From Thraustochytrium sp. TN22 (taxonomy: Eukaryota; Sar; Bigyra; Thraustochytrida; Thraustochytriidae), in contig JABLUY010000096.1 of NCBI GenBank assembly GCA_013306675.1, forward strand, positions 58,227-122,226: a DNA stretch of 64,000 bases. Reading direction: 5' to 3'. This document shows, piece by piece, positions 1-64,000 of the stretch. The notes under the pieces were generated by a model. The model did no database searches. It worked only from the letters and a program-made list of their open reading frames with translations, and had not been told where the DNA came from. Position 1 is the first letter of the stretch; the number at the start of each line of letters is the position of its first letter. The position numbers and the translations under genes were made by a program.

Positions 1-291
1 CCGCATGAAGTGCACCGGCACCTTGAAGCTAATCTCATAGTCCGTCACCACCTTGCGGTCTCCCGCCAGGATCTCCCCCAGATTATGCGACTGCTTCTCC
101 ATCTTATCCGGCGCGCAGTACGGCAGCGAGAAGTACTCATACGTCTCCGTCGGGTTATAGTACGGCCCAATCTTGTTCGCCACCACGCGCACCGGGTCGC
201 CGTCCTTGTACGTGCCGCCCTCGCCCGCCGCCGGCCGCGCGCCCGCCGCCACCAGCGCCGCCACCAGCGCGGCCGCCGCCGCCGCGCGCAT
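1..291 (-). CDS. Transmembrane 9 superfamily (TM9SF/EMP70, nonaspanin) protein, N-terminal part only
   Basis: The complement of 291-1 is a 97-codon open frame starting at an ATG at 291 and running off the left edge. It opens with an Ala/Leu/Val-rich signal peptide of about 23 residues. Then come the landmarks of the TM9SF lumenal domain: YKDGDPVRVVANKIGPY, followed by NPTETYEYFSLPYC, then LGEILAGDRKVVTDYEI. In the family this domain precedes nine membrane segments, and the proteins sit in Golgi and endosomal membranes, where they help sort glycine-rich transmembrane domains. Only the signal peptide and the first part of the lumenal domain are visible; the membrane segments lie outside the window. 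The start is well supported because the signal peptide begins right at this ATG. The gene is divergent from the CTNNBL1 gene across a roughly 890-bp gap. Confidence 0.9.
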   Translation of the reverse strand, partial: MRAAAAAALVAALVAAGARPAAGEGGTYKDGDPVRVVANKIGPYYNPTETYEYFSLPYCAPDKMEKQSHNLGEILAGDRKVVTDYEISFKVPVHFMR

Positions 292-1181
292 CGCGCCCGC
301 CGCGCCCCGCGCCGCCGCGCCCTGCGCCCGCGCCCGCCCGCGCCCGCCCGCGCCCGCCGCCGCCGCCGCGCGCCGCGTTGCCAGCCTGGGTGCGCCTGCC
401 TGCCTGAGACGGCCGCGCGTCGGTTCTCCTTCTTTCTCGCCAGATACTTCAACGCCAACTTGAAGGCAAGTCCAACGTTTTCTGGCCTCCGAAGTCCAAC
501 AGCCGCCGGCCGACTCGGACTCCCCACTGGCCGGGTCTGGCCTCGCGCTGCGCTGCGCCGCCGCCGCCGCCGGCCAGCTGGAGCCGACCGCGGCGCCCGG
601 GACCACTGCAGCCAGACGCGGCCGGAGGTGGCGATGAGGGAGGGCAGCAGGACGAGGACAGGCAGGACCGCAGACTAAAAAACCGCAGACTGCTTCGTGC
701 ACCTGGTGCGACTCGGCATCGATGCGAGCCGCGCTGGAGCACGCCGGAGTGGCCGGCGGAGACGGTGGAGACGCTCGCGGGCTTGTCGCAATGCCGATTG
801 CCAATGCGATCTGAGGCAACGCGCATGCAGGGCAGTGCAGTGCAACGCGATGCGATGCGATGCGATGTGATGTGAGTGCGCATGCGTGAGCGTGCGTGAG
901 CGCGCGTGAGCGCGGGTCATTCTGTGGCGGACGGGAAGGACCATGAGAACCGGCTCGCGTCCGGTGTGCCAGGGCTCCCTGCACAAGCTTGGCAGCGATG
1001 ACGAGGTCCGGAGCCCTGGCAAGGAGGACCCGGTGCGCAAGCATGAAGGCTCGCTGTCAGGCTCTGGTTTGGTTAGTGCTTCTCGGTATGGGTACCGGGT
1101 ACCACCATACATAACTTACCGCTGCACCACTGCACAGGGCTCAAGGCCGTAGCCACACAGCGACGACAAAGCAGAAACGGG
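292..1181. other. Intergenic region between divergent TM9SF and CTNNBL1 genes
   Basis: No protein or RNA gene was recognised. The left third is extremely GC-rich with CCGCGC and GCCCGC runs. Around 848-915 there are short imperfect tandem repeats, first ATGCG(ATGCG)n and then GTGAGCGCGC-like units. The region presumably holds both promoters, but I can point to no defined element. Confidence 0.5.
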
Positions 1182-1309
1182 ATGGGCGACGCGGAGGCGG
1201 TCTTCGTGGCGGCGGAGCGCTTCGATGGCGAGCGGCAGGGCTTCGTGTTCAAGCTCGGCGCGCAGGGCCTCGGGTACTATGAGGACCTGACGGAGCGCGG
1301 GCATGGCAG

Positions 1310-1340
<31 letters not shown>

Positions 1341-2990
1341 CGCAAGCGACCGCGGGAAGCCGCGGCGGGGGACCGCGCGGCGCAGGAGGGCGCGCAGGAG
1401 CTCGTGGAGCTGTCAGCGGCCGGCGTGGCCAAAGCATGCACGCAACTGGCCAATGCGCACCTGGCCAACGTGGAGCTGCGCGCCAAACACGGCGGGCAAG
1501 CAGCCAAGGACCGCGCGGCGGCCGCCGCCCTGGAGCAGGCGGACGCGCAGCTAAGCGCGTTGGTGGAAGGTCTAAAGGCCGTCGCTAGCGAGCCGAAGCT
1601 ATACGAGACAATGGCCTCGGCAGGCGCCGGCGCAAGACTCGTGGAGCTGCTAGCGCACGAGAACGTCGCTGTAGTGGGCGAGGTGCTCGCGCTGCTCAAG
1701 GAGCTGCTCGAGGCCGACACCATGTTGGAGGCGGCCAAGCTGACACGCACGCTACTGGACGCGCTGCTGGACGCGGGCTTGCTCGTCAGCCTGGTGCTCG
1801 CGCTCGAACGCTTCGACGGCGCCTCGGAGGCCGGCGCCAACGGTATCTACAACGTGATGGAGCTTGTTGACGACCTCATCGAGCTGCGCGCGCAGCTCGC
1901 AGACCGCCTTGTTACTGAGACGCCGCTCGTTGACTACCTGCTCGACGCCGTTCAGGCCATCAGCGACGACGATCACCGGCTCTCGTGCACCGAGGTGCTC
2001 AACATTCTCCTCACCACATCGCCCGCGGCACAGAATGGCCTAGCTGACCTGCCGCGGCGAGCGCCGCCCGGTGACCAAGGCGAGGACAACCTGGGGCGGC
2101 TCCTGCAGGCCGTGGACTGCCTCAGCGCTCACGAACCGGCGTCGGCGCAAGAGCAGGAGTACATCGCAAACGTGTACAGCGCGCTGCGCGGCGCCCTGCT
2201 GCCGATGGCGGCGCGGCGTGCCTTCGCGGCGCTCAACGGCTTCCAGCGCATGGTGGCCATCATCCGCCGCCGCCGCTTTGCCTACACCTTCGCGCTACAC
2301 GTCGTCCGCGACGCGCTAGAGGACAGCCCCGACAGCTGCGAGCACCTCGTGCAGGCGGACGGCATCAAGGCCGTCTTCCCGCTCTTCATGGGCCGCGGGC
2401 TCGCCCTCAAGGCCGGCAAAAAGGCGCGCAAGCCGCCGCGCAAGCGCGCCGACCTGGAGGCCGAGGTCACGCGGAATGCCGTCTCCGTCCTCTTCTCGCT
2501 CGTAAGCGGCCTCCCGCGCGGCTCTGTCTCGTACCGGCGCGTGCTGCGCAAGTTCGCCGAGGACGACCGCGAGAAACTTGACCGTCTTGTCGAGCTCTAC
2601 GTGGAGTACCGGAAGCGCCTCGCGCAGACCGACGCTCGCCTCGACCAGGCCCAGGTCGACGACGCGGAGCGCTTCGAGGCGCGCCTGGACGCCGGCCTCG
2701 AGTCCGTGCGCGCCGTCGCGGGTCTTCTCGCGCACCTTTGCACAGCGCCCGACCCGACGCTTCGCGTTCACGTCGAGGCACGCCTACACGAAAACAGGCT
2801 GGACCTGGACGGCGTCGCGCGAGAGCTCGCCGCCTTTGCCGAGGACCTCGCCCCGGGCGCCACCGAGCAAGCGGCCCAAGACGCGGAGGACGGCAAGATG
2901 CAAGCCGAGGCCGGAGCAGACAGCGGCCGCCTATTGCACGCGCAGCTACTCGGGCTGTGCGAGGCGCTCGGCGGCAGGCCGTCAACCTGA
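1182..2990 (+). CDS. CTNNBL1: Beta-catenin-like protein 1 (CTNNBL1), spliceosome-associated armadillo-repeat protein
   Basis: A 602-residue frame beginning at ATG 1182. Family landmarks include LYETMASAGAGARLVELLAH, a helical armadillo body, NGIYNVMELVDDLIELR, DYLLDAVQAISDDD, CTEVLNILLTTS, EQEYIANVYSALRGALLP, the segment FLPLFMGRGLALK-like at about residue 400 (seen as VFPLFMGRGLALK), and the C-terminal KFAEDDREKLDRLVELY stretch. CTNNBL1 (human 563 residues) associates with the PRP19/CDC5L complex and binds nuclear localisation signals. Here an N-terminal extension carries GFVFKLGAQGLGYYEDL, then a Ser/Asn run encoded by AGC/AAC repeats, then a basic RKRPRE stretch that could itself be a nuclear localisation signal. 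The 3' end faces the TBC gene tail to tail with about 146 bp between stop codons. No intron is needed. The assignment is confident; the role of the extension is unknown. Confidence 0.9.
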
Positions 2991-3136
2991 GAGGAGACGA
3001 TGTCGCACCCTGAGAGAAGACGATGTCGCACTGATTTCAGAGGCGCATACCCAAGCAATGACTCAACCCCTGCTAGATTACTTCGTTTTCGCTCAGCTTT
3101 GCATTCGCTTGAATTTGCTTGCTTGCGTTGCCTCGC

Positions 3137-5265
3137 TCATCCGAGGAAGAGGTCGCGCGAGAGACGGCGCACGAGTGCCAACAAGGTGTCTGCGTCGTCG
3201 CGGTGGAGCGAAAAGAGCGTCACCGGGTCATCGCGCGGGTCGTGAAAGCGCAGGACGACGCGACGAAAAGGTTCGCTGGCATCCGCCTTGCGCACCAGGA
3301 TGTGCGATGCCTCAGACAGGTGGCGCGCGTCTAGGAGGCGTACAGCGAGCGGCTCGAGTCGCGCAAGCAACGCGGGCGAGCTGGTGTGCGCAAGCTCCAG
3401 CAGTGGGGCGAGCGGGGCGCCGGGAGGCAAGCCCAAAAAGAAGAGGCGGTAGTGCGCGACGAGCAAAAAGGAGGGCGGCCCGTCCAGGTCCAGGTCGCCG
3501 CCGAGCTGCACGGCGTGCAGCGCCCAGGAAGCCGGGTCAAGCGGACGCAGCAGGCTGAGCGAGAGGAGCGCTCCGCGTGGCAGACCGCTGAGCAGGTGCG
3601 TAGCGTGCGCCGCATTGTCCGGCAGCGTGTTGGAGTAGTCGACTGGCACGGGTGCGTCCGGGGCGCAGAGGACACGCAGAGCGGCGACCTGGGTCTCGGC
3701 TTGCGGGTCGAGGAGGGCAGCGTCGACCGCGCAGGCGGCCGCGTCGGCAATGAGGATGTGCTCCTTGAGCACCTGCAGCTGGTCCCGACGGTGTGCATCC
3801 CGAATGGCCTTCTCATGGCCCAGCGTCTCGGCCGAGAGGCCACCGACGCCGAGCGTGAGCTTGAGCTTGTCCGTCCAGGCCGACGTGGGCGCGGAGGCGC
3901 GTGCGAACCAGGAGCCCAGTCGGGAGGTGGGCACTGGCGACGGCAGCGGCCGGGGCAAATGCTCTGATCCAGCGCCCTCTCCTGGCGGCGCCGCCGCCTG
4001 CGTGGCCGGCCGGGCGCCGCCGGAGGTTGGGCTGTGCGGGAGCTCCTCAGCAAAGGCCTCGTGGATGACGTCCAGCGGCGTGGACGCGCGCAAGACGCGG
4101 GCCTGGTCGCATAAGTGCATGGCATCTGCGGCCGGGATGCGCGCCACGGCGGCCCTGAGCACCGCGAGAAAGCGCTGCGGCGTGGTGGTCGGGCCCTCCT
4201 CGTCGTCGACGCGCGGCGCGAGGATGGCGTCGCGGCAGCTAATGAGCAGCGCCAGCATCGCATAGACAGCCAGCGGTCCGCGCGGGTCGCAGCCGTCCCA
4301 GACGCCGGTGAGGGGCGAATCGGTTGCAGGGCCGTCGTCGCCGTTGGCCTCCGGGCAGGAGTCCTCAATGAGCAGGTCCCAGATCGTCAGCAGCGAGGTG
4401 ACGGCGACCTCACCTGCAAAGGCGCAGCGCCACCAGCGCCAAGGAATGACGGCCTGCGTGGGCCCAATACTTCGCACGTGCGCCGCGAGCTCCACGTCGT
4501 GCATTTGCATTGTGAGCTCCAGGAGCTTGGCGCGCTTGCGCAAAATGGCTGGCACGAGCGCCGAGTCGTCCGGGAACTGCAGCAGCAGCACGCGCTTGCG
4601 GCGCAGCTCCTGCACAAGCGGCGCGACGGAGAAAGGCGAGAGCTTGAGCGCGGGCGACGCGAGCACCAGGACCACGTCTGCGATGCCGGGGTCGCAGAGG
4701 GAGATGTCCAGGTCGAAGGCGCGCACCACAACGCGCGTCTGCATCTGGACCTCCACGTGGAGGTCCTCCGCGCCACGCAGAAGGCCGTCCAGGTCCTCGT
4801 CCTGCGCCTCGAGCCGCCGCTGCTCCTCGGCTAGAGCCTCGTGCCGCAGGACAGCCGCGTCCGTCATGGCCGAAAGCACGCTCTGCTCGTCCTCGGGCGT
4901 CGTCGGCGGCGGTGCCTGGCCTCGGCGCGAAGCGGCGCGCACATCCTCTCCTGCGTGCAGCAGACGGCACCAAACATCCGCGCGCAGGCGCGCCGGCACG
5001 CGGCCCGCGCGCTTGCACAACGAGAGCACCTCGCGTGCGCTGCTGGAGCTGTCCTCCTGGGCCAGCGCCGCCTGCAGCCGCGCCACCGCATCAGACTCGT
5101 CCTCAGGATCCACCTCGAAGCGCGCTTCCGCCTCACGCACCAGCGCCTTGGCTTGCACGTGGTGCTTGCCGGTCGGGCTACGGCCGTCCTCGTCCATGAG
5201 CCAGTCCAGGAAGTCGTCCGCCGTGCGTGACGCCTTGGCCGTCAGGACCGACGGCGACAACTGCG

Positions 5266-5299
<34 letters not shown>

Positions 5300-5671
5300 G
5301 GCCGCCGCCCCCGTCGAAGGCTTCTGCGCGGCCTTGCCGTGGTCCGCCTCGCCACCAGCGCTGGGCTGAGGGCTCAGCGTGAGTTGCTCGTCGTCCTCAT
5401 CCTCGTCCTCGTCCGCATCCTCGTCGACCGCGGCAGTCGCGTCGCGCCCGGCTCGCGTGCCTTCGCCGCTGGTGCTGCCTGCAACGTCTTCGTCCTCGTC
5501 CTCGTGCAGAAAGGCCAGCACCGGGTCGTCGTCCGCAACGATGCCGGCCAGCGCGCCGGCCTCGAAGGCATCGCGCGGCAGGCCCACCTCCTCCAGCAGC
5601 TGCAAGAAGTCGTCGTCCTCCTCCTCCTGCGTGCCGCTCGCGCCCTCTGCGCGCCCGCCGGCCCCGGGCAT
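3137..5671 (-). CDS. TBC-domain protein resembling TBC1D23
   Basis: An 844-residue frame from the ATG at 5671. An upstream in-frame ATG at 5938 would add 89 Cys/Ser-rich residues; I prefer 5671 because the protein then starts at an acidic segment. The first ~220 residues are acidic with runs of Asp/Glu and a Gln-Glu repeat. A degenerate TBC (Rab-GAP) fold follows: GRVPARLRADVWCRLL, a divergent middle, then AVIPWRWWRCAFAGEV and TSLLTIWDLLIEDSC. I see no clear catalytic Arg-finger motif, which would agree with TBC1D23, a catalytically inactive member that tethers endosome-derived vesicles at golgins. The last ~120 residues (FLLVAHYRLFFLGLPPG onwards) resemble the PH-like C-terminal domain of TBC1D23. 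A rhodanese segment may be present (FDLDISLCDPG region). The gene is divergent from TOP6A. The family is likely, the exact orthology less so. Confidence 0.55.
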
Positions 5672-6126
5672 TGGACGAAGCGCGGAGCGTGCGGAGCTTG
5701 GAGCGTGGACCAGGTTTGCGAGCGAGAAGGAGGTCAGCGAGGCGGCGGCCTCGTCACAGCCAGTGTCAGAGCCACTGCACCAAGCACAATGCAACCACGA
5801 AAAGAGAACGCGATGCGGCTTTGTAACGATTGCGGTGGGCGCCTTGGACGCAAGCGGAGGCTGCCTCGTGGACCAGAAAAGCCGGCTGCTGGTCCTCTCG
5901 ATCATCTTGCACAGCTCGCTCGCGCACTTGTCAAACACAATACGCCAGCAAAATCGTGACCGTGCAAGACATCTGGCCGGCTCGTCGGCTTCTTCAAGAA
6001 ACTGAACTCAAGTTGACAGTGAATTGATTGTGAGGGTCGTACCCTACCTTACTTACGGTTGGTAATAAGGCATTCGTGCTCTGATGATGGTGGTGATCGC
6101 GGTGGTCCTGGTCGTCGTTCTGGTCG
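5672..6126. other. Divergent intergenic region, TBC-like / TOP6A
   Basis: This shared upstream region is less GC-rich than the flanking genes. It may include extra N-terminal codons of the TBC-like gene up to 5938. No RNA gene or defined promoter motif was recognised. Confidence 0.4.
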
Positions 6127-7506
6127 ATGCCGCGCCTAACGACTGCGGCCTGGCAAAGCCGCAAGGTCGGCGCGATGGCGGGCGGCGCGGAGGGCAAGCG
6201 CGCACGGGGCGCGGGGCGCGCGGGGCGGCCGTCGTCGCCGTCGTCGTTGTCTTCGTCGTCGTCGTCGTCGTCGCCGCCGCCGCGGGCGAGCGGGCATGGG
6301 CGCGCAAGCAAGAAGGCGCGGCAAGGCGGCGAGGAGGGCAGCAAGCTGGAGGAGCTGCGCACGGAGCTGCGGCACAAGGTGGACCGAGAAGCAGCGAGCC
6401 TGGACGACCTGGAGCTACCGGGCGAGGTCATGGAGGTGAAGGTGATGCAGGAGGAGGATGTGATGGTGCGCATCGAGCGCCTGGCCGTGGACCTGGTGCG
6501 CAGCGTGCTGCGCGGGCAGGGGTTCGTGTTCAAGATCCCAAGCCGCGCCGAGAGCAGCCAAATGTACGTGCCGGAGCTCGACCGTATCGTGCTCAAGGCG
6601 GACCGCATCGTGGAGCGCAAGTTCGCGAGCACGCAGTCGGTGTGGCGCACGACCATCATCACGCGCGTGATCCAGCTGGTGCACAACATTTTGCAGCGCG
6701 GCATTCACATCACGAAGCGCGATCTCTTCTACACAGACGTGAAGCTGTTCAAGGAGCAGACGCAGACCGACAAGGTGCTGGACGACATCTCGGTCATGCT
6801 CGGCTGCACGCGCACGAGCCTGAACGTGGTGGCGTCCGAAAAGGGCGTGGTGGTGGGCGACCTTCTTTTCAAGGAGCACGGCGACGAGATCGACTGTTCC
6901 AAGCTGGGCATCGGCGGCAAGGGCATTCCGCCCATGATCGACCGCGTCACGGACATTCGATCGTCGGCCAAGTTCATCCTGCTCGTGGAGAAGGACGCCG
7001 CCTTCATGCGGCTGTCCGAGGACCGCTTTTACAACCGCATGAAGTGTATCATCATCACTGCGCGTGGCCAGCCGGACGTGGCGAGCCGCATGTTCTTGCG
7101 GCGGCTACGCACGGAGCTGCAGATTCCAGTGCTTGCGCTCGTCGACAGCGACCCGTACGGGCTCAAGATCCTCTCTGTATACATGAGCGGGTCCAAGAAC
7201 ATGTCGTACGACTCCAACTCGCTGACCTGTCCGGACATTAAGTGGCTCGGCGTGCGGCCCTCGGACCTCGACACGTACAAGATCCCGCCCGAGTGCCGCC
7301 TCGATCTGTCCGATACCGATCGTAAGACGGGCGAGGCCCTGCTGCAGGAGGACTTCATCAAGAAGAATCCGGAGTGGGTCCGGGAGCTCAAGCTCATGCT
7401 CAAGACCAAGCAAAAGGCCGAGATCCAGGCACTCTCCACCTTTGGCTTTCAATTCCTCACCGAAAAGTACCTGCCGGAGAAGATCGCTCGCGGTGACTGG
7501 CTCTGA
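6127..7506 (+). CDS. TOP6A: DNA topoisomerase VI subunit A-like protein (SPO11-3/TOP6A type)
   Basis: A 459-residue frame from ATG 6127; a second in-frame ATG at 6175 (MAGG) is an equally good start. The first ~80 residues are low complexity (Ser, Arg, Lys). The 5Y-CAP domain contains [15 protein letters not shown] with catalytic-type Tyr202, followed by [18 protein letters not shown] and EKGVVVGDL. The Toprim domain shows [11 protein letters not shown] (Glu288) and [17 protein letters not shown] (Asp340, Asp342), then [25 protein letters not shown] and the C-terminal [17 protein letters not shown]. These blocks match the SPO11-3/TOP6A group, which in plants works with TOP6B in somatic topoisomerase VI and endoreduplication. 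They fit that group better than meiotic SPO11-1/2. All catalytic residues are present. No TOP6B partner lies in the window. The gene ends tail to tail with glucosidase II beta about 127 bp away, across a pyrimidine-rich spacer that starts with CTCAA repeats. Confidence 0.92.
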
Positions 7507-7633
7507 CGGACAACTCAACTCAACTCAACTCATGTTTCACTTTTTCTTCTTCTTCTTCATTCACTCTTTTTGGGGGGGGTTGTCCTTTTATCCCTGGTCA
7601 GCAAAAGCATGCCAGTGCATGCAAAGATGCGAC

Positions 7634-9190
7634 TCAGCAGGCGGCCGGCGAGGTGAAGCGGACGACGTAAGTGCAGGCGGAGGGCTCGGTGACGCTGAGA
7701 ATGTCCTCTTGCGCGCCGCACGAGGTGTGCACGGTGAGCGAGCGCGCAGGGCCGTTCCAGCACTTTTGCCCGTTCGTGAAGGAAAAGGTGCGGTAGTCCG
7801 AGTCGGCCTGGAAACCGGCCCAGGAGCCCAGGCTGGTCTTGTCCTGTTTGGCGCTGCCGTACATGCAGAATTCGTACTTGTACTTGTCGGCTTTGGTGGA
7901 AAAGCACTTGTCGGCGAGCGCGTACCACTGGTTGTCCCGGCCGTAGTCACGAGGCGGCTCCTTCTCGCGATCGCGCAGCTGCTTCTCCTTGTCGCGCACG
8001 AGGCGCTCTGCGTCCTTGAGCGTGCTGCGGGCGTCCTTGAGATCCGCTGCGGCGCTCGAGTCCTCTGACGGATCGGCGTCCGCCCAGCGGGGCCGCGGCT
8101 CGGCGCCAGCGCTGGACCCGTCGAGGCCAACTTCGAGCTCCTGCGTGGCATCTTCGTCCGCGTCGCCGTCCTCCGCATCGAGAGGATCGAGGCCCAGCGC
8201 GGTCTCGACGAGGCCGACGAGCGCGGAGCCCGCGTCGACCTCCGCCGCGAGATCGATGAGCAGGCGCACAAGGTCCTCGCGCGAGAAGCGGTCGAGCTGG
8301 AGGCCGGCGGCACGGGTCGCGCGCAGCGAGTGCTGCACGAGCTTGCGGTGCTCCTTCTGCGCGGCCTCCATTTCGGAGACGATGCGACGCGCCTCGTCCT
8401 GAGCAGCGCGCAGCGACTCGAGCTCGTCTCGCAGCGGCTGAATTTCGTCTTGAGCGTTCGCGTCGGTGTTCGCGAGCTCCTTGGCGGCGGTGGCCACGTA
8501 CTCGGCACGCTTGGCGAGGCCCACCTCGCGCAGACGCTTGATGCGGGCCATGTCGCTGCGGTAGGCCTCGCCGTCTTCGCGGCAGGTGTCCTTGCACGTT
8601 CCGGGCGCCTCGTCGGAGCCGTCGCAGCAGTCGCAAATGCCGTCGCCGACGCGCGCGGCAGGGATGAGCTCCCCGCGGTAGCCCTCGTTAGCGCAGTAGA
8701 AGCGCGGCTGCGGCGCCAGGCCGCTGCAGGCGCTCGTTCCGGGCTCATCCGCACCGTCGTCGCAGTCGCAGTAGTCGTCGTTGACCTTCTCCACGTCCAG
8801 GTCGCGCGCCCCGCCGTCGCACGTGAACCTGAGGCCGTCGTACCGCTCCGCGTCGACGCCGGCCACGCCGCGCACCTCGCTGCGGCGCAGGTCGTCGGCC
8901 CCATCCTGCGCGCCCTGCTGCCCCATCTGCTGCTGCTGCTGCTGCTGCCGCCGCTGCTGCTGCCGCTCGGCCGCCATGAGCTCGTCCAGGCGCAGGGCGT
9001 CGGCCTCGGTCATGGCCAGGTCGGCCTGGCTGTCGCCGCCGCCGAAGAGCCACCCGCCGCGCGCCGCGGGCGCGCTCAGCAGCGCGACCGCGGCCGCCCA
9101 GGCCAGGGCCCGCGCCCGCGCCCGCGCCCGCGCCATGCTCGCCGCCCGCGCAGCAGAGCCCCGACGCGGCGCCGTTGCCCGTCTGTTCAT
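7634..9190 (-). CDS. PRKCSH: Glucosidase II beta subunit (PRKCSH-like), ER glycoprotein quality control
   Basis: A 518-residue frame from ATG 9190. An internal ATG at 9136 starts a compact signal peptide (MARARARARALAWAAAVALL) and may be the true start. A Gln-rich linker follows, then the Cys-rich LDL-receptor-A-like pair: VNDDYCDCDDGADEPGTSAC and VGDGICDCCDGSDEAPGTC. Next comes a long charged coiled coil, an acidic linker, and a C-terminal MRH domain (NQWYALADKCFS, KYEFCMYGSAKQD, GQKCWNGPARSL, HTSCGAQEDILSVTEP). The beta subunit binds mannose through the MRH domain and holds the catalytic alpha subunit in the ER, where the complex trims glucose from N-glycans. The protein ends in FTSPAAC with no HDEL or KDEL tail, although animal homologues carry HDEL. 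Heterodimerisation, or retention through alpha, would be needed for ER residence. The gene is divergent from the chitobiase gene, with only 69 bp between start codons. Confidence 0.93.
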   Translation of the reverse strand: MNRRATAPRRGSAARAASMARARARARALAWAAAVALLSAPAARGGWLFGGGDSQADLAMTEADALRLDELMAAERQQQRRQQQQQQQMGQQGAQDGADDLRRSEVRGVAGVDAERYDGLRFTCDGGARDLDVEKVNDDYCDCDDGADEPGTSACSGLAPQPRFYCANEGYRGELIPAARVGDGICDCCDGSDEAPGTCKDTCREDGEAYRSDMARIKRLREVGLAKRAEYVATAAKELANTDANAQDEIQPLRDELESLRAAQDEARRIVSEMEAAQKEHRKLVQHSLRATRAAGLQLDRFSREDLVRLLIDLAAEVDAGSALVGLVETALGLDPLDAEDGDADEDATQELEVGLDGSSAGAEPRPRWADADPSEDSSAAADLKDARSTLKDAERLVRDKEKQLRDREKEPPRDYGRDNQWYALADKCFSTKADKYKYEFCMYGSAKQDKTSLGSWAGFQADSDYRTFSFTNGQKCWNGPARSLTVHTSCGAQEDILSVTEPSACTYVVRFTSPAAC

Positions 9191-9259
9191 TCATGAGCAG
9201 GTCGGGGTGACTCGACGACGCCTCGGAACCCGAACACGAAGAGCGGCCTCGCCGTGCTC

Positions 9260-9316
9260 ATGGCCACGCCGCCGCCGCCGACGCCGCTGCTGGCGCCGGT
9301 GCAGGTGCAGGTGCAG

Positions 9317-9347
<31 letters not shown>

Positions 9348-10420
9348 CGGACGGCGTCCACGGTGCCTGCCCGTGCTCGGACCCGGGCCTGTGCGCGCCG
9401 GTGGGCGGCGGGGCGCCGCTGCGCGAGCAGGAGGTGATGGGCTTCGTGCTGGGCCACGCGCCGCCCCGCTGGGACCGCGTCACCACGGTGGCCTGGGCCG
9501 AGACGGCGCCGCGCGAGGCGCTCTGCGAGGCGCACCGCCGCGGCGTCAAGTTCATCGCGGACCCGGGCCGTATCTTCGCCGCGCCCATCGACACGGCCAA
9601 CTCGACGGCACACTACGCCTGGGCGCAAGGGCTGCTGCGAGCCGTGCAGGAACGCTTCCTGGACGGCGTCGTCTTCGATGAGGAGCGGCCCGTGCCCGTT
9701 GGCGGCGCAGAGGCCGCCAACTACGCTGCGCTCGTGGCCGCCACGCGCGACGTTCTGCACGAGGCCAATCCGGGCTACCAGGTGGTCGTGGCCGTGGCCT
9801 GGTCGCCTGACGCCATCGACCTGCGCGGCTACGACTACGCGGCGCTGGCGCGCGCCAGCGACGCGCTCTACGTCATGGACTACGACACGCAGTCTTGGAT
9901 CTTTGGACCGTGCATTGCCGCCGCGAACGCGCCCTACTTTGGCGCTCTCCACGGCATCCGGCGGTACCTGGACCTTGGCATCCGCCCCGACCAGCTCGTG
10001 CTCGGCGTGCCATGGTATGGCTACCGCTACCCGTGCCTGCCAGGCACGCTGCCCGACGCGCGCTTCTGCCCCATCAAGTCGGTGCCCTTTCGTGGCATCA
10101 ACTGTAGTGACGCGGCCGGACGCGAGCTCGACTATGACTTGGTGCTGGACCGCTTTCGCCGGTTTGCCACCACGCCCGTCCACGTCGACGATAATCAGCT
10201 TGCGCCCTACTTCAACACGCTTGAGGACGGCGTTGTCGTCCAGTATCATTACGACGACCCCCCCAGCTTACGCCTCAAGTTCCAGCTCGCGCGTGACCAC
10301 CGTCTTCGTGGCGTCGGCCCGTACCGCTTCGACATGACCTCGGACGCGGACGTGTGGGCCTCCTTTGATGCCTTTCTCGAACCCACCACCGTCCCTGTCG
10401 ACGTCACGTTAGTCTCATGA
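9260..10420 (+). CDS. CTBS: Di-N-acetylchitobiase-like GH18 glycosidase, secreted or lysosomal
   Basis: A 386-residue frame from ATG 9260. After a Pro-rich start and a Val/Gln repeat comes a poly-Leu signal peptide ending near VHGACPCSDPGLC. The GH18 barrel shows LDGVVFDEERP, in which the DxxxxDxE signature is kept (Asp135, Asp140, catalytic Glu142). It also shows VVVAVAWSPDAIDLRGYDY, LYVMDYDTQSWIFGPC, AAANAPYFGAL, LVLGVPWYGYRYPC, PFRGINCSDAAGREL and LRGVGPYRFDM. These blocks follow mammalian lysosomal chitobiase closely. That enzyme removes GlcNAc from the reducing end of chitobiose-containing glycan fragments. The Cys residues expected for disulfides are present. The next gene downstream is on the same strand about 780 bp away. 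Confidence 0.9.
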
Positions 10421-10575
10421 CAAACGAGCGAGAGCTTTCCTTTGCAAGTCTGCCTGTGAGCCCTCAGCTGCCTCGTCCCGAGCCCGTACGCAAACGCAAA
10501 CGCCTTTCCGCCCTCAACCCGTACGCAGACGCGGACGCAAGCGAAGAAACTCTGCATTGCCAGCGAGCGTCGTGG

Positions 10576-10767
10576 TCAGTCATGGCGACATCCATCAAGC
10601 CTCACGCTCCAGAGCACGTCGCCTCGCCGCATAGATCGCCGCGACGCCACCCGGAGTGTGCATCGTCCTCTCTCAAACCCCAGCTTGATCCCCTTGTCCT
10701 TGTCCACGTCGGAGCCCTGCAGGTGCCACTCGCCCCGCAGGTCCCTGGCGATGATGCGATGCGCCTT
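10576..10767 (-). other. Exon-like open segment of unknown family with an upstream splice-acceptor-like sequence
   Basis: On the complement, 10767-10576 is a 64-codon open stretch ending in TGA. It reads KAHRIIARDLRGEWHLQ, then GSDVDKDKGIKLGF, with the strong C/G third-position preference of the neighbouring genes over its first half. It has no ATG at its left end and lies just after an in-frame stop, but the preceding bases are TGGTTCTGCTCTGCAG, a good 3' splice-site shape. It could be the last exon of an otherwise lost or unrecognised gene, a pseudogene fragment, or chance. I do not recognise the family. The rest of the 10421-11198 gap is featureless, and its right half is a run of GCGGGC-type repeats. 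Confidence 0.3.
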
Positions 10768-11126
10768 CTGCAGAGCAGAACCAGGCGCTCACTGACGGCG
10801 CTCACGGTCCCGCGACCCGCGCGGAGGAGGACTCGGACAGACCTGCGTCGCGGCGCGGCGACGTCAGTCAGACATCGCCGGGCCGCCGAAAAAGAGCGCC
10901 CCGCCGTCGGCGCGCGGCTCGTCCCGGGCCTCGGGGTCGGGCCCCGCGCCCTGGACCTCGAGCCCGAGCGCGAGCGCGCCCGGGTCCGAGTCCGCAGCGG
11001 CCTGCACGACGGCAGAGCCGCTCGAGCAGGCCGCCGCGCTCGGCGCGGGCCGCGGCGCAGGCCGAGCGCGCGCGCGGCGGGCCGGCGGGCGGGCGGGGCG
11101 GCGCGCGGCAGGCGAGCGCCGGCGCC

Positions 11127-11165
<39 letters not shown>

Positions 11166-11198
11166 ACGGGCGCGGGCGCGGCGGGCTCCGGCGGCGCC

Positions 11199-12395
11199 AT
11201 GGAGGCGCTGGAGCTGGAGCCCGCGGCGGCGCGCGAGGGCGACGCGGAGCAGGCGCGGAGACGCGAGGAGGACGCACGCGAGGCGCGCGAGGCGCTGGAG
11301 AACCGCGTCCGCGCGAGGCGGCGCAGCTGCAGCAGCGGGGCGGCGAGCGGGGGGGGCACGCGCGCCGGCGCCGGGGGCGGAGCCGGCCGCGGCCTGGGCG
11401 ACGACCTGCGAGCGCTGTGCTGGGGCGAGGGCGAGGCCAGCCTGCGTGCACTGCGGCTTGCCTTCGTGGTCACCTCGGGCTTCGCGGTGGCGCAGCTCGT
11501 CGGGTCCTACCTCGCCAACAGCCTGGCCATGTACGGGGACACGGTCACCATGGCGCTGGACGCGGCCACCTACGCGCTCAACATCTATGCGGAGAAGAAG
11601 AAGATCAAGACGCGCAATGGCGGCGCCCTAGACCCGATCAAGGTAGAGGCCGACCTTGAGCGCCTCGACGCGCGTGTCGCCGTGGTCAGTGTCACCGCGC
11701 TCGTCGCTGTCACCGTGTACATTATCGTGGACGCCGCGGCGCGTCTGCGCAGCGAGCTCAATGTGGCCCCCGTCAGCGCCCCAATCATGCTTGTATTCAC
11801 CTCCGCCAACCTTCTCATGAACTTTGTCACCTGCGCGGCCTTCCTCGTACCCGCGGTATGCGCTGACGCCCCGCGCCGGACCACCAACGCGCACCGCAAC
11901 GTCGATGACGCTGACATTCACTTCGCCGGTGCCTTTCTCGACGCAGAGCACGGGGGCGAAAGTCCCGCCGACAGCGAGTCCGGCGCAGGCCTCCTGCACG
12001 ACGCCACGGCCGCTCTGGGGGGGCGCGCTCGGGCCGACACGGACTGCTCCTCAGCGTCAGCCATGGCGGCGAGAGCTGGCGCGGCTGCCGCTTCGGCCCG
12101 CGCCCGCGTCGACGATGAGTTCGCGCCTGCACTGCACACGGACAATCTCAATGTCATGTCTGCGTTTGTCCACCTTTTGGCCGACACCTGTCGATCCATC
12201 ACTGTCTTCGTCACTTCTCTCTTCGTGCAGCTCTCTCACGCGGACGCTGTGCGCGCAGACGCCATCAGCTCCTTGGTTGTCTGCGGCCTCATCCTACTCG
12301 CCGCGGCCGTGCTCCTCTTCGAGACTGTCAAGCGCTTCCAGCACATTGGCCGTCCCGCGCACGAAGACCACTTCACGCCCATCGCGCCCTCTTAG
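11199..12395 (+). CDS. Cation diffusion facilitator (SLC30/CDF-like) membrane transporter with an altered metal site
   Basis: A 398-residue frame from ATG 11199. The first ~80 residues are charged and Gly/Ala-rich, probably cytosolic. About six membrane segments follow. TM2 carries SLAMYGDTVTMALDAATYAL, where CDF proteins normally have HxxxD; here the first position is Thr117 and the Asp is kept (Asp121). TM5 carries SAFVHLLADTCRSITVFV with an intact HxxxD pair (His325, Asp329). Between TM4 and TM5 lies a long hydrophilic loop (about residues 230-315) rich in Asp, His and Ala, comparable to the His-rich loop of zinc transporters. The C-terminal cytosolic domain is very short, ending soon after TM6. 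CDF proteins export Zn2+, Mn2+ and similar ions from the cytosol by proton exchange. Substrate cannot be told from sequence; the Thr substitution argues against ordinary Zn2+ selectivity. Confidence 0.65.
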   Translation: MEALELEPAAAREGDAEQARRREEDAREAREALENRVRARRRSCSSGAASGGGTRAGAGGGAGRGLGDDLRALCWGEGEASLRALRLAFVVTSGFAVAQLVGSYLANSLAMYGDTVTMALDAATYALNIYAEKKKIKTRNGGALDPIKVEADLERLDARVAVVSVTALVAVTVYIIVDAAARLRSELNVAPVSAPIMLVFTSANLLMNFVTCAAFLVPAVCADAPRRTTNAHRNVDDADIHFAGAFLDAEHGGESPADSESGAGLLHDATAALGGRARADTDCSSASAMAARAGAAAASARARVDDEFAPALHTDNLNVMSAFVHLLADTCRSITVFVTSLFVQLSHADAVRADAISSLVVCGLILLAAAVLLFETVKRFQHIGRPAHEDHFTPIAPS

Positions 12396-12793
12396 AACCT
12401 AGCTAGCTTGGCACTGGTAGCCCCTATTTGATCGAACAGTAAGTTATGACTCGATGAGATGCCACACCACCACCCCGGTGAGAGTGTGCGAAGCGATAGA
12501 GAACTGAGGCCATGAAGCTGCCAGTCTCCGCGAGAAGCGGCGAAGCGTGTTCTTCTCTCTGAGCGTGCCAACCTTTCTATGTGCTCTCCTCGCGCGAAGC
12601 AGCTCATGCCAGGGTTCCGCGTCCCATCCACACTCGTGCTTGTCTCCCCATCCACCTGTCCCATATAAGCTTTCCTTTGCATTGCCCTTCAACAGCGCAG
12701 GAAATGAGCCTAATCCGTTCATTCATGCGACTAAGCAGGGGTTAACATCCCGCGGTAATACCGCCTAGTGCACGGGCGACCAGTGGTCCAAGG
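12396..12793. other. Intergenic region between CDF-like gene and tRNA cluster
   Basis: This stretch of lower GC content holds no recognised gene. It includes the presumed 3' end of the CDF-like transcript and the upstream region of the first tRNA gene. Confidence 0.4.
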
Positions 12794-12895
12794 TCTCCCA
12801 TGGTGTAATGGTAGCACACCACGCTCTGAAAGTCGACTGGCATCTGCCTTCGCAGGATTGACGTGGAAACGGCGGTTCGATTCCGCCTGGGAGAA
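12794..12895 (+). tRNA. tRNA-Gln (anticodon CTG) with a 31-nt anticodon-loop intron, copy 1
   Basis: The acceptor arms TCTCCCA (12794-12800) and TGGGAGA (12888-12894) pair over 7 bp, with discriminator A at 12895. The D arm is GTGTAATGGTAGCAC. The anticodon stem CCACG pairs with CGTGG at 12862-12866. The T arm is GGCGG-TTCGATT-CCGCC. The loop reads C-T-CTG-A, with the anticodon at 12826-12828 and an intron at 12830-12860 after the base following the anticodon, the canonical eukaryotic position. No CCA is encoded. A T9 tract follows directly. B-box (GGTTCGATTCC) and A-box type sequences are intact, so the gene should be functional. Confidence 0.93.
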
Positions 12896-12904
12896 TTTTT
12901 TTTT
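12896..12904 (+). terminator. RNA polymerase III T-tract terminator after tRNA-Gln copy 1
   Basis: An uninterrupted run of nine T directly after the discriminator base. Confidence 0.85.
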
Positions 12905-13125
12905 CCTTTTGCAAATGGCGCTTCGGCGGCACGACGTCGGCGGCGCTTTCTATTTTTGGGCGGCTGTGGTACGTGGCTTTGTTTTTTTGCAGTCAGTTGT
13001 CGCTCCGATGCGTTGCGTTGCGTTGCGTTGCGTTGCACGTAGCCGTCGTCAGGCGGCAAATTTTGTGGTTTGGCGGGGATGCACTGGCTAAGAAGGTCTA
13101 CAGTCCCTGGGACAGACATCCAGCG

Positions 13126-13239
13126 TCTCCCATGGTGTAATGGCAGCACACCACGCTCTGAAGTCATCATCGGCTTCTACGGGGGTTGAACTGATGCAGC
13201 GTGTACGTGGAAACGGCGGTTCGATTCCGCCTGGGAGAA
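13126..13239 (+). tRNA. tRNA-Gln (anticodon CTG) with a 43-nt intron, copy 2
   Basis: Mature sequence is the same as copy 1 apart from a D-loop change (ATGGCAGCAC instead of ATGGTAGCAC). Anticodon CTG lies at 13158-13160 and the intron at 13162-13204. The intron is unrelated in length to that of copy 1 but close to that of copy 3. The gene is followed by a T8 tract (13240-13247) and, after a short AT-rich bit, a 21-base G run. Confidence 0.92.
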
Positions 13240-13247
13240 TTTTTTTT
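13240..13247 (+). terminator. RNA polymerase III T-tract terminator after tRNA-Gln copy 2
   Basis: A run of eight T starts directly after the discriminator A. Confidence 0.8.
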
Positions 13248-13257
13248 ATTCTTTTTT

Positions 13258-13278
13258 GGGGGGGGGGGGGGGGGGGGG
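13258..13278 (+). repeat. Poly-G run (21 G)
   Basis: Twenty-one consecutive G lie a few bases after the tRNA terminator. The run can form a G-quadruplex and is prone to length change. It may also be hard to sequence, so the exact count is uncertain. Confidence 0.85.
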
Positions 13279-13473
13279 AGAGCGGTGCGGAGTCTAGCTC
13301 CCTGTACTTTACTTTTGCTTCTGCGGCCGACCTTCTGCCCTTGATCAGAGTCAGGCTTGTGTCTCTCTCTGTGCAGCTTATTACTGATTCTGCTCCAGAC
13401 CACTCCTTCTGTCATCACTATTCTACCGCACACAGATATATAGAACCACTGCCCATGGGACATACAACCAGCG

Positions 13474-13587
13474 TCTCCCATGGTGTAATGGCAGCACACC
13501 ACGCTCTGAAGTCATCGTCGGCTTCTCAGGAAGTTGTTCAGATGCAGTGCGTACGTGGAAACGGCGGTTCGATTCCGCCTGGGAGAA
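13474..13587 (+). tRNA. tRNA-Gln (anticodon CTG) with a 43-nt intron, copy 3
   Basis: Same exonic sequence as copy 2, 348 bp further on. Anticodon CTG is at 13506-13508 and the intron at 13510-13552. Upstream bases (GACATACAACCAGCG) resemble those of copy 2 (GACAGACATCCAGCG), so copies 2 and 3 look like a direct duplication whose introns have since diverged. A T10 tract follows. Confidence 0.92.
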
Positions 13588-13597
13588 TTTTTTTTTT
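13588..13597 (+). terminator. RNA polymerase III T-tract terminator after tRNA-Gln copy 3
   Basis: A run of ten T starts directly after the discriminator A. Confidence 0.85.
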
Positions 13598-14652
13598 GCT
13601 TTCGAGAAAGGGGGCTATTCGCCTTAGGCCGCGGCTCGTGGGACGCCGCGGCTCGTGGGACGCCTGTCCCAGTTCGGGGCGCATCGCGATACGCGGCCAC
13701 CGCCCGCGCATGGGCTGGTGGCACTGGTGCAGCAGCGGCAGCTTGAGAGTGACACGGTGATCAGCCGACGACGACCTCTGTGCAGCGCAGGGACGCTCCA
13801 GCGGCACCCAGCTTGCTCGAACCGCCCTCCGTGAGCGCCGTCCGGGCCGCGCTCAGGGACGGCGAATTGGCGGAAGAAGGGCGCTCCGCATCCACCACCG
13901 CCGGTGCCGCGCAGGAACCGGTGCCGCGCAGGAACCGCGATCAACACCAGTGCCGCGCAGGAACGGCTTGCGGAGGTTGCAATACGGTTCCAGCGGGTAC
14001 GACGAGGGGCGTGGTGAAGCGCGAGCCGGGCTGCGCGTACGAGGAGGAGGGGGATTCCTTCCTCAAGGGTGCGCGAGAGCACTGTGCGCCGCGCGTGCAA
14101 ACATCTTGCGGCCAGGCGCCAGCGCATGCAAGCAGAAACTCGCGGCCAGACGGAAGGCATACAATGTACAAAAGCAAGCGATCATTCTTAGCGTCTGCCG
14201 CGTGCACGCGGAGGCGGCACCTCCCTCTCGTCACAGAAGCAGCAAAAGGCGATTTGACATGGCCACAGGCAGCACCAAATGGCGAGGAGCATGGACACCG
14301 GGCCGCAATAGCGCTCGTGCTGGACGTCTTCTAGGCTTCGCTCTGCGCGATCATGCACATGGTGTGGCTCGATCGGGCTAGGCGTGTCAGCCGGCTGGGC
14401 AGAGCGCCGCTTGCTGTTGCGCGTAGGGCCGGGCGGTGGCGGCGGCAAGCTGCACTGCACCGAGTTGTTACGCAAAGCGCGGTGTTGGTGTCGCACGGGC
14501 GTCGCAACGGGGAGCGGTGACAGCTCGCCCTGTGCCACGGGCACTGCGACGACGGTGAGCATCTCGCCTGGGCTCGCGTTACGCTGCGCTGCTCCACGCA
14601 GCGCCGCGTCGCGGCCGGAACGAGTTCTGATTATGCTTCACCGGCCCTCACC

Positions 14653-14654
<2 letters not shown>

Positions 14655-14688
<34 letters not shown>
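14655..14688. repeat. (CT)n microsatellite
   Basis: About 17 CT dinucleotides, ending in CTTTCTCGC. Confidence 0.9.
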
Positions 14689-14696
<8 letters not shown>

Positions 14697-14803
14697 AAAT
14701 CGTTCTCACGCTCGCTCGCCCTCGCTCTCTGGCCGCCTGCCAGTCTACGAAAGTCTGCGGGCCGCGTTTGTCTCGGACCGAGGCTCGCTTTCCCGAGCGG
14801 CCG

Positions 14804-14828
14804 GCTAGCTAGCTAGCTAGCTAGCTAG
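14804..14828. repeat. (GCTA)n microsatellite
   Basis: Six tandem GCTA units, a self-complementary tetranucleotide. The same motif recurs at about 20747-20766 and, rearranged into a hairpin, near 25545. Confidence 0.9.
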
Positions 14829-16035
14829 CCAGCGTGGGAGCGAGCGTGCCTGAGCGACCAGAAGCGAGCGGGTAACTCTCCCGAGCGCGTACGTCTCACT
14901 CTATCCGCTCAGTTGCGATGTGCTTCCCCAGTCGGCACACGCGGCCATCGACTGCCAAAAACCGTGCGCGGAGAGGCGCGCCGCTTCGTACTTGTAAGGT
15001 TGCCACATACTCGAAATCTGGCCAGGAGGCGCATAAAGGTCCCGCGCCGCGAGAATCGGCTGCCAGCCTGCTTGCTGTGACGGCCTCGCACTCGCCCACC
15101 TGCCGCGGCCTGCTCCGCTCGCGTTCCTGGACGCTGCCCGTCCCTGTCTGCGCCACCGGCCAGGCACCAACACATCCCGGCCGGCCTCGCGGAGGCCGGC
15201 GACCGACGCAGGGCGCGCGACGAGCGAGAGCACCGCCGGCGGTAGCTGCGGCCCGCCGCTATGCATGCCTGTTGACCGGCTCGTGCCGTCTCCGCGTGCG
15301 AGAGATCCGATGTTCTCTACCTTACCCACGACAAAAGTGCAAGTACGCCCAACATGGCAGGCGAGCGCTCAGCCAGCTCCCACGGCGGCGGCGCGCCTAG
15401 GAGCGAGCCTCCGGCCGCCACCGTGCGCGTCTCTCTGACAATCTGGCAAGAACTGACCGACCAGCCGAAGGTCTTCAAGTCGCGACCAGCCAGCAAGAGG
15501 TGGTACAGCCCCCAATGGCCGCCCTTTTCCTGTTGCCAACGAAGATCGCTCGCTCGCTCGCCCGCCCGCCCGCGTGCTCTCGCTGGCCGCCCGGTGACGC
15601 CTAGAGGCCCTGGCCTCTCGACCTGCGATGGTAGCCGCGGCGCAGCATGCCTGCGATCTGCAACGAGCTTCTCCGAGGCTAATCTTGTCTTACTTACAAC
15701 AAGCAAGTTTCTTGACCGCGCCGCCGCGTCGTCAAGAGCCGTTTCGCTGGGTGGCCCCAGGGCTGGTTCGCTTTTTTCGAGTGCGGGGCGCTCCCGGTTC
15801 ACCGGGAGGCTGCGTGCTGCTCGAGATCTCTGGCGGAGCCAATCCGAGCGCGCTGGCGCGGCTCGTGGCGCTGGTTGGCGGCGCTGGTTGGCGGCGCTGG
15901 CTGTTGGCAGCGCCGCGTTGCGCTGCGCTGCGCTGCGCTGCGCTGCGCACTTTCGGGCGAGACAGGCGGCCGCTCGCTTGCATGCTTGCTTGACGGCGCG
16001 CTTGCTCACGACACTCCTGTAGGAGGTCCGCGAGC

Positions 16036-16527
16036 ATGGCAGGCCATGGCGCGCAGGGCGCCGCCGGTGGCAGCTACGTGCTGCAGGGCATGAGCGAGGA
16101 GGCACGCTCGGCTGCGGCGAGGCTCGCACTGGAGCGCAAGCGGGACAAGGTCATGCGCGGCCTAGATAGGGTGAATGCGCGTCTCGAGGACGCAACCGAG
16201 CGCCGCCGCGTCAAGCTCGCGCACCGCATGCACTATGCGCGCTCGGACCTGCAGCGGGTACAGCTGCGCCTCTCCGGTGATCCGTACGGTAACAATAAGC
16301 GCGTACCGCGCGCCACCGCCGACAAGAACAAAAGCTCATTGCGCGAGCTCGCCTTTCACCACCCCGACGACCCAGACCCGGCATGCTCCTCCACCAAGCG
16401 CGCCTTTCCACCTCGCCATGACTCGCTGCAGCAGGATGCCGCATTGAATGCGCCTCTAGGTTTCCAGCGTCGCCCGGGTGGCTTCACGGCCTATCTCGAG
16501 GCGCAGATTCGCCAAGGAAAGACCTGA
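16036..16527 (+). CDS. Small basic protein of unknown function
   Basis: A 163-residue frame from ATG 16036, with another in-frame ATG at 16045-like spacing that leaves the choice open. Residues ~20-75 form a charged, Arg/Glu/Lys-rich predicted helix (ARLALERKRDKVMRGLDRVN, then ERRRVKLAHRMHYARSDL). The C-terminal half is Pro/Arg-rich and ends with LGFQRRPGGFTAYLEAQI followed by RQGKT. Codon choice resembles that of the recognised genes, and an AT-rich segment resembling a 3' end follows the stop. I do not recognise a family. It could be a nucleic-acid-binding or structural protein; nothing decides this. Confidence 0.5.
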   Translation: MAGHGAQGAAGGSYVLQGMSEEARSAAARLALERKRDKVMRGLDRVNARLEDATERRRVKLAHRMHYARSDLQRVQLRLSGDPYGNNKRVPRATADKNKSSLRELAFHHPDDPDPACSSTKRAFPPRHDSLQQDAALNAPLGFQRRPGGFTAYLEAQIRQGKT

Positions 16528-17214
16528 CCCCAGGCCGTGTAGAGAGCAGCATTTATTTTCATGTAATATTATCCAACATGTGACAATGCAGGCTGCAGGA
16601 CGACGACCGACGTTCTCTGGCGGCGCGACGGAGTCCACGTCATTTTAAACACACAGTGGTTCGCGCGACGGATTCGTAAACACCTGGCAGGTGTATGCCA
16701 GCTTGTTCATCTCCGGGCGAACGCCAGCCTCTCGGCTGTCGAGCCCAGAAAAGGGCAGCACGCTCTCTGTGTGCGCGGGGCGACCGGGTCGCCTTTTCGA
16801 GGAGATCCTCGGGCTGACAGCTGGCTGCAGCAAGTTAATTTTGAAACACATAGCAGCTGTCGGCGGCGTGTCACGAGTCCGGCGCCCAGCATCGGTCGCA
16901 CGGGCCGGCACCGGTGCCGGCAACTGGCCACTTTGCACAGCGCTTTGACAATTTCCAAAGCAGGATCCACACGGCCTGCGCGGCGCTGGCCTACGCAGTG
17001 CCACATTGCAACATTTGGAGAAACAATTAATGGGCTACCTGCAGCTCAGAAAGTAGTAGCTGTGAGTTACTGTGACACATGAAGGCGTGGACGGAGGCTT
17101 GCTTCGTTTTACCAAGCTCGCGCTACAGTGCGCCCTGGCTGACTCATTGAGCTCCGTAGCTGCGGTTGCTTCTCTCTCGATTATGCTCTCCTTTTTACCG
17201 GTACCGAAGTACTC
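16528..17214. other. Intergenic region before the satellite array
   Basis: Less GC-rich than its surroundings. No gene recognised. Confidence 0.4.
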
Positions 17215-17453
17215 CCTGCAGTGCTTTTGCTCTTTGTATTGGCACAAGGTCGTCCCTCACGGCAGGACGCCTCGCTTTGTGGAACCGTGCTCGCCCTATA
17301 CCGTGTCTGGCGAGAGCATACTTGCTGGGCTCAGCTTGTGTTTCTACGCCCTTCGCGTGCCCCGCGCTGCGCTTGGCGGTTCTCCGCTGCTGTTTTTGTC
17401 GCTCAGTGGCCAATTTGGAGGCTGACCCCGACGAAGATGCCCGCTTTCTAGAG

Positions 17454-18089
17454 CCGTGCTCGCGCTGGACCGCGTCTGGAACACGCTCGCTCGGCTTCGC
17501 GGGTGTGCCTACTCCTTGCGCGTGCGTCTACACCTTGCGCATGCTCCGCACTGTGCTTGGTCGCTCTCCGTGGCTTTGTTGCTTTTTGGCCAGCCTCGAG
17601 GCCGTCCCGTGCTCGCGCTGTATCACGCGTAACGCATGCTCACAGGGCGTCACGGGTGTGCCTACTCCTTGCCCACGCTCCACGCTGCGCTTGGCGGTTC
17701 TTCGCTGCTGTTTTTGTCGCTCAGTGGCCAATTTGGAGGCTGACCCCGACGAAGATGCCCGCTCTCTAGAGCCGTGCTCGCGCTGGACCGCGTCTGGAAC
17801 ACGCTCGCTCGGCTTCGCGGGTGTGCCTACTCCTTGCGCGTGCGTCTACACCTTGCGCATGCTCCGCACTGCGCTTGGTCGCTCTCCGTGGCTTTGTTGC
17901 TTTTTGGCCAGCCTCGAGGCCGTCCCGTGCTCGCGCTGTATCACGCGTAACGCATGCTCACAGGGCGTCACGGGTGTGCCTACTCCTTGCCCACGCTCCG
18001 CGCTGCGCTTGGCGGTTCTTCGCTGCTGTTTTTGTCGCTCAGTGGCCAATTTGGAGGCTGACCCCGACGAAGATGCCCGCTCTCTAGAG
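17454..18089. repeat. Two copies of a 318-bp dimeric higher-order repeat
   Basis: Units 17454-17771 and 17772-18089 are nearly identical over 318 bp, and each consists of a 153-bp and a 165-bp monomer. The marker TGACCCCGACGAAGATGCCC sits at 17423, 17741 and 18059, exactly 318 bp apart. The near identity implies recent duplication within the array. Confidence 0.9.
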
Positions 18090-18417
18090 CCGTGCTCGCG
18101 CTGGACCGCGTCTAGAATAAGCTCGCTCGGCTCCGCGGGTGCGACTACTCTTGCGCATGCTTCGCGAGGTGCTTGGTAGCTCCCCGTGGCCATCTTTGTT
18201 GCTTTTTGGCCAACCACGAGGCCGTCCCTGATGAAGAGGTTCGCTTTGGAGAACCGTGCTCGCGCTGTATCGCACCTAACGCACGCTCGCAGGACTCGGT
18301 GGGTGCGCACACTTCTTGCACATGCTTCGCGATGCGCTTGGCCGCTCTCTGTGTCTATTTTTACTGCTCAATGGCCAACCTCGACGCCATCCCTGACGAC
18401 AATGCTGCCTTCTGGAG

Positions 18418-19404
18418 CCGTGCTCGCGCTGGACTGCGCCAAAAGACGCTTGCTAGACTTCGCGGCTGCGTCTATACCTTGTGCATGCTCTGCGCTGCAA
18501 TTGGCTGCTCTCTGTGGCCATTTATACTGCCCAATGGCCAACTTCGACGCCACCATTGACGATGATGCCCGCTTTATTGAGCCGTGCTCGCGTTGTGTTG
18601 TACCTAGCGCACGCTCGCTGGGATCCGCGGGTACTTGTACTCCTTTCGCACGCTCTGCGCGGCGCTTGGCAGCTCTCTGTGGCAATCTTTACTGCTCCAT
18701 GGCCAACCTCGACCCCATCCCCGATGGCGATACCGCCTTCTAGAGCCGTGCTCGCACGTTAGCGCGCCTAGAGCCCGCTCGCTGGTCTTCACGGATGCGA
18801 ATACTCCTTGCACATGCTCCGCGCTGTGCTTGGTAGCTCTCGGTGGCCATCTTTGTTGCTTATTGGCCAATCACGAGGCCGTCCCTAATGAAGATGCTCG
18901 CTTTGGAGAACCGTGCTCGCGCTGGACTGCGCCAAGAGCACGCTTGCTGGACTTCGCGGCTGCGTCTATACCTTTTGCATGCTCTGCGCTGCAATTGGCT
19001 GCTCTCTGTGGCCATTTATACTGCCCAATGGCCAACTTCGACGCCACCATTGACGATGATGCCCGCTTTATTGAGCCGTGCTCGCGTTGTGTTGTACCTA
19101 GCGCACGCTCGCTGGGATCCGCGGGTACTTGTACTCCTTTCGCACACTCTGCGCGGCGCTTGGCAGCTCTCTGTGGCAATCTTTACTGCTCCATGGCCAA
19201 CCTCGACCCCATCCTCGATGGCGATGCCGCCTTCTAGAGCCGTACTCGCACGTTAGCGCGCCTAGAGCCCGCTCGCTGGTCTTCACGGATGCGCATACTC
19301 CTTGCACATGCTCCGCGCTGTGCTTGGTAACTCTCTGGGGCCATCTCTGTTGCTTATTGGCCAACCACGAGGCCGTCCCTAATAAAGATGCTCGCTTTGG
19401 AGAG
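18418..19404. repeat. Two copies of a ~493-bp trimeric higher-order repeat (A-B-C)
   Basis: Monomers A (18418), B (18582) and C (18746) recur in the same order as A (18911), B (19076) and C (19240), with only scattered substitutions. Type A is marked by GGACTGCGCC, type B by GTGTTGTACCTAGCGCACGC and type C by TCGCACGTTAGCGCGCC. Confidence 0.9.
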
Positions 19405-19741
19405 CCGTGCTCGCGCTGGACTGCGCCAAGAGCACGCTTGCTGGACTTCGCGGCTGCGTCTATACTTGTACTCCTTTCGCACGCTCTGCGCGGCGCTTGG
19501 CAGCTCTCTGTGGCAATCTTTACTGCTCCATGGCCAACCTCGACCCCATTCCCGATGGCGATGCCGCCTTCTAGAGCCGTGCTCGCACGCTAGCGCGCCT
19601 AGAGCCCGCTCGCTGGTCTTCACGGATGCGCATACTCCTTGCACATGCTCCGCGCTGTGCTTCGTAGCTCTCCGTGGCCATCTCTGTTGCTTATTGGCCA
19701 ACCACGAGGCCCTCCCTAATGAAGATGCTCGCTCTGGAGAA
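19405..19741. repeat. Third, shortened trimer copy: A/B chimeric monomer followed by C
   Basis: From 19405 the sequence follows monomer A to GCGTCTATAC, then continues directly in monomer B at TTGTACTCC. One monomer equivalent is missing, and normal type C resumes at 19577. This is the footprint of a deletion or unequal exchange between A and B with a few bases of shared sequence at the junction. Confidence 0.85.
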
Positions 19742-20210
19742 CCGTGTTCGCGCTGTACTGCGGCAAGAGTACGCTCGCGGATCCCCACGGGTGCGTCTAC
19801 ACCTTGCACATGCTCTGCGCTGCAATTGGCTGCTCTCCGTGGCCATTTCCACAGCTCAATGGCCTACTTCGACGCCACCAATGACGATGATGCCCGCTTT
19901 CAAGAGCCGTGCTCGCGCTGTGCCGTACCTAGAGCACGCTCGCTGGGCTCCGCAGGTACCTCTGCTTCTTGCACACGCTCCACGCTCCGCTCGGTTGCTC
20001 TCCTTGGGCATCTTTGTTGCTTATTGGCCAAGCTTGACACCATCCTTGATGGAGATGCTCGCTTTCTGAAGCCGTGCTCGCGCTGTACCGCGCCTAGAGC
20101 ACGCTCGCTGGGTTTTGCGGATGCGCCTACTCCTTGCACACCGCTCTGGGGTGCGCTTGGTTCCTCTCCACGGCCTCAGGCTTTTCGCTGCTCAATGGTC
20201 AACCTATTAC

Positions 20211-20789
20211 GAGTTTGTCCGACAGTGTCTCGCCAGCTGGCAAGCGCCGTCCCAGCTGTAGGAAGTAGTTCTTAGTTAGTAATGGGGCTGGCAGCACTGG
20301 CTGCGGGCAGGTGGGGGGCACGCGAAGGCGGCCGCGAAGCTCGGCCAAGCTTGCTTCGCGCAGCAGCCAGCAAATGACGCACGCGAGGGAGGAAGAGAGC
20401 CAGCAGGAGGCTTTCAATAGCAAGTGTTTCATCTTCGAAGTCCGCACGCAGCGCTGCGCTTCAGCGCAGGCTGCGAACAAGGTGTGGGCCGGGACGCTGT
20501 ACATTTTTTGTTAGTTACTGTCAACGTCAATGCCTGCGCAGTGTGCCAATGCCAGGCCGCCAATGGGCCGTGGCATGCGCATTTAAAAATTTTCAAGAGG
20601 ACACCAGCACTCGAAAGCAGCGAGAGCTTGGGACTGACGGACGACTCGCTCACTCACTTTCAGTGGGTCAGGCTGGGGACGTTTGCTGCAAGCAGGACTG
20701 CAGGACGTCGGGCGACTGCAAACTCCCAACGTGGCATCAACACAAGGCTAGCTAGCTAGCTAGCTAGACTGCAGCAAGGAGCAGGCAAA
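20211..20789. other. Intergenic region between the array and the lipase-like gene
   Basis: No gene recognised. A (GCTA)n tract at about 20747-20766 lies immediately upstream of the lipase-like start codon, in the presumed 5' untranslated region. Confidence 0.4.
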
Positions 20790-21695
20790 ATGAAGGTGCT
20801 CGCCTCGGCAGCGGTGGCGGGCTGCTTGGCACTGGCGACGGAGGCCCGCGGCGAGGCGCTGCGAGGGCAGACCGAGGAGCGGAAGCTACTGTCCACGCAC
20901 GAGAACACGCTGGCCACGGAGGCGTGGGCCTTCATCGAAAAGGCATGGCCGTGGGATGCCATCATTGACAATGGCGGCAACGACCGCGCGGCGGTGGAGC
21001 GCGTCGACGACACCATCTACGGCACGGGCGGGAAGCTGTGCTTCGTCAAATTTGAGGAGACGAGCGGCGACGCGGAAGACTGGGTGGACAACCTGGCCTT
21101 CGGCACGGACGCCGACGGCTACGAGATCCTCGCCATTAGGGAGAAGATGTGGGTGCAGGACTCGGACCGTTGCGGATGCGCCGAGTGGAGGTGGTGGTAC
21201 CCGTGGTGCTGGAGCGCCCACTGGTGCCAGGTCGCCATGGAGTACAACTACGGCTATCGTGGTTTCGCGCTGTCCTTTAACAACATGCGCAACAGCGTGT
21301 GGAGTCAGGTGGAGTCCAAGTGCGACGTCAACAGCGACCGCCTCGTCTTGACGGGCTACTCGCGCGGCGGTGGTCTCGTCCAGAATCTCATGTACCTGGT
21401 CTACAAGGAGAACCTGTGGCCGCTCAGCCGGACCACTTCGGTCACCTTTGGCAGTCCGCGCTCGCTCTCGGACGGGCTCGCCGATGAGGTGCACGGCAAG
21501 TTCGAGCAGCTCCGCCTCGTCTACCGTGAGGATCCGGTCTGCACCATCCCGTTTGCCTGGATGGGTTATCGGCACATTGGCGAGTTGCGTTGCAACGAGT
21601 GCGGCTACGAGGGTGCCTCTGACGCGCGCGACCGCCCGTGGTACTTTAATCCTAGCCGCTTGGGCGACCACACGGGCTACGGCGACTGGTTCTGA
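20790..21695 (+). CDS. Secreted lipase class 3-like alpha/beta hydrolase
   Basis: A 301-residue frame from ATG 20790 with a signal peptide (MKVLASAAVAGCLALATEARG). The hydrolase core shows KLCFVKFEETSGDAEDWVDN, the nucleophile elbow LTGYSRGGGLVQNL (GxSxG with Ser191), then TTSVTFGSPRSL, LVYREDPVCTIPF (Asp248) and RLGDHTGYGDWF near the C-terminus (His294). The triad Ser191-Asp248-His294 is therefore complete and in lipase order. Several Cys residues (CGCAEW, PWCWSAHWC, CNECGY) suggest disulfides in a secreted enzyme. The insert of about 15 Trp/Tyr/Cys-rich residues before the elbow could form a lid or substrate surface. Class 3 lipases hydrolyse triacylglycerols or related esters; the substrate here is unknown. 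Its stop codon lies only 93 bp from that of the convergent CENP-Q-like gene. Confidence 0.8.
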   Translation: MKVLASAAVAGCLALATEARGEALRGQTEERKLLSTHENTLATEAWAFIEKAWPWDAIIDNGGNDRAAVERVDDTIYGTGGKLCFVKFEETSGDAEDWVDNLAFGTDADGYEILAIREKMWVQDSDRCGCAEWRWWYPWCWSAHWCQVAMEYNYGYRGFALSFNNMRNSVWSQVESKCDVNSDRLVLTGYSRGGGLVQNLMYLVYKENLWPLSRTTSVTFGSPRSLSDGLADEVHGKFEQLRLVYREDPVCTIPFAWMGYRHIGELRCNECGYEGASDARDRPWYFNPSRLGDHTGYGDWF

Positions 21696-21788
21696 GCTTC
21701 TTTACAAAAGATACTCTTACGAATTTTTTGTGATGTCTCTGTGTGTACTGGTACCTCCTGGTACCCACATGTTTACAGCATCGCATCA

Positions 21789-23132
21789 TCATAGTCCTGT
21801 GAGCGTATGAAATGAGGCCGCCCACGTCGCCTCCGCGCGCTGCGGCGGAGGCGCGGCGCCCTCGGCGCGCGGTCGAGGTTCCAAGAAGCTGGGAATGCGT
21901 GTGCGCAGCTGCGGCGCCGCAGGAAGGAGCTTGATGCGCTCGCAAGTGCGCTCGTACTCCTTGGCGAGGCGCGAGACCTCCTCGGTGTGAGCGTCGAGCT
22001 GGTCGAGCACGGCCTCAATCTTGTCGTCCTTGGCGATGGTGTCCCGCTTGAGCACCTGGATGCGGCGACTCAAGTCCGGAAAGTCATTGGCGCCCACCGC
22101 AATGGCCGGCGGCACTGTCAGCTGCGGCACCTCGTCCATGATTCGGTTGCAACACTCGTTCAAGTATCGCAGCAACCGCTCGCTCTCCTTGGGCTGCAGC
22201 CGCTCAACACGGGGCATGCTCAAGAGCAGCGGGCAGACGCCACGTAGCGTAGACTCCACAAAGTCCTCCACAAGAGGTGGAATGGGTTTCCATCCGGACT
22301 TGGGCACGATCAGCTGCGCTTGTGTGGCACGCTTGCGCTTGCCGCCGAGCCCTCCCGCACCGCCGCTCTCAGCCTTACTGCTCTTGGCCTTTTTGCTCGT
22401 GCGCAGACTGCGCTGCACCGTGTTCAGAGTGGCCGACCCTGCCGCCGCCAGCCGCGGCCGTTTCTTGGACCGCGCGGCCTGCATTGCCGCACCACCCTCG
22501 TCCATGCCGTCGTCCAGGTCGTCGCCATCGTCGTCGCCGTCGCCGTCCGCGCCGCCGCCTGCCTTGAGCTTGTTCATCTCCTCGCGCAGTCGCTTGAGCT
22601 TGCGCAGCTTCGCTTGCTTCCTGCGCTTGGTCTTGCGCCGCTCCGCCCTGCGCTGCATCTTGGCGCGCTCCTTCTCTGCGAGCAGCCGTTCGCGCGCAGC
22701 CAGCAAGCCTTCCTCCGCGTCCTCGCCGTCTGCGCCGCCCTCGCCTTCCTCCTCGTCCTCGCTTTCGCCACCGCTTGAGCTCGACGACTCGTCGCTGCTG
22801 CCGCTGCCGCCGCCCTCCTCTGCCACGTAGCTCTCCAGGTCGCTCGAGTGCGCGGACGACGCGCCGCTCTCGGCCTCCTCCTCCTCCTCCTCCTCCTCCT
22901 CCTCCTCCTCATCATCATCATCATCCTTGGCATCCTCTTGCTCCTGATCCTCCTCCTCCTCCTCGTCCTCACCATCCTCACCGTCGCTATCCTCCTCCTC
23001 CTCCTCCTCCTCCTCCTCCACGAGCTCGTCGCCTTGCGCGGCCATACGGCGGCGGCCGCCCCGCTCCCGCTCCTCCTCGTCCAGCAGCGAGGGCGACGAC
23101 GCCGCGGACTCCGACGCGCCGGACTCCGCCAT
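21789..23132 (-). CDS. Acidic coiled-coil protein resembling kinetochore protein CENP-Q
   Basis: A 447-residue frame from ATG 23132; the same frame is open further upstream to 23366, but that part is Arg/Ala-rich and probably untranslated. The first ~160 residues are dominated by Glu/Asp runs encoded by GAG/GAC repeats. A basic, Lys/Arg-rich helix follows, then a Ser-rich linker. From about residue 278 it reads SGWKPIPPLVEDFVESTL, then a helix, then YLNECCNRIMDEVPQLTVPP, and then a coiled coil to about residue 400. The order WKP, hydrophobic helix, basic helix, VPP, coiled coil matches CENP-Q of the COMA/CCAN inner kinetochore. The overall similarity is weak, and another coiled-coil nuclear protein is possible. 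Confidence 0.45.
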   Translation of the reverse strand: MAESGASESAASSPSLLDEEERERGGRRRMAAQGDELVEEEEEEEEEDSDGEDGEDEEEEEDQEQEDAKDDDDDEEEEEEEEEEEEAESGASSAHSSDLESYVAEEGGGSGSSDESSSSSGGESEDEEEGEGGADGEDAEEGLLAARERLLAEKERAKMQRRAERRKTKRRKQAKLRKLKRLREEMNKLKAGGGADGDGDDDGDDLDDGMDEGGAAMQAARSKKRPRLAAAGSATLNTVQRSLRTSKKAKSSKAESGGAGGLGGKRKRATQAQLIVPKSGWKPIPPLVEDFVESTLRGVCPLLLSMPRVERLQPKESERLLRYLNECCNRIMDEVPQLTVPPAIAVGANDFPDLSRRIQVLKRDTIAKDDKIEAVLDQLDAHTEEVSRLAKEYERTCERIKLLPAAPQLRTRIPSFLEPRPRAEGAAPPPQRAEATWAASFHTLTGL

Positions 23133-24059
23133 CCTGCCGCGCGCCCGCGCGCCCGCCCGCCGCGCGCCGCCGCCGCGGAGGCGCGCTGGGGCGCTTGATC
23201 GAGGTCTCCAACTTGGGCTCTGCTCTGCTCTTCCGCCGCGCTCGCCTCGCCTAACCACCGCCCGCCGCGGCGAGGGCGCGGGCGCGCCGCCGCGGGCTGC
23301 GCAACCCTGCGGGCCGTTACAAGCGACGCGGGCACTGGCAGCTCGCGACGCTAACTGTGCGTTCACTGGTCAAGGCAACTTGAAGGCCCGGGCAGAGAAC
23401 TCGGAGCCACGCTGGCCTCCGGCACGACGACGACACCGCCACGGCCGCAGCAGCGCTTTGAGACGCCCCCGCCTGTGGCAAGAGCCGACATCGCGCGCTT
23501 GTGTGGCGTCGAGGGCGAAAGCGCTGCCAGTGGCGAGGAGGCGGCAGCCTTTGCATGACCCTGAGTCGGCATTGCGCTTGCTTGCTGCGTGACTCAACCC
23601 GTCTTGTCGCTCGCTCACATGTCAAGACAGTTATCGATGCGGAATGTCGCACGAGCACGGGAAGTTTCACCGCCTCCGAGGTTGACTTGAGTCGAGGAAC
23701 GGAGCGCCCACCAGCCCTGGGGCCGGAGCTGCGAGCCTGCAGTTAGACTGCCTGCCTGAGCACCGTTGAGGCAACGAATACTGCGACGCTTGAAGGAGAA
23801 GCAGGGTGTGCGCCAGCCTTTGCGCCGCCACCCAGGCTCCCGAGCAAGGCAAATGCACGGGGTCGTCACGCTCGCTGCGCTCGCTACCTTCGCTGCGCTC
23901 GCTGCGCTTGTCGTGCAGCGAGCGCCGCCGCAAGGCGTCTTGAAAGCTCGTGCGGGCGCAGCAGGAGCAGCGGCGCGGAAGGCGCGCCACTGACCGCTGC
24001 GCTCCATGCGCGCGAGCTGCAAGCGACTCTAGCACGCGTCAGCGAGCACGAGACGCGGC
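23133..24059. other. Divergent intergenic region, CENP-Q-like / NIPA
   Basis: Open frames on both strands are short, shifting and motif-free. No gene recognised. A CGCTCGCTGCGCTCGC-type short repeat lies near 23870-23910. Confidence 0.4.
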
Positions 24060-25493
24060 ATGAACGCAGAGCAATGTCTGGAGGAGGCACTCGTGCGCGC
24101 CGAGGGCAGCGATGAGGTTCTTAGTGGGCTGTGGTACGTGGGCGTCATTATGAGCATCCTGAGCTCGGTAGCGAGCAACCTGGGTGTGAACATCCAAAAG
24201 TACAGCATGCTCAAGGAGTTTAAGAAGATGGAGGAGGACACCACCTACCGGGAAAAACCCTACATATTGCAACGTGTGTGGCTGGCAGGCCTGCTCATGG
24301 TTATTCTGGGCTCAATTGGCGACTTCGCCGCCCTCGGTTTCGCTGCGCAGACCTTGGCGACGCCCGTGGGTGGCTTCACCATGGTGGCCAACGTATTCTT
24401 CGCGCACTTTTTCCTGCACGAGCGCCTCTGCAAGCGCGACCTCGTGGCGACAATGCTGGTGCTCGTGGGCGTGGTGGCCGTGGCGGCCAGCGCCGACAAA
24501 CGCGAGAAGACATACACGCTCGAGTGCCTGCTCACTCTGTACGGGCGGACCATCTTCATCGTATATGTGGTCTGCATGGTGCTTTGTGTGGGCGGGCTCT
24601 TTGTCGCGACGCGAGCGCTGGGCCGCATGCGCCGCAACGAACCCAACGGCCCCACCTACCGCCGCTGGCGCAAGTGGCACCCGATCTGTCCATCAGCGCT
24701 GTCCGGACTCATCGGTGCACAGTCCGTGCTCTTCGCCAAGTGCTCCGCAGAGCTCATCAAGAAGACCATCGCGGGGGAAAATCAGTTTGGGAACTGGCAG
24801 ACCTACGTCATCATCCTGTGCATGTTCTTCACCATCTTCAACCAGCTGCACTGGCTCGCGCACGGACTGCGCCTCTTCGATGCCGTTCTCATCATCCCAG
24901 TCTTCCAGTGCTTCTTCATCACCGGCGGCGTCATTGGGGGCGGCGTCTTCTTCGATGAGTTTCACGGGCTCCCAGGTGGCCTCAAGATCCTTTTCACGCT
25001 GGGCGTTGGAATTACCGTCTTTGGTGTCTTTTTGCTCTCGCAGCGCGACCAAATCGGCGCGGCCGAGGCGAAGGTAGCGCCTGAGCTCCCTTCCTCGGAC
25101 GCGGCGCTTCCCAAGGTCGCCCCGGCCATGGAGAACCCTACGCGCCAGGCGAGCGCGCCATCCTCGGACGGGAGCAGCGGCAACAACGCCACTGCAGTCA
25201 GCTCACCACGGCCAGATTCCGCCGACCCTATCACTGCTGCATACGTACACGCACATGCGGTCAACCACGCCAACGACGATCGATGCATGACCCCTCTACC
25301 CATGTCTTTGCAGCATCATGCGCTGGCCGTCTCCGATGTGTACTCGGCGCTCCGCGCGTCCATCGGAACTCCGGAACGCATCCTGGTGCGCCGCGTTACA
25401 GACCCTGGCGATCCACTCGCGCAGTCGGATCCGCTCTCGACCCGTCGTGTTCGCCAAGATCGCATGAACTCCTTTCCCTCGGGAGGCAAGTGA
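24060..25493 (+). CDS. NIPA-family magnesium transporter
   Basis: A 477-residue frame from ATG 24060. About nine membrane segments are visible. Family landmarks are YVGVIMSILSSVASNLGVN, QKYSMLKEFKK, LGSIGDFAALGFAAQTLATP, GGFTMVANVFFAHFFLHE, ALSGLIGAQSVLFAKCSAEL, FNQLHWLAHGLRLFDAVLI, PVFQCFFITGGVIGGGVFF and FGVFLLSQRDQ. NIPA proteins (DUF803) belong to the DMT fold and are linked to Mg2+ handling at the plasma membrane and endosomes. The last ~130 residues form a hydrophilic, Ser/Pro-rich tail, probably cytosolic and regulatory. The upstream region is shared with the divergent CENP-Q-like gene. Confidence 0.88.
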   Translation: MNAEQCLEEALVRAEGSDEVLSGLWYVGVIMSILSSVASNLGVNIQKYSMLKEFKKMEEDTTYREKPYILQRVWLAGLLMVILGSIGDFAALGFAAQTLATPVGGFTMVANVFFAHFFLHERLCKRDLVATMLVLVGVVAVAASADKREKTYTLECLLTLYGRTIFIVYVVCMVLCVGGLFVATRALGRMRRNEPNGPTYRRWRKWHPICPSALSGLIGAQSVLFAKCSAELIKKTIAGENQFGNWQTYVIILCMFFTIFNQLHWLAHGLRLFDAVLIIPVFQCFFITGGVIGGGVFFDEFHGLPGGLKILFTLGVGITVFGVFLLSQRDQIGAAEAKVAPELPSSDAALPKVAPAMENPTRQASAPSSDGSSGNNATAVSSPRPDSADPITAAYVHAHAVNHANDDRCMTPLPMSLQHHALAVSDVYSALRASIGTPERILVRRVTDPGDPLAQSDPLSTRRVRQDRMNSFPSGGK

Positions 25494-25544
25494 GTACAAG
25501 AGCCGAGGTCGGGTCAGGTCGACCTGGTTGACGCCTTGGCTCTG

Positions 25545-25582
25545 GCTCTAGAGGTAGCTAGCTAGTAGCTACTACCTAGAGC
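25545..25582 (+). other. Stem-loop in the 3' flank of the NIPA gene
   Basis: GCTCTAG pairs with CTAGAGC (7 bp). After a 2 x 3 internal loop, GTAGCTA pairs with TAGCTAC (7 bp), closed by a five-base loop GCTAG. It lies about 50 bp after the NIPA stop, within the convergent spacer. It could be an RNA element in the 3' UTR or a by-product of GCTA repeats. Confidence 0.6.
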
Positions 25583-25665
25583 TAGAGCTAGTCACCATGC
25601 CTGGCTGTCTGCGTGCCTGGTCTACCTGCATGCTTTCAACCCTTCCCGCCTGAACGACGTTCTCC

Positions 25666-25735
25666 TCCTCCTCCCTCCTCTCCCTCCCTCTCTCTCTGTT
25701 TCTCTCTGTTTCTCTCTCTCTCTCTCTCTCTCTCT
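25666..25735. repeat. CT-rich microsatellite
   Basis: CCTC and CT units with two GTTT interruptions, ending in a pure (CT)n run before TAAAATG. It occupies most of the spacer between the convergent NIPA and PH-ankyrin-FYVE genes. Confidence 0.85.
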
Positions 25736-25862
25736 AAAATGTGTGCCTGATCAACGCACGCCAAACGCTATTTTGACCTCCTTACTTTTTGTTACTCGTG
25801 GTTATGGTATACATGATGATCGCAGCATTGGCATTCGCACCGGCATGGGCACCATCGTGGCG

Positions 25863-28523
25863 TCAAAACAAGCCGAACCACCCCGCATTCTTCTCCTCGC
25901 GCTCGCGCAACCGCCGTGCCATGGCAGAGAAGTCTCCTGCGTTGTTGGAGAGCGCCGCCGAGGCCTCGCCCAGCCGGCCAAGGCGCTCGCCGCGTTGCAG
26001 CAGCGCCTCGCGCGCCTGCTCAAGCGAGTTCTGCACGGCGCTCGTGCGCTCCTTGTGCTGCGCCTGCTCGCTCGCGGTTTTCGGGTCCGCCTTGGCACGA
26101 GCCGCGGCGCCGCCCAGGAGCTCGCCGCGTTCGCCGCGCTCTGCGGCGGCTGCAGCAGCCGTGGCACGGTCCACGCGCTCCGCAGCGGCTGCACGCACGT
26201 CGTGGACGAGCACGGCGTAAGACTTGCACAGCGCATTGAAGCACGCGATGCACACACGTGCGGCGTGCACCTTTTGGTCGTCCGCGGACCGCATGCTCGC
26301 GCTCTTCGTCGTACACTTGACACAGAAGGTCTGCGCGCAGCGCCGGCAGTGCTGCCGCTTGTCCATCATGCTGAACTTCGTTGCACAAGAGACACAGGCG
26401 GATGCGTCGCGAAAGTCGCTGTGCTTCGCGGCGAACGGGATGCGGTACGCTTGGTCCGCCGCGACCAGCTGCATGTCAACAGGCTCGGCGCGCGAATGCC
26501 AATGGCTCAGCGCGTCCGCCACGTCCACGCCGGCGGCCTCCAGCGCCGGGCCCGCACCGCCCAAATCCACGCGCGCGCCGTACGAGACCAGAAGCTGAAT
26601 GCAGTCCCGTAGGTCCTCGCCCGCGTCCTCCGCCTCGTGCTGGACCGACTTGGACGCAAGCTCCCCGTCGCCTTCGCCGCCCTTGCCGCCGCCTTCACCG
26701 TCGCTCGTGAGGTCGTCCTCGCGTGCAACCGGAGCAGGGGGAGTGGAGGCGTGCTCGGCGCGGAAGGCCGCGAGGGAGCTCGCGAGCAGCTCCACGCCGA
26801 CGCGGTGTGAGCCGGCCGCCTCGCGAGCGTTGGGGTTGGCGCCGCCCAGAAGGAGTTTGCTGAGGATGCCCATGTTGGGTGCTGCGCTCGCGCACAGGTC
26901 CAGCAGCGGTGTGCGGCCGTGGTCGCCCGAGGTAGCCTCGGTGCGGGCGCCAATCTTGAGCAGCGAGGAGACGAGGCCGCCCTGGGCGCGCGCCACAGCC
27001 ACGGCCAGCGCCGATCGCCCGCTCACGTCTTGCACCTCCGTGTCTGGCCCGAAGCCGCCCAGAGCCTCCACGAAGGCCGCGGCGCGGGCTGGGTTCTCCG
27101 TGGCGGCGGAGCAGGCCAGCAGCAGCGGCGTGCGCGACTCGAGGTCTTGTGCGTCGATGTCCGCGCCAATGTCCGTGTCCTGGGCGGCGCCGTCGTCGCC
27201 CAGCAGCAGCACCACAACACCCGCGCGGTGCTTGGCTGCCGCGTAGTGCAGCGGCGTGCGCAGGTCGTTGTCGACGTCGCTGGGCGAGGCGCCGGCGCGC
27301 AACAGCTGCGAGGCAGCGACCACCTGGCCAGCGCCACAGGCCAGGTGAAGCGGCGTGACGCCGTTGTCGTCCGCCTGCATCGCACGCTCGGGCCAGCGCG
27401 CCAGGATGATGGCCATCTCGCGCGTCGCGCCCTCCATGGCCGCAGACCACAGCGTGCCGCGGCGCACGGTGTGCTCCCAGCCGCGCTCCGCGGCGCGCGC
27501 CGGACGCTCGCGCTGCATGGCCTCCTTGACGGACGTCATAATCTGCGCCATCCACAGCTCCTTGTGCGCCTCGCCGCCCGCATCCAGCACAATGCGCGCG
27601 CGCGTGGAGGCGCAGCGGATCTCCAGCATAGAGGCCATGGCGCGGCCCGCCGCGGAGTCTGGGTCCACCGACTCTGCCCCCTCGACGCCGGACCCGCTGC
27701 CAGCGCGGCCAGCATGTCTCTCGTCCTCGTCCTCGCTGCTGACGTCCCCGTCCTCGTCGTCCTCGTCGTCCTCATCTTCGAAGATAAAGTGGCCCGAGCC
27801 CATGTCTCGCACCGACACGTCGAGTAGCTCAAGGCAGGCCACCGCGGCGAAGCGGCCCGTGCTGCTGCGCATCCGGGCAAGCACTAGGTAGTCGTCGAAG
27901 ACGTAGGCCTGCACCATGTGCGCGGAGGGGTCGCTCTTGGCAGAGGCCTGTGCGGCGCCGCTGGCCGAGGCCTCCACGAAAGCGCGCACGCTCCGGGCGT
28001 GGTCCATGTCATCCGCCTCCTCGCCCGACCCCGTCAGCGCCTTGCTCTTGCGCCGGAAATAGTCGCGCGCCGAGGTCACGAGGCTGCGTCGCTTCGGCGA
28101 CGGGCCGCCCTCCCCTTCTAGGTGCTGCAGCTGCGCCGCCGACGAAGACGACACCAGAGAGGCGGACGACTGCGCGCGACCGCTGCTCGTGCGCGACGCC
28201 GGCGCGTAGCCGTGCCCGCGCACCACGGCGCCGCGCACGAAGCCGCCCTGGAAGCGCAGCCTGCGCTCCGGGTTGTCCGGCAGCCTGGCGGCCTCTGTCT
28301 CCAGGTCCACCATATCTAGGACCGCCTGCGCCATCTCGCGCTGCTGCTCGCGTTCCTGCGCCTCTTCACGCAGCTCCGAGTCCGCCGCCGCGCCCTCCTC
28401 CTCCAGGAACTTGGCAAAATCGGGCACGCCGCCGTCCATCTCCTCGTCGTCCTCGCGCTCGTCGACCTCGAGCTGCTTGCCGAGCTCCTGCTGCTCGCCG
28501 TGCTCGCCGTGCTCGCTCGCCAT
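25863..28523 (-). CDS. PH-ankyrin-FYVE protein with a C-terminal R-SNARE motif
   Basis: An 886-residue frame from ATG 28523 (MASEHGEHGE); the frame is open upstream to 29063 but that part is low-complexity Arg/Ala. An acidic N-terminus leads to a PH-like domain at ~200-335, split by an acidic insert and ending with KELWMAQIMTSVKEAMQ. Ankyrin repeats follow at ~350-650 (DDNGVTPLHLACGAGQVVAA, NDLRTPLHYAAAKH, HGRTPLLDLCASA). A FYVE zinc finger at ~704-766 shows CVSCATKFSMMDKRQHCRRC, then FCVKC and ARVCIACF. It differs from the usual R(R/K)HHCR by QHCRRC. The last ~50 residues read SLEQAREALLQRGERLGRLG and then NNAGDFSAMARRLREREEK, ending WFGLF. This matches the synaptobrevin-type R-SNARE heptads, with zero-layer Arg at 844, but no membrane anchor follows. 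The FYVE finger would bind PI3P on endosomes. Confidence 0.85.
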   Translation of the reverse strand: MASEHGEHGEQQELGKQLEVDEREDDEEMDGGVPDFAKFLEEEGAAADSELREEAQEREQQREMAQAVLDMVDLETEAARLPDNPERRLRFQGGFVRGAVVRGHGYAPASRTSSGRAQSSASLVSSSSAAQLQHLEGEGGPSPKRRSLVTSARDYFRRKSKALTGSGEEADDMDHARSVRAFVEASASGAAQASAKSDPSAHMVQAYVFDDYLVLARMRSSTGRFAAVACLELLDVSVRDMGSGHFIFEDEDDEDDEDGDVSSEDEDERHAGRAGSGSGVEGAESVDPDSAAGRAMASMLEIRCASTRARIVLDAGGEAHKELWMAQIMTSVKEAMQRERPARAAERGWEHTVRRGTLWSAAMEGATREMAIILARWPERAMQADDNGVTPLHLACGAGQVVAASQLLRAGASPSDVDNDLRTPLHYAAAKHRAGVVVLLLGDDGAAQDTDIGADIDAQDLESRTPLLLACSAATENPARAAAFVEALGGFGPDTEVQDVSGRSALAVAVARAQGGLVSSLLKIGARTEATSGDHGRTPLLDLCASAAPNMGILSKLLLGGANPNAREAAGSHRVGVELLASSLAAFRAEHASTPPAPVAREDDLTSDGEGGGKGGEGDGELASKSVQHEAEDAGEDLRDCIQLLVSYGARVDLGGAGPALEAAGVDVADALSHWHSRAEPVDMQLVAADQAYRIPFAAKHSDFRDASACVSCATKFSMMDKRQHCRRCAQTFCVKCTTKSASMRSADDQKVHAARVCIACFNALCKSYAVLVHDVRAAAAERVDRATAAAAAAERGERGELLGGAAARAKADPKTASEQAQHKERTSAVQNSLEQAREALLQRGERLGRLGEASAALSNNAGDFSAMARRLREREEKNAGWFGLF

Positions 28524-29398
28524 GGCGCTGCGCCGCCGCACCTGCGCTGGGCCGCCGCACCCGCGAGGCCGGGGCCTCGGCCGCCGCCGCCGCCGCCGCC
28601 GCCGCGCCTGCTGCCGCCCGCGCGCCGCCGCTGCCGCCGCCGCCGCCGTTGCAGTGGCCGCGGCGCGAGCTTCGTTGCGGTCTGCGGCGACCTCCACCTC
28701 CAGGTCGGCGACCAGCCTGAGCCAGCTCGAGTCCGAGTCCGCGATCAAAGGCTCGAGCTGGGCCCTGCCGTGGGCACTGCCAAGGGCTGGGCCAGCGTCG
28801 GGTCGTCGACGCAGATACTCAGCTTGAGCGGTGGCCGGCGAGGTCGAAGTTACTTCTTCTGCGCCCAGCGATCGATCCAGGCTTGCACATGAGGGAGCGA
28901 CAGCCCAGAGCTCGTCGAGAAGCGGATGCTCAAGATGAGCACCACGTGGCTGCTGGAGCACTAGCTGACCAGCATCCTCTTGGTCAACTTGTCGCTCTCG
29001 ATGGAGGCCGTCAGCATGAGAGCAGGTTGAACCACGCAAGGGCGACTGTTCGTGCATGTTCATCTACAGAGGCGAGGCACGCACGCACGCATCGGGATCA
29101 AAGTGCAGCAGCTGCCTTCACTCCAGCTCCTGTTCCAACCTAGGGGCTACCCTACCAGGCCGTCGATGGTCGCTCGCTGCGTCCGGGTCGAAGGCCTACT
29201 GGTTTTAGAAGTGCCTGCGCGCGACGTGCGGGTCGACGTCGCCGCCTGGCCGGTCTGCAGGCAGACAGACCTCACTATCCGCTTGTGCCAGCGGGCGGCG
29301 CTGCTAGGCGCGCGGCCTGGGGCGGCGGCGGCGACCACGGCGCACGCGGTGCCGGCGTCGGGCTAGACCGCGCGGCGGCAGCGGCGGCGGCGGCCGCC
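28524..29398. other. Divergent intergenic region, FYVE protein / Gln-rich protein
   Basis: GC-rich (GCCGCC)n runs at about 28570-28660 lie just upstream of the FYVE gene. No separate gene recognised. Confidence 0.4.
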
Positions 29399-30262
29399 AT
29401 GGACTACGGCGCCGATGACGACGCCTTCATGCTCTCCGGCGTGGACGGCGACGACGAGGGCGGCCTGCTGCCCATGGAGGACGACGGCTTTCAGGGCGAC
29501 TTCGCGGGCGACGGCGATGACCAGGGCCCGGACGAGTTTGCCTCCGCGCAGCAGATGCAGATGATGCAGCAGCAACAGCAGGACCCAACGATGGAGGACG
29601 ACCAACAACAGCAGCAAGAACAACAGATGGACCAGGATCAGCAGGACCAGCAACTGCAGCAGCAAGGGAACCAGCAGGGGCAGGATGGCCAGCAGCAACA
29701 GCAGCAACAACAACAACAAGAACAAGGGCAGGAGGGGGACGGGCAGGAGGACGTGATCGACGTGACTGGCGCGAACGAGACCGACCAGCAGCAAAAGTAC
29801 CAGGAGCAGCAGCAGCAGGCCGCACGCGAGGCGGCGGAGCAGCGCATCCAGCGCATCCAGCGCTACACAGTCAAGGCTGCGCCCGCTGCTGCGCCTGGGC
29901 AGAATGACCCGCACGAACAGAGTCTCAAGGACAAGGTGGACGAGGCCATCAAGCTCTACGTGGAGCTAGAGCGCGGCGTGGGCGCCCTGCTGGCGCGCTC
30001 GCTTCAGCCGAAGACTGAAGATAGTGTTCTTGAGGGCGCCGAGGGTGCCTGCTTCACGAAGCTCGAAAGTCTTAACGCCACCTGCGACCAGATCCGCCGC
30101 GTCGCGCAGCGCCGTCTCGACGTTTTGGCTGTGGAGAAGGTGCTCGCTCGCCGTAACGAAGAGGAGCACCAGGAGAACCCGCAGGACGTGGTGAAGACCA
30201 AGGCAGAGTCGCTCTGCGTGTCTCGAAGCGGCTTCCAAAAGGTGGTCTTCCCCCCGAGGTAG
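29399..30262 (+). CDS. Gln-rich nuclear protein, possibly a Mediator tail subunit (Med29-like)
   Basis: A 287-residue frame from ATG 29399. The first ~45 residues are acidic (MDYGADDDAFMLSGVDGDDE). Residues ~50-150 are Gln/Asp runs, including a stretch of ten Gln. The C-terminal third is helical: LKDKVDEAIKLYVELERGVG, then CFTKLESLNATCDQIRRVAQ. The pattern of a phenylalanine-led helix with an LE...A.CDQ core recalls Med29-type Mediator subunits. A Gln-rich activator-like N-terminus would suit transcription. The similarity is short and the call tentative; it may be an unrelated Gln-rich protein. The Gln run is CAG/CAA mixed, so it is not a simple expanded triplet. Confidence 0.35.
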   Translation: MDYGADDDAFMLSGVDGDDEGGLLPMEDDGFQGDFAGDGDDQGPDEFASAQQMQMMQQQQQDPTMEDDQQQQQEQQMDQDQQDQQLQQQGNQQGQDGQQQQQQQQQQEQGQEGDGQEDVIDVTGANETDQQQKYQEQQQQAAREAAEQRIQRIQRYTVKAAPAAAPGQNDPHEQSLKDKVDEAIKLYVELERGVGALLARSLQPKTEDSVLEGAEGACFTKLESLNATCDQIRRVAQRRLDVLAVEKVLARRNEEEHQENPQDVVKTKAESLCVSRSGFQKVVFPPR

Positions 30263-30419
30263 CATCTCTCGATCGCGAGAAAGGGAGAGTCGACTCGAAG
30301 ACTTGAAATAGGAAACTAACCAAGACACCATGTGCGATGCAAAAAGCTGCTTGGTCCTCGACTTGAATCTGTCTGCTGAGCGCACGCCATTTGTCGCTGC
30401 TCGTCGCAAGTCTGTGCTT

Positions 30420-31562
30420 CTAACTCGCATCATCACCGTCGTCGGCTAAAGTCAGATCGAGCCGGCCGAGTCGCTCCGCCGCCTCGTCGCGAATGTCAAT
30501 CTCTGATCCAGAGCCGGACATGATGTGAAGGATCTGCTCAAACGACTGGCAGGAGAGCTTGCCAAAGGCCTCAAAGATGAGATGGAATACGCGCACGGGC
30601 TCCTCCGGCCCCGAGCGGCCGCGTACCTCATAGGCGATCTGGTAACGCTCCAACTCGCGGTCCACAAGCAGGCTACCAAGCAGCGCGCCGCCGTCGATCT
30701 CGCCCTTGCGCTCCCTGCGAATCGAGAAGCCCGCGTCCGCGGACACGTGGATGCTGACCCTGGTGGTCTCGGCCTCGTCGTCCGAGCCTGCGGCAGCGGC
30801 AATGGTGTCCTGGATACAAAACTGCAGATCGACGCCGTCGCCGGCCTTGCGGCGCTGCAGCCAGACGGAGCCGAGCCCAAGGCAGACGAGGTCGTGCTGG
30901 CGGCGAGACTTGCGCAAGACGGACGCGAGACGCCACTCAAAGACCTCGCCCGAGGCGATGCGAGCGCTGGCCGTGGCCTCGGTCTCGAAGCGACGGCAAA
31001 AGTCGCGCGCGATGTCCCTGGCCTCGGGCGAATCCTGCAGCTCCTGCGCCGGCCGCCAGGTCCCGTGCACGAGCGTAACGCTGGTGAGGGCCAGGTTGAG
31101 CAGATTGACGCAGGTGCGCAGGTCCTCCGCGATCTCCGCGAGCTCGGCCTCAAAGAGCTCGTCCGCGTTAGTGCCCTCCTCGCCGAGCGAGCGCCGGCCC
31201 ACGGGCGGGTCGGCCTCGGCCTCCTCGTCGTCTCCCTCGTTCCCGTCCTCGGCCGCCTCCAGGTTTGCCTCGAGCCGGCCCGCGAGCGCGTCGAACCTCT
31301 GCAGCACGCGGCGCGCGAACCACACGGGCGAGCTCACGTACCCGCTGGTCTCCTGCCTGTTCTGCAGCTCCATGCAGAGGAAGAGGGGTCGCTGGAGCCC
31401 GGTTGCCAGCGCCACGGCCTGCGCCATGCTGCTCGACGTGCCGCCGCGCGCGCCCTCGGCGCCATCCTCCGACCGCCGCAGCTGCTCCTGCACCAGCTCG
31501 TACGTCTTCTTCACGTTGTGCAGCAGCCCCAGCACCGTGCTCGCCGCCTCCAGCCGCTGCAT
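30420..31562 (-). CDS. Conserved-looking protein of unknown function (380 residues)
   Basis: A 380-residue frame from ATG 31562. The N-terminal helical region (MQRLEAASTVLGLLHNVKKT) leads into an acidic linker at ~105-130. A second helical block follows (ELAEIAEDLRTCVNLLNLAL), then a beta-rich C-terminal half (VCLGLGSVWLQRRKAGDGVD, VSIHVSADAGFSIRRERKGE, YQIAYEVRGR, VRVFHLIFEAFGKLSCQSFE). Codon choice matches its neighbours and the frame has no alternative of similar length, so I regard it as a real gene. I do not recognise the family. It lies tail to tail with the Gln-rich gene (157 bp) and upstream of, and on the same strand as, the synergin-like gene. Confidence 0.6.
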   Translation of the reverse strand: MQRLEAASTVLGLLHNVKKTYELVQEQLRRSEDGAEGARGGTSSSMAQAVALATGLQRPLFLCMELQNRQETSGYVSSPVWFARRVLQRFDALAGRLEANLEAAEDGNEGDDEEAEADPPVGRRSLGEEGTNADELFEAELAEIAEDLRTCVNLLNLALTSVTLVHGTWRPAQELQDSPEARDIARDFCRRFETEATASARIASGEVFEWRLASVLRKSRRQHDLVCLGLGSVWLQRRKAGDGVDLQFCIQDTIAAAAGSDDEAETTRVSIHVSADAGFSIRRERKGEIDGGALLGSLLVDRELERYQIAYEVRGRSGPEEPVRVFHLIFEAFGKLSCQSFEQILHIMSGSGSEIDIRDEAAERLGRLDLTLADDGDDAS

Positions 31563-31563
31563 C

Positions 31564-31610
31564 CTCCCTCCCTCCCTCCCTCCCTCCCTCCCTCCCTGCC
31601 TCCCTCCCTC
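31564..31610. repeat. (CTCC)n microsatellite
   Basis: About eleven CTCC units with one CTGC interruption, directly upstream of the start codon of the unknown gene. On its coding strand this is a GGAG-rich 5' leader. The rest of 31563-31869 shows no gene. Confidence 0.85.
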
Positions 31611-31869
31611 TGCGCAGCGCAGCGCCGCGGCGCGCAGAGCGCCCCGCGCGGGATCTCCTGCCTCAGCCAGCTTGCGCTCTCTGTCTTGTCGGTATCATCA
31701 TTCGGCATCATCAAGCCAACCAAGGCCGCCGCGCTCGCGTTCGGCGGCGCGCCATCGGCGGAGAGCACCCGGCAAAGCCAGCTCAAAACAACCGAGCAAG
31801 GGCCATCAACAGGTTAGACGTGGTACAATTACACTGCACAGCGAGCATCTCCAAGGCCCCGGCCCGCCC

Positions 31870-34800
31870 TCAGAGCCCTGCGAAGGGGTCGTCCTCGTCC
31901 GGCGCCACGTCCTGCACGCCGCTGCCGGGCACGAGCGCGTCGCTGGTCTGGGACTGACGCCGACGCGAGGCGATGAGCGTGTCCTGGCCGCCGAACGGCA
32001 TCGCTAGGCCGCTGCTACGCATGAAGGAGAGGTCTGGCAGGCCCTCGTCCCCTCGATCGGGGTTCTGCTCGCGCCAGAGCCGCTGCAGCAGCGCCTCGGC
32101 CTCGGCTTGCTGGGCAGCGGCATCCGCCGGCGTCGGCGCGGCGTTCTCTTGCTGTGTGTCGAAGGGGCCCGGCTCGGGCGCGGTCGTCTCGAAGGCTGCC
32201 AAGAGATCATCCGTCGCGGCCGGAACAGGCGCCGCGGCCTCCTGAAAACCGAAAACGTCCAGGTCGACCGCGGCGGGCGCCGGGCGGGGCGCCGCCTTGA
32301 AGCTGCCAAAGGCATCTTCCGCGTCATGGGCATCAGGCACGCCATCGCCTGCGGAAAAGGGCTGCAGGCTAGCCGAAGGCGCCGCCGCTTTGAAACTGCC
32401 AAAGGCCTCGTCCTCGTCGTCCTCGTCCCGCTGGCCCGGCTGCGAGCGCGTCATCTCGCTCGCGCCGTCCCCCTCCTCCTCCTCCTCCTCCTGCGTCTGC
32501 TCAGCGTCCTCCTCTTCCTCCTCCTCCTCCTCCTCGGTTTGCTCCAGCTCTTGGGCTTCTTCCTCAAGAGAGTCATACCCTGGCGCCGGCGAGGTGGGCG
32601 GCGCTGCGCCGCCGTCCGGCCGCGCAGGGTCCTCACGTAGCTGAATGCTGTCGTCGCCAAAGTTGAGCGAGTCGGCGCGGTCCACGGCGCGCTCCAGGTC
32701 GGGCGACGGCGTCTCCTCCGCCACGTCGCGCAGAGCCGCGGCGCTGTCCACCGAGGCGCGCGGGCTGCGTGCCTCCTGCAGGTGCGTGAACGAGCGGCCC
32801 AGCAGGATGGATGCGCCCTCGTCGTCACTCGTCCGCAGCGTCTTCCACAGCTGGTTGCTGTGGACGACCTCGCTCTCAATCTCGATGTACGCCGCAAGGC
32901 ACTCGATCGCCTTGCTCACACAATCCTCCGGCGTCGCGATCGCCGCCGCCGCCTCGCGCCCGCAACAAAGGCATGCCTTACCACCCTTGACCAAGAGCGC
33001 CCCGCATGTCTCGCACGCAACCGGGCCGAAGGACTCATCCGCTTCGGGTGCATGCGCGATGCCCTGAAGCAAACCGCCCTCGGGCCACGGCATGGCCGCC
33101 GCTGGCTCCGTGCAAAGCGCGGAAAATACTCGCTCCACCATCTCGTTGTACGCCTCCTCGGGCTGCGAGAGGAACTCGAGCGCTCGATCCGTCTTGGGCG
33201 GAGGTGGCGCAGGTGGCGCAGGTGGCGCAGCCGCGAACTCCGCACTCTCGAATTCGGCATCCTCGAAGTCGCCAAAGTCCCCAAACTCGCCATCGTCGCC
33301 GAAGTCGGCCTCGAACTGCCCGCCGCCGCTGTCAGCTGTCACTTGCACACCTGCAGGTGCTACTGCGGGGACCGCGGCTGGCGCTGCTCCTGGAGGCGCC
33401 GCATCGAAGTCCGCGTCGAAGTCCGCGTCGAAGTCGGCGCATCCAAAGTCACCAAAGTCGCCAAAGTCGTCGTCGTCCTTGTTCTTGTTGTTTGCGGCAT
33501 CAGGTACAGCCGAGGCGTCTATGCTAGTGCTGCTCTCTGCGGCATCGAAGCCGTCCGCGACGCCTTCGGAAGCGTTTGAGGCGTCGCCAGGCGACGCGTC
33601 CGACGCGCGAGCTACGGTGTTGGGATCATTGTCAGCCTGGGACACACTCGCGGCAGGAGCGGCGACAGCGTCCGTAGCCGAGCTTGCAAAGGCGTCGAAC
33701 TCGTCCGAAGGGTCGTCTTCGAGCCCAAAATGATCTACAGAGTCGGGTACCGCAGAGGAGTGGGACGCGTCGGAACTGTGCGCCTCGAACCCAGCATTTG
33801 CACCCACTTTAGATGAGTCGAGCGTAGCCGAGGAAGCGTCTTGGGTACGTAGCACGTCCTTGGTGGCAGGCGTCTCGGCTCCCAGCTCGGCGAACTCAGC
33901 ATCTGCCTCGTCTTTGACAACAGCCGCCTCAGAGCCATCCTCCGTAGCACCAGTAAGAGCGTTCAAGTCTTGGTCTCCTGCGTCCGCGGACGCTGGGCTT
34001 TCAGTAGCCTTTGCAGCCTGCCGAGCCGGCTCGACTGAGATGTCCATGGTGGCAAAATCAGAAGCAGCACCCGCTTCGTGCGTATCGTCAGGAGCGCCCG
34101 TCGCTGCAGAGACATCTTTTGCAACACCAGCAACGGCGTCGAACTCGTCCACGTCTTGAGCTGCTGCGACCACGGGCTCGGGGCTGTCAGCGTCCTCTAC
34201 AGCCTGTGGTCCCGGCTCATCTGAGACGTCCATGGCGGCGAAATCATCGGCAGCCATGGTGGAAGTGGTGCTTGCCCTGTTTGTAGCGCCATGCGCACCC
34301 GCCGCTTCGGAGTCTTCGTTCGCAACTGTGCCCAAGGCGTCAAACTCGTCAACGTCTTGAGCTGCTTCGACCACAGGCTCCAGGCTGTCAGCGTCCTTGA
34401 CAGCCTGTGAATCCGATTCGGTGGAGACGTCCAAGGCAGCCACGGCGGAAGCAGCGCTGACCTCGCCTGTCGTGCCAGGTGCACCCGCTTCTTCAGACGC
34501 TTCCGGCGCGACATCGACAGAGGCGTCGACGTCTTGCGCTGCTGCTGCCTCAACGAGGTCAGGACTGTCCGTGAACTCGACAGCCTGCTGATCCGGCTTG
34601 GCTGCGATGTCCAAAACATCGAGATCATCGGCAGCTGCGGCGGAAGCAGCGCTCGCCTCGCCTGCAGCGCCAGACGCACCCAACGCTTGGGAGTCTTCTT
34701 CTTCTGTGACACCGGCCAAGGCGTCAACGTCTTGCGCTGCTGCCTCAACGAGGTCAGGGCTGTCCGTGAAGTCGACAGCCTGCTGATCCGATTCCGACTC

Positions 34801-35361
34801 ATCTGAGATCGCCGTGGCGTTGACCTCCTTCTTCTGGAACATACTGTCCTCATCGTCCTTGAATGGCTCGGCCTCATCATTTTTGCAAGGAGGAATGGCC
34901 TCATCCTTTCTGGACGGCTCGACCTCGTTGTCCATGGACAGCTCTGCCGCGCCATGCTCGGTCTCGGTCAGCATCAAATCAGCCTTCGCCGCGCTGCTCT
35001 CCTCCTCGTCGAGCCCGGCCTCCACGGTGCTCTGCTCCTCATCCACGCCGGCCGTGCCGCTGTTGCCGCGCTCGCGCATGTCAATATCTACCGCAGCGCG
35101 CTCCTGGTCGTCGCCCGTGCGTTGATCCGCGTCGCCCTTGGCCTGGTCCGCGTCAAGGCCAACGTGCTGCGAGCCGTGCGCGTCTTGGGGGCCGTCGTCC
35201 TTTGCGTCCGGTCCGCCGCGGTCAGACTCAGCCTCATGATCAGGCCGGGCCGGCGCTCCGTCCACGGCGAAACCCTCCGCGGCGGCAACGAGCTCCTGCG
35301 CGAGCAGCTCCTGGCCCTTGAGCTCGAGCTCGTGCTTGGTCTCGTCCTCGTCGTCGCTCAT
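31870..35361 (-). CDS. Large acidic adaptor-binding protein, synergin/aftiphilin-like
   Basis: A 1163-residue frame from ATG 35361 (MSDDEDETKHELELKG). The same frame is open to 36513, but that part is antisense to PHO88 and unlikely to be used. Residues ~185-470 hold about five imperfect repeats of 55-60 residues (QQAVEFTDSPDLVEAAAQDV, SDSQAVKDADSLEPVVEAAQ, PQAVEDADSPEPVVAAAQDV). Near 630-710 there are phenylalanine-acidic motifs (DDDFGDFGDFG, EFGDFGDFED). More follow towards the C-terminus (DAFGSFKAA twice, DDLLAAFET, terminal DEDDPFAGL). Such motifs bind the ear domains of AP-1/GGA and AP-2. A C4 zinc-ribbon-like element, CETCGALLVKGGKACLCCG, is at ~785-803, and a helical block with HSNQLWKTLRTSDDEG resembles the clathrin-binding region of aftiphilin and synergin. 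I infer a role in clathrin-coated vesicle traffic; orthology is unproven. Confidence 0.55.
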   Translation of the reverse strand: MSDDEDETKHELELKGQELLAQELVAAAEGFAVDGAPARPDHEAESDRGGPDAKDDGPQDAHGSQHVGLDADQAKGDADQRTGDDQERAAVDIDMRERGNSGTAGVDEEQSTVEAGLDEEESSAAKADLMLTETEHGAAELSMDNEVEPSRKDEAIPPCKNDEAEPFKDDEDSMFQKKEVNATAISDESESDQQAVDFTDSPDLVEAAAQDVDALAGVTEEEDSQALGASGAAGEASAASAAAADDLDVLDIAAKPDQQAVEFTDSPDLVEAAAAQDVDASVDVAPEASEEAGAPGTTGEVSAASAVAALDVSTESDSQAVKDADSLEPVVEAAQDVDEFDALGTVANEDSEAAGAHGATNRASTTSTMAADDFAAMDVSDEPGPQAVEDADSPEPVVAAAQDVDEFDAVAGVAKDVSAATGAPDDTHEAGAASDFATMDISVEPARQAAKATESPASADAGDQDLNALTGATEDGSEAAVVKDEADAEFAELGAETPATKDVLRTQDASSATLDSSKVGANAGFEAHSSDASHSSAVPDSVDHFGLEDDPSDEFDAFASSATDAVAAPAASVSQADNDPNTVARASDASPGDASNASEGVADGFDAAESSTSIDASAVPDAANNKNKDDDDFGDFGDFGCADFDADFDADFDAAPPGAAPAAVPAVAPAGVQVTADSGGGQFEADFGDDGEFGDFGDFEDAEFESAEFAAAPPAPPAPPPPKTDRALEFLSQPEEAYNEMVERVFSALCTEPAAAMPWPEGGLLQGIAHAPEADESFGPVACETCGALLVKGGKACLCCGREAAAAIATPEDCVSKAIECLAAYIEIESEVVHSNQLWKTLRTSDDEGASILLGRSFTHLQEARSPRASVDSAAALRDVAEETPSPDLERAVDRADSLNFGDDSIQLREDPARPDGGAAPPTSPAPGYDSLEEEAQELEQTEEEEEEEEEDAEQTQEEEEEEGDGASEMTRSQPGQRDEDDEDEAFGSFKAAAPSASLQPFSAGDGVPDAHDAEDAFGSFKAAPRPAPAAVDLDVFGFQEAAAPVPAATDDLLAAFETTAPEPGPFDTQQENAAPTPADAAAQQAEAEALLQRLWREQNPDRGDEGLPDLSFMRSSGLAMPFGGQDTLIASRRRQSQTSDALVPGSGVQDVAPDEDDPFAGL

Positions 35362-35724
35362 GTTGTCGCTCCACAACGGTTCCTGGGGGAGCGGCGAAGG
35401 TCCCGCGGGACGAACCGCTGCGTGCGCGGCGTGCGGCGCAGCCGGCGCGCGCGCGGTGGCCGGCGGCGGCGGCGGCGGCCGGCGGCGGTCTCGACTGTGC
35501 GGCGAGGCGGCAGCGGCGGCAATTCCGGACACGGCGAGGCGTTTAGGACGATTCGGACGGTGCCATACGGGTTTGGGACGTGCGCGTGGCGGCCGCAAAA
35601 AGCTGGACTCGGCGGCCAAGTTGGCGCAGCAGCACGGGCAGTCCGAGATCGTTGGCGCTGGCGTGGGCGGCGAGCAGCAGCGGCAGCGGCAGCGGCAGCA
35701 GGAGGAGACGCAGGAGGGAGAAGG
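35362..35724. other. Divergent promoter region, synergin-like / PHO88
   Basis: GC-rich, with GGC/GGA runs. It contains no gene of its own and must hold both start regions. Confidence 0.4.
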
Positions 35725-36429
35725 ATGGCTCCGCGCGTGGGCGGCATGCCGCAGCTGCGGCTGGGCGGGCTGTGGAAGAACTTCGCGATGATGGGCGTGC
35801 TGTGGGTGGTGCGGTCCGTCTTCGACTTCGAAGACCCGGTCCAGCTGGCGGTGCTGCGGCTGGCGTCGCTGGTGGCGCACTTGGCGTTCGCCGGCATGAT
35901 GGGGTACTTTTACTGGCGGTCGAAGAGGGACCCGGCGAGCGACAAGGTGATTTACGTCAGGAGCTCGCAGCTCGAGTCGCCGCAGATGGCGGCGCTGCGC
36001 GACCCGGCGCAGTCGGACGAGAAGAAGCCCATGACGCAGCACGAGTACGACATGGAGAAGCTGCGCGAGGTGTTCTTTCAGACGACGATGACGTCGAGCA
36101 TCGCGGTGGGCTTGCACCTGTACGCTGGTTACGCGATCCCGATCTTTGTGACGATGATCTCGCTGGGGCGCACCGTGTACAACACGCAGTTTTTCCAGCT
36201 GTACGTGCGCGGCAAGGACGAGAAGATCTACCGCGAGCTGCGCCGCCCGTGGCCGGTGGTCAAGGTTGCCGGCATGCAGAAGATGATGCAGGACAGCCTG
36301 CAGCGGCGCTATGCGGACCTGCAGCGTGAGCTGGAGACGGATGGCCAGGACTCTGCGGCTGCTCCAGCTGGTGGCAAGGCGCCAGCCGTGCGCGCGGGCG
36401 GCAAGAAGGCCAAGCGCCGGGTCAAGTAG
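35725..36429 (+). CDS. PHO88/SND3-family ER membrane protein
   Basis: A 234-residue frame from ATG 35725, preceded by GGAGAAGG. Hydrophobic segments include LWKNFAMMGVLWVVRSVFDF, LAFAGMMGYFYWRSK and SSIAVGLHLYAGYAIPIFVT. Typical PHO88 features are the helical hairpin N-terminus, MTQHEYDMEKLREVFFQT and the C-terminal RRPWPVVKVAGMQKM, then a Lys/Arg-rich tail (KKAKRRVK). In yeast, Pho88/Snd3 acts in the SND route for targeting proteins with downstream transmembrane segments to the ER and affects phosphate transporter delivery. Length fits the family (about 190-230 residues). It is divergent from the synergin-like gene. Confidence 0.88.
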   Translation: MAPRVGGMPQLRLGGLWKNFAMMGVLWVVRSVFDFEDPVQLAVLRLASLVAHLAFAGMMGYFYWRSKRDPASDKVIYVRSSQLESPQMAALRDPAQSDEKKPMTQHEYDMEKLREVFFQTTMTSSIAVGLHLYAGYAIPIFVTMISLGRTVYNTQFFQLYVRGKDEKIYRELRRPWPVVKVAGMQKMMQDSLQRRYADLQRELETDGQDSAAAPAGGKAPAVRAGGKKAKRRVK

Positions 36430-36613
36430 GCCTTTTTTCTTGATTGTTGAAACGCTGTTGAAACAAACGAGGAGATCAATCAAAGATGGTGCTAAGAAGA
36501 TGATGGAGAGCAAGCAAGCCTTTTATTAACTTACTGTTTGTTGAGGTAGAGATAGATGATGAAAAGAGACAAGAGCATCCTCTGCGTGTTGTTTTTTATG
36601 CATGGGCGCCTGG

Positions 36614-36683
36614 CTTTGTCTCTGAGAAAACGGCTGCAGGCTTGTTCGCTTTGTCTCTGAGAAAACGGCTGCAGGCTCGTTCG
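36614..36683. repeat. Two tandem copies of a 35-bp unit
   Basis: Each copy begins CTTTGTCTCTGAGAAAACGG and continues GCTGCAGGCT(T/C)GTTCG. Copies start at 36614 and 36649 and differ by one base. Confidence 0.9.
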
Positions 36684-36707
36684 CATGGCCATGGGATGCC
36701 AGTTGCA

Positions 36708-36852
36708 CATTGCTTCTTCTCCTCACTCGCGTAGCCATGGAAAGTCGTACATTGCTTCTCTTTCTCCTCACTCGCGTAGCCATGGAAAGTCGTACATTGC
36801 TTCTCTTTCTCCTCACTCGCGTAGCCATGGAAAGTCGTACATTGCTTCTCTT
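36708..36852. repeat. Minisatellite of a 45-bp unit, three copies plus a partial
   Basis: Units start at 36708 (42 bp, one CTT missing), 36750, 36795 and 36840 (partial), and carry CCTCACTCGCGTAGCCATGG. The 42- versus 45-bp lengths keep both strands open to translation, but no gene signal is seen. Together with the 35-bp pair it fills the convergent 36430-36992 spacer between PHO88 and the zinc-finger gene. Confidence 0.92.
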
Positions 36853-36992
36853 ATTTGGTATGCCTGCGTCAATCAGCCAGCCTGCCTCGTCAATTTTTAA
36901 AAAGGCTGCGCGCTCATTCAAAGGGGGTTGCCGCGTTTAATGGATCGTGAAAGCAAAGCCAGGGAGTCCAGCCAGGCCCGTCCTGGCTGCGC

Positions 36993-38975
36993 TCAGTTCT
37001 GCTGCTGCTGCTGCTGCTGCATGTTATGGAAGCCAGCGGGCGCAGTCCGAAAGGAGGCGCCGGAGGCGTCGGAATTGAGGGAGAAGTTGGAGGTAATGGA
37101 GTTGACGGAGCTGCGACGGGCAGCGTCACGAGCGCCGGCCGGGGTCCGGGGGTCGCCGGCGACCAGGATCTCGTTGACATCGGGCACGATCACCGGCTTG
37201 ACCTCGGAGGGCGGGAGGTGCGCCTTGCAAAAGTCGGAGCTGTCGATTGCGCTCTTGTAGCAGTAGTACATGGAGCAGCGCTTGCCGCCGCCGTGGGCCT
37301 TGCAGTAGCCCGTGGGGCCGCGCGCGGACTTGTCGCAGTTGTCATGCTTGCAGCGGCGGCCGCCGCCGTGGGCAATGCAAAAGTCGGTGGAGCCCTGGGC
37401 AGACTTGCGGCAGCCCTGGTGCTGGCAGCGGCGGCCACCACCGTGGGCGATGCAGTGGCTGGTGGAGCCGCGCGCGGACTTGCTGCAGCCTTCGGCCTGG
37501 CAGCGGCGGCCGCCGCCGTGCGAGGCGCAGTAGAGCGTGGTGCTGCGCGCGAGCTTGTCGCAGCCAGCAAAGTGGCAGGTCTTGCCGGCCTGGCGCACGC
37601 TGTTGCGGCGCGCCTTGCTGCTCTTGCTGGCGGTCGAGGCCCGGCGCGAGGTGGCGGGCGAGACGGCTCCGGCGCCCAGGAGAGGCGGCATGTTGTGCAG
37701 ACCGCCGAGCGCGCTGTTGTCCTCCTCCTCCTGCTTCTGCTGTTGCTGCTGAGGTGCAGGCTGCCGAAGCTGCTGCTGCTGCTGCTGCTGCTGCTGGAGT
37801 GAGGCGGGCTGAGCAGGGTCGCTCTTGCGACGTGCGCGTGCGTCGAGGGGATCCTGGCGCGGGCCGGCGGCGGCAGCGTCCGAAGAGGAGGCGGCCGAAG
37901 CGGCGGCCGCGGCATCGGCGAGAGTCTGCATGTGGATGAGCGGCGGCGCGTTGGCCTTGAACGAGGGCGGCAGGCTGGGCCTGCGGCCGTAGGACAGCGG
38001 CGAAGTCTTCTGCTGGCCCTTGTTGCCGTTGTTGGTCTGCGGGGAGGAGGAGAAGAAGCCGGAGCCGCGGAGGTTGGCGAAGAGGCTGTTCGCGTAGGAG
38101 GACAGCGGCGGGGCCTCGAGCCCGAGGCTGCCGGCAGTTTGCGCAGCGTGGTCTTGGGCCTGGTGCGCCTGCGCGGCGGCCAACGACATGGCGTGCAGGC
38201 CGCTGCCGTGGTGCGGCGTCTCGGCGCCGGCCGAGGGCGGCGAGAGCGGCGAGGAGCCGGGCGAGGCGAGCGCCGCGAAGAGGCTGTTGGCGGCGCTGCC
38301 GTGCGGCTGATGTTGCATGAGCCGCGAGTAGGCGGCGAGGAAGGCGTTGGGGTCCGAGACCGAGGCGAGCGAGGACGCGAGCGCGTTGGCGTCGGCCGCG
38401 GGCGGCGCCGACACGGTCGCGGCGCCCTTCTCCTTGCTGGCGGCCGCCAGCGTGGGCGACGGCGTGCGCGGGCGCTTCGAGGGCCGCGCGTCGTCCTTGC
38501 TGCTGGCAGCGGCGCCGGCGGCCTTGGTCTTCTTGTTCTTGTCTGTCGTGTCGGTCAAGGCGGTGGTTGGCATCTCCTGCGAGAGCAGCTGCGGCGGCAT
38601 CTGCTGGAGCTGCTGGAGCTGCTGCGACTGCTGCTGCAGCAGTTGCAGCTGCTGCTGGTGCAGGTTGTTCTGGTGCTGCTGCAGCTGCTGCTGCAGCTGG
38701 GATTCCTGCGGCTGCTGGTGCTGGTGCTGGTGCTGCTGCGCGTTGCTGCTGCGGCCGGGGGCATTGTTGGCGTCAATCAGCTCCTGCAGCATGGCGATTT
38801 TGCGCATGGTCACGTCCTGCTGCTGCTGCAGCAGCATCTTCTGGTGCTGCCGCTGCAGCTCCTGCAGCTGGTCCTGCAGCGCCATGAGCTTGAGCCGGTC
38901 GGCCTCCAGCCCGTCGTTGCCGGCCGCCGCACGTGCCGCCGCCTCACTCGCGCCCTCTGGCGTCGCCACCGTCAT
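36993..38975 (-). CDS. WRKY19-type zinc-finger protein with five tandem C/C/C/H fingers and poly-Gln segments
   Basis: A 660-residue frame from ATG 38975 (MTVATPEGASEAAARAAAGN); the upstream continuation to 39218 is Arg-rich and probably not translated. The N-terminal ~160 residues contain a coiled coil (LKLMALQDQLQELQRQHQKM) and several Gln-rich stretches. A Ser/Ala/Pro-rich middle carries basic patches (RPSKRPRTPSP). Residues ~460-592 hold five fingers of pattern C-x4-C-x10-C-x2-H linked by GGGRRC: CHFAGCDKLARSTTLYCASH, CQAEGCSKSARGSTSHCIAH, CQHQGCRKSAQGSTDFCIAH, CKHDNCDKSARGPTGYCKAH and CSMYYCYKSAIDSSDFCKAH. These are the fingers known from plant WRKY19 and abundant in stramenopiles. No WRKYGQK motif is present. 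I infer a nuclear regulator. It ends in a short poly-Gln tail. Confidence 0.85.
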   Translation of the reverse strand: MTVATPEGASEAAARAAAGNDGLEADRLKLMALQDQLQELQRQHQKMLLQQQQDVTMRKIAMLQELIDANNAPGRSSNAQQHQHQHQQPQESQLQQQLQQHQNNLHQQQLQLLQQQSQQLQQLQQMPPQLLSQEMPTTALTDTTDKNKKTKAAGAAASSKDDARPSKRPRTPSPTLAAASKEKGAATVSAPPAADANALASSLASVSDPNAFLAAYSRLMQHQPHGSAANSLFAALASPGSSPLSPPSAGAETPHHGSGLHAMSLAAAQAHQAQDHAAQTAGSLGLEAPPLSSYANSLFANLRGSGFFSSSPQTNNGNKGQQKTSPLSYGRRPSLPPSFKANAPPLIHMQTLADAAAAASAASSSDAAAAGPRQDPLDARARRKSDPAQPASLQQQQQQQQQLRQPAPQQQQQKQEEEDNSALGGLHNMPPLLGAGAVSPATSRRASTASKSSKARRNSVRQAGKTCHFAGCDKLARSTTLYCASHGGGRRCQAEGCSKSARGSTSHCIAHGGGRRCQHQGCRKSAQGSTDFCIAHGGGRRCKHDNCDKSARGPTGYCKAHGGGKRCSMYYCYKSAIDSSDFCKAHLPPSEVKPVIVPDVNEILVAGDPRTPAGARDAARRSSVNSITSNFSLNSDASGASFRTAPAGFHNMQQQQQQQN

Positions 38976-41900
38976 GACGATCGCGCCACTCGCTCGTTCG
39001 CTCGCTCGCTCGCTCGCTCGCTCGCCGCGCCGCGCGCTCGCGCCGCTCGCGCCGCGCGCTCGCCGCCGCCGCGTGGGGAGGCGCCGCCGCCGCCGAGCCT
39101 CGCCTCGCCTCGCCTCGCCGCGCCGAGCCGCACGCGCGCGGTCGCGGGTCTGGCCGCGCCGACGAGGCACTCGACGGCCGTTCAGCCGCCGCGCCTTTTC
39201 ACGCGCCGACCCACTCACGCGCCGCGCTTCCGCTGCGCCTCTAGCCCTCGCTGGTCAGCGCTGGTCAGCGCCTGTTGCTGTTTGCCGGCTTGCTGTTGCT
39301 TCTTTCCTTCTTTCTTTCTTTCTCTCCGCCCGCGCCGGCCCGCCTCCGGCTCGCCGCGGCCGCCGCTTGCCCGCCGCTTGCCCGCCGCGCCGCCGCCGCC
39401 GCTCGCGCGGCCGCCGCTGCCGGTCGGTCTGTCTGCGCGCCGCCGCGCGCCGCCGCCCGCCCGCTCGCTCGCCCGCGCGCCGGCCCGGGAGGGGGGGCTG
39501 GATGGCTGGCCGGATGGATGGAGCGAGGCGAGGAAGAGGCGGAGGGATTGGACGCGACTGCGACCCCCTCGCTAGCCTGGCCGGCCGCCGCGCGTGCCGC
39601 TCCCGCCTGCCGCGCCGGCTCCCGGCTCGCCGCCCGCCGCGCGCGCGCGCGCGCGCCGCCGGCGCCGCCGCTGCCGCTCGCTCGCTCGCTCGCCGCCGCG
39701 GGGCCGCGCCGCCTGCCGCGCCGCCGCTGCCGCGCCGGACCAGCCGGAGGGGAGGGGAGGCGGAGAGCGCGCCGCGGGCTCGAACCGACTTTGCCTGCCT
39801 CCTCGTCGCTCGCTGCCTGCCAGGCCGCCGCGCTGCGCCACGCTGCGCTGCGCTGCTGCCCGACTCGCCTCCTGCCGTGCCAGCGCCGGCGAACGAGACT
39901 CCGCTCTGCTTGCTTGCGCGCCTGCCTGCGAGCGCCGCGAGCCGGCTGGCGGCCAACTCTCCGCGCTCTCTCTCTCTCTCTCTCTCTTTCTCGCCGCCGC
40001 CGAGCGCGGCCGCGCGGCCGCCGAGCGCGCTGCTGCGTGCGAGCGTGGCGCGCGTGAGCGGGCTGGACGCGCGGCGGCGCTGCTGCTGCCAGCTGCCGCG
40101 TCAAGTGGCGGGCGGCGGGCGGGGCCTGGCAGGCAGGAGGCAGGCAGGCAGGCAGGAGGGCACGCCAGGCCTCTGCACGACGGTGATGGAGGATGGGGGA
40201 GTGGCGAACGAACGAATGGAGCGCAACCGCGCGCTTCCAGCGCTCCTGGACGCTGGTGCCTGCCTGCCTGCCAGGCCTGCCTGCGTCGCAGCCTCGCCTC
40301 GCAGGGGGACTCGGAGGCCAGTGCCGCAGTGCGCCGAGTGCGAGGCGAGACTGGGAGTCTTGCACGCAGGCTGGAGTCTGGACCTAGCTAGCTACTAGCC
40401 GGCCGGGCTAGCCGGAGCGAGCTAAGTTAGCTGCTGCTGCGCTCGCCTGCCAGCCTGGGTGGCGCGCCGAGTTCTCCGCCACGCGGCTGTGTTTCGCGCC
40501 CCGACCCGCCTCGCTCGCTCCCTAGCTAGCGAGCTAGCGAAGAGGGACAAGCGGTGGGCCTGGCCGTCCGCCGCCGCCCGCCTCAGCTGCCCGCCGGCGC
40601 GGCGCGCTCGCACGCGCCTCACGCGCAACGGCGAGCCTGATCAGAGGCCGAGGCTCGGACGCGGGGCGCCGCGCGTCGGGTGGGTCGGGCCCGCGCGGCG
40701 GTCCCGTCGCGCCGCGCCTGGTCGGCGTGCGTGCCGCGCGGGCTCGGCTGAGTCAGCGCCCTGGCTGACTGTCTGCCTGGCACAGGCACAGGCGGCGAGC
40801 CTCAGGCGCTCTGCTCTGCCTTGCCCGTGGCCGCTGCGCTGGGCTGGCCTACGTGAGCCAGGGAGGCAGCGGCGCACGCGCTGCCACTGCCTGCCAGCGC
40901 CGCGGTGACGACGGGCAGGCTGGGGCAGCCGGTCGGCGGGCGGCCGGCGCGCAGCCTCGCAGGCAGGCAGGCAGGCAGGCCAAGCCGCTGGCTGGGCTCC
41001 GTTGCGTTTCCGAAAAACAGAAAGGACGAATCGAATTCGAAAGCGCGGCCAGCGAGGCGAGCAGCCCAGCGACCAACTAACCAAGCTGCTCGGCGCCGCC
41101 GCCGAGCCGCGCCGCCGCGCCGCGCCGACCCAGGCCGAGCCGAGCCGAGCCGCGCCCGAGAGCCCGAGCCCGAGCCCGAGCGCGACCGTGCCCCTGGCCG
41201 CGCGCTCTTCTCCCAGCGCTGTGCCTGTCGCGGCAGGAGCAGCAGGCGCCTGCCAGGCGCGGCACGCGTCGCGGCCCGTGCCGCCACCGCGCGGAGCGTG
41301 CCGCCTGCCGCCTCAGCTCAGTCAGCTGGCCGCCCGGCGTGCCGGCGTGCCGCCGCCGCCGCCCTGCGCGCGAGGAACGCGCGCGCCGCCGGCCAGCCAG
41401 CTCCGAGCCTCGCGGCGCGCGGCCGCGGCGGCTCCGGCGGCCAGCCAGGCAGGCCGCTCACTGAGCGCGCGGCTGCGCGACGCCGCGGCCGCTCGGGCGC
41501 CGCGCGCTCTCCGCTCGGCCGCGCCTCGCCGAAAGCCCTCCGCGGCGCGGGCCGGGGGCCTGACGGCCTGCCAGGCCTGCAGCGGCCGCGCGGCGCAGAC
41601 CGGGCCGCCACTGCTCAGCCGCCAGGCAGGCGAGTCTCGCGGGATCGTGGCGCACTGCCGGCAGCGGCTGGCCGCACTTGGTTGACTCGGAAAGTAGTAG
41701 GCTACGTAACGTGGGCCAGTCACGGTAGCCGGCCGGCCGGTGGCCGCGGATGAACTTGAAGCACGAGGACGCAACCGGCGGTCACCGCGAGGGCGCGGCG
41801 CCGCGGGGACGCGGGATCGCGAGCTGAGGCGAGCTCGACGCCGAGGCCGGGGCCGCCGGCGAGCCCGGGTGCGAGGCGGAGTCCGAGAGATCTAGCGAGG

Positions 41901-43169
41901 GTCCGAGTCGAGTCCGCTCGGCGGCGAGGCGGAGAGCGGGCGACTCGGAGAGCGGCCGTGGCCAGCCAGAGCGAGCTGCGGCAGGCACTCGGGCGAGGCT
42001 GGCGACCGGCGAGGCGGAGGCGGATCGGATCGTTCCGCACTGATGCACGGCCTGTCGCCAGCACGAGGAGGAGGAGGAGGAGTCCTGGAGCCGCCACTGT
42101 GCCTCTCATCATCACTGCGAGACTGAGACGAACCAGGAGAGGGGCCCGATCATGAGGATCGCGCGCTGGTGCTGGGTGTCAGAGCTGCGTTGCGATCATG
42201 AGCTGCGCGCTGCCGGGCCAGCGCCGCCGGCGGGATGCGATGCAACGGCGTGGCGCTGCCAGGCAGCTCCGCGTCGCGGCCGAGTCGCGTCCGAGGCCCG
42301 CGCAGCAGCGCAGCGGCAGCCGCGTTGCATGCATGGCACGGCGGCGCAGCGCTCGCGGCGCTGCGCCCGCATGCGCGTGGCGCGTGCGGCGCGCGGGTCG
42401 AGGAGGCCAGCCGGCGCGGCGCCGGCGGCACAGGCACGTGCAGCGCCGGGCGTGCAGCGCGCCAGACCGCAGTGTCGTGGTCGGCGCTGGCCACATGGCA
42501 TGGAGACGGTGGCGGACGCAGGCCGGTGCGACGTGTCCCTTCTAGTTGTCACTGGCACTGTCAGTCATGATCACGCGTCACTGGCACTTGGAGGCTTCGT
42601 ATTCGTCAACAGTGCCACTGCACTGCAGTGGGCCGCGGCGGCCCGGGCGTCGCGAACGCGAGGCTGGCAGACTCTCGCGCTGAGCGGCGGCCGCCGAGTC
42701 CGAGCGCCGAGCGGCGGCGCTCTCAGCCAGCCTGAGGCCGTCTTGTAGCCGGCGAGCGGGCGGATTGATGATGACTGATTGTGACCTTGTCTCCCTCACG
42801 GCCGAGAGCCTCGCGTCGTCGCGTGACGTTCGTTGACATGATGAGTCGGATCGGCGAGCACGATGATCGGCGCCGCGCATGAGCACAGCCAAGCGCAACC
42901 ACAAGTGGCGCGCGGGGACCCGGTGCGCAGGGCACACCGCAACCATGGTCGTGCAGTGGCACACTGGCACGCCGTGGCAGCGCCGCCAAGGCCAAGTCGC
43001 GCCGCGCCGCGGGCCGGGGCTTGAATGAAGACTCGGACCACCGCATGATCTTGCTCAAGGCTGCTTGGCGCAGAGCTTGCCTGTGCTTTCTTTTGCCCCT
43101 ACGCGTCTGCAGTGCCCTCTCTCACCATCATAATGACTGACTCGGACAGTGAGTCAGAAGAAGCAAAGC
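38976..43169. other. Long GC-rich region without a supportable gene
   Basis: Open frames are plentiful on both strands only because stop codons are rare at this base composition; their translations are Arg/Ala/Pro-rich and overlap. Visible simple repeats are (GCTC)n near 38990-39020, (CT)n at 39966-39987, (GGCA)n near 40139-40157 and 40960-40981, a CTAGCTAGCGAGCTAGCG cluster near 40520, and (CCGAG)n-type units near 41135-41180. No RNA gene landmark was seen. Confidence 0.45.
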
Positions 43170-45560
43170 ATGAACCTAACTGCCGGCCCGGGCAGCATGG
43201 ACGCGGGCGCGCGCGCGGCGGCGGAGGCGCTGGCGCGCGGGGAGGGCTCGCGGCGCAGGTGGAGCCTGTTCCTGGAGACGCGCGCGCTGCTGGAGCGGTG
43301 CGCCAAGCTGGGGCTGGACACGGGCGGCAGCGCGCGGCGCGATGCGGCGGAGGCGGCCTTGGAGGCGCACGCGGCCGAGGTGGCGCGCAAGCTGGCGGCA
43401 CGCGAGGTCTGGGAGCTGCGCGACGAGTGCCTGCGGCGCAAGCTGGACGTGCTGGGCAAGCGCAAGGAGCTCGAGGAGCGCCTCATGCTGTCCAAGGTCT
43501 GCGGCATCGAGCGCGACACCGTCGCCTCGCTGCTCATGAACATGTACGGGCTCGCGCTCAAGAGGGGCAAGGGCCGCCCACCCAAGCAGCGCGCGTCCAT
43601 CGAGGGCGACCCGCTGCTACTGCTCCCCGGCGCTGACCTGCGCAACATGCTCGCGGCGCGCGGCCTCGCTCTCTACGGCCGCAAGAAGGACATGGTCGAC
43701 CGCCTGCGCCTCGGCAAAAACAAGACCCGCGGCCGCCCGCCCAAAAGCCGCGACCTGCTCGAAGCCATGGCCTCGCGCGACGCGGCATCCTCCCCGCAAG
43801 TTCGCTCCTCATACCCTTACTCCCACTCTCGCTCGCCTTCGCCTTCGCCTTTGCCACGTGCACGCCCACCCAAGCGCCAGGCCGCGCACATCGCCGACCT
43901 GCACGCTTCAGCGGCCATCGACAGCTCCGACGACGAACGCCAACACCACGCAGGCTTCGCGGCAGAGCCTGCCGCACGCCGCCGTGCCGTCGCTTCGCCC
44001 GACGCCGACTCGCCCTCCCCCATGCGCCGCGGCCGCCCGCGCCTGCCCGCTCACGACGACGGCTCGGCTTCCGATGCCGACTACATGGAAGACCAGGGCA
44101 CCGAGCAGGAGGACGACGAGGAGGACGGCGACGGCAACAACGTCGAGGAGAGAGACCACGAGAACCACGGCCGCGCTCGCGGCCGAGGAGCCTCAGCCGC
44201 GTCAAGCCCGCCCAGCCGCCCCGCAAAACGCTTCTCATCCACATCCTCTTACTCGTCTTCCGCCGCGTCCCGCTCCGCCTCGCGGCCGCGCGCCGTTCCG
44301 GCCGCCTTGCTCGGCGCCGCCAAGGACCTTGCGCGCGTCGTCCGCGACCAGGACGACCTGGACGACCTGGACGACCGGCTCAATGCCGCCGTCGCCACCG
44401 ATGCCCCGCGCCGCAAATTGAACCGCCGCAGTCCCGATGACCCCGCCACCGACGCCTTCGTCAAGCTCTACCGCCGCCGCAAGTGCACCTCCTTCCCCCC
44501 GGTGCGCCTCGCCGACCTGCGCGAGCAGTTCGCCCACGCACGCCCGCTCACGCGCGAGCAGACCGAGGAGGATGCCGTCGCCATCATCAACGCTTACTTC
44601 CGCCGTAAGTGCGACCCAGTCCTTGGTCGCCCGCCCGACCTCAGCTGGAACAAGACCGAGCTGCGCGACCTCTGCACCGAAAAGGAGATCAACAATCAGA
44701 ATGAAAAGGGCGAGCTCCTGGACCGCGCCCTGCAGCACGCAAAGTCACGCGCGCGTGGCCTCCTCTCCACGCACAAGAGTTACGAGCTCCGCGCCGACGC
44801 CTGGATCGACTACGCCCCGCTCGTGCCGGGCTACCCGCCCGCTGACCTGCGCAAGCGTCACCGCGCCGAACCCGTTCTCAGCGGCCGCTACTCCATCGGC
44901 ATGGATGGCGTCGCCGTCGATGGCATCCCCATCCTCTCCGCGCCCGACCTGCAGAGCATGCACCACCGCCAGCTCGGCTGGATTCCCGTCAGGCACGCCG
45001 AGCGTACCGCGCCTGACAACCCCTCCGCGAACTGGCTGCGGGCGCACATACACTTCTTCGCCCTCGAGCACTTTCTCCCCGCCGAGCCTGACGCCGCTAC
45101 CCAAGACGAGCTCGCTCGGGCCCTTGAGCAGGCTGTCCTTCTCGGCCTCTGCTTCGAGCCCGCCGCTCACGTTCAGCGCGCCCTTCTCCCCCTCAAGCAC
45201 GAGCTCGTTGCCCGATACAAAGCCCGCATCGAGAAATTTGGCGGCGAATTCGTCCCGCGCCAACACCCTGACCACGGCTACTCACGCAATCCCGCGCTCT
45301 TCGAATGGCGCGCTGCCCGTCTCGCCGCCCTCGGCCCGGCAGACCCGATCGATCAACCCACTGCGAGCGCAAGCTCCTCTACCCTTCCTGCCGAAGGCGC
45401 CCACCTCGACGCTCACCGCGGCGGCGACCCAGACCTCGCTATGCTCACCTCTCTTATCGAAGTCGAGCCCTATCTCGTGCTGCGCCCGCCACCGCCCCCG
45501 CGTCTCGCCGACCAGGATGCCGATCTCGCTGCTCGTCTATTACGTCTCGCCGCGGTATGA
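43170..45560 (+). CDS. Probable DNA-binding protein with AT-hooks and SAP-like repeats
   Basis: A 796-residue frame from the first ATG at 43170; ATG 43197 (MDAGARAAAEAL) is an equally plausible start. Three AT-hook cores are visible: GKGRPPKQR at ~130, TRGRPPKSR at ~187 and RRGRPRLP at ~283. Three helix-pair segments resemble SAP motifs: ELRDECLRRKLDVLGKRKEL at ~90, DLRNMLAARGLALYGRKKDM at ~160, and ELRDLCTEKEINNQNEKGEL at ~500. A Ser/Arg/Pro-rich middle with an acidic stretch separates the halves. The C-terminal ~250 residues are a compact-looking domain (LDRALQHAKSRARGLLSTHK, then PADLRKRHRAEPVLSGRYSI) that I do not recognise. AT-hooks and SAP motifs bind AT-rich or scaffold-attached DNA, so a chromatin role is inferred. 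No enzyme motif is seen. Confidence 0.6.
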   Translation: MNLTAGPGSMDAGARAAAEALARGEGSRRRWSLFLETRALLERCAKLGLDTGGSARRDAAEAALEAHAAEVARKLAAREVWELRDECLRRKLDVLGKRKELEERLMLSKVCGIERDTVASLLMNMYGLALKRGKGRPPKQRASIEGDPLLLLPGADLRNMLAARGLALYGRKKDMVDRLRLGKNKTRGRPPKSRDLLEAMASRDAASSPQVRSSYPYSHSRSPSPSPLPRARPPKRQAAHIADLHASAAIDSSDDERQHHAGFAAEPAARRRAVASPDADSPSPMRRGRPRLPAHDDGSASDADYMEDQGTEQEDDEEDGDGNNVEERDHENHGRARGRGASAASSPPSRPAKRFSSTSSYSSSAASRSASRPRAVPAALLGAAKDLARVVRDQDDLDDLDDRLNAAVATDAPRRKLNRRSPDDPATDAFVKLYRRRKCTSFPPVRLADLREQFAHARPLTREQTEEDAVAIINAYFRRKCDPVLGRPPDLSWNKTELRDLCTEKEINNQNEKGELLDRALQHAKSRARGLLSTHKSYELRADAWIDYAPLVPGYPPADLRKRHRAEPVLSGRYSIGMDGVAVDGIPILSAPDLQSMHHRQLGWIPVRHAERTAPDNPSANWLRAHIHFFALEHFLPAEPDAATQDELARALEQAVLLGLCFEPAAHVQRALLPLKHELVARYKARIEKFGGEFVPRQHPDHGYSRNPALFEWRAARLAALGPADPIDQPTASASSSTLPAEGAHLDAHRGGDPDLAMLTSLIEVEPYLVLRPPPPPRLADQDADLAARLLRLAAV

Positions 45561-46061
45561 GATGAGAAGCGAGCTTCATCAAATGGAAAATGAGAATAAA
45601 TACCCTGAACCCTACCAAGCACCCGCAACTCTTGACCGAGGCGATGACGCGCTTCTCTGATCTGACTCTTGGCCTCGCCCAGGCGCCCAGGCGCTTCTCT
45701 GATAACTCTTGGCCTCCCATGCCTTGAGTTGCCCCTCTCTGACAGTGAGTGAGTGAGTTAGTTGTCTTGGTCGCCCTCTCAGGCGTGTGCTCCTCGGCCG
45801 CCCCCTGCACCAGCACGACGCATCGGACGCCTGTTTTCTCTTCAGCCTTCTCCCCAATCATCCCAAGGCTCTAGCTGGCTCGCTAGAGCTCGCTATAGAA
45901 GCCACCAAGACCAAACAGTGCCCTTCCTCGTTGGCGTACTACATCCTCTGCAAGACGAAAAGCCTCAAGAAGCGGCGTAACGGGATCGAGCTTTCTCGCA
46001 TCCTCGGCGACCCAGGCTGGCATCGGCAAAGCGGCGGCGGCGGCGGTGGAGGTGGTGGTGG

Positions 46062-46092
<31 letters not shown>

Positions 46093-46187
46093 AGTGGCCC
46101 AGCGCGGCGCTTCCGTCGCTTCGCCGACTTCGGCATCGGCAGCAGCAGCGGCCACGACCACGGACGGCGGCGCTCAAAGCACCCGCC
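45561..46187. other. Intergenic region before the KDEL receptor gene
   Basis: No gene recognised. A (GGC/GGT)n run occupies 46031-46093. Its translation would be poly-Gly in one frame, but there is no further support for coding. Confidence 0.45.
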
Positions 46188-46868
46188 ATGAACATCTTCA
46201 GGTTAGGCGGTGACATGGTGCACCTCGCGAGCTTCGCGATCTTGTTCCTCAAGATGCTGAGCTCGCGGTCGGTGGAGGGTCTCTCGCTCAAGACGCAGGA
46301 GCTCTACCTGCTGGTCTTCGTGACACGGTACCTGGACCTCTTCTCGTTCCTGGCGTCGCCGACCTTTGACTTCTTGCACATCTACAACTTCTTCATGAAG
46401 ATCATCTACATCGCGGCCTCCGCGACCATCGTGTACTACTTCCGGCGAAAGCAGCCGTGGAACGCCACCTACAAGGAGCGCGAGGACAGCTTCATGCACC
46501 TGCAGTTCGCCGTTGCGCCATGTGCGGTGCTGGCGCTTCTCATCCACAGTGAGTTCACCATCATGGAACTGCTCTGGACCTTCTCCATCTACCTCGAGGC
46601 CATTGCCATCATGCCGCAGCTCATTCTTATGCAGCGCTTCGGCAACATCGAGAACCTCACGGCCAACTACGTGGCCTGCCTCGGCGCCTACCGTGGCCTC
46701 TACATCCTTAACTGGATCTATCGCTACTTTAGCGAGGACTCCTACCACTCCTCCAAGGTCACCTGGATTGTCTGGCTCTCTGGCATTGTGCAGACCGCCC
46801 TTTACTGCGACTTCTTTTACTACTACGCTCTTTCCAAGTGGTACAACAAGACCATGCTTCCCAAGTGA
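46188..46868 (+). CDS. ERD2: ER lumen protein-retaining receptor (KDEL/HDEL receptor, ERD2)
   Basis: A 226-residue frame from ATG 46188, the usual length for the family. Landmarks are MNIFRLGGDMVHLASFAIL, GLSLKTQELYLLVFVTRYLD, FLHIYNFFMKIIYIAASATI, then HSEFTIMELLWTFSIYLEAI, AIMPQLILMQRFGNIENLTA, YRGLYILNWIYRYF and DFFYYYALSKW. The seven membrane segments are evident. ERD2 binds HDEL/KDEL tails in the Golgi at acidic pH and returns escaped ER residents in COPI vesicles. One difference from most homologues is LKMLSSRSVEGLSLKTQ in place of the LKIxKxxSCxGISLKTQ segment: the Cys is Val and an acidic residue precedes the Gly. The Lys-rich cytosolic tail ends TMLPK. Confidence 0.97.
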   Translation: MNIFRLGGDMVHLASFAILFLKMLSSRSVEGLSLKTQELYLLVFVTRYLDLFSFLASPTFDFLHIYNFFMKIIYIAASATIVYYFRRKQPWNATYKEREDSFMHLQFAVAPCAVLALLIHSEFTIMELLWTFSIYLEAIAIMPQLILMQRFGNIENLTANYVACLGAYRGLYILNWIYRYFSEDSYHSSKVTWIVWLSGIVQTALYCDFFYYYALSKWYNKTMLPK

Positions 46869-47257
46869 GCTGTGTCGGGATACACTGTGCTTGGGCTGCG
46901 TGCGAGGGCGGGCGTGAGTTGGCACAAGGCAGCTGGCGCTTCTCCTGTCTCTCTCACTCTCACTCACTCACTCACTCACCCACTCTCTCTTTTTTTTTTT
47001 TCCACCAACGCACGTGCCTCGCGTCTTCATCCTGACATGGGAGCTCTAGTAGAGAGCGTCCCTCTTGCCCCCGGGCAATCCTCTGACAGAGTTATCAGCA
47101 TAAACTGGTCTGTACCTTTTCCCCAGCTCTCCCGCCGCCACGTCTCCCGCCACCCGTCCCCACCCCTGGCACCCCCTCCACTCTGTTGCAGATTCATTAG
47201 CGACCTGATCGAGTCGGTCCAGCTTTGATTGTTCGTTGCTATTTTAGTGGTAGTTAC
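46869..47257. other. Convergent spacer, KDEL receptor / ubiquitin protease
   Basis: Contains (CTCA)n at about 46960-46980 followed by a pyrimidine and T-rich run near 46983-47001. No gene recognised. Confidence 0.45.
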
Positions 47258-48651
47258 TTAGATGCGCTCGTAAAAGAGCAGGTATGCATCCTTGAGCGTG
47301 CTGGGCGCCTCGACAAAGGTTGCATGCGAAACGTCGCGCTCGACTTGAAGGTCGTCGAAACGTGTCCAGCGCTTGGAGCCAGCGTCCAGGGTCGCCGCCG
47401 TGTAGTGGCCGAAGTTTAACGTGGCGCCGCGGTGCAGCACGAGCCCGCGAAGCGCAAAGGTGGCACCGTGGACCTCGAGACGGCGCTGTGGCTGCACACG
47501 CGTCTTGCGCTTCTGGCCAGTCGGCCCAAAGCGCTTCAGGTGCAACGCGAGGAAGCGCCCCACCTCGTGCACCTCGGGCCGCTTCGTGGCGCCCGTCTTC
47601 TTGCAATCCTCGCACGTGAAGTCCTCCAACGCGACCTCGCCCAAGTACGTTTGCAGGAGGGCGTCCACCGTGACGGGCGCGGGTGGCCCGTCCCCAGTTC
47701 CCTCGCGCAGGTCGATCGCGTCCGTGCCGGAGGACGCCGCAGAGCGCGTCTCCGGCTCCGGGAGGTCCAGCGAGAGATGCAGAAACGACTCCGACGACTT
47801 GCTATGATACTCGCAGTGATTGCACGAGAGTGTATTCTCGATGACGGCGCGTAGGTTGCGCGCCACCACGGCGCCGGCTGCCAGCTCCACCGTGTCCAGC
47901 AGGTACGCAAGAAACTCGTGTGCATCCTGCTGCTCATACGAGCGGAAGCGTCGCACGTTGCTGCTCCCCAGCTTATCGCATTCAGCCACGGCGACCTGCA
48001 CTTCGCGCGGGTCGTGGTGGCCCAGCGACCGGTCCAAAATCACCTTCTCTGCGTTCTCCTTGTCTTCGGCAAGCTTGCGCTTCTTGAGCGCTTCCTCGCC
48101 GCGGTTCACATATTTTCGCAACGCCTGCAGGCCCTCCACGCACCGCTTTGCCTCAGCAGGCGGCGCTGGCTTGCTGGTCTCCGCGAGCCTCTCCTCGAAG
48201 GCAGAAAACACCTCCTGCATGAACGTGTCCAGGCGCACCAGCACCTGCAGGACCGCGTTCGCGTAGCACGAGTTTCCCGAGTTCCGCAACCCGCCCACGA
48301 ACGTTGGCGAGAGCCCGGCAGGCTTCAGGAGCGTGCTCGGACTCGGCGCCTTTCCGCTGCCGCTTCCAGCCGGCCCAAAGAGCCCGCCGACACGAGCCGT
48401 ATCGTGCGGGGATGGCGCCAGTGTGCGCTTGCTCGAACCCGTTGCTTTTTTGATTGTGAAAGACGAGAGTGAGGACGGGGACGAGGTCGCAGACCGCGGC
48501 ACATTCTCCTTCTGCGCCGACATTTTGCGCTCGCCCACGGTCGCAAGCTTCGACTCGCGCTGCGGCGTCGACACCGCCGCGTCCTCACGCGGCAGTTTCT
48601 GCGAGCTTTCCTTTCCGGCAACCAGGACCGACGGCGGCGTCGTGACGCTGC

Positions 48652-48694
<43 letters not shown>

Positions 48695-49654
48695 GGCGGC
48701 GGCAGCCAAGGCGGGCCGCGCCTCGGCCGCCTTGGCCGCCGTGCTCTCAGTGCGCGGGGCAAAAAAAGGCGATATGCGCTTGGGATGTGTCGCAGGCGGG
48801 GCCTCGTGCTCCGAGTCCACCTCCATATCGGCTTCAGGCGACGTGAGATTGTCGTCCCGCTCATCATGAGAGGCGGATGCCTTTTGGTCAGTCTCGATCT
48901 TGCCTGCCGACAGGGGCGACGGTGCGTGGTGCAGCTCAAGAGGCTTGGCCACACGCGCGCGCTTCTCGCCCGCACGCCCCGTGCCGGTGATCGTGTCCAC
49001 GTAGCTCGGTGACTTGAACTTGGCCCTCGCCGCGTCAGACGCCGAGATGGCCTGGCGCCGGCCAAAGCCGCCCGCATCGAGGCGCGCGCGCGACGTGTGC
49101 GACCCGTATACCTTGGTCGCCCGCTTCGCCACCTGCACGTTGTGCGTCCATCGGCTCGAGATGTCCCCGCCGGCGCCGCTGCCATCTACAGCTCGCTTCT
49201 GCTTCCGAGCCGGCTCAATGCCGTGGCCCGCTTGCGCCGGCTTTCGCTTGCCGGCGCCCGCGCCCGCAGGGCTGCCAAAGATGGGCGCCACCTCCTCGTC
49301 CGGCGCCTCGCTGAAGACCACTTTGTAGCTCTGCTGCGCCGCGCGGTTCTTGAGCCAGTCGAAAAGCTGCCGGAGCTTCTTCGCGTTCGCCTCGGCGCAA
49401 TCTAGCCGCAAGCGGTTCTCGCCCTTGCGCTCGTACACGACCAGCATCACCCCGCCGGAGTGCGCAAGCACCACACGTAGCATGATGGCCGCCTGAACCA
49501 CGAGCGGCCTCTTCCCGCCGTTGCCGCCCAGCACGTCCACCTTGACGGCCGACGTCTGCAGCTTACTCGACACCGTCGCCTCCACGCCGCGCAGGTCCGC
49601 CGCGTCGCCGCCGTGGAACTCCACGCGGCACCCCCCCACGACCACCTTCGCCAT
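47258..49654 (-). CDS. Ubiquitin-specific protease, USP37-like (C19)
   Basis: A 798-residue frame from ATG 49654 (MAKVVVGGCRVEFHGGDAAD). The frame is open to 49747 but those residues are Arg/Ala-rich. The first ~120 residues, ending KKLRQLFDWLKNRAAQQSYK, resemble the PH-like N-terminal domain of the USP37/USP26/USP29 group. A disordered Ser/Ala/Lys-rich linker with a poly-Ser run follows. The catalytic domain starts at ~455 with GLRNSGNSCYANAVLQ (Cys463), then RSYEQQDAHEFLAYLL, a zinc-binding-type pair (CNHCEYHSKS and CEDCKKTG), and NFGHYTAA (His750), with SKRWTRFDDLQVER near the end. The usual GLxNLGNTCYMN box is altered (Ser for Thr, Ala for Met), but the catalytic Cys is kept. It should remove ubiquitin from proteins; USP37 acts on cell-cycle substrates, which need not apply here. 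Confidence 0.85.
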
Positions 49655-50164
49655 GGCGCCGCCGGCCTCGCGCCGCGACGCCGCCGCCGGAGCAGTCGCC
49701 GCCGCCGCGCCGCGCCGCGCCGCGCCGCGCCGCCGCAGCCGCAGCACTCACCGCCGCCGCGCCGCGCCGCGCCGCGCCGGGTTCGCCGGACGGCGGTAGT
49801 TGGTCTGTGGCGTTGATGTTGATTCTGGCGGCAGCTCTCGATCCTCGCTTTTCTTCGCCCAACGTGCCGCCACCGCCCGCTACCTAACGACCGGCGGCGC
49901 CCCGGTCCAGACCAGGTCCAAGGCGGTCATTGTCCACGGGCCAAGCTCTTTCAAGTTCGGCCGGCGCGAAAGAGCCAAGACTGCGCGGCGCCGAAGAGAG
50001 AGAGAGAGAGAGGGAGAGAGGGAGAGGGAGAGACTGCAGGAGACGGATGGAACGAATCATCTTGGTGAGTTTTTGATTACGTCGCAGGAGGCTGGCTACA
50101 AGGTAGAGTTTGGGCAGAAATCGAGGAGAATGGAGCGAGGGAGACCGGGACCGCGTCAGGCAGC
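49655..50164. other. Spacer between the ubiquitin protease start and the nucleoporin stop
   Basis: Both neighbours are on the minus strand, so this holds the 3' end of the nucleoporin transcript and the promoter of the protease gene. It contains (CGCCG)n runs near 49700-49780 and a GA-rich microsatellite at about 49994-50033. No gene recognised. Confidence 0.45.
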
Positions 50165-53100
50165 TCAGCCACGCATCTCCGTGAAAGAGGACCCGGCGAA
50201 CGAGCCGCCGCCGCCGCCACCGCCAACGCCACCTGAGCTGCCGAAGCCGCCAGAGTTGCCGCCAAAGCCGCCCGAGCTGCCGCCGAAGCCGCCAAAGCCG
50301 CCGCCGCCGCCGCCACTCGGGGCGCCACCGAAGCCGCCGCCTGAGCTGCCGAAACCACCGCCACCGCCACCGCCGAAGCCGCCTGAGTTCCCGAAGCCGC
50401 CGCCGCCACTCGGGGCGCCGCCAAAGCCGCCGCCGCCACTCGGCGCGCCGCCAAAGCCACCGCCGCCGCCGCCGGCGGCGGCGCTACCGAAGCCAGCAAA
50501 GCCACCGCCGCTCGCGGCCGGCGCTGCCCCAGCCGAGGCAGCAGGGCTGCTGCCAAAGGCCGATGTGCCGCCAAAGCCGCCCGACGAGCTGCCGCCGAAG
50601 CCGCCCGACGAGCTACCAAAGGCGCCGCCAACGCCATTTGTTGAAGTGCTACCAAAGGCGCCGCCCGTGGACGAGCTCCCAAAGCCGCCACCCGTGGACG
50701 AACCGCCAAAGCCGCTGCCTGTCGAGCTACTGCCGAAGCCACCTCCGGTCGAGGTCCCGCCAAAGCCACCGCCGCCGCCGCCGCCGCTGGACGAGGCGCC
50801 GCCAAAGCCACCGTTGCCAAAGCCGCCGCTGCTGCCAAAGCCTCCGCTGCTTCCGAAGCCGCCGCTGCTGCCAAAGCCACCAGCACCGCTGCCGGCAGCA
50901 CCACTGCTGCCGAAAGCGCCGCCGCCTACGGCGGTGTTGTTGCTGCTGCCGGCGAAGTACCCAGTGGAACCCTGGCCGTACTTCTTCTCAAGCGCCGCGA
51001 ACAGCTGTGTCTCGCGCCCGGCGTACCGCTGCAGCGTCGAATCCACGGAGGAGAGCTTCTCCGGGTTGTGTTTTTGGTAGAACTCCACCAGACGCTGCCG
51101 CACGCTGATTTGCCCCCCGGCAGCGACGTTCGCATCGCCGCCACCGAAAACCGAGCCGCCAGAGGACCCAAAGCCGGAAGACGACACAGGCGGCGTGCCG
51201 GCCGGCGCCGGACTACCGAAGCCAGAGGAGGAGGCCGCCGGCGCCGGGCTGCCAAAGAGCGAGGTCGTGGCCGTCGATGAGGACGAGGAGGAGGGCGCCG
51301 CCGCGCCAAAACCGCCGCCGCCGCCGCCAGACGCAAAGGCCCCGAAGCCGCCCGAGGAGGCGGCCGGCGCAGGCTGCGCTGCCCCGCCCTTGGCCACGAG
51401 CTTCACCGTGGTGTGGTACTTCTTCTCCATGAGGTCGAGCATGCGGTTGTAGTTGGCCGCGTGCTTCTTGAGCGCCTCGTCCACCTTGGAGAGCTGCTCC
51501 GGCTTGTGCTGCTGGTAGAACTCCACCAGCGTCTGGCGCACGTCCACGTTGCTCAGGTCGCGCTGCGTGGAGGGCGTCCCGGCCGCCTGGGCGCCTTCTG
51601 CGCTTGGTGCCGGCGACCCGAAGCTGGTCGACTGGGCACCACCAAAGAGCGAGCCGCTCCCGCCGCTCGTGGCGTCCGCAGGCTTTGCCGAGCCAAAGAG
51701 AGAGGTGGGCGCTGCCGCGGTCGCAGGCGCCGCCTCGTCCTTCTTGGCGTCCAGAGCCGCGCCAAAGCCCGAGAAGAGAGACGAGCCGCCGATGCCGCCG
51801 CTGGTCCCGCTCTTTGCAGGCGCTTTGGGCGTCGCCGGCACGCCATCCTTGGCGCCGCCGGCCTCGGAATCAGCCTTGTCGCCCTCCTTGGCGGCCGTCG
51901 CCGCGGTGTCAAGGCGGAGCGAGCCGCCAAAGCCGCCAAAGCTACCGAAGGTCGACGCAGGCGCCGCCTCTGGCTGGTCGCCTGCATCAGACTGCGTCGT
52001 GTTGGCACTCTCGGTGCTTGTGGCGCGGCTCGCGGGCGCCGGAGGCGCCGCGGCGGCCTCGGCGCGCGCGGCCGCGAGGTCGGACTCTTTCCAGGACCTC
52101 CCCACGGCGTCCTCGGAGACCACCTGTTTGAACTTGGGCGGGTCGGCGAACTGCGAGAGCGCGTCCTCGTCCGCGACCGTAAGCCCACGACGCGGTGCCT
52201 TGAAAGAGCCGAGAAAGTCCAGCGAGCCATCGTCCGCCAGCGCGCCGTCCGACTCGATCGTCTGGCGCGCCGTCTTGGCGATCAGCCGCCGCCGCCACCG
52301 CAGCGCCTTGCGTTCTTCGGACTGCGCAGTCTGCACAGGCCGCTCCACGCGCACCTCAGCGCCCGAGGCGTCCCGCAGCACGACCGGGTGAGCCGCTTGG
52401 TACTCGCCGAGGGCGGCGTCCAGCGCGGCCATCTCGTCAAGCTCGGCGCTCACCGACTTGCACGCCGAGCCAGCGCCGCGCCACGCCACGCCATCGCTCG
52501 TCGCGGCCGGGATGCCGGCCGCGGCAGCCTCGGCGGCGGCGGCCTCAGCATCCTCCTCCGCCTCGTCCGTGACGTCGATCGCGCGCCGAATTTCCGCGTT
52601 GATGCCGCCAAGCTGCGCGGACAGCTCGCGCAACGTGCGGAACTGCTGCTGCGCCTGTTTGTACGCGTCCAGCGCCTCTTGCAGCAGCTCACGCTGCCGC
52701 AGTTGCGGCCTGTCCGCGCCGGGAGTGGCGCCCAGGATACGCCGCGCGTCGCGCTTCTGCTTGGCGCTCAGGGTCTGCTGTTGTTGACGCAGGCTCTTGT
52801 GCACAATCCTCATGTGCTCGTCCACCGTGTCCCGGAAGATCTCCAGCTGCGCCAGTCGCTCTGTTGCCTCCTGCAGCCGCAGCTGCATCTCAGTCTGCTC
52901 CTCGTCCAGTGCATCGTCGCGCGCCTCGGGGGAGGCTGCCTCCAGCAAGCCGCCCAAGCCGCCAATGTCGTCACCGTCCAGCTCGCCGCCCGCCAGCATC
53001 GCAGGGTCCACCATGGCCGTCGCGCGCTTGCGCACCGACTCAAAGAGAGACACATACCCAAGGTAATTGCGCCGGATCGACGCCACCAGATCCGAAACCT

Positions 53101-56100
53101 CGCGAACCTCCTTGCGCACCTTCTTTTGTGCAAACTCGTGGCCTTCGTTCTGCACCGCGCGCCGCAGCTCCGACACGCGCGACTCCAGCTCGCTGTCCTG
53201 GCCCGGCCAGGCACGCATCATGTGCGTCAGCGACTCGTGCATGTCCGCGTCCTTGGCACTCACCAGCAGCAGGATGCTCTGCAGCAGCCGCCGCGTCTCC
53301 TCCTCTGGCTCCGTCGCCTTGCCCAGCGACTCGCGCAGCCGCGAGTTGTGCAGCGGGCCCGCCCCGCCGTCCTCGCGACTCTCCAGCTTGAGTCGCAGCA
53401 GCTCCACGCGTGGCGGCGCGGCCAGCCGCTTCTGCCGCCGCGACTGCTCCAGCTCCGACCTCAGCTTCGCATTCTCCTTCTCCAGCCGCTCGCGCGCCTC
53501 CACAAGCCCGCGATTGATCTCCTCCAGCGCGGCTTCGGTCCTTGAGATTAATTTGCCCTTCTCCGCAGGCGCACCCTCGCTAAGCCCGGCCTCCACGGCC
53601 AGCAGCAGCGAACTTGGCTCCTTGCGCGTGTTGGCAGGCGCTTTCGCAGCTGGGACTGTCGGCGGTGCCTGCCTTGTGTTGTGGGCGGGACCGCTGGCGC
53701 CTCCGCTGGTGCTCTTGGTGTTTTGCGTCGCCGCAAGGCCAGCTGCATCTTTCGAGGGTGTTTCGCCGGAAAGCCCGCCCGCGGGGGGGTTGCTAGAATC
53801 TTGAGCGCCGCTGTCGAAGCGGAAGTCGCTCACGCTTCGAGAGGCGCTGCCACCGAGGGTGTCACTTGGCGAGCTAAGACCGGAGGCATTCAAGGCCCCA
53901 CTGGAGATCTTCTTCTCTTCCGCAGGTGTGGCGGCCGAAAAAAGACCACCGCTGCTTGCACTCCCACTAAAGAGCCCGCCAGTGCTCGACGTCTTCTCCT
54001 CCGTAGGCTTGTTGGCGCCAAAGAGACCACCGCCACTAGAGCTCCCAGCAAAGAGACCGCCAGTGCTCGAGGTCTTCATCTCCTCTGCAGTCCCACCAAA
54101 GAGACCGCCAGTACTCGAGGTCTTCTCCTCAGCAGGCTTGTTGGCGCCAAAGAGACTACCGCCACTTGAGCTCCCAGCAAAGAAACCGCCAGTGCTCGAG
54201 GTCTTCATCTTCTCTGCAGTCCCACCAAAGAGACCGCCAGTGCTCGAGGTCTTCTCCTCAGCAGGCTTGTTGGCGCCAAAGAGACCACCGCCGCTTGAAC
54301 TCTCAGCAAAGAGACCGCCAGTGCTCGAAGTCTTCTCCCCAGCAGACGTGTTGGCGCCGAATAGCCCACCGCCACTTGAGCTTCCGCCAAAGAGACTGCC
54401 AGTGCTCGAGGTCTTCTCCTCAGCAGGCTTGGTGGCGCCAAAAAGGCCTCCGCCGCCACCTGAGCTTGCGCCAAAGAGACTGCCAGAGCTCGAAGTCTTC
54501 TCTTCCGCAGGCTTGGTGGCGCCAAACAGGCCCCCGCCGCCACCTGAGCTTGCGCCACTCGAGCTTGCGCCAAAGAGGCCGCTGCCACTCGACGTGGTCT
54601 TGTCGTCCTTCGATTTGCCGAAGAGGCCACCGACGGGCGGCGCCTTGGACCCATTTGAAATGCCCTCGTTCGAGCTGACCGGCGTTGCATCACCAGCTGT
54701 CGTGCCGTCCTTGAGCAGCTCGAAGTCGATGCCCTGGCCAGGGTACTTGGTGGCGAGCATGTCAAAGACCGTCCAATAGTTGCCCTCGTACTTGGACAGA
54801 ATGGCGTCGAGGTTGCCGAGCTTGGTGGGGTCGATGCGCTTGTAAAAGTCCTCGAGGACGCGCCGCGCTGCGTCCTTGGAGACAGGGCGCTTGCCCGGCG
54901 GCAAGAAGGTCACCTCGCGCGGAACGTCTTTGAAATACGCCGAGACCCCATCGCGCGTGGCGTAGATGTAGCCCTCGCGTGGGCCGAGAAACTCCGTGGC
55001 GAGGCCCTCCTCTGGCATGGGCCTATCGGAGGACTCGGCCGATTGAGGTTTGGCTTGATCTTGGCTAGCCTGAGGGGCGGCTTCCGGCTCGGCCGACGCT
55101 GGCGCCGCCCTGGCGGGTGGCAGCGGGTCGTCTCCACCCACCATCCCCGGAATGCGCGCAGACTGCGCCGAGTCGCCGTCCAGCGGAAAGTCCGTGTCGG
55201 CGAGCGCAAAGTGCTCGAGGACGCCGTCACTGGTGGCGACCACAAGCGTCGGCGGCGGCGCAAAGTGTGGCTTGGACTCGAGCTCGCCGCCGGAGCCGAA
55301 GACGTGCTCCGGCCCGACCTTGGCGCGCGCGCAAAATGCGATGTCAGCGCCAAGCACGAAGCAGGTCTCCTGCAGGCCAATGTCCTCCTCCTCGTCGCCA
55401 TTGTCAGCCCAGACCCAGGGCCGCTCCGCGAGGCTCCAAATGGAACTTCCACAGACTTCCGGGTTATCGTTGGGGTCCATGCGCGCCATGAGCTTCTGGC
55501 GGTTGCAGGCAAAGCCTCCATCTTCGTCATGCACCGTGAAGAGTGCCATGTTGCGGCTCCAGGTGGAGGTTAGCACGAAGGCGTTCAAATGCGGAATGCT
55601 GGCAAAAAAGAAGCGGTGCTCCCAGGACTTGTCGCGGATCAAATAGTTCAGCGGATCCTCGTATCGCACGGCGGTCTCGACCTGGGCCGTGGCCGGGTCC
55701 AGGTGCACGACGACAAGCGTGGGCAAGGGCGGTGGGTCCTCCTCGTCGTCGTTGTCACCGTTAGCGTCGTCGCCACCGGCGGGCGCACCTCGCATGCCGA
55801 CGGCCAGAACGGTCCTGGATGGCCAGTGGAGCGCGCAAACCTGGAGCGCGCCCTCGGCATCCTCAACTTCGAGCTGGAAGATGCCAACGGTGGACAGGTC
55901 CCGAGCGTTGAGCACGTGCACGACGCCGGCCTCGGTGCCAACCGCGAGCTGCTGGTCGTCCCCTTGGCCTGGGCCAAAAGCGCAGGCCGTGGCGCGCGCG
56001 TCGGCAAAGGTGATGGTGGTCCCGACCACCTCGCCCGAGTCGACCTGGAACCGACGAATCAGCTTCGCCTCCAGCAGCGCGAGGCTCGCCCCGGGCAGGA

Positions 56101-56638
56101 AGCACACGTCCTGCAGCGAGGCGCCGGACGCCGTGGCGGGCCGCGTCCACAGCGGGCCGCGCACGGTGTCCTGCGCGAGGCCGCCCAGGTCGAAGACGTG
56201 GGCAGTGCCATCCGAAGTCCAGGCGCAGACCGTCGCCTCGGAGAAGGGGCAGAGCTTGAGGCCCACGAGCGGCTGCGCGCCGGGAGGCGGGCGCAGCGTG
56301 GCCAGCACACGCGGCGCCACGATGGCGTCGCGCTCCTGCGCGAGATTGACGCCCTCCTTGGCCAGGAGCGTCTCCATGTCCATGTAGCAGTCCTCAACGC
56401 CGTCGCCCTCGGGCGTGCGCCATCGGCACACGTGCAGCTCGCGCCCCGCGATCTGCACCAGCAGGCCAAAGCGGGACGCCACGCACACGGACTGCGTGGC
56501 GCGTGTCGCAGGTCGCAGCAGGTGCCTGGGTAACGGGTCGGCGGCCTGCACCCTGCCGCGCGACACCACATACACCCTCGAGCTCAGGTCCTCCTCGCCC
56601 GCCGTCGCATCCACGACCACCGTCTCCACGCTTGTCAT
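50165..56638 (-). CDS. Nup214/Nup159-like FG nucleoporin
   Basis: A 2157-residue frame from ATG 56638 (MTSVETVVVDATAGEEDLSS); the upstream continuation to 57178 is Arg/Ala/Pro-rich. Residues ~1-560 form a WD-like beta-propeller (VCVASRFGLLVQIAGRELHV, LAVGTEAGVVHVLNARDLST, VDVTSDGVLEHF-type strands). In Nup214 this region docks the DEAD-box mRNA export helicase DDX19/Dbp5. Residues ~650-920 are the first FG region, built from LFG and GLF units in a 43-residue DNA-level tandem repeat. Coiled coils follow at ~990-1400 (LEEINRGLVEARERLEKENA, LRELSAQLGGINAEIRRAID), then a second FG/GFG-rich region to the C-terminus. A ~45-residue helical module occurs three times (at ~590, ~1700 and ~1850; for example LVEFYQKHNPEKLSSVD). 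Location is the cytoplasmic face of the nuclear pore. Confidence 0.85.
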   Translation of the reverse strand: MTSVETVVVDATAGEEDLSSRVYVVSRGRVQAADPLPRHLLRPATRATQSVCVASRFGLLVQIAGRELHVCRWRTPEGDGVEDCYMDMETLLAKEGVNLAQERDAIVAPRVLATLRPPPGAQPLVGLKLCPFSEATVCAWTSDGTAHVFDLGGLAQDTVRGPLWTRPATASGASLQDVCFLPGASLALLEAKLIRRFQVDSGEVVGTTITFADARATACAFGPGQGDDQQLAVGTEAGVVHVLNARDLSTVGIFQLEVEDAEGALQVCALHWPSRTVLAVGMRGAPAGGDDANGDNDDEEDPPPLPTLVVVHLDPATAQVETAVRYEDPLNYLIRDKSWEHRFFFASIPHLNAFVLTSTWSRNMALFTVHDEDGGFACNRQKLMARMDPNDNPEVCGSSIWSLAERPWVWADNGDEEEDIGLQETCFVLGADIAFCARAKVGPEHVFGSGGELESKPHFAPPPTLVVATSDGVLEHFALADTDFPLDGDSAQSARIPGMVGGDDPLPPARAAPASAEPEAAPQASQDQAKPQSAESSDRPMPEEGLATEFLGPREGYIYATRDGVSAYFKDVPREVTFLPPGKRPVSKDAARRVLEDFYKRIDPTKLGNLDAILSKYEGNYWTVFDMLATKYPGQGIDFELLKDGTTAGDATPVSSNEGISNGSKAPPVGGLFGKSKDDKTTSSGSGLFGASSSGASSGGGGGLFGATKPAEEKTSSSGSLFGASSGGGGGLFGATKPAEEKTSSTGSLFGGSSSGGGLFGANTSAGEKTSSTGGLFAESSSGGGLFGANKPAEEKTSSTGGLFGGTAEKMKTSSTGGFFAGSSSGGSLFGANKPAEEKTSSTGGLFGGTAEEMKTSSTGGLFAGSSSGGGLFGANKPTEEKTSSTGGLFSGSASSGGLFSAATPAEEKKISSGALNASGLSSPSDTLGGSASRSVSDFRFDSGAQDSSNPPAGGLSGETPSKDAAGLAATQNTKSTSGGASGPAHNTRQAPPTVPAAKAPANTRKEPSSLLLAVEAGLSEGAPAEKGKLISRTEAALEEINRGLVEARERLEKENAKLRSELEQSRRQKRLAAPPRVELLRLKLESREDGGAGPLHNSRLRESLGKATEPEEETRRLLQSILLLVSAKDADMHESLTHMMRAWPGQDSELESRVSELRRAVQNEGHEFAQKKVRKEVREVSDLVASIRRNYLGYVSLFESVRKRATAMVDPAMLAGGELDGDDIGGLGGLLEAASPEARDDALDEEQTEMQLRLQEATERLAQLEIFRDTVDEHMRIVHKSLRQQQQTLSAKQKRDARRILGATPGADRPQLRQRELLQEALDAYKQAQQQFRTLRELSAQLGGINAEIRRAIDVTDEAEEDAEAAAAEAAAAGIPAATSDGVAWRGAGSACKSVSAELDEMAALDAALGEYQAAHPVVLRDASGAEVRVERPVQTAQSEERKALRWRRRLIAKTARQTIESDGALADDGSLDFLGSFKAPRRGLTVADEDALSQFADPPKFKQVVSEDAVGRSWKESDLAAARAEAAAAPPAPASRATSTESANTTQSDAGDQPEAAPASTFGSFGGFGGSLRLDTAATAAKEGDKADSEAGGAKDGVPATPKAPAKSGTSGGIGGSSLFSGFGAALDAKKDEAAPATAAAPTSLFGSAKPADATSGGSGSLFGGAQSTSFGSPAPSAEGAQAAGTPSTQRDLSNVDVRQTLVEFYQQHKPEQLSKVDEALKKHAANYNRMLDLMEKKYHTTVKLVAKGGAAQPAPAASSGGFGAFASGGGGGGFGAAAPSSSSSSTATTSLFGSPAPAASSSGFGSPAPAGTPPVSSSGFGSSGGSVFGGGDANVAAGGQISVRQRLVEFYQKHNPEKLSSVDSTLQRYAGRETQLFAALEKKYGQGSTGYFAGSSNNTAVGGGAFGSSGAAGSGAGGFGSSGGFGSSGGFGSSGGFGNGGFGGASSSGGGGGGGFGGTSTGGGFGSSSTGSGFGGSSTGGGFGSSSTGGAFGSTSTNGVGGAFGSSSGGFGGSSSGGFGGTSAFGSSPAASAGAAPAASGGGFAGFGSAAAGGGGGGFGGAPSGGGGFGGAPSGGGGFGNSGGFGGGGGGGFGSSGGGFGGAPSGGGGGGFGGFGGSSGGFGGNSGGFGSSGGVGGGGGGGSFAGSSFTEMRG
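54063..54320. repeat. 129-bp in-frame tandem repeat inside the nucleoporin FG region
   Basis: GTGCTCGAGGTCTTCATCT recurs at 54063 and 54192, 129 bp (43 codons) apart, with near-identical sequence in between. Shorter units of the same kind extend over roughly 53990-54560. The translation repeats KTSSTGGLFGGTAEE and SGGGLFGANKPAEEK. Confidence 0.85.
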
Positions 56639-57056
56639 GGCAGCTCCTCCTCGTCCTCCTCGTCGTCCTCCTCCTCGTAGCTCGTCGGCGCGCTGCAGGC
56701 CGCTCGCTATCCGGGTCTCCTCCGCTCGCCGCGCTCCGCTCGCCGCGCCAGCGCCAGCGCCGCGGGTCGCGGACGGGCGCCTGCGCGCTGGCCGCCGCGC
56801 TCGCCGCGCCTCGCCCGCCGCCGCCGCGCCGCGCCGCGCTCGCCGGCCGGGCGGAGTCCGGAGTCTGGGCGGGCCTGGCCATGGCTGCGGCGGCGGGCAA
56901 CCACCGGCGCGCGCGCGACAGCACAAGGCGCACCGCAGCGCGGGCGCGGGCCAAGCGGCCCAAGGCGAATAGGGCGGTTGGCGCGGGTGGCCGCGGCGGC
57001 AGAGCGGCAAGAACTGCGCGCGCGGGCGGGGCGCGGGCGGGGCTGGGGCCGGCGCG
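56639..57056. other. Divergent promoter region, Nup214-like / UTP21
   Basis: Very GC-rich, about 420 bp between start codons. No further feature recognised. Confidence 0.4.
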
Positions 57057-60000
57057 ATGGGGTCGCGGCTGCTGGAGGCGTTCCGCACGATCGGGCTGGT
57101 GTGCGACGATGTGCCGCTGGCGCTGAAGCGACTGGGCAAGGAGCGGTTCGCCACGGTCAGCGTGGGCAAGGGGTTCATGGTCTACGACCTGGACGCGCTC
57201 GTGGTCAAGATGGTGTCGCCAGCCAAGCTCAAGAGGGACATCACGGCGCTGGAGAGCGCGAGGGACGCCACCTTTGTGGCGTGCGGCAGCGAGGTGCAAG
57301 AGTGGCGCAGGGTCGAGCAGCGCAGGACGCTGCTGGAGGCCGGTGCGGGACATGGGCCCGTGGCGCAGATGGTCGTCTTCGGCCACGTGCTCGTGGTGAT
57401 TACGGCGCCCTCGGGCCCGGGGGCCAAGGCCGGTCGTCTGCTGGTCGTCGACCTCAAGTCCGGCCGCACGGTCCGCCGCCTGCGCCTCGGGTCGCCTGGC
57501 GCGGCGGCCCGCCCCCCGGCCCGGGCAAGTGACGTAGCGTCCAAAGACGACGACGACGACGATGAGGAGGAGGAGGAGGAGGAGGGGAGCGCCATGGAGA
57601 AGGGCAGCTCAGACGAGGACCTCGACGAGGACGCGACGCCGTTCACGCCCACCTGCGCCTTGCACCCGGACACCTACCTGAACAAGATGCTCGTGGGCAG
57701 CGCTGAGGGCGCGCTGGAACTGTGGAACATCCGCACCGGCAAGCGCGTGTACGCATTCAAGGGCTTTGGCAGCGGCGTGACGTGCCTCGCGCAGAGCCCA
57801 GTCGTGGACGTGGTAGGCGTCGGCCTCGCGGACGGGCGCGTGGTCGTGCACAACGTGCGCGTGGACGAGACGCTCATGACTTTTACGCACGCGGGCGGCG
57901 CCGTGACGTCCATCTCGTTTCGCAGCACGGGTCAGTTGCGCGTGGGGCCCAGGTTCCCCATGCTGGTGAGCGCGAACTCGAGCGGCGAGCTGGCGATCTG
58001 GGACCTTGCGGAGAAGCGCCTGGCCGCGTCGGTGCGCGATGCGCACGACGGCGCGGTCGTGCGCATCGCCTTTTTGCCCGGCGAGCCGCTGCTGGTGAGC
58101 CAAGGCTCGGACAACTCGCTCAAGATCTTCATCTTTGAGCAAGAGGACGGACGCGCGCGCCTGCTCAAGTCGCGCCAGGGCCACCGCAGCCCGCCGACGC
58201 GCATCCGCTACTACGGCGGCGACACCATGTCGACGTTGGCTTCCGGCGCGGATGCCTCGTGCTGCCAGATTCTGTCGGCGGGCCGCGACCGCTCCTTCCG
58301 CGTCTTCCACACGGCGCGCGACCAGCTGAACCGCGAGATGTCGCAGGGTCCGCTGCTGAAGCGCGCGCGCACGCTGGACGTCAAGATCGAGGAGCTCAAG
58401 CTGCCACCGATCGTGGACTTCGCCGCCACCGAGGCGCGCTCACGCGACTGGTGCAACGTGCTCTCGGCGCACTCTGGGGAGGGCGCCGCCTTCACGTGGC
58501 AGCTCGAGAACCGCGTCATCGGCGCGAGCGTGCTGCGGCCGGACGGCGAGGCCGGCCAGCTCTCGCTGCGCAAGCTTGGCTCGGACAAGATCTCGCAGCG
58601 CGCCGCGAACTTCCCCGCTGCGCTCTGCGTGGCCATTAGCTCGTGCGGCAACTTTGGCCTGGTGGGCACGGCCGAGGGGATCGTCTTCCGATACAACATG
58701 CAGTCGGGTCTGCCGCGCGGCTCGTACCCAAAGCCGTCTGCGGCGCATCTCAGCCGCAAGGATCGCAAGGCGCGCCAGGCAAAGCGCCGGAAGCTCGACG
58801 CCTCTGACGTGCGCCTCCTGCCTGGCGTGCAGGAGTGGGAGGACGACGAGGACGCGGACTCGGGCGAGTTCCGCAAGCTGGCGATGCTCATGCGCAACCC
58901 GCAGCGCCACGATGGCGCCGTGCAGGGCGTGGCTGTCGACGCCGTCAACAAGACGCTCGTGAGCGCCGGTCTCGATGGCGAGATCAAGTTCTGGGACTTT
59001 GCCGAGCATGACCTGCTCAAGGTCGTGCACGCCGGCGCGCCGGTCGCGCAGATGATCGCGCATCGCGACGCCGGCATGCTGGCCGTGGCCTGCGACGACA
59101 TGCGCGTGCTCGTGGTGGACACCACCATGCGCCGCATCATTCGCCGCTTTGCGGGTCATAGCGCGCGCATCACCGATATGGCCTTCAGCTCCGACGCGCG
59201 CTGGCTCGCCACGGCTAGCGCCGACACCAGCCTGCGCATCTACGACTTGCCGTCTGCACGCTGCATCGACTGGGTTCTCTTCCCGCGCCCCATCACGGGC
59301 CTCACCTTCTCGCCCACTGGCGAGTACCTGGCCACCAGCTTTGCCGACAGCCTGGGCATCTCGCTCTGGGCCAACAAGGCGCACTTTGGTTCGGCCAAGG
59401 CCAACGCCATTGCGCGCAAGCCCGTGCGTATGGTGCTCCCGTCTCCGGGCGTCGGCACTTCTGGCGCGCTTCTCGACTACAGCCTTGACGCGGCCGACAA
59501 GACGAGCGAGGTGGGCGCTGGCAACGTGAACGATGATGAGGACGGGGACGACGTGGCAGCGGACGCCGCCAGCGAGGCGAGCGACGACGAGGACGAGGAC
59601 GAGGACGAGCGCGTCCCTGCGGCGCCTACCACGGGCGAGGTGTCCTTCTCGGGCGACGTCGCATCCAAGTGGTTTGCGCTGGTGCACCTGGACGTCATCA
59701 AGGCGCGCAACAAGCCAGAGCAGCCGCCGGAGAAGCCGGAGAAGGCTCCGTTCTTTCTGCCCAGCACCCAGAGCGTCAATCCGGTCTTTCAGGCGCAGGT
59801 CAAGCCGGAAGACGAGGCCGAGGTGGAGCCGGACGTACCGATGAACTTGGGCGGCGCCGGCGACTGGGGCGATGAGGATGACGAGGATGACGAGGGTGAC
59901 GAGGACAAGGAGCAGGAGGGCGGTGTCGAGGGCGACGCGCTGGCCTCGTCGCGCATCATGCACAGCAGTGGCGGCAGAGGCATCGCCAAGGCGCGCTCGA

Positions 60001-60413
60001 CCCTCTTCCGGCTGCTGGAGCAGGCAGAGGCCGCGCTCGCGGCGTCGGGCCGCGGGCCGGTTGCTGGGCTCTACAAGGATGTGGTGCAGCACCTTACGTC
60101 GCTGTCGCCCTCGGCGATTGACTTTGAGCTGCAGTCCGCGACGTTGGGCCCGGAGGACGATGACGGCGCGCACCTGCTGCGCTTGCTCATGAAGTGGCTT
60201 TTGCAGGAGCTGCGAAGCAGGACGAACTTTGAGATGGTGCAAGCGATCCTCCATCGTCTTGTGGCGGCGCACACCGACTCGCTGGTGGTCCGCCCGGAGC
60301 TGCGCGCCCAGCTGGAGGAGCTGCGCGACGAGCAGCGCGAGTGCTGGAAGTCCCTCAAGGGCCTGGTGCAGCACAATCTCTGTCTGCTCTCGCTCTTTGC
60401 GCATCAGGTCTGA
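57057..60413 (+). CDS. UTP21: WDR36/UTP21, U3 snoRNP (SSU processome) WD-repeat protein
   Basis: A 1118-residue frame from ATG 57057. Two tandem WD propellers are evident. The first spans ~1-370, opening SRLLEAFRTIGLVCDDVPLA and including PDTYLNKMLVGSAEGALELW, NIRTGKRVYAFKGFGSGVTC and SANSSGELAIWDLAEKRLAA. The second spans ~380-800, including LSAGRDRSFRVFHTARDQLN, GLDGEIKFWDF, DAGMLAVACDDMRVLVVDTT and LATASADTSLRIYDLPSARC. The C-terminal Utp21 domain closes the protein (HLTSLSPSAIDFELQSATLG, MKWLLQELRSRTNFEMVQAI). UTP21 is part of the UTP-B complex that assembles on pre-18S rRNA. Acidic insertions (DDDDDEEEEEEEGS near 165 and DEDEDEDE near 845) are larger than in yeast or human, which explains some of the extra length. 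It is tail to tail with the kinase gene across a long microsatellite. Confidence 0.95.
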   Translation: MGSRLLEAFRTIGLVCDDVPLALKRLGKERFATVSVGKGFMVYDLDALVVKMVSPAKLKRDITALESARDATFVACGSEVQEWRRVEQRRTLLEAGAGHGPVAQMVVFGHVLVVITAPSGPGAKAGRLLVVDLKSGRTVRRLRLGSPGAAARPPARASDVASKDDDDDDEEEEEEEGSAMEKGSSDEDLDEDATPFTPTCALHPDTYLNKMLVGSAEGALELWNIRTGKRVYAFKGFGSGVTCLAQSPVVDVVGVGLADGRVVVHNVRVDETLMTFTHAGGAVTSISFRSTGQLRVGPRFPMLVSANSSGELAIWDLAEKRLAASVRDAHDGAVVRIAFLPGEPLLVSQGSDNSLKIFIFEQEDGRARLLKSRQGHRSPPTRIRYYGGDTMSTLASGADASCCQILSAGRDRSFRVFHTARDQLNREMSQGPLLKRARTLDVKIEELKLPPIVDFAATEARSRDWCNVLSAHSGEGAAFTWQLENRVIGASVLRPDGEAGQLSLRKLGSDKISQRAANFPAALCVAISSCGNFGLVGTAEGIVFRYNMQSGLPRGSYPKPSAAHLSRKDRKARQAKRRKLDASDVRLLPGVQEWEDDEDADSGEFRKLAMLMRNPQRHDGAVQGVAVDAVNKTLVSAGLDGEIKFWDFAEHDLLKVVHAGAPVAQMIAHRDAGMLAVACDDMRVLVVDTTMRRIIRRFAGHSARITDMAFSSDARWLATASADTSLRIYDLPSARCIDWVLFPRPITGLTFSPTGEYLATSFADSLGISLWANKAHFGSAKANAIARKPVRMVLPSPGVGTSGALLDYSLDAADKTSEVGAGNVNDDEDGDDVAADAASEASDDEDEDEDERVPAAPTTGEVSFSGDVASKWFALVHLDVIKARNKPEQPPEKPEKAPFFLPSTQSVNPVFQAQVKPEDEAEVEPDVPMNLGGAGDWGDEDDEDDEGDEDKEQEGGVEGDALASSRIMHSSGGRGIAKARSTLFRLLEQAEAALAASGRGPVAGLYKDVVQHLTSLSPSAIDFELQSATLGPEDDDGAHLLRLLMKWLLQELRSRTNFEMVQAILHRLVAAHTDSLVVRPELRAQLEELRDEQRECWKSLKGLVQHNLCLLSLFAHQV

Positions 60414-60553
60414 TGCTGGGCGCGAAAGGCAGCCCGTCGGTCTGTCAACATCTTGAAGTCACCCAAATCTCTTTATCTGTGTAGTAGGTGGTGGTCCCAA
60501 CAACCCTGGATGAGCAAATCTTTGGTGCCGAGAAAAAGGCAGCGCGCGCAAGA

Positions 60554-60829
<276 letters not shown>

Positions 60830-61007
60830 ATGCAACTTCGGTGAACATGATCGTGTGCATACAGCATCGAGCGATACACAGAGAGTAAGGTCAGACAGAC
60901 AGCAGACAGCAGCAGCAGACACGGCAAAGACCGCAGCAGCAGCAGTAGTAGCAGCGGCAAAGCGCACACGAAACAGGTGGCAGCGCCTTTTCCGCAGCGC
61001 GGCCAGA

Positions 61008-62660
61008 TCAGTTGTACTGCTTGTAAAGCCGAAGCAGACGCGCCTTGACTTCCTCCGCCTTGCGCACGCGGGCCTCCCGGGCGAGGCGCTCCTCGCGCTC
61101 CTCATCGGTCTCTTCCACGACAGACTCCTCATCGTCAACTGTCTTGACGGACTTGGCGCCGTGCTTCGTGACGAGAGACCTGGCGTCGGAGGCATCATCC
61201 GAGACATCGTCGCCGTTGTCATCGTCGTAGTCGACGTCGTCCGGGGCGCGCATGGTCTCCATCACAATAGCCTTGAGGTCCTCCTCGGAGTGCGCCTGGG
61301 CAGAGGCGGCGGCCAGCGCGGCCTCGGCGCGCTCGATGCGTTCCATGTCGGAGACATGCTGCGAGCGGCGGAAAGATATGCGCTTCTTGATGGCCTCCTT
61401 CTTGCTCTGACGGCGGCGCGGCAGCGTGCTGGCGTCCACCTTGACGGAGCCCTGCTCGCTGACACTGCCGCCGTCACCAGCCAGGTAGGAGCCGGCAAGC
61501 TCGGCAATCTCCTCCTCCGAGGCTGACTGGCGCTTGGCAACGAGGCTGCGGAAGCTGCGGCGCGTGGCCGTGGCGAGCGAGCGAGCAAGGCTGACGCGCG
61601 AGCCGGCGGCCGAAGAGCCCGTGGAGCTGAGCGAGGCGCGCAGGCCGCCGCGCTGCACCGAGTAACGGCGGTCCTTGGCCTCCTCGAGGTCGGCCTCGGT
61701 CGGGTTGGCGGCAGACTCCGGCAGGCGGTCGGCGTCCACGGTACGGAACCAGCGGATGCGCTCCAGCGAGCTGAGCACCATTAGCTTGAGGACGTCAAAG
61801 TCGCCGGCGCGTTGGCGCGCCACCTCGTCGGCCACGAAGGGGTGCTTGAGCAGGTCGGCAGCCGAGCTGCGCTTGGTCGGGTCGCGCACCAGGCAGGCGG
61901 CCAGAAAGTCGTTGAGATCGGGCGAGAAATCCTCCGGGTCGGTGAGCTTGGGCGGCTCGGCGCTCGGCACCATGATGAGCAGGTCCAGAATGGACAGGTC
62001 GGCATACGGCGGCTCCATCTCGGCGAGCTCGATGATGGTAATGCCCAGCGACCAAACGTCGGCGCGGCCGTCGTACTCCTTCTCCTCCTCGATCACCTCG
62101 GGCGCCATCCAGTGCGGCGAGCCCACAGCCGTGCGGCGCTTGGCCTCTTTGCTCTCCATGATGGCCGTCACGCCGAGATCCGCGAGCTTGACGCGGCCCG
62201 ACGAGCTCACAAGCACGTTCTTGGCCTTGACGTCGCGGTGCACGAGGCCCAGCTCGTGCATGTACGCCAGGCCCTGCAGCATGCTGGCGCACACCGACCG
62301 GATCTCGTCCTCCTCCAGCGGTTTGAGCCTGATCTGCACCAAGTCCTGCAGCGACCCCACGTCCGCGTACTCCATGACGATCCAGATGGTGTCCTCCTTC
62401 TTGTAGCTCCCGTAGTACCTGATCACGTAGTCGCTCGAGCACTTGCTCAGCGCGCCGATCTCCGCCTCCAGCTCGTCCATGTAATCCTCCTCCATGGCGA
62501 TGATCTTGACCGCCAGCTTCTCCCCGGTCACCTTGTTCTCGCCCAGCCACACCTCGCCCGAGGCGCCCGAGTCCAGTCGCTGCACCAGCCGGTACGTCTC
62601 CTCGGGGTCCGCCTCGCTCCACCGCGCCGCCTCCAGCTCCGACGACGACAGGTTGCCCAT
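61008..62660 (-). CDS. STE20/GCK-family serine/threonine kinase (MST-like) with a likely N-myristoylation signal
   Basis: A 550-residue frame from ATG 62660; the frame is open to 62975 but that part is Arg/Ala low complexity. The N-terminus MGNLSSSE fits the myristoylation pattern (Gly2, Ser6). The kinase domain spans ~24-290. It has a glycine loop DSGASGEVWLG, Lys52 in LAVKI, Glu67, the catalytic loop VHRDVKAKNVL (Asp143), DLG instead of DFG (Asp161), and the activation segment RRTAVGSPHWMAPEVI with GCK-type signature. DVWSLGITIIELAEMEPPYA and LAACLVRDPTKRSSAADLLK follow. The tail is basic and Ser/Arg-rich, then acidic, and ends in a charged helix (EERLAREARVRKAEEVKARL, then LRLYKQYN) that I cannot firmly call a SARAH domain. 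All catalytic residues needed for activity are present. MST-type kinases act in Hippo-like and stress signalling; the substrate here is unknown. Confidence 0.88.
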   Translation of the reverse strand: MGNLSSSELEAARWSEADPEETYRLVQRLDSGASGEVWLGENKVTGEKLAVKIIAMEEDYMDELEAEIGALSKCSSDYVIRYYGSYKKEDTIWIVMEYADVGSLQDLVQIRLKPLEEDEIRSVCASMLQGLAYMHELGLVHRDVKAKNVLVSSSGRVKLADLGVTAIMESKEAKRRTAVGSPHWMAPEVIEEEKEYDGRADVWSLGITIIELAEMEPPYADLSILDLLIMVPSAEPPKLTDPEDFSPDLNDFLAACLVRDPTKRSSAADLLKHPFVADEVARQRAGDFDVLKLMVLSSLERIRWFRTVDADRLPESAANPTEADLEEAKDRRYSVQRGGLRASLSSTGSSAAGSRVSLARSLATATRRSFRSLVAKRQSASEEEIAELAGSYLAGDGGSVSEQGSVKVDASTLPRRRQSKKEAIKKRISFRRSQHVSDMERIERAEAALAAASAQAHSEEDLKAIVMETMRAPDDVDYDDDNGDDVSDDASDARSLVTKHGAKSVKTVDDEESVVEETDEEREERLAREARVRKAEEVKARLLRLYKQYN

Positions 62661-64000
62661 CGCGCCCGCCGCGCCTCGCCTCGCCTCGCCGCGCCGCGCC
62701 GCGCCTCTTCCTTCGCGCCGCCGCCGCCGCGCGCGCGCGCGCGCGCTGGTCGCGCTGCCTGCCTGCCTGCCTGACTGGCGACGCCGATGCCCGATCCCGC
62801 GCCGGCCCGCCCTCGGCGCGCGCCGCGCCTCTCGGCCGCCGCCAGGGGGGGGGGAGCGCGGAGGGCCGCCGCCGCGCGCCGCCGCCGCCGCCGCCGCCGC
62901 CGCGCGCGCGAGTCCCGGCGCGAGGATGGCGGTCTGCCGCCATCCCCGGCAGGTCACCGCTGCCGGCGCGTGCACGCTCCGCTCCGCTCAGCTCATCATC
63001 TCCGCGCCTCTGCACACGCAGCGCGAGCCCTCCGGCGGCGGGCCTGGCCGGGCGGCGGGCCTGGCGGGGCGGCGGCGCCGGCCGCGGGCCCGCCGCGCGT
63101 CCGCCCGCGGCGCGAGCGGCGCGCGCCGCCGGCCGGCCGGGCGCGGCGGCCGCCCGCTCGGAGCGCAGCGGCGCGCGCGTGCGCGCTCGCCACTCTCGGC
63201 TTGGCTTACATTGCTGGCAAGCTCACTGAGGCGGCCACTGAGGGCGGGCGAGGGCTCGCCTGGACGCCGCTGCGAGAGCCGCAGAGCTACCGGCTTGGGG
63301 CGCGGGTGGCAGCTGGGGCTCGCTGCGAGGCCACTCGACGTCGCTTGGTGCACAACTTGACCTTGAACGCCTTGCTTAGCTCTGCTCGCTCTGCTCATCG
63401 TGGTCAATGTCAATGGCAGGCTCCAGAGCGCCCGAGGCGAGGCGAGGCGAGGCGAGGCGAGGCGAGACCGCGCCGCGGCGCTGGCCGGGCTCGGCTCCGC
63501 GGCGAAGACACGGCGTCGAGCCGGCGGCGTTGTTTTGCTCACTGGCAGGCAGGCAGGCAGGCATGTGGCCAGCTGCGCATGTGGCCAGCTGCGTGCAGCG
63601 GCAGCCTTCGAGTCGCCTGCACACGCACTGCACTGCAGCCGTGAACAGGAGCTCACGGCCGTCCCGGCCGTCCCGCGCGCTCTGCGCTGCCAGCGCGCCG
63701 CCTCGGCTGGCGGCGGCCGCGGGCGCCTGGCCGGCCCCTGGCAGGCCGCGCCTGGCCGCAGTGCATCCGCGCGAGGAAGACCCGGACTCAGATGCCAGCA
63801 GTGATGGCAGAGTCAGACTGCTTGAGGCGAAACCGCCCGCGCGCCAACGGGCGGCGGCGCGTTGCGCGCGCGGCCGTTGCGCGGGGAGCCCAACGACGGC
63901 GCCGCCGTGGTCGCCGCGTACGAGCGGCGGCGCGCGGCGGCGGCGGCGCGGCGCGGCGCGGCGCGGCGCGGCGCGCGGCAGACCCTCTCGGCGCGGGCGC
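62661..64000. other. GC-rich right end of the window without a supportable gene
   Basis: Contains (CCTG)n/(GGCA)n tracts (about 62755-62773 and 63543-63562), (GAGGC)n near 63435-63465 and GGCGCG runs at the end. Short Arg-rich frames exist, and a gene could begin near the right edge, but nothing decides it. Confidence 0.4.

Follow-up and report, generated by a model that had tools for sequence, protein, structure and literature searches.

A tandem array of about 165-bp units in the genome of Thraustochytrium sp. TN22 is most likely an old relic, no longer mobile, of the tandem array that non-autonomous hAT-like DNA transposons of the same genome carry inside them. (The array lies in what we call the window, the whole stretch of 64,000 nucleotides that was analysed. 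The window is C449:58227-122226 of an assembly of 37.9 Mb in 453 contigs.) Other arrays of this family sit inside hAT-like transposons, which could not be seen by a reader of the window alone. If our reading is right, a supposed satellite becomes the trace of a mobile element. A single protist genome would then offer, side by side, copies with an array of 4 to 13 near-complete units, a copy that has none, a candidate for the autonomous partner, and the old relic. With these, one can ask how tandem arrays originate within transposons and how they outlast them.

The array had been described in an earlier note, from the sequence alone, as about 18 monomers at 17215..20210, mostly of 164-165 bp with two of 153 bp. 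This description holds up. A tandem-repeat finder (TRF), autocorrelation, and an nhmmer profile of the monomer agree on the array, and the coordinates were correct to within about 100 bp. TRF reports periods of 165, 318, 329, and 494 inside 17365-20160. The autocorrelation of 17215-20210 peaks at 0.440 at a shift of 165 (for shifts of 20-999, the background has a mean of 0.270 and a standard deviation of 0.019), while four control stretches from the same window reach at most 0.344. The features of the window copy are:

17031..17073, + strand: short stretch just before the leader, with weak similarity to the unique sequence at the left of the C397 element (anchored local alignment)
17074..17112, + strand: leader (GACACATGAAGGCGT...; GACACATGAA-GGCGT), which also precedes the arrays of C375, C435, and C397
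17113..17189, + strand: degenerate first unit, a weak match (nhmmer E=0.00012)
17285..20204, + strand: tandem array of 18 head-to-tail units, the final one cut (TRF, autocorrelation, nhmmer monomer profile)
17607..18088, + strand: 318-bp dimer repeat (165+153 bp; TRF), with the units at 17607 and 17925 99% alike
18418..19740, + strand: trimer higher-order repeat, with 95-98% identity between repeats

According to nhmmer, the units start at 17285, 17454, 17607, 17772, 17925, 18090, 18254, 18418, 18582, 18746, 18911, 19076, 19240, 19405, 19577, 19742, 19907, and 20072; this last unit is cut at 20204. Among the 17 complete units, 13 are 164-165 bp long, and the others are 153 bp (17454 and 17772), 169 bp (17285), or 172 bp (19405). 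Mean identity among the units is about 73%, as computed from the 15 near-complete ones. (A near-complete unit spans at least 150 model positions; shorter units were dropped.) Conserved blocks are common to all of the aligned units.

The dimer and trimer repeats were absent from the earlier description, and they explain the TRF periods of 318 and 494. The copies of the trimer are at 18418-18909, 18911-19403, and 19405-19740, and the corresponding units are 98% identical (18418 and 18911; 18582 and 19076) or 95% identical (18746, 19240, and 19577). The 172-bp unit at 19405 is 81-89% like both of the parent unit types, so that the third copy of the trimer looks as if its first two unit types had been fused. 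Both higher-order repeats have the pattern that unequal exchange would leave.

We searched the assembled DNA twice for the monomer, which gave 52 and 66 matches (both are lower bounds). The family is present on seven contigs: C449 (the window), C375, C343, C299, C255, C435, and C397. Each array is 0.8-3 kb long, with 57 near-complete units altogether. By BLAST, the six arrays outside the window span 768-2,326 bp. Of the seven, the array in the window is the longest, at 2,996 bp, and has diverged the most (mean identity of 73% versus 80-98% in the others). "Small interstitial satellite-like array" was thus a fair description of it, but the suggestion that it might be an island of a larger centromeric family found no support, as the search of the assembly yielded just these seven short arrays (again, the counts are lower bounds). 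The unit length is 164 bp in C343, C299, and C255, 165 bp in C397, and 178 bp in C375 and C435. (C435 also holds shorter units.) When aligned, units of the 178-bp type show a duplication of 13-14 bases within CTCAATGGTCAAC. One more contig, C29, retains part of one unit. A search of viral contigs with one exact pattern from the monomer gave 0 matches.

Of the six arrays outside the window, five are part of short transposons bounded by terminal inverted repeats, and four of these transposons have perfect 8-bp target duplications. The sixth (C397) is a decayed copy with altered ends. The clear copies begin with a short inverted repeat, followed by unique sequence (about 185-320 bp), the array (4-13 near-complete units, each of 164 or 178 bp), a hAT-like C-terminal remnant, and the second inverted repeat. 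There are two types of ends: C343, C299, and C255 have CAGACATCAC/GTGATGTCTG, and C375 and C435 have CAGGGGTCGCCC/GGGCGACCCCTG. The elements that we scanned for target duplications are:

C343 element: 2,608 bp, target duplication 8/8, TGAGAGTG on both sides
C255 element: 2,116 bp, target duplication 8/8, GCTGCAGG
C375 element: 2,747 bp, target duplication 8/8, GCTTGGCC
C435 element: 3,243 bp, target duplication 8/8, GTGCCGGC
C32 element (C32:46562-50805), array-less: 4,244 bp, target duplication 8/8, GAAGCACG
C299 element (C299:3267-5546): 2,280 bp, ends intact, target duplication 2/8
C397 element: 1,649 bp, altered ends, target duplication 4/8

In other words, 5 of 7 elements, including 4 of the 6 that bear arrays, have matches at all eight positions. 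Just 30 of 200,000 random pairs match this well. C299 is nearly identical to sisters that do have a target duplication; perhaps two insertions recombined with each other. Ends of the second type are also found without an array: on C28, two C375-type ends lie 381 bp apart (C28:75452-75832), with no target duplication. The pattern for these ends has 9 matches in the genome with at most 2 mismatches, against 1 for the control, and single matches are on C309 and C8. We rejected the idea that the monomer arose as a copy of the ends: in 8 comparisons covering both types, no resemblance was significant (p = 0.30-0.94).

The elements on C343, C299, and C255 share about 320 bp to the left of the array (99.4-100% identity) and 1,007 bp to its right (100%). 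Their arrays span 1282, 954, and 790 bp, which are steps of exactly 328 and 164 bp. These arrays differ by whole 164-bp units, although the assembler could have produced such steps by collapsing repeats.

In C29, the region to the right of the array encodes a frame of 167 amino acids that resembles the C-terminal part of a transposase. In each of the six elements with an array, the part to the right matches this C29 fragment, at 68-81% overall (C255, C299, and C343 at 81%, with one TGA each; C375 at 80%; C435 at 74%; and C397 at 68%, with stops). The fragment also matches longer frames, less closely: one of 1140 codons on C199 (34%, E=1e-12) and, at 39-41% and E=2e-5 to 1.4e-4, one of 1192 codons on C57 and five of 1282 codons, on C32 (41%, E=2e-5), C13 (two), C101, and C15. 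The C199 frame passes narrowly for Pfam's Dimer_Tnp_hAT (22.4 bits; the cut-off is 21.4), and a 592-amino-acid part of it scores 18.7 bits. Pfam gave no match up to 0.1 for the C32 frame (searched in two pieces) or for the C29 fragment, and searches of PDB returned no hAT entry. A STES-FS...KGRL block is common to all three proteins that we compared, and the C32 frame has the STES-FS block near its C terminus as well as a CAAH-LNL block. We take both blocks to be typical hallmarks of hAT transposases. Overall, hAT seems to be the best filing for these elements, on the joint basis of the ends, the 8-bp duplications, and the STES-FS block; the profile support alone would be insufficient. Because the matches to Pfam's profiles are marginal, this would be a divergent hAT lineage.

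The element on C32 is a candidate for the autonomous partner of the elements with C343-type ends, and of that terminal type only. It contains an intact 1282-codon hAT-like frame and no array, and it matches the outermost 320 bp (93%) and 290 bp (90%) of the C343-type elements. (The frame is on the strand opposite to that of the remnant beside the arrays.) For C375-type ends, no full-length transposase was found among the 16 protein matches of the C29 fragment, which was not an exhaustive search. There are six of the longer elements with C343-type ends, on C32, C13 (two), C101, C15, and C57. Five of the six have intact frames of 1282 codons, and the frame on C57 has 1192 codons. Their near-equal match scores suggest that these elements moved recently.

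The most unusual point is that the two sets of ends share an interior. To the right of the array, the C343 type and C375 have a 719-bp segment in common (94.6% identity), which C435 matches at 85.5% over 595 bp. Since the C343 type and C375 are nearly identical here despite their different ends, we infer an exchange of the interior between elements whose ends differ. The array and the hAT-like remnant might even be an exchangeable cassette that passed between two transposon families with unrelated ends and was retained, perhaps because it helps the elements to transpose or to control their transposition. In that case, the copy at the window locus would be either an earlier donor of the cassette or one that has been retired. 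We consider this extended scenario quite doubtful.

How does the window array relate to these elements? At the left edge, the similarity is strong: 17058-17174, which includes the leader and the first unit, matches the edge of the C397 array (73%, E=5.65e-16 with lenient scoring). To the left of the leader, the similarity to C397 is significant over short distances (p = 0.001 at 50 and 60 bp, 0.010 at 80 bp, and 0.042 at 100 bp) and then fades (p = 0.161 at 150 bp and 0.499 at 200 bp). For C375, the corresponding values at 50, 60, 80, 100, 150, and 200 bp are 0.984, 0.040, 0.126, 0.275, 0.633, and 0.622. In a test of the wider left flank, 18 of 200 shuffles reached the observed value for C397, as did 37 of 200 for C435 and 156 of 200 for C375. 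On the right side, a tblastn search of the window with three hAT-like queries found no hAT remnant at E<=1, and 27 to 126 of 200 shuffles reached the alignments of the right flank to the right parts of the elements. The outer flanks are single-copy: 16530-17260 occurs once in the genome, and the one match to 20180-20800 is 26 bp long and lies inside that stretch itself.

We also looked for the ends of an element around the window array. The one candidate for an inverted repeat with an 8-bp duplication around the array scores 14, and 9 of 20 rounds of shuffling reach 14 or 15; a separate listing of inverted repeats for the window copy held nothing convincing. Because neither the inverted repeats nor the target duplication rise above chance, we describe the array as a probable relic and not as an element.

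The history of the window copy might be as follows. A transposase of the C32 type would move the array-bearing elements in trans, and the number of units would shift by unequal exchange, or by slippage during the repair that follows excision. The copy in the window would once have had the ends of an element; since then, its right part would have been lost and the rest would have decayed. This copy is probably functionless today.

Could the array instead have begun as an ordinary satellite, perhaps at the window locus, from which a piece with its edge was captured and then spread by hAT-like transposons? In favour of this, none of the other six arrays is as long or as diverged as the one in the window, which also lacks transposon ends. 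The monomer is unlike the ends of the elements, and we found no match to it in the C32 element or at the C199 locus. Also, an array edge that was taken from an older satellite would look identical to what we see. However, a leader before the array that is common to C375, C435, and C397, with a weak continuation to the left, is what we would expect of descent from an element. Furthermore, in a midpoint-rooted tree, the units from the window are not monophyletic: 12 of the 15 cluster with a single unit from C397 and a single unit from C435, and three are apart. Because the ends are absent from the window copy, its flanks are single-copy, the match of the leader is strong, and the similarity to its left is weak, we view descent from an element as likely and the capture of a satellite as unlikely. 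Co-option as a putative regulatory or insulating sequence between neighbouring genes is very unlikely. The array is about 0.6 kb before the start of a class 3 lipase gene (20790), and the blocks that all of the aligned units share might reflect constraint, but the units have been continually reshuffled by higher-order duplication.

Membership in a centromeric or heterochromatic satellite family seems, if anything, slightly less probable still. The unit is near the length of a nucleosome repeat, and there are higher-order repeats, but such a family should have many copies in long arrays, and the assembly has a few short ones. Nor do the window units show a clear excess of CpG decay, which is slight at most (C to T, 0.152 in CpG versus 0.119 outside; G to A, 0.115 versus 0.085). 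The observed/expected ratio of CpG is 1.06 in these units and 1.14 in the window, so the array is not obviously silenced by methylation. The chance that the array is a protein-coding repeat or encodes an array of structured RNAs is close to nil. The earlier note had pointed to a frame that stays open across several units and raised the possibility of a decayed coding repeat. Two stretches do stay open for long, over 337 and 295 codons, but an open frame is expected, because a random 165-mer of the same composition leaves at least one of the six frames open in 76% of trials. We looked for one conserved frame and found that the codon phases are equally variable (145/819, 140/804, and 144/804 substitutions). 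Related units are 164 or 178 bp long, and 6 of 6 related arrays have stops in all six frames. We therefore rejected the coding repeat. We also rejected an RNA family: Rfam has no match up to E=5, and the consensus fold lacks support from covariation (the covariation term is +0.3, with a double change in 2 of 29 pairs).

We made some other observations in the window and the genome. The GC content of the window is 60-77% in 2-kb steps, with long uninterrupted frames. Rfam identifies three tRNA genes at 12794-13587 (+ strand). These are 102-114 bp each, and because they are longer than the 71-position model, they probably contain introns. (ARAGORN reported no tRNA genes in the window.) At the C375 locus, 0.5 kb from the element, a 141-bp unit is repeated 1.8 times at 6760-7015 and looks, by eye, like a tRNA with an insert. 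The window has other repeats as well: a 35-bp repeat (2.1 copies) beside a 45-bp repeat (3.0 identical copies) at 36613-36852, and a CA microsatellite at 60584-60828 (123 copies, 98% matches). At 50168-57178 (- strand), a 2337-codon frame has the repeats of FG-nucleoporins, with internal tandem repeats of 81 and 129 bp at 53957-54557. Elsewhere in the genome, an intact 3044-codon frame scores 2539.7 bits against the PfaA family of omega-3 PUFA synthases (the cut-off is 1010.1), and a 2083-codon frame adjoins it. (In this search, 11 of 14 control genomes also had matches, 0 of them over the cut-off.)

Mobile elements with internal tandem repeats are already known as a kind. Among the literature matches listed, none describe the window array or such an element in Thraustochytrium sp. 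TN22. Galileo of Drosophila is also a cut-and-paste element with internal tandem repeats. It belongs to the P superfamily, and its repeats are within its inverted repeats and are said to hold extra sites for the transposase (PMC4079207). In contrast, the TN22 monomer is unlike the ends of either terminal type. The TN22 elements resemble the hAT superfamily in their 8-bp target duplications and in their short inverted repeats that start with CAG. They differ from it in that their matches to the profiles are marginal and in the tandem array, which is an addition.

The closest precedent that we can point to is Tetris (with its TIR-220 repeats) from Drosophila virilis (Dias et al. 2014, PMC4079207), a non-autonomous DNA transposon with internal tandem repeats of about 220 bp. 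Two near-identical copies of Tetris differ by one unit, and its repeats are also found without the ends of the element (PMC4079207). It shares with the TN22 elements the internal tandem repeats, the change in the number of units between near-identical copies, and the presence of arrays without an element. In Tetris, long fold-back inverted repeats enclose the units, whereas the TN22 elements have short recognisable inverted repeats and one array. Long amplified arrays were not found in the TN22 assembly. The target duplications of Tetris, at 8-10 bp, are like those in TN22. Its authors suggest Mutator and report that no autonomous copy was found (PMC4079207). The superfamily thus differs, and in TN22 the arrays are followed by a hAT-like remnant, with a candidate autonomous partner for one of the two terminal types.
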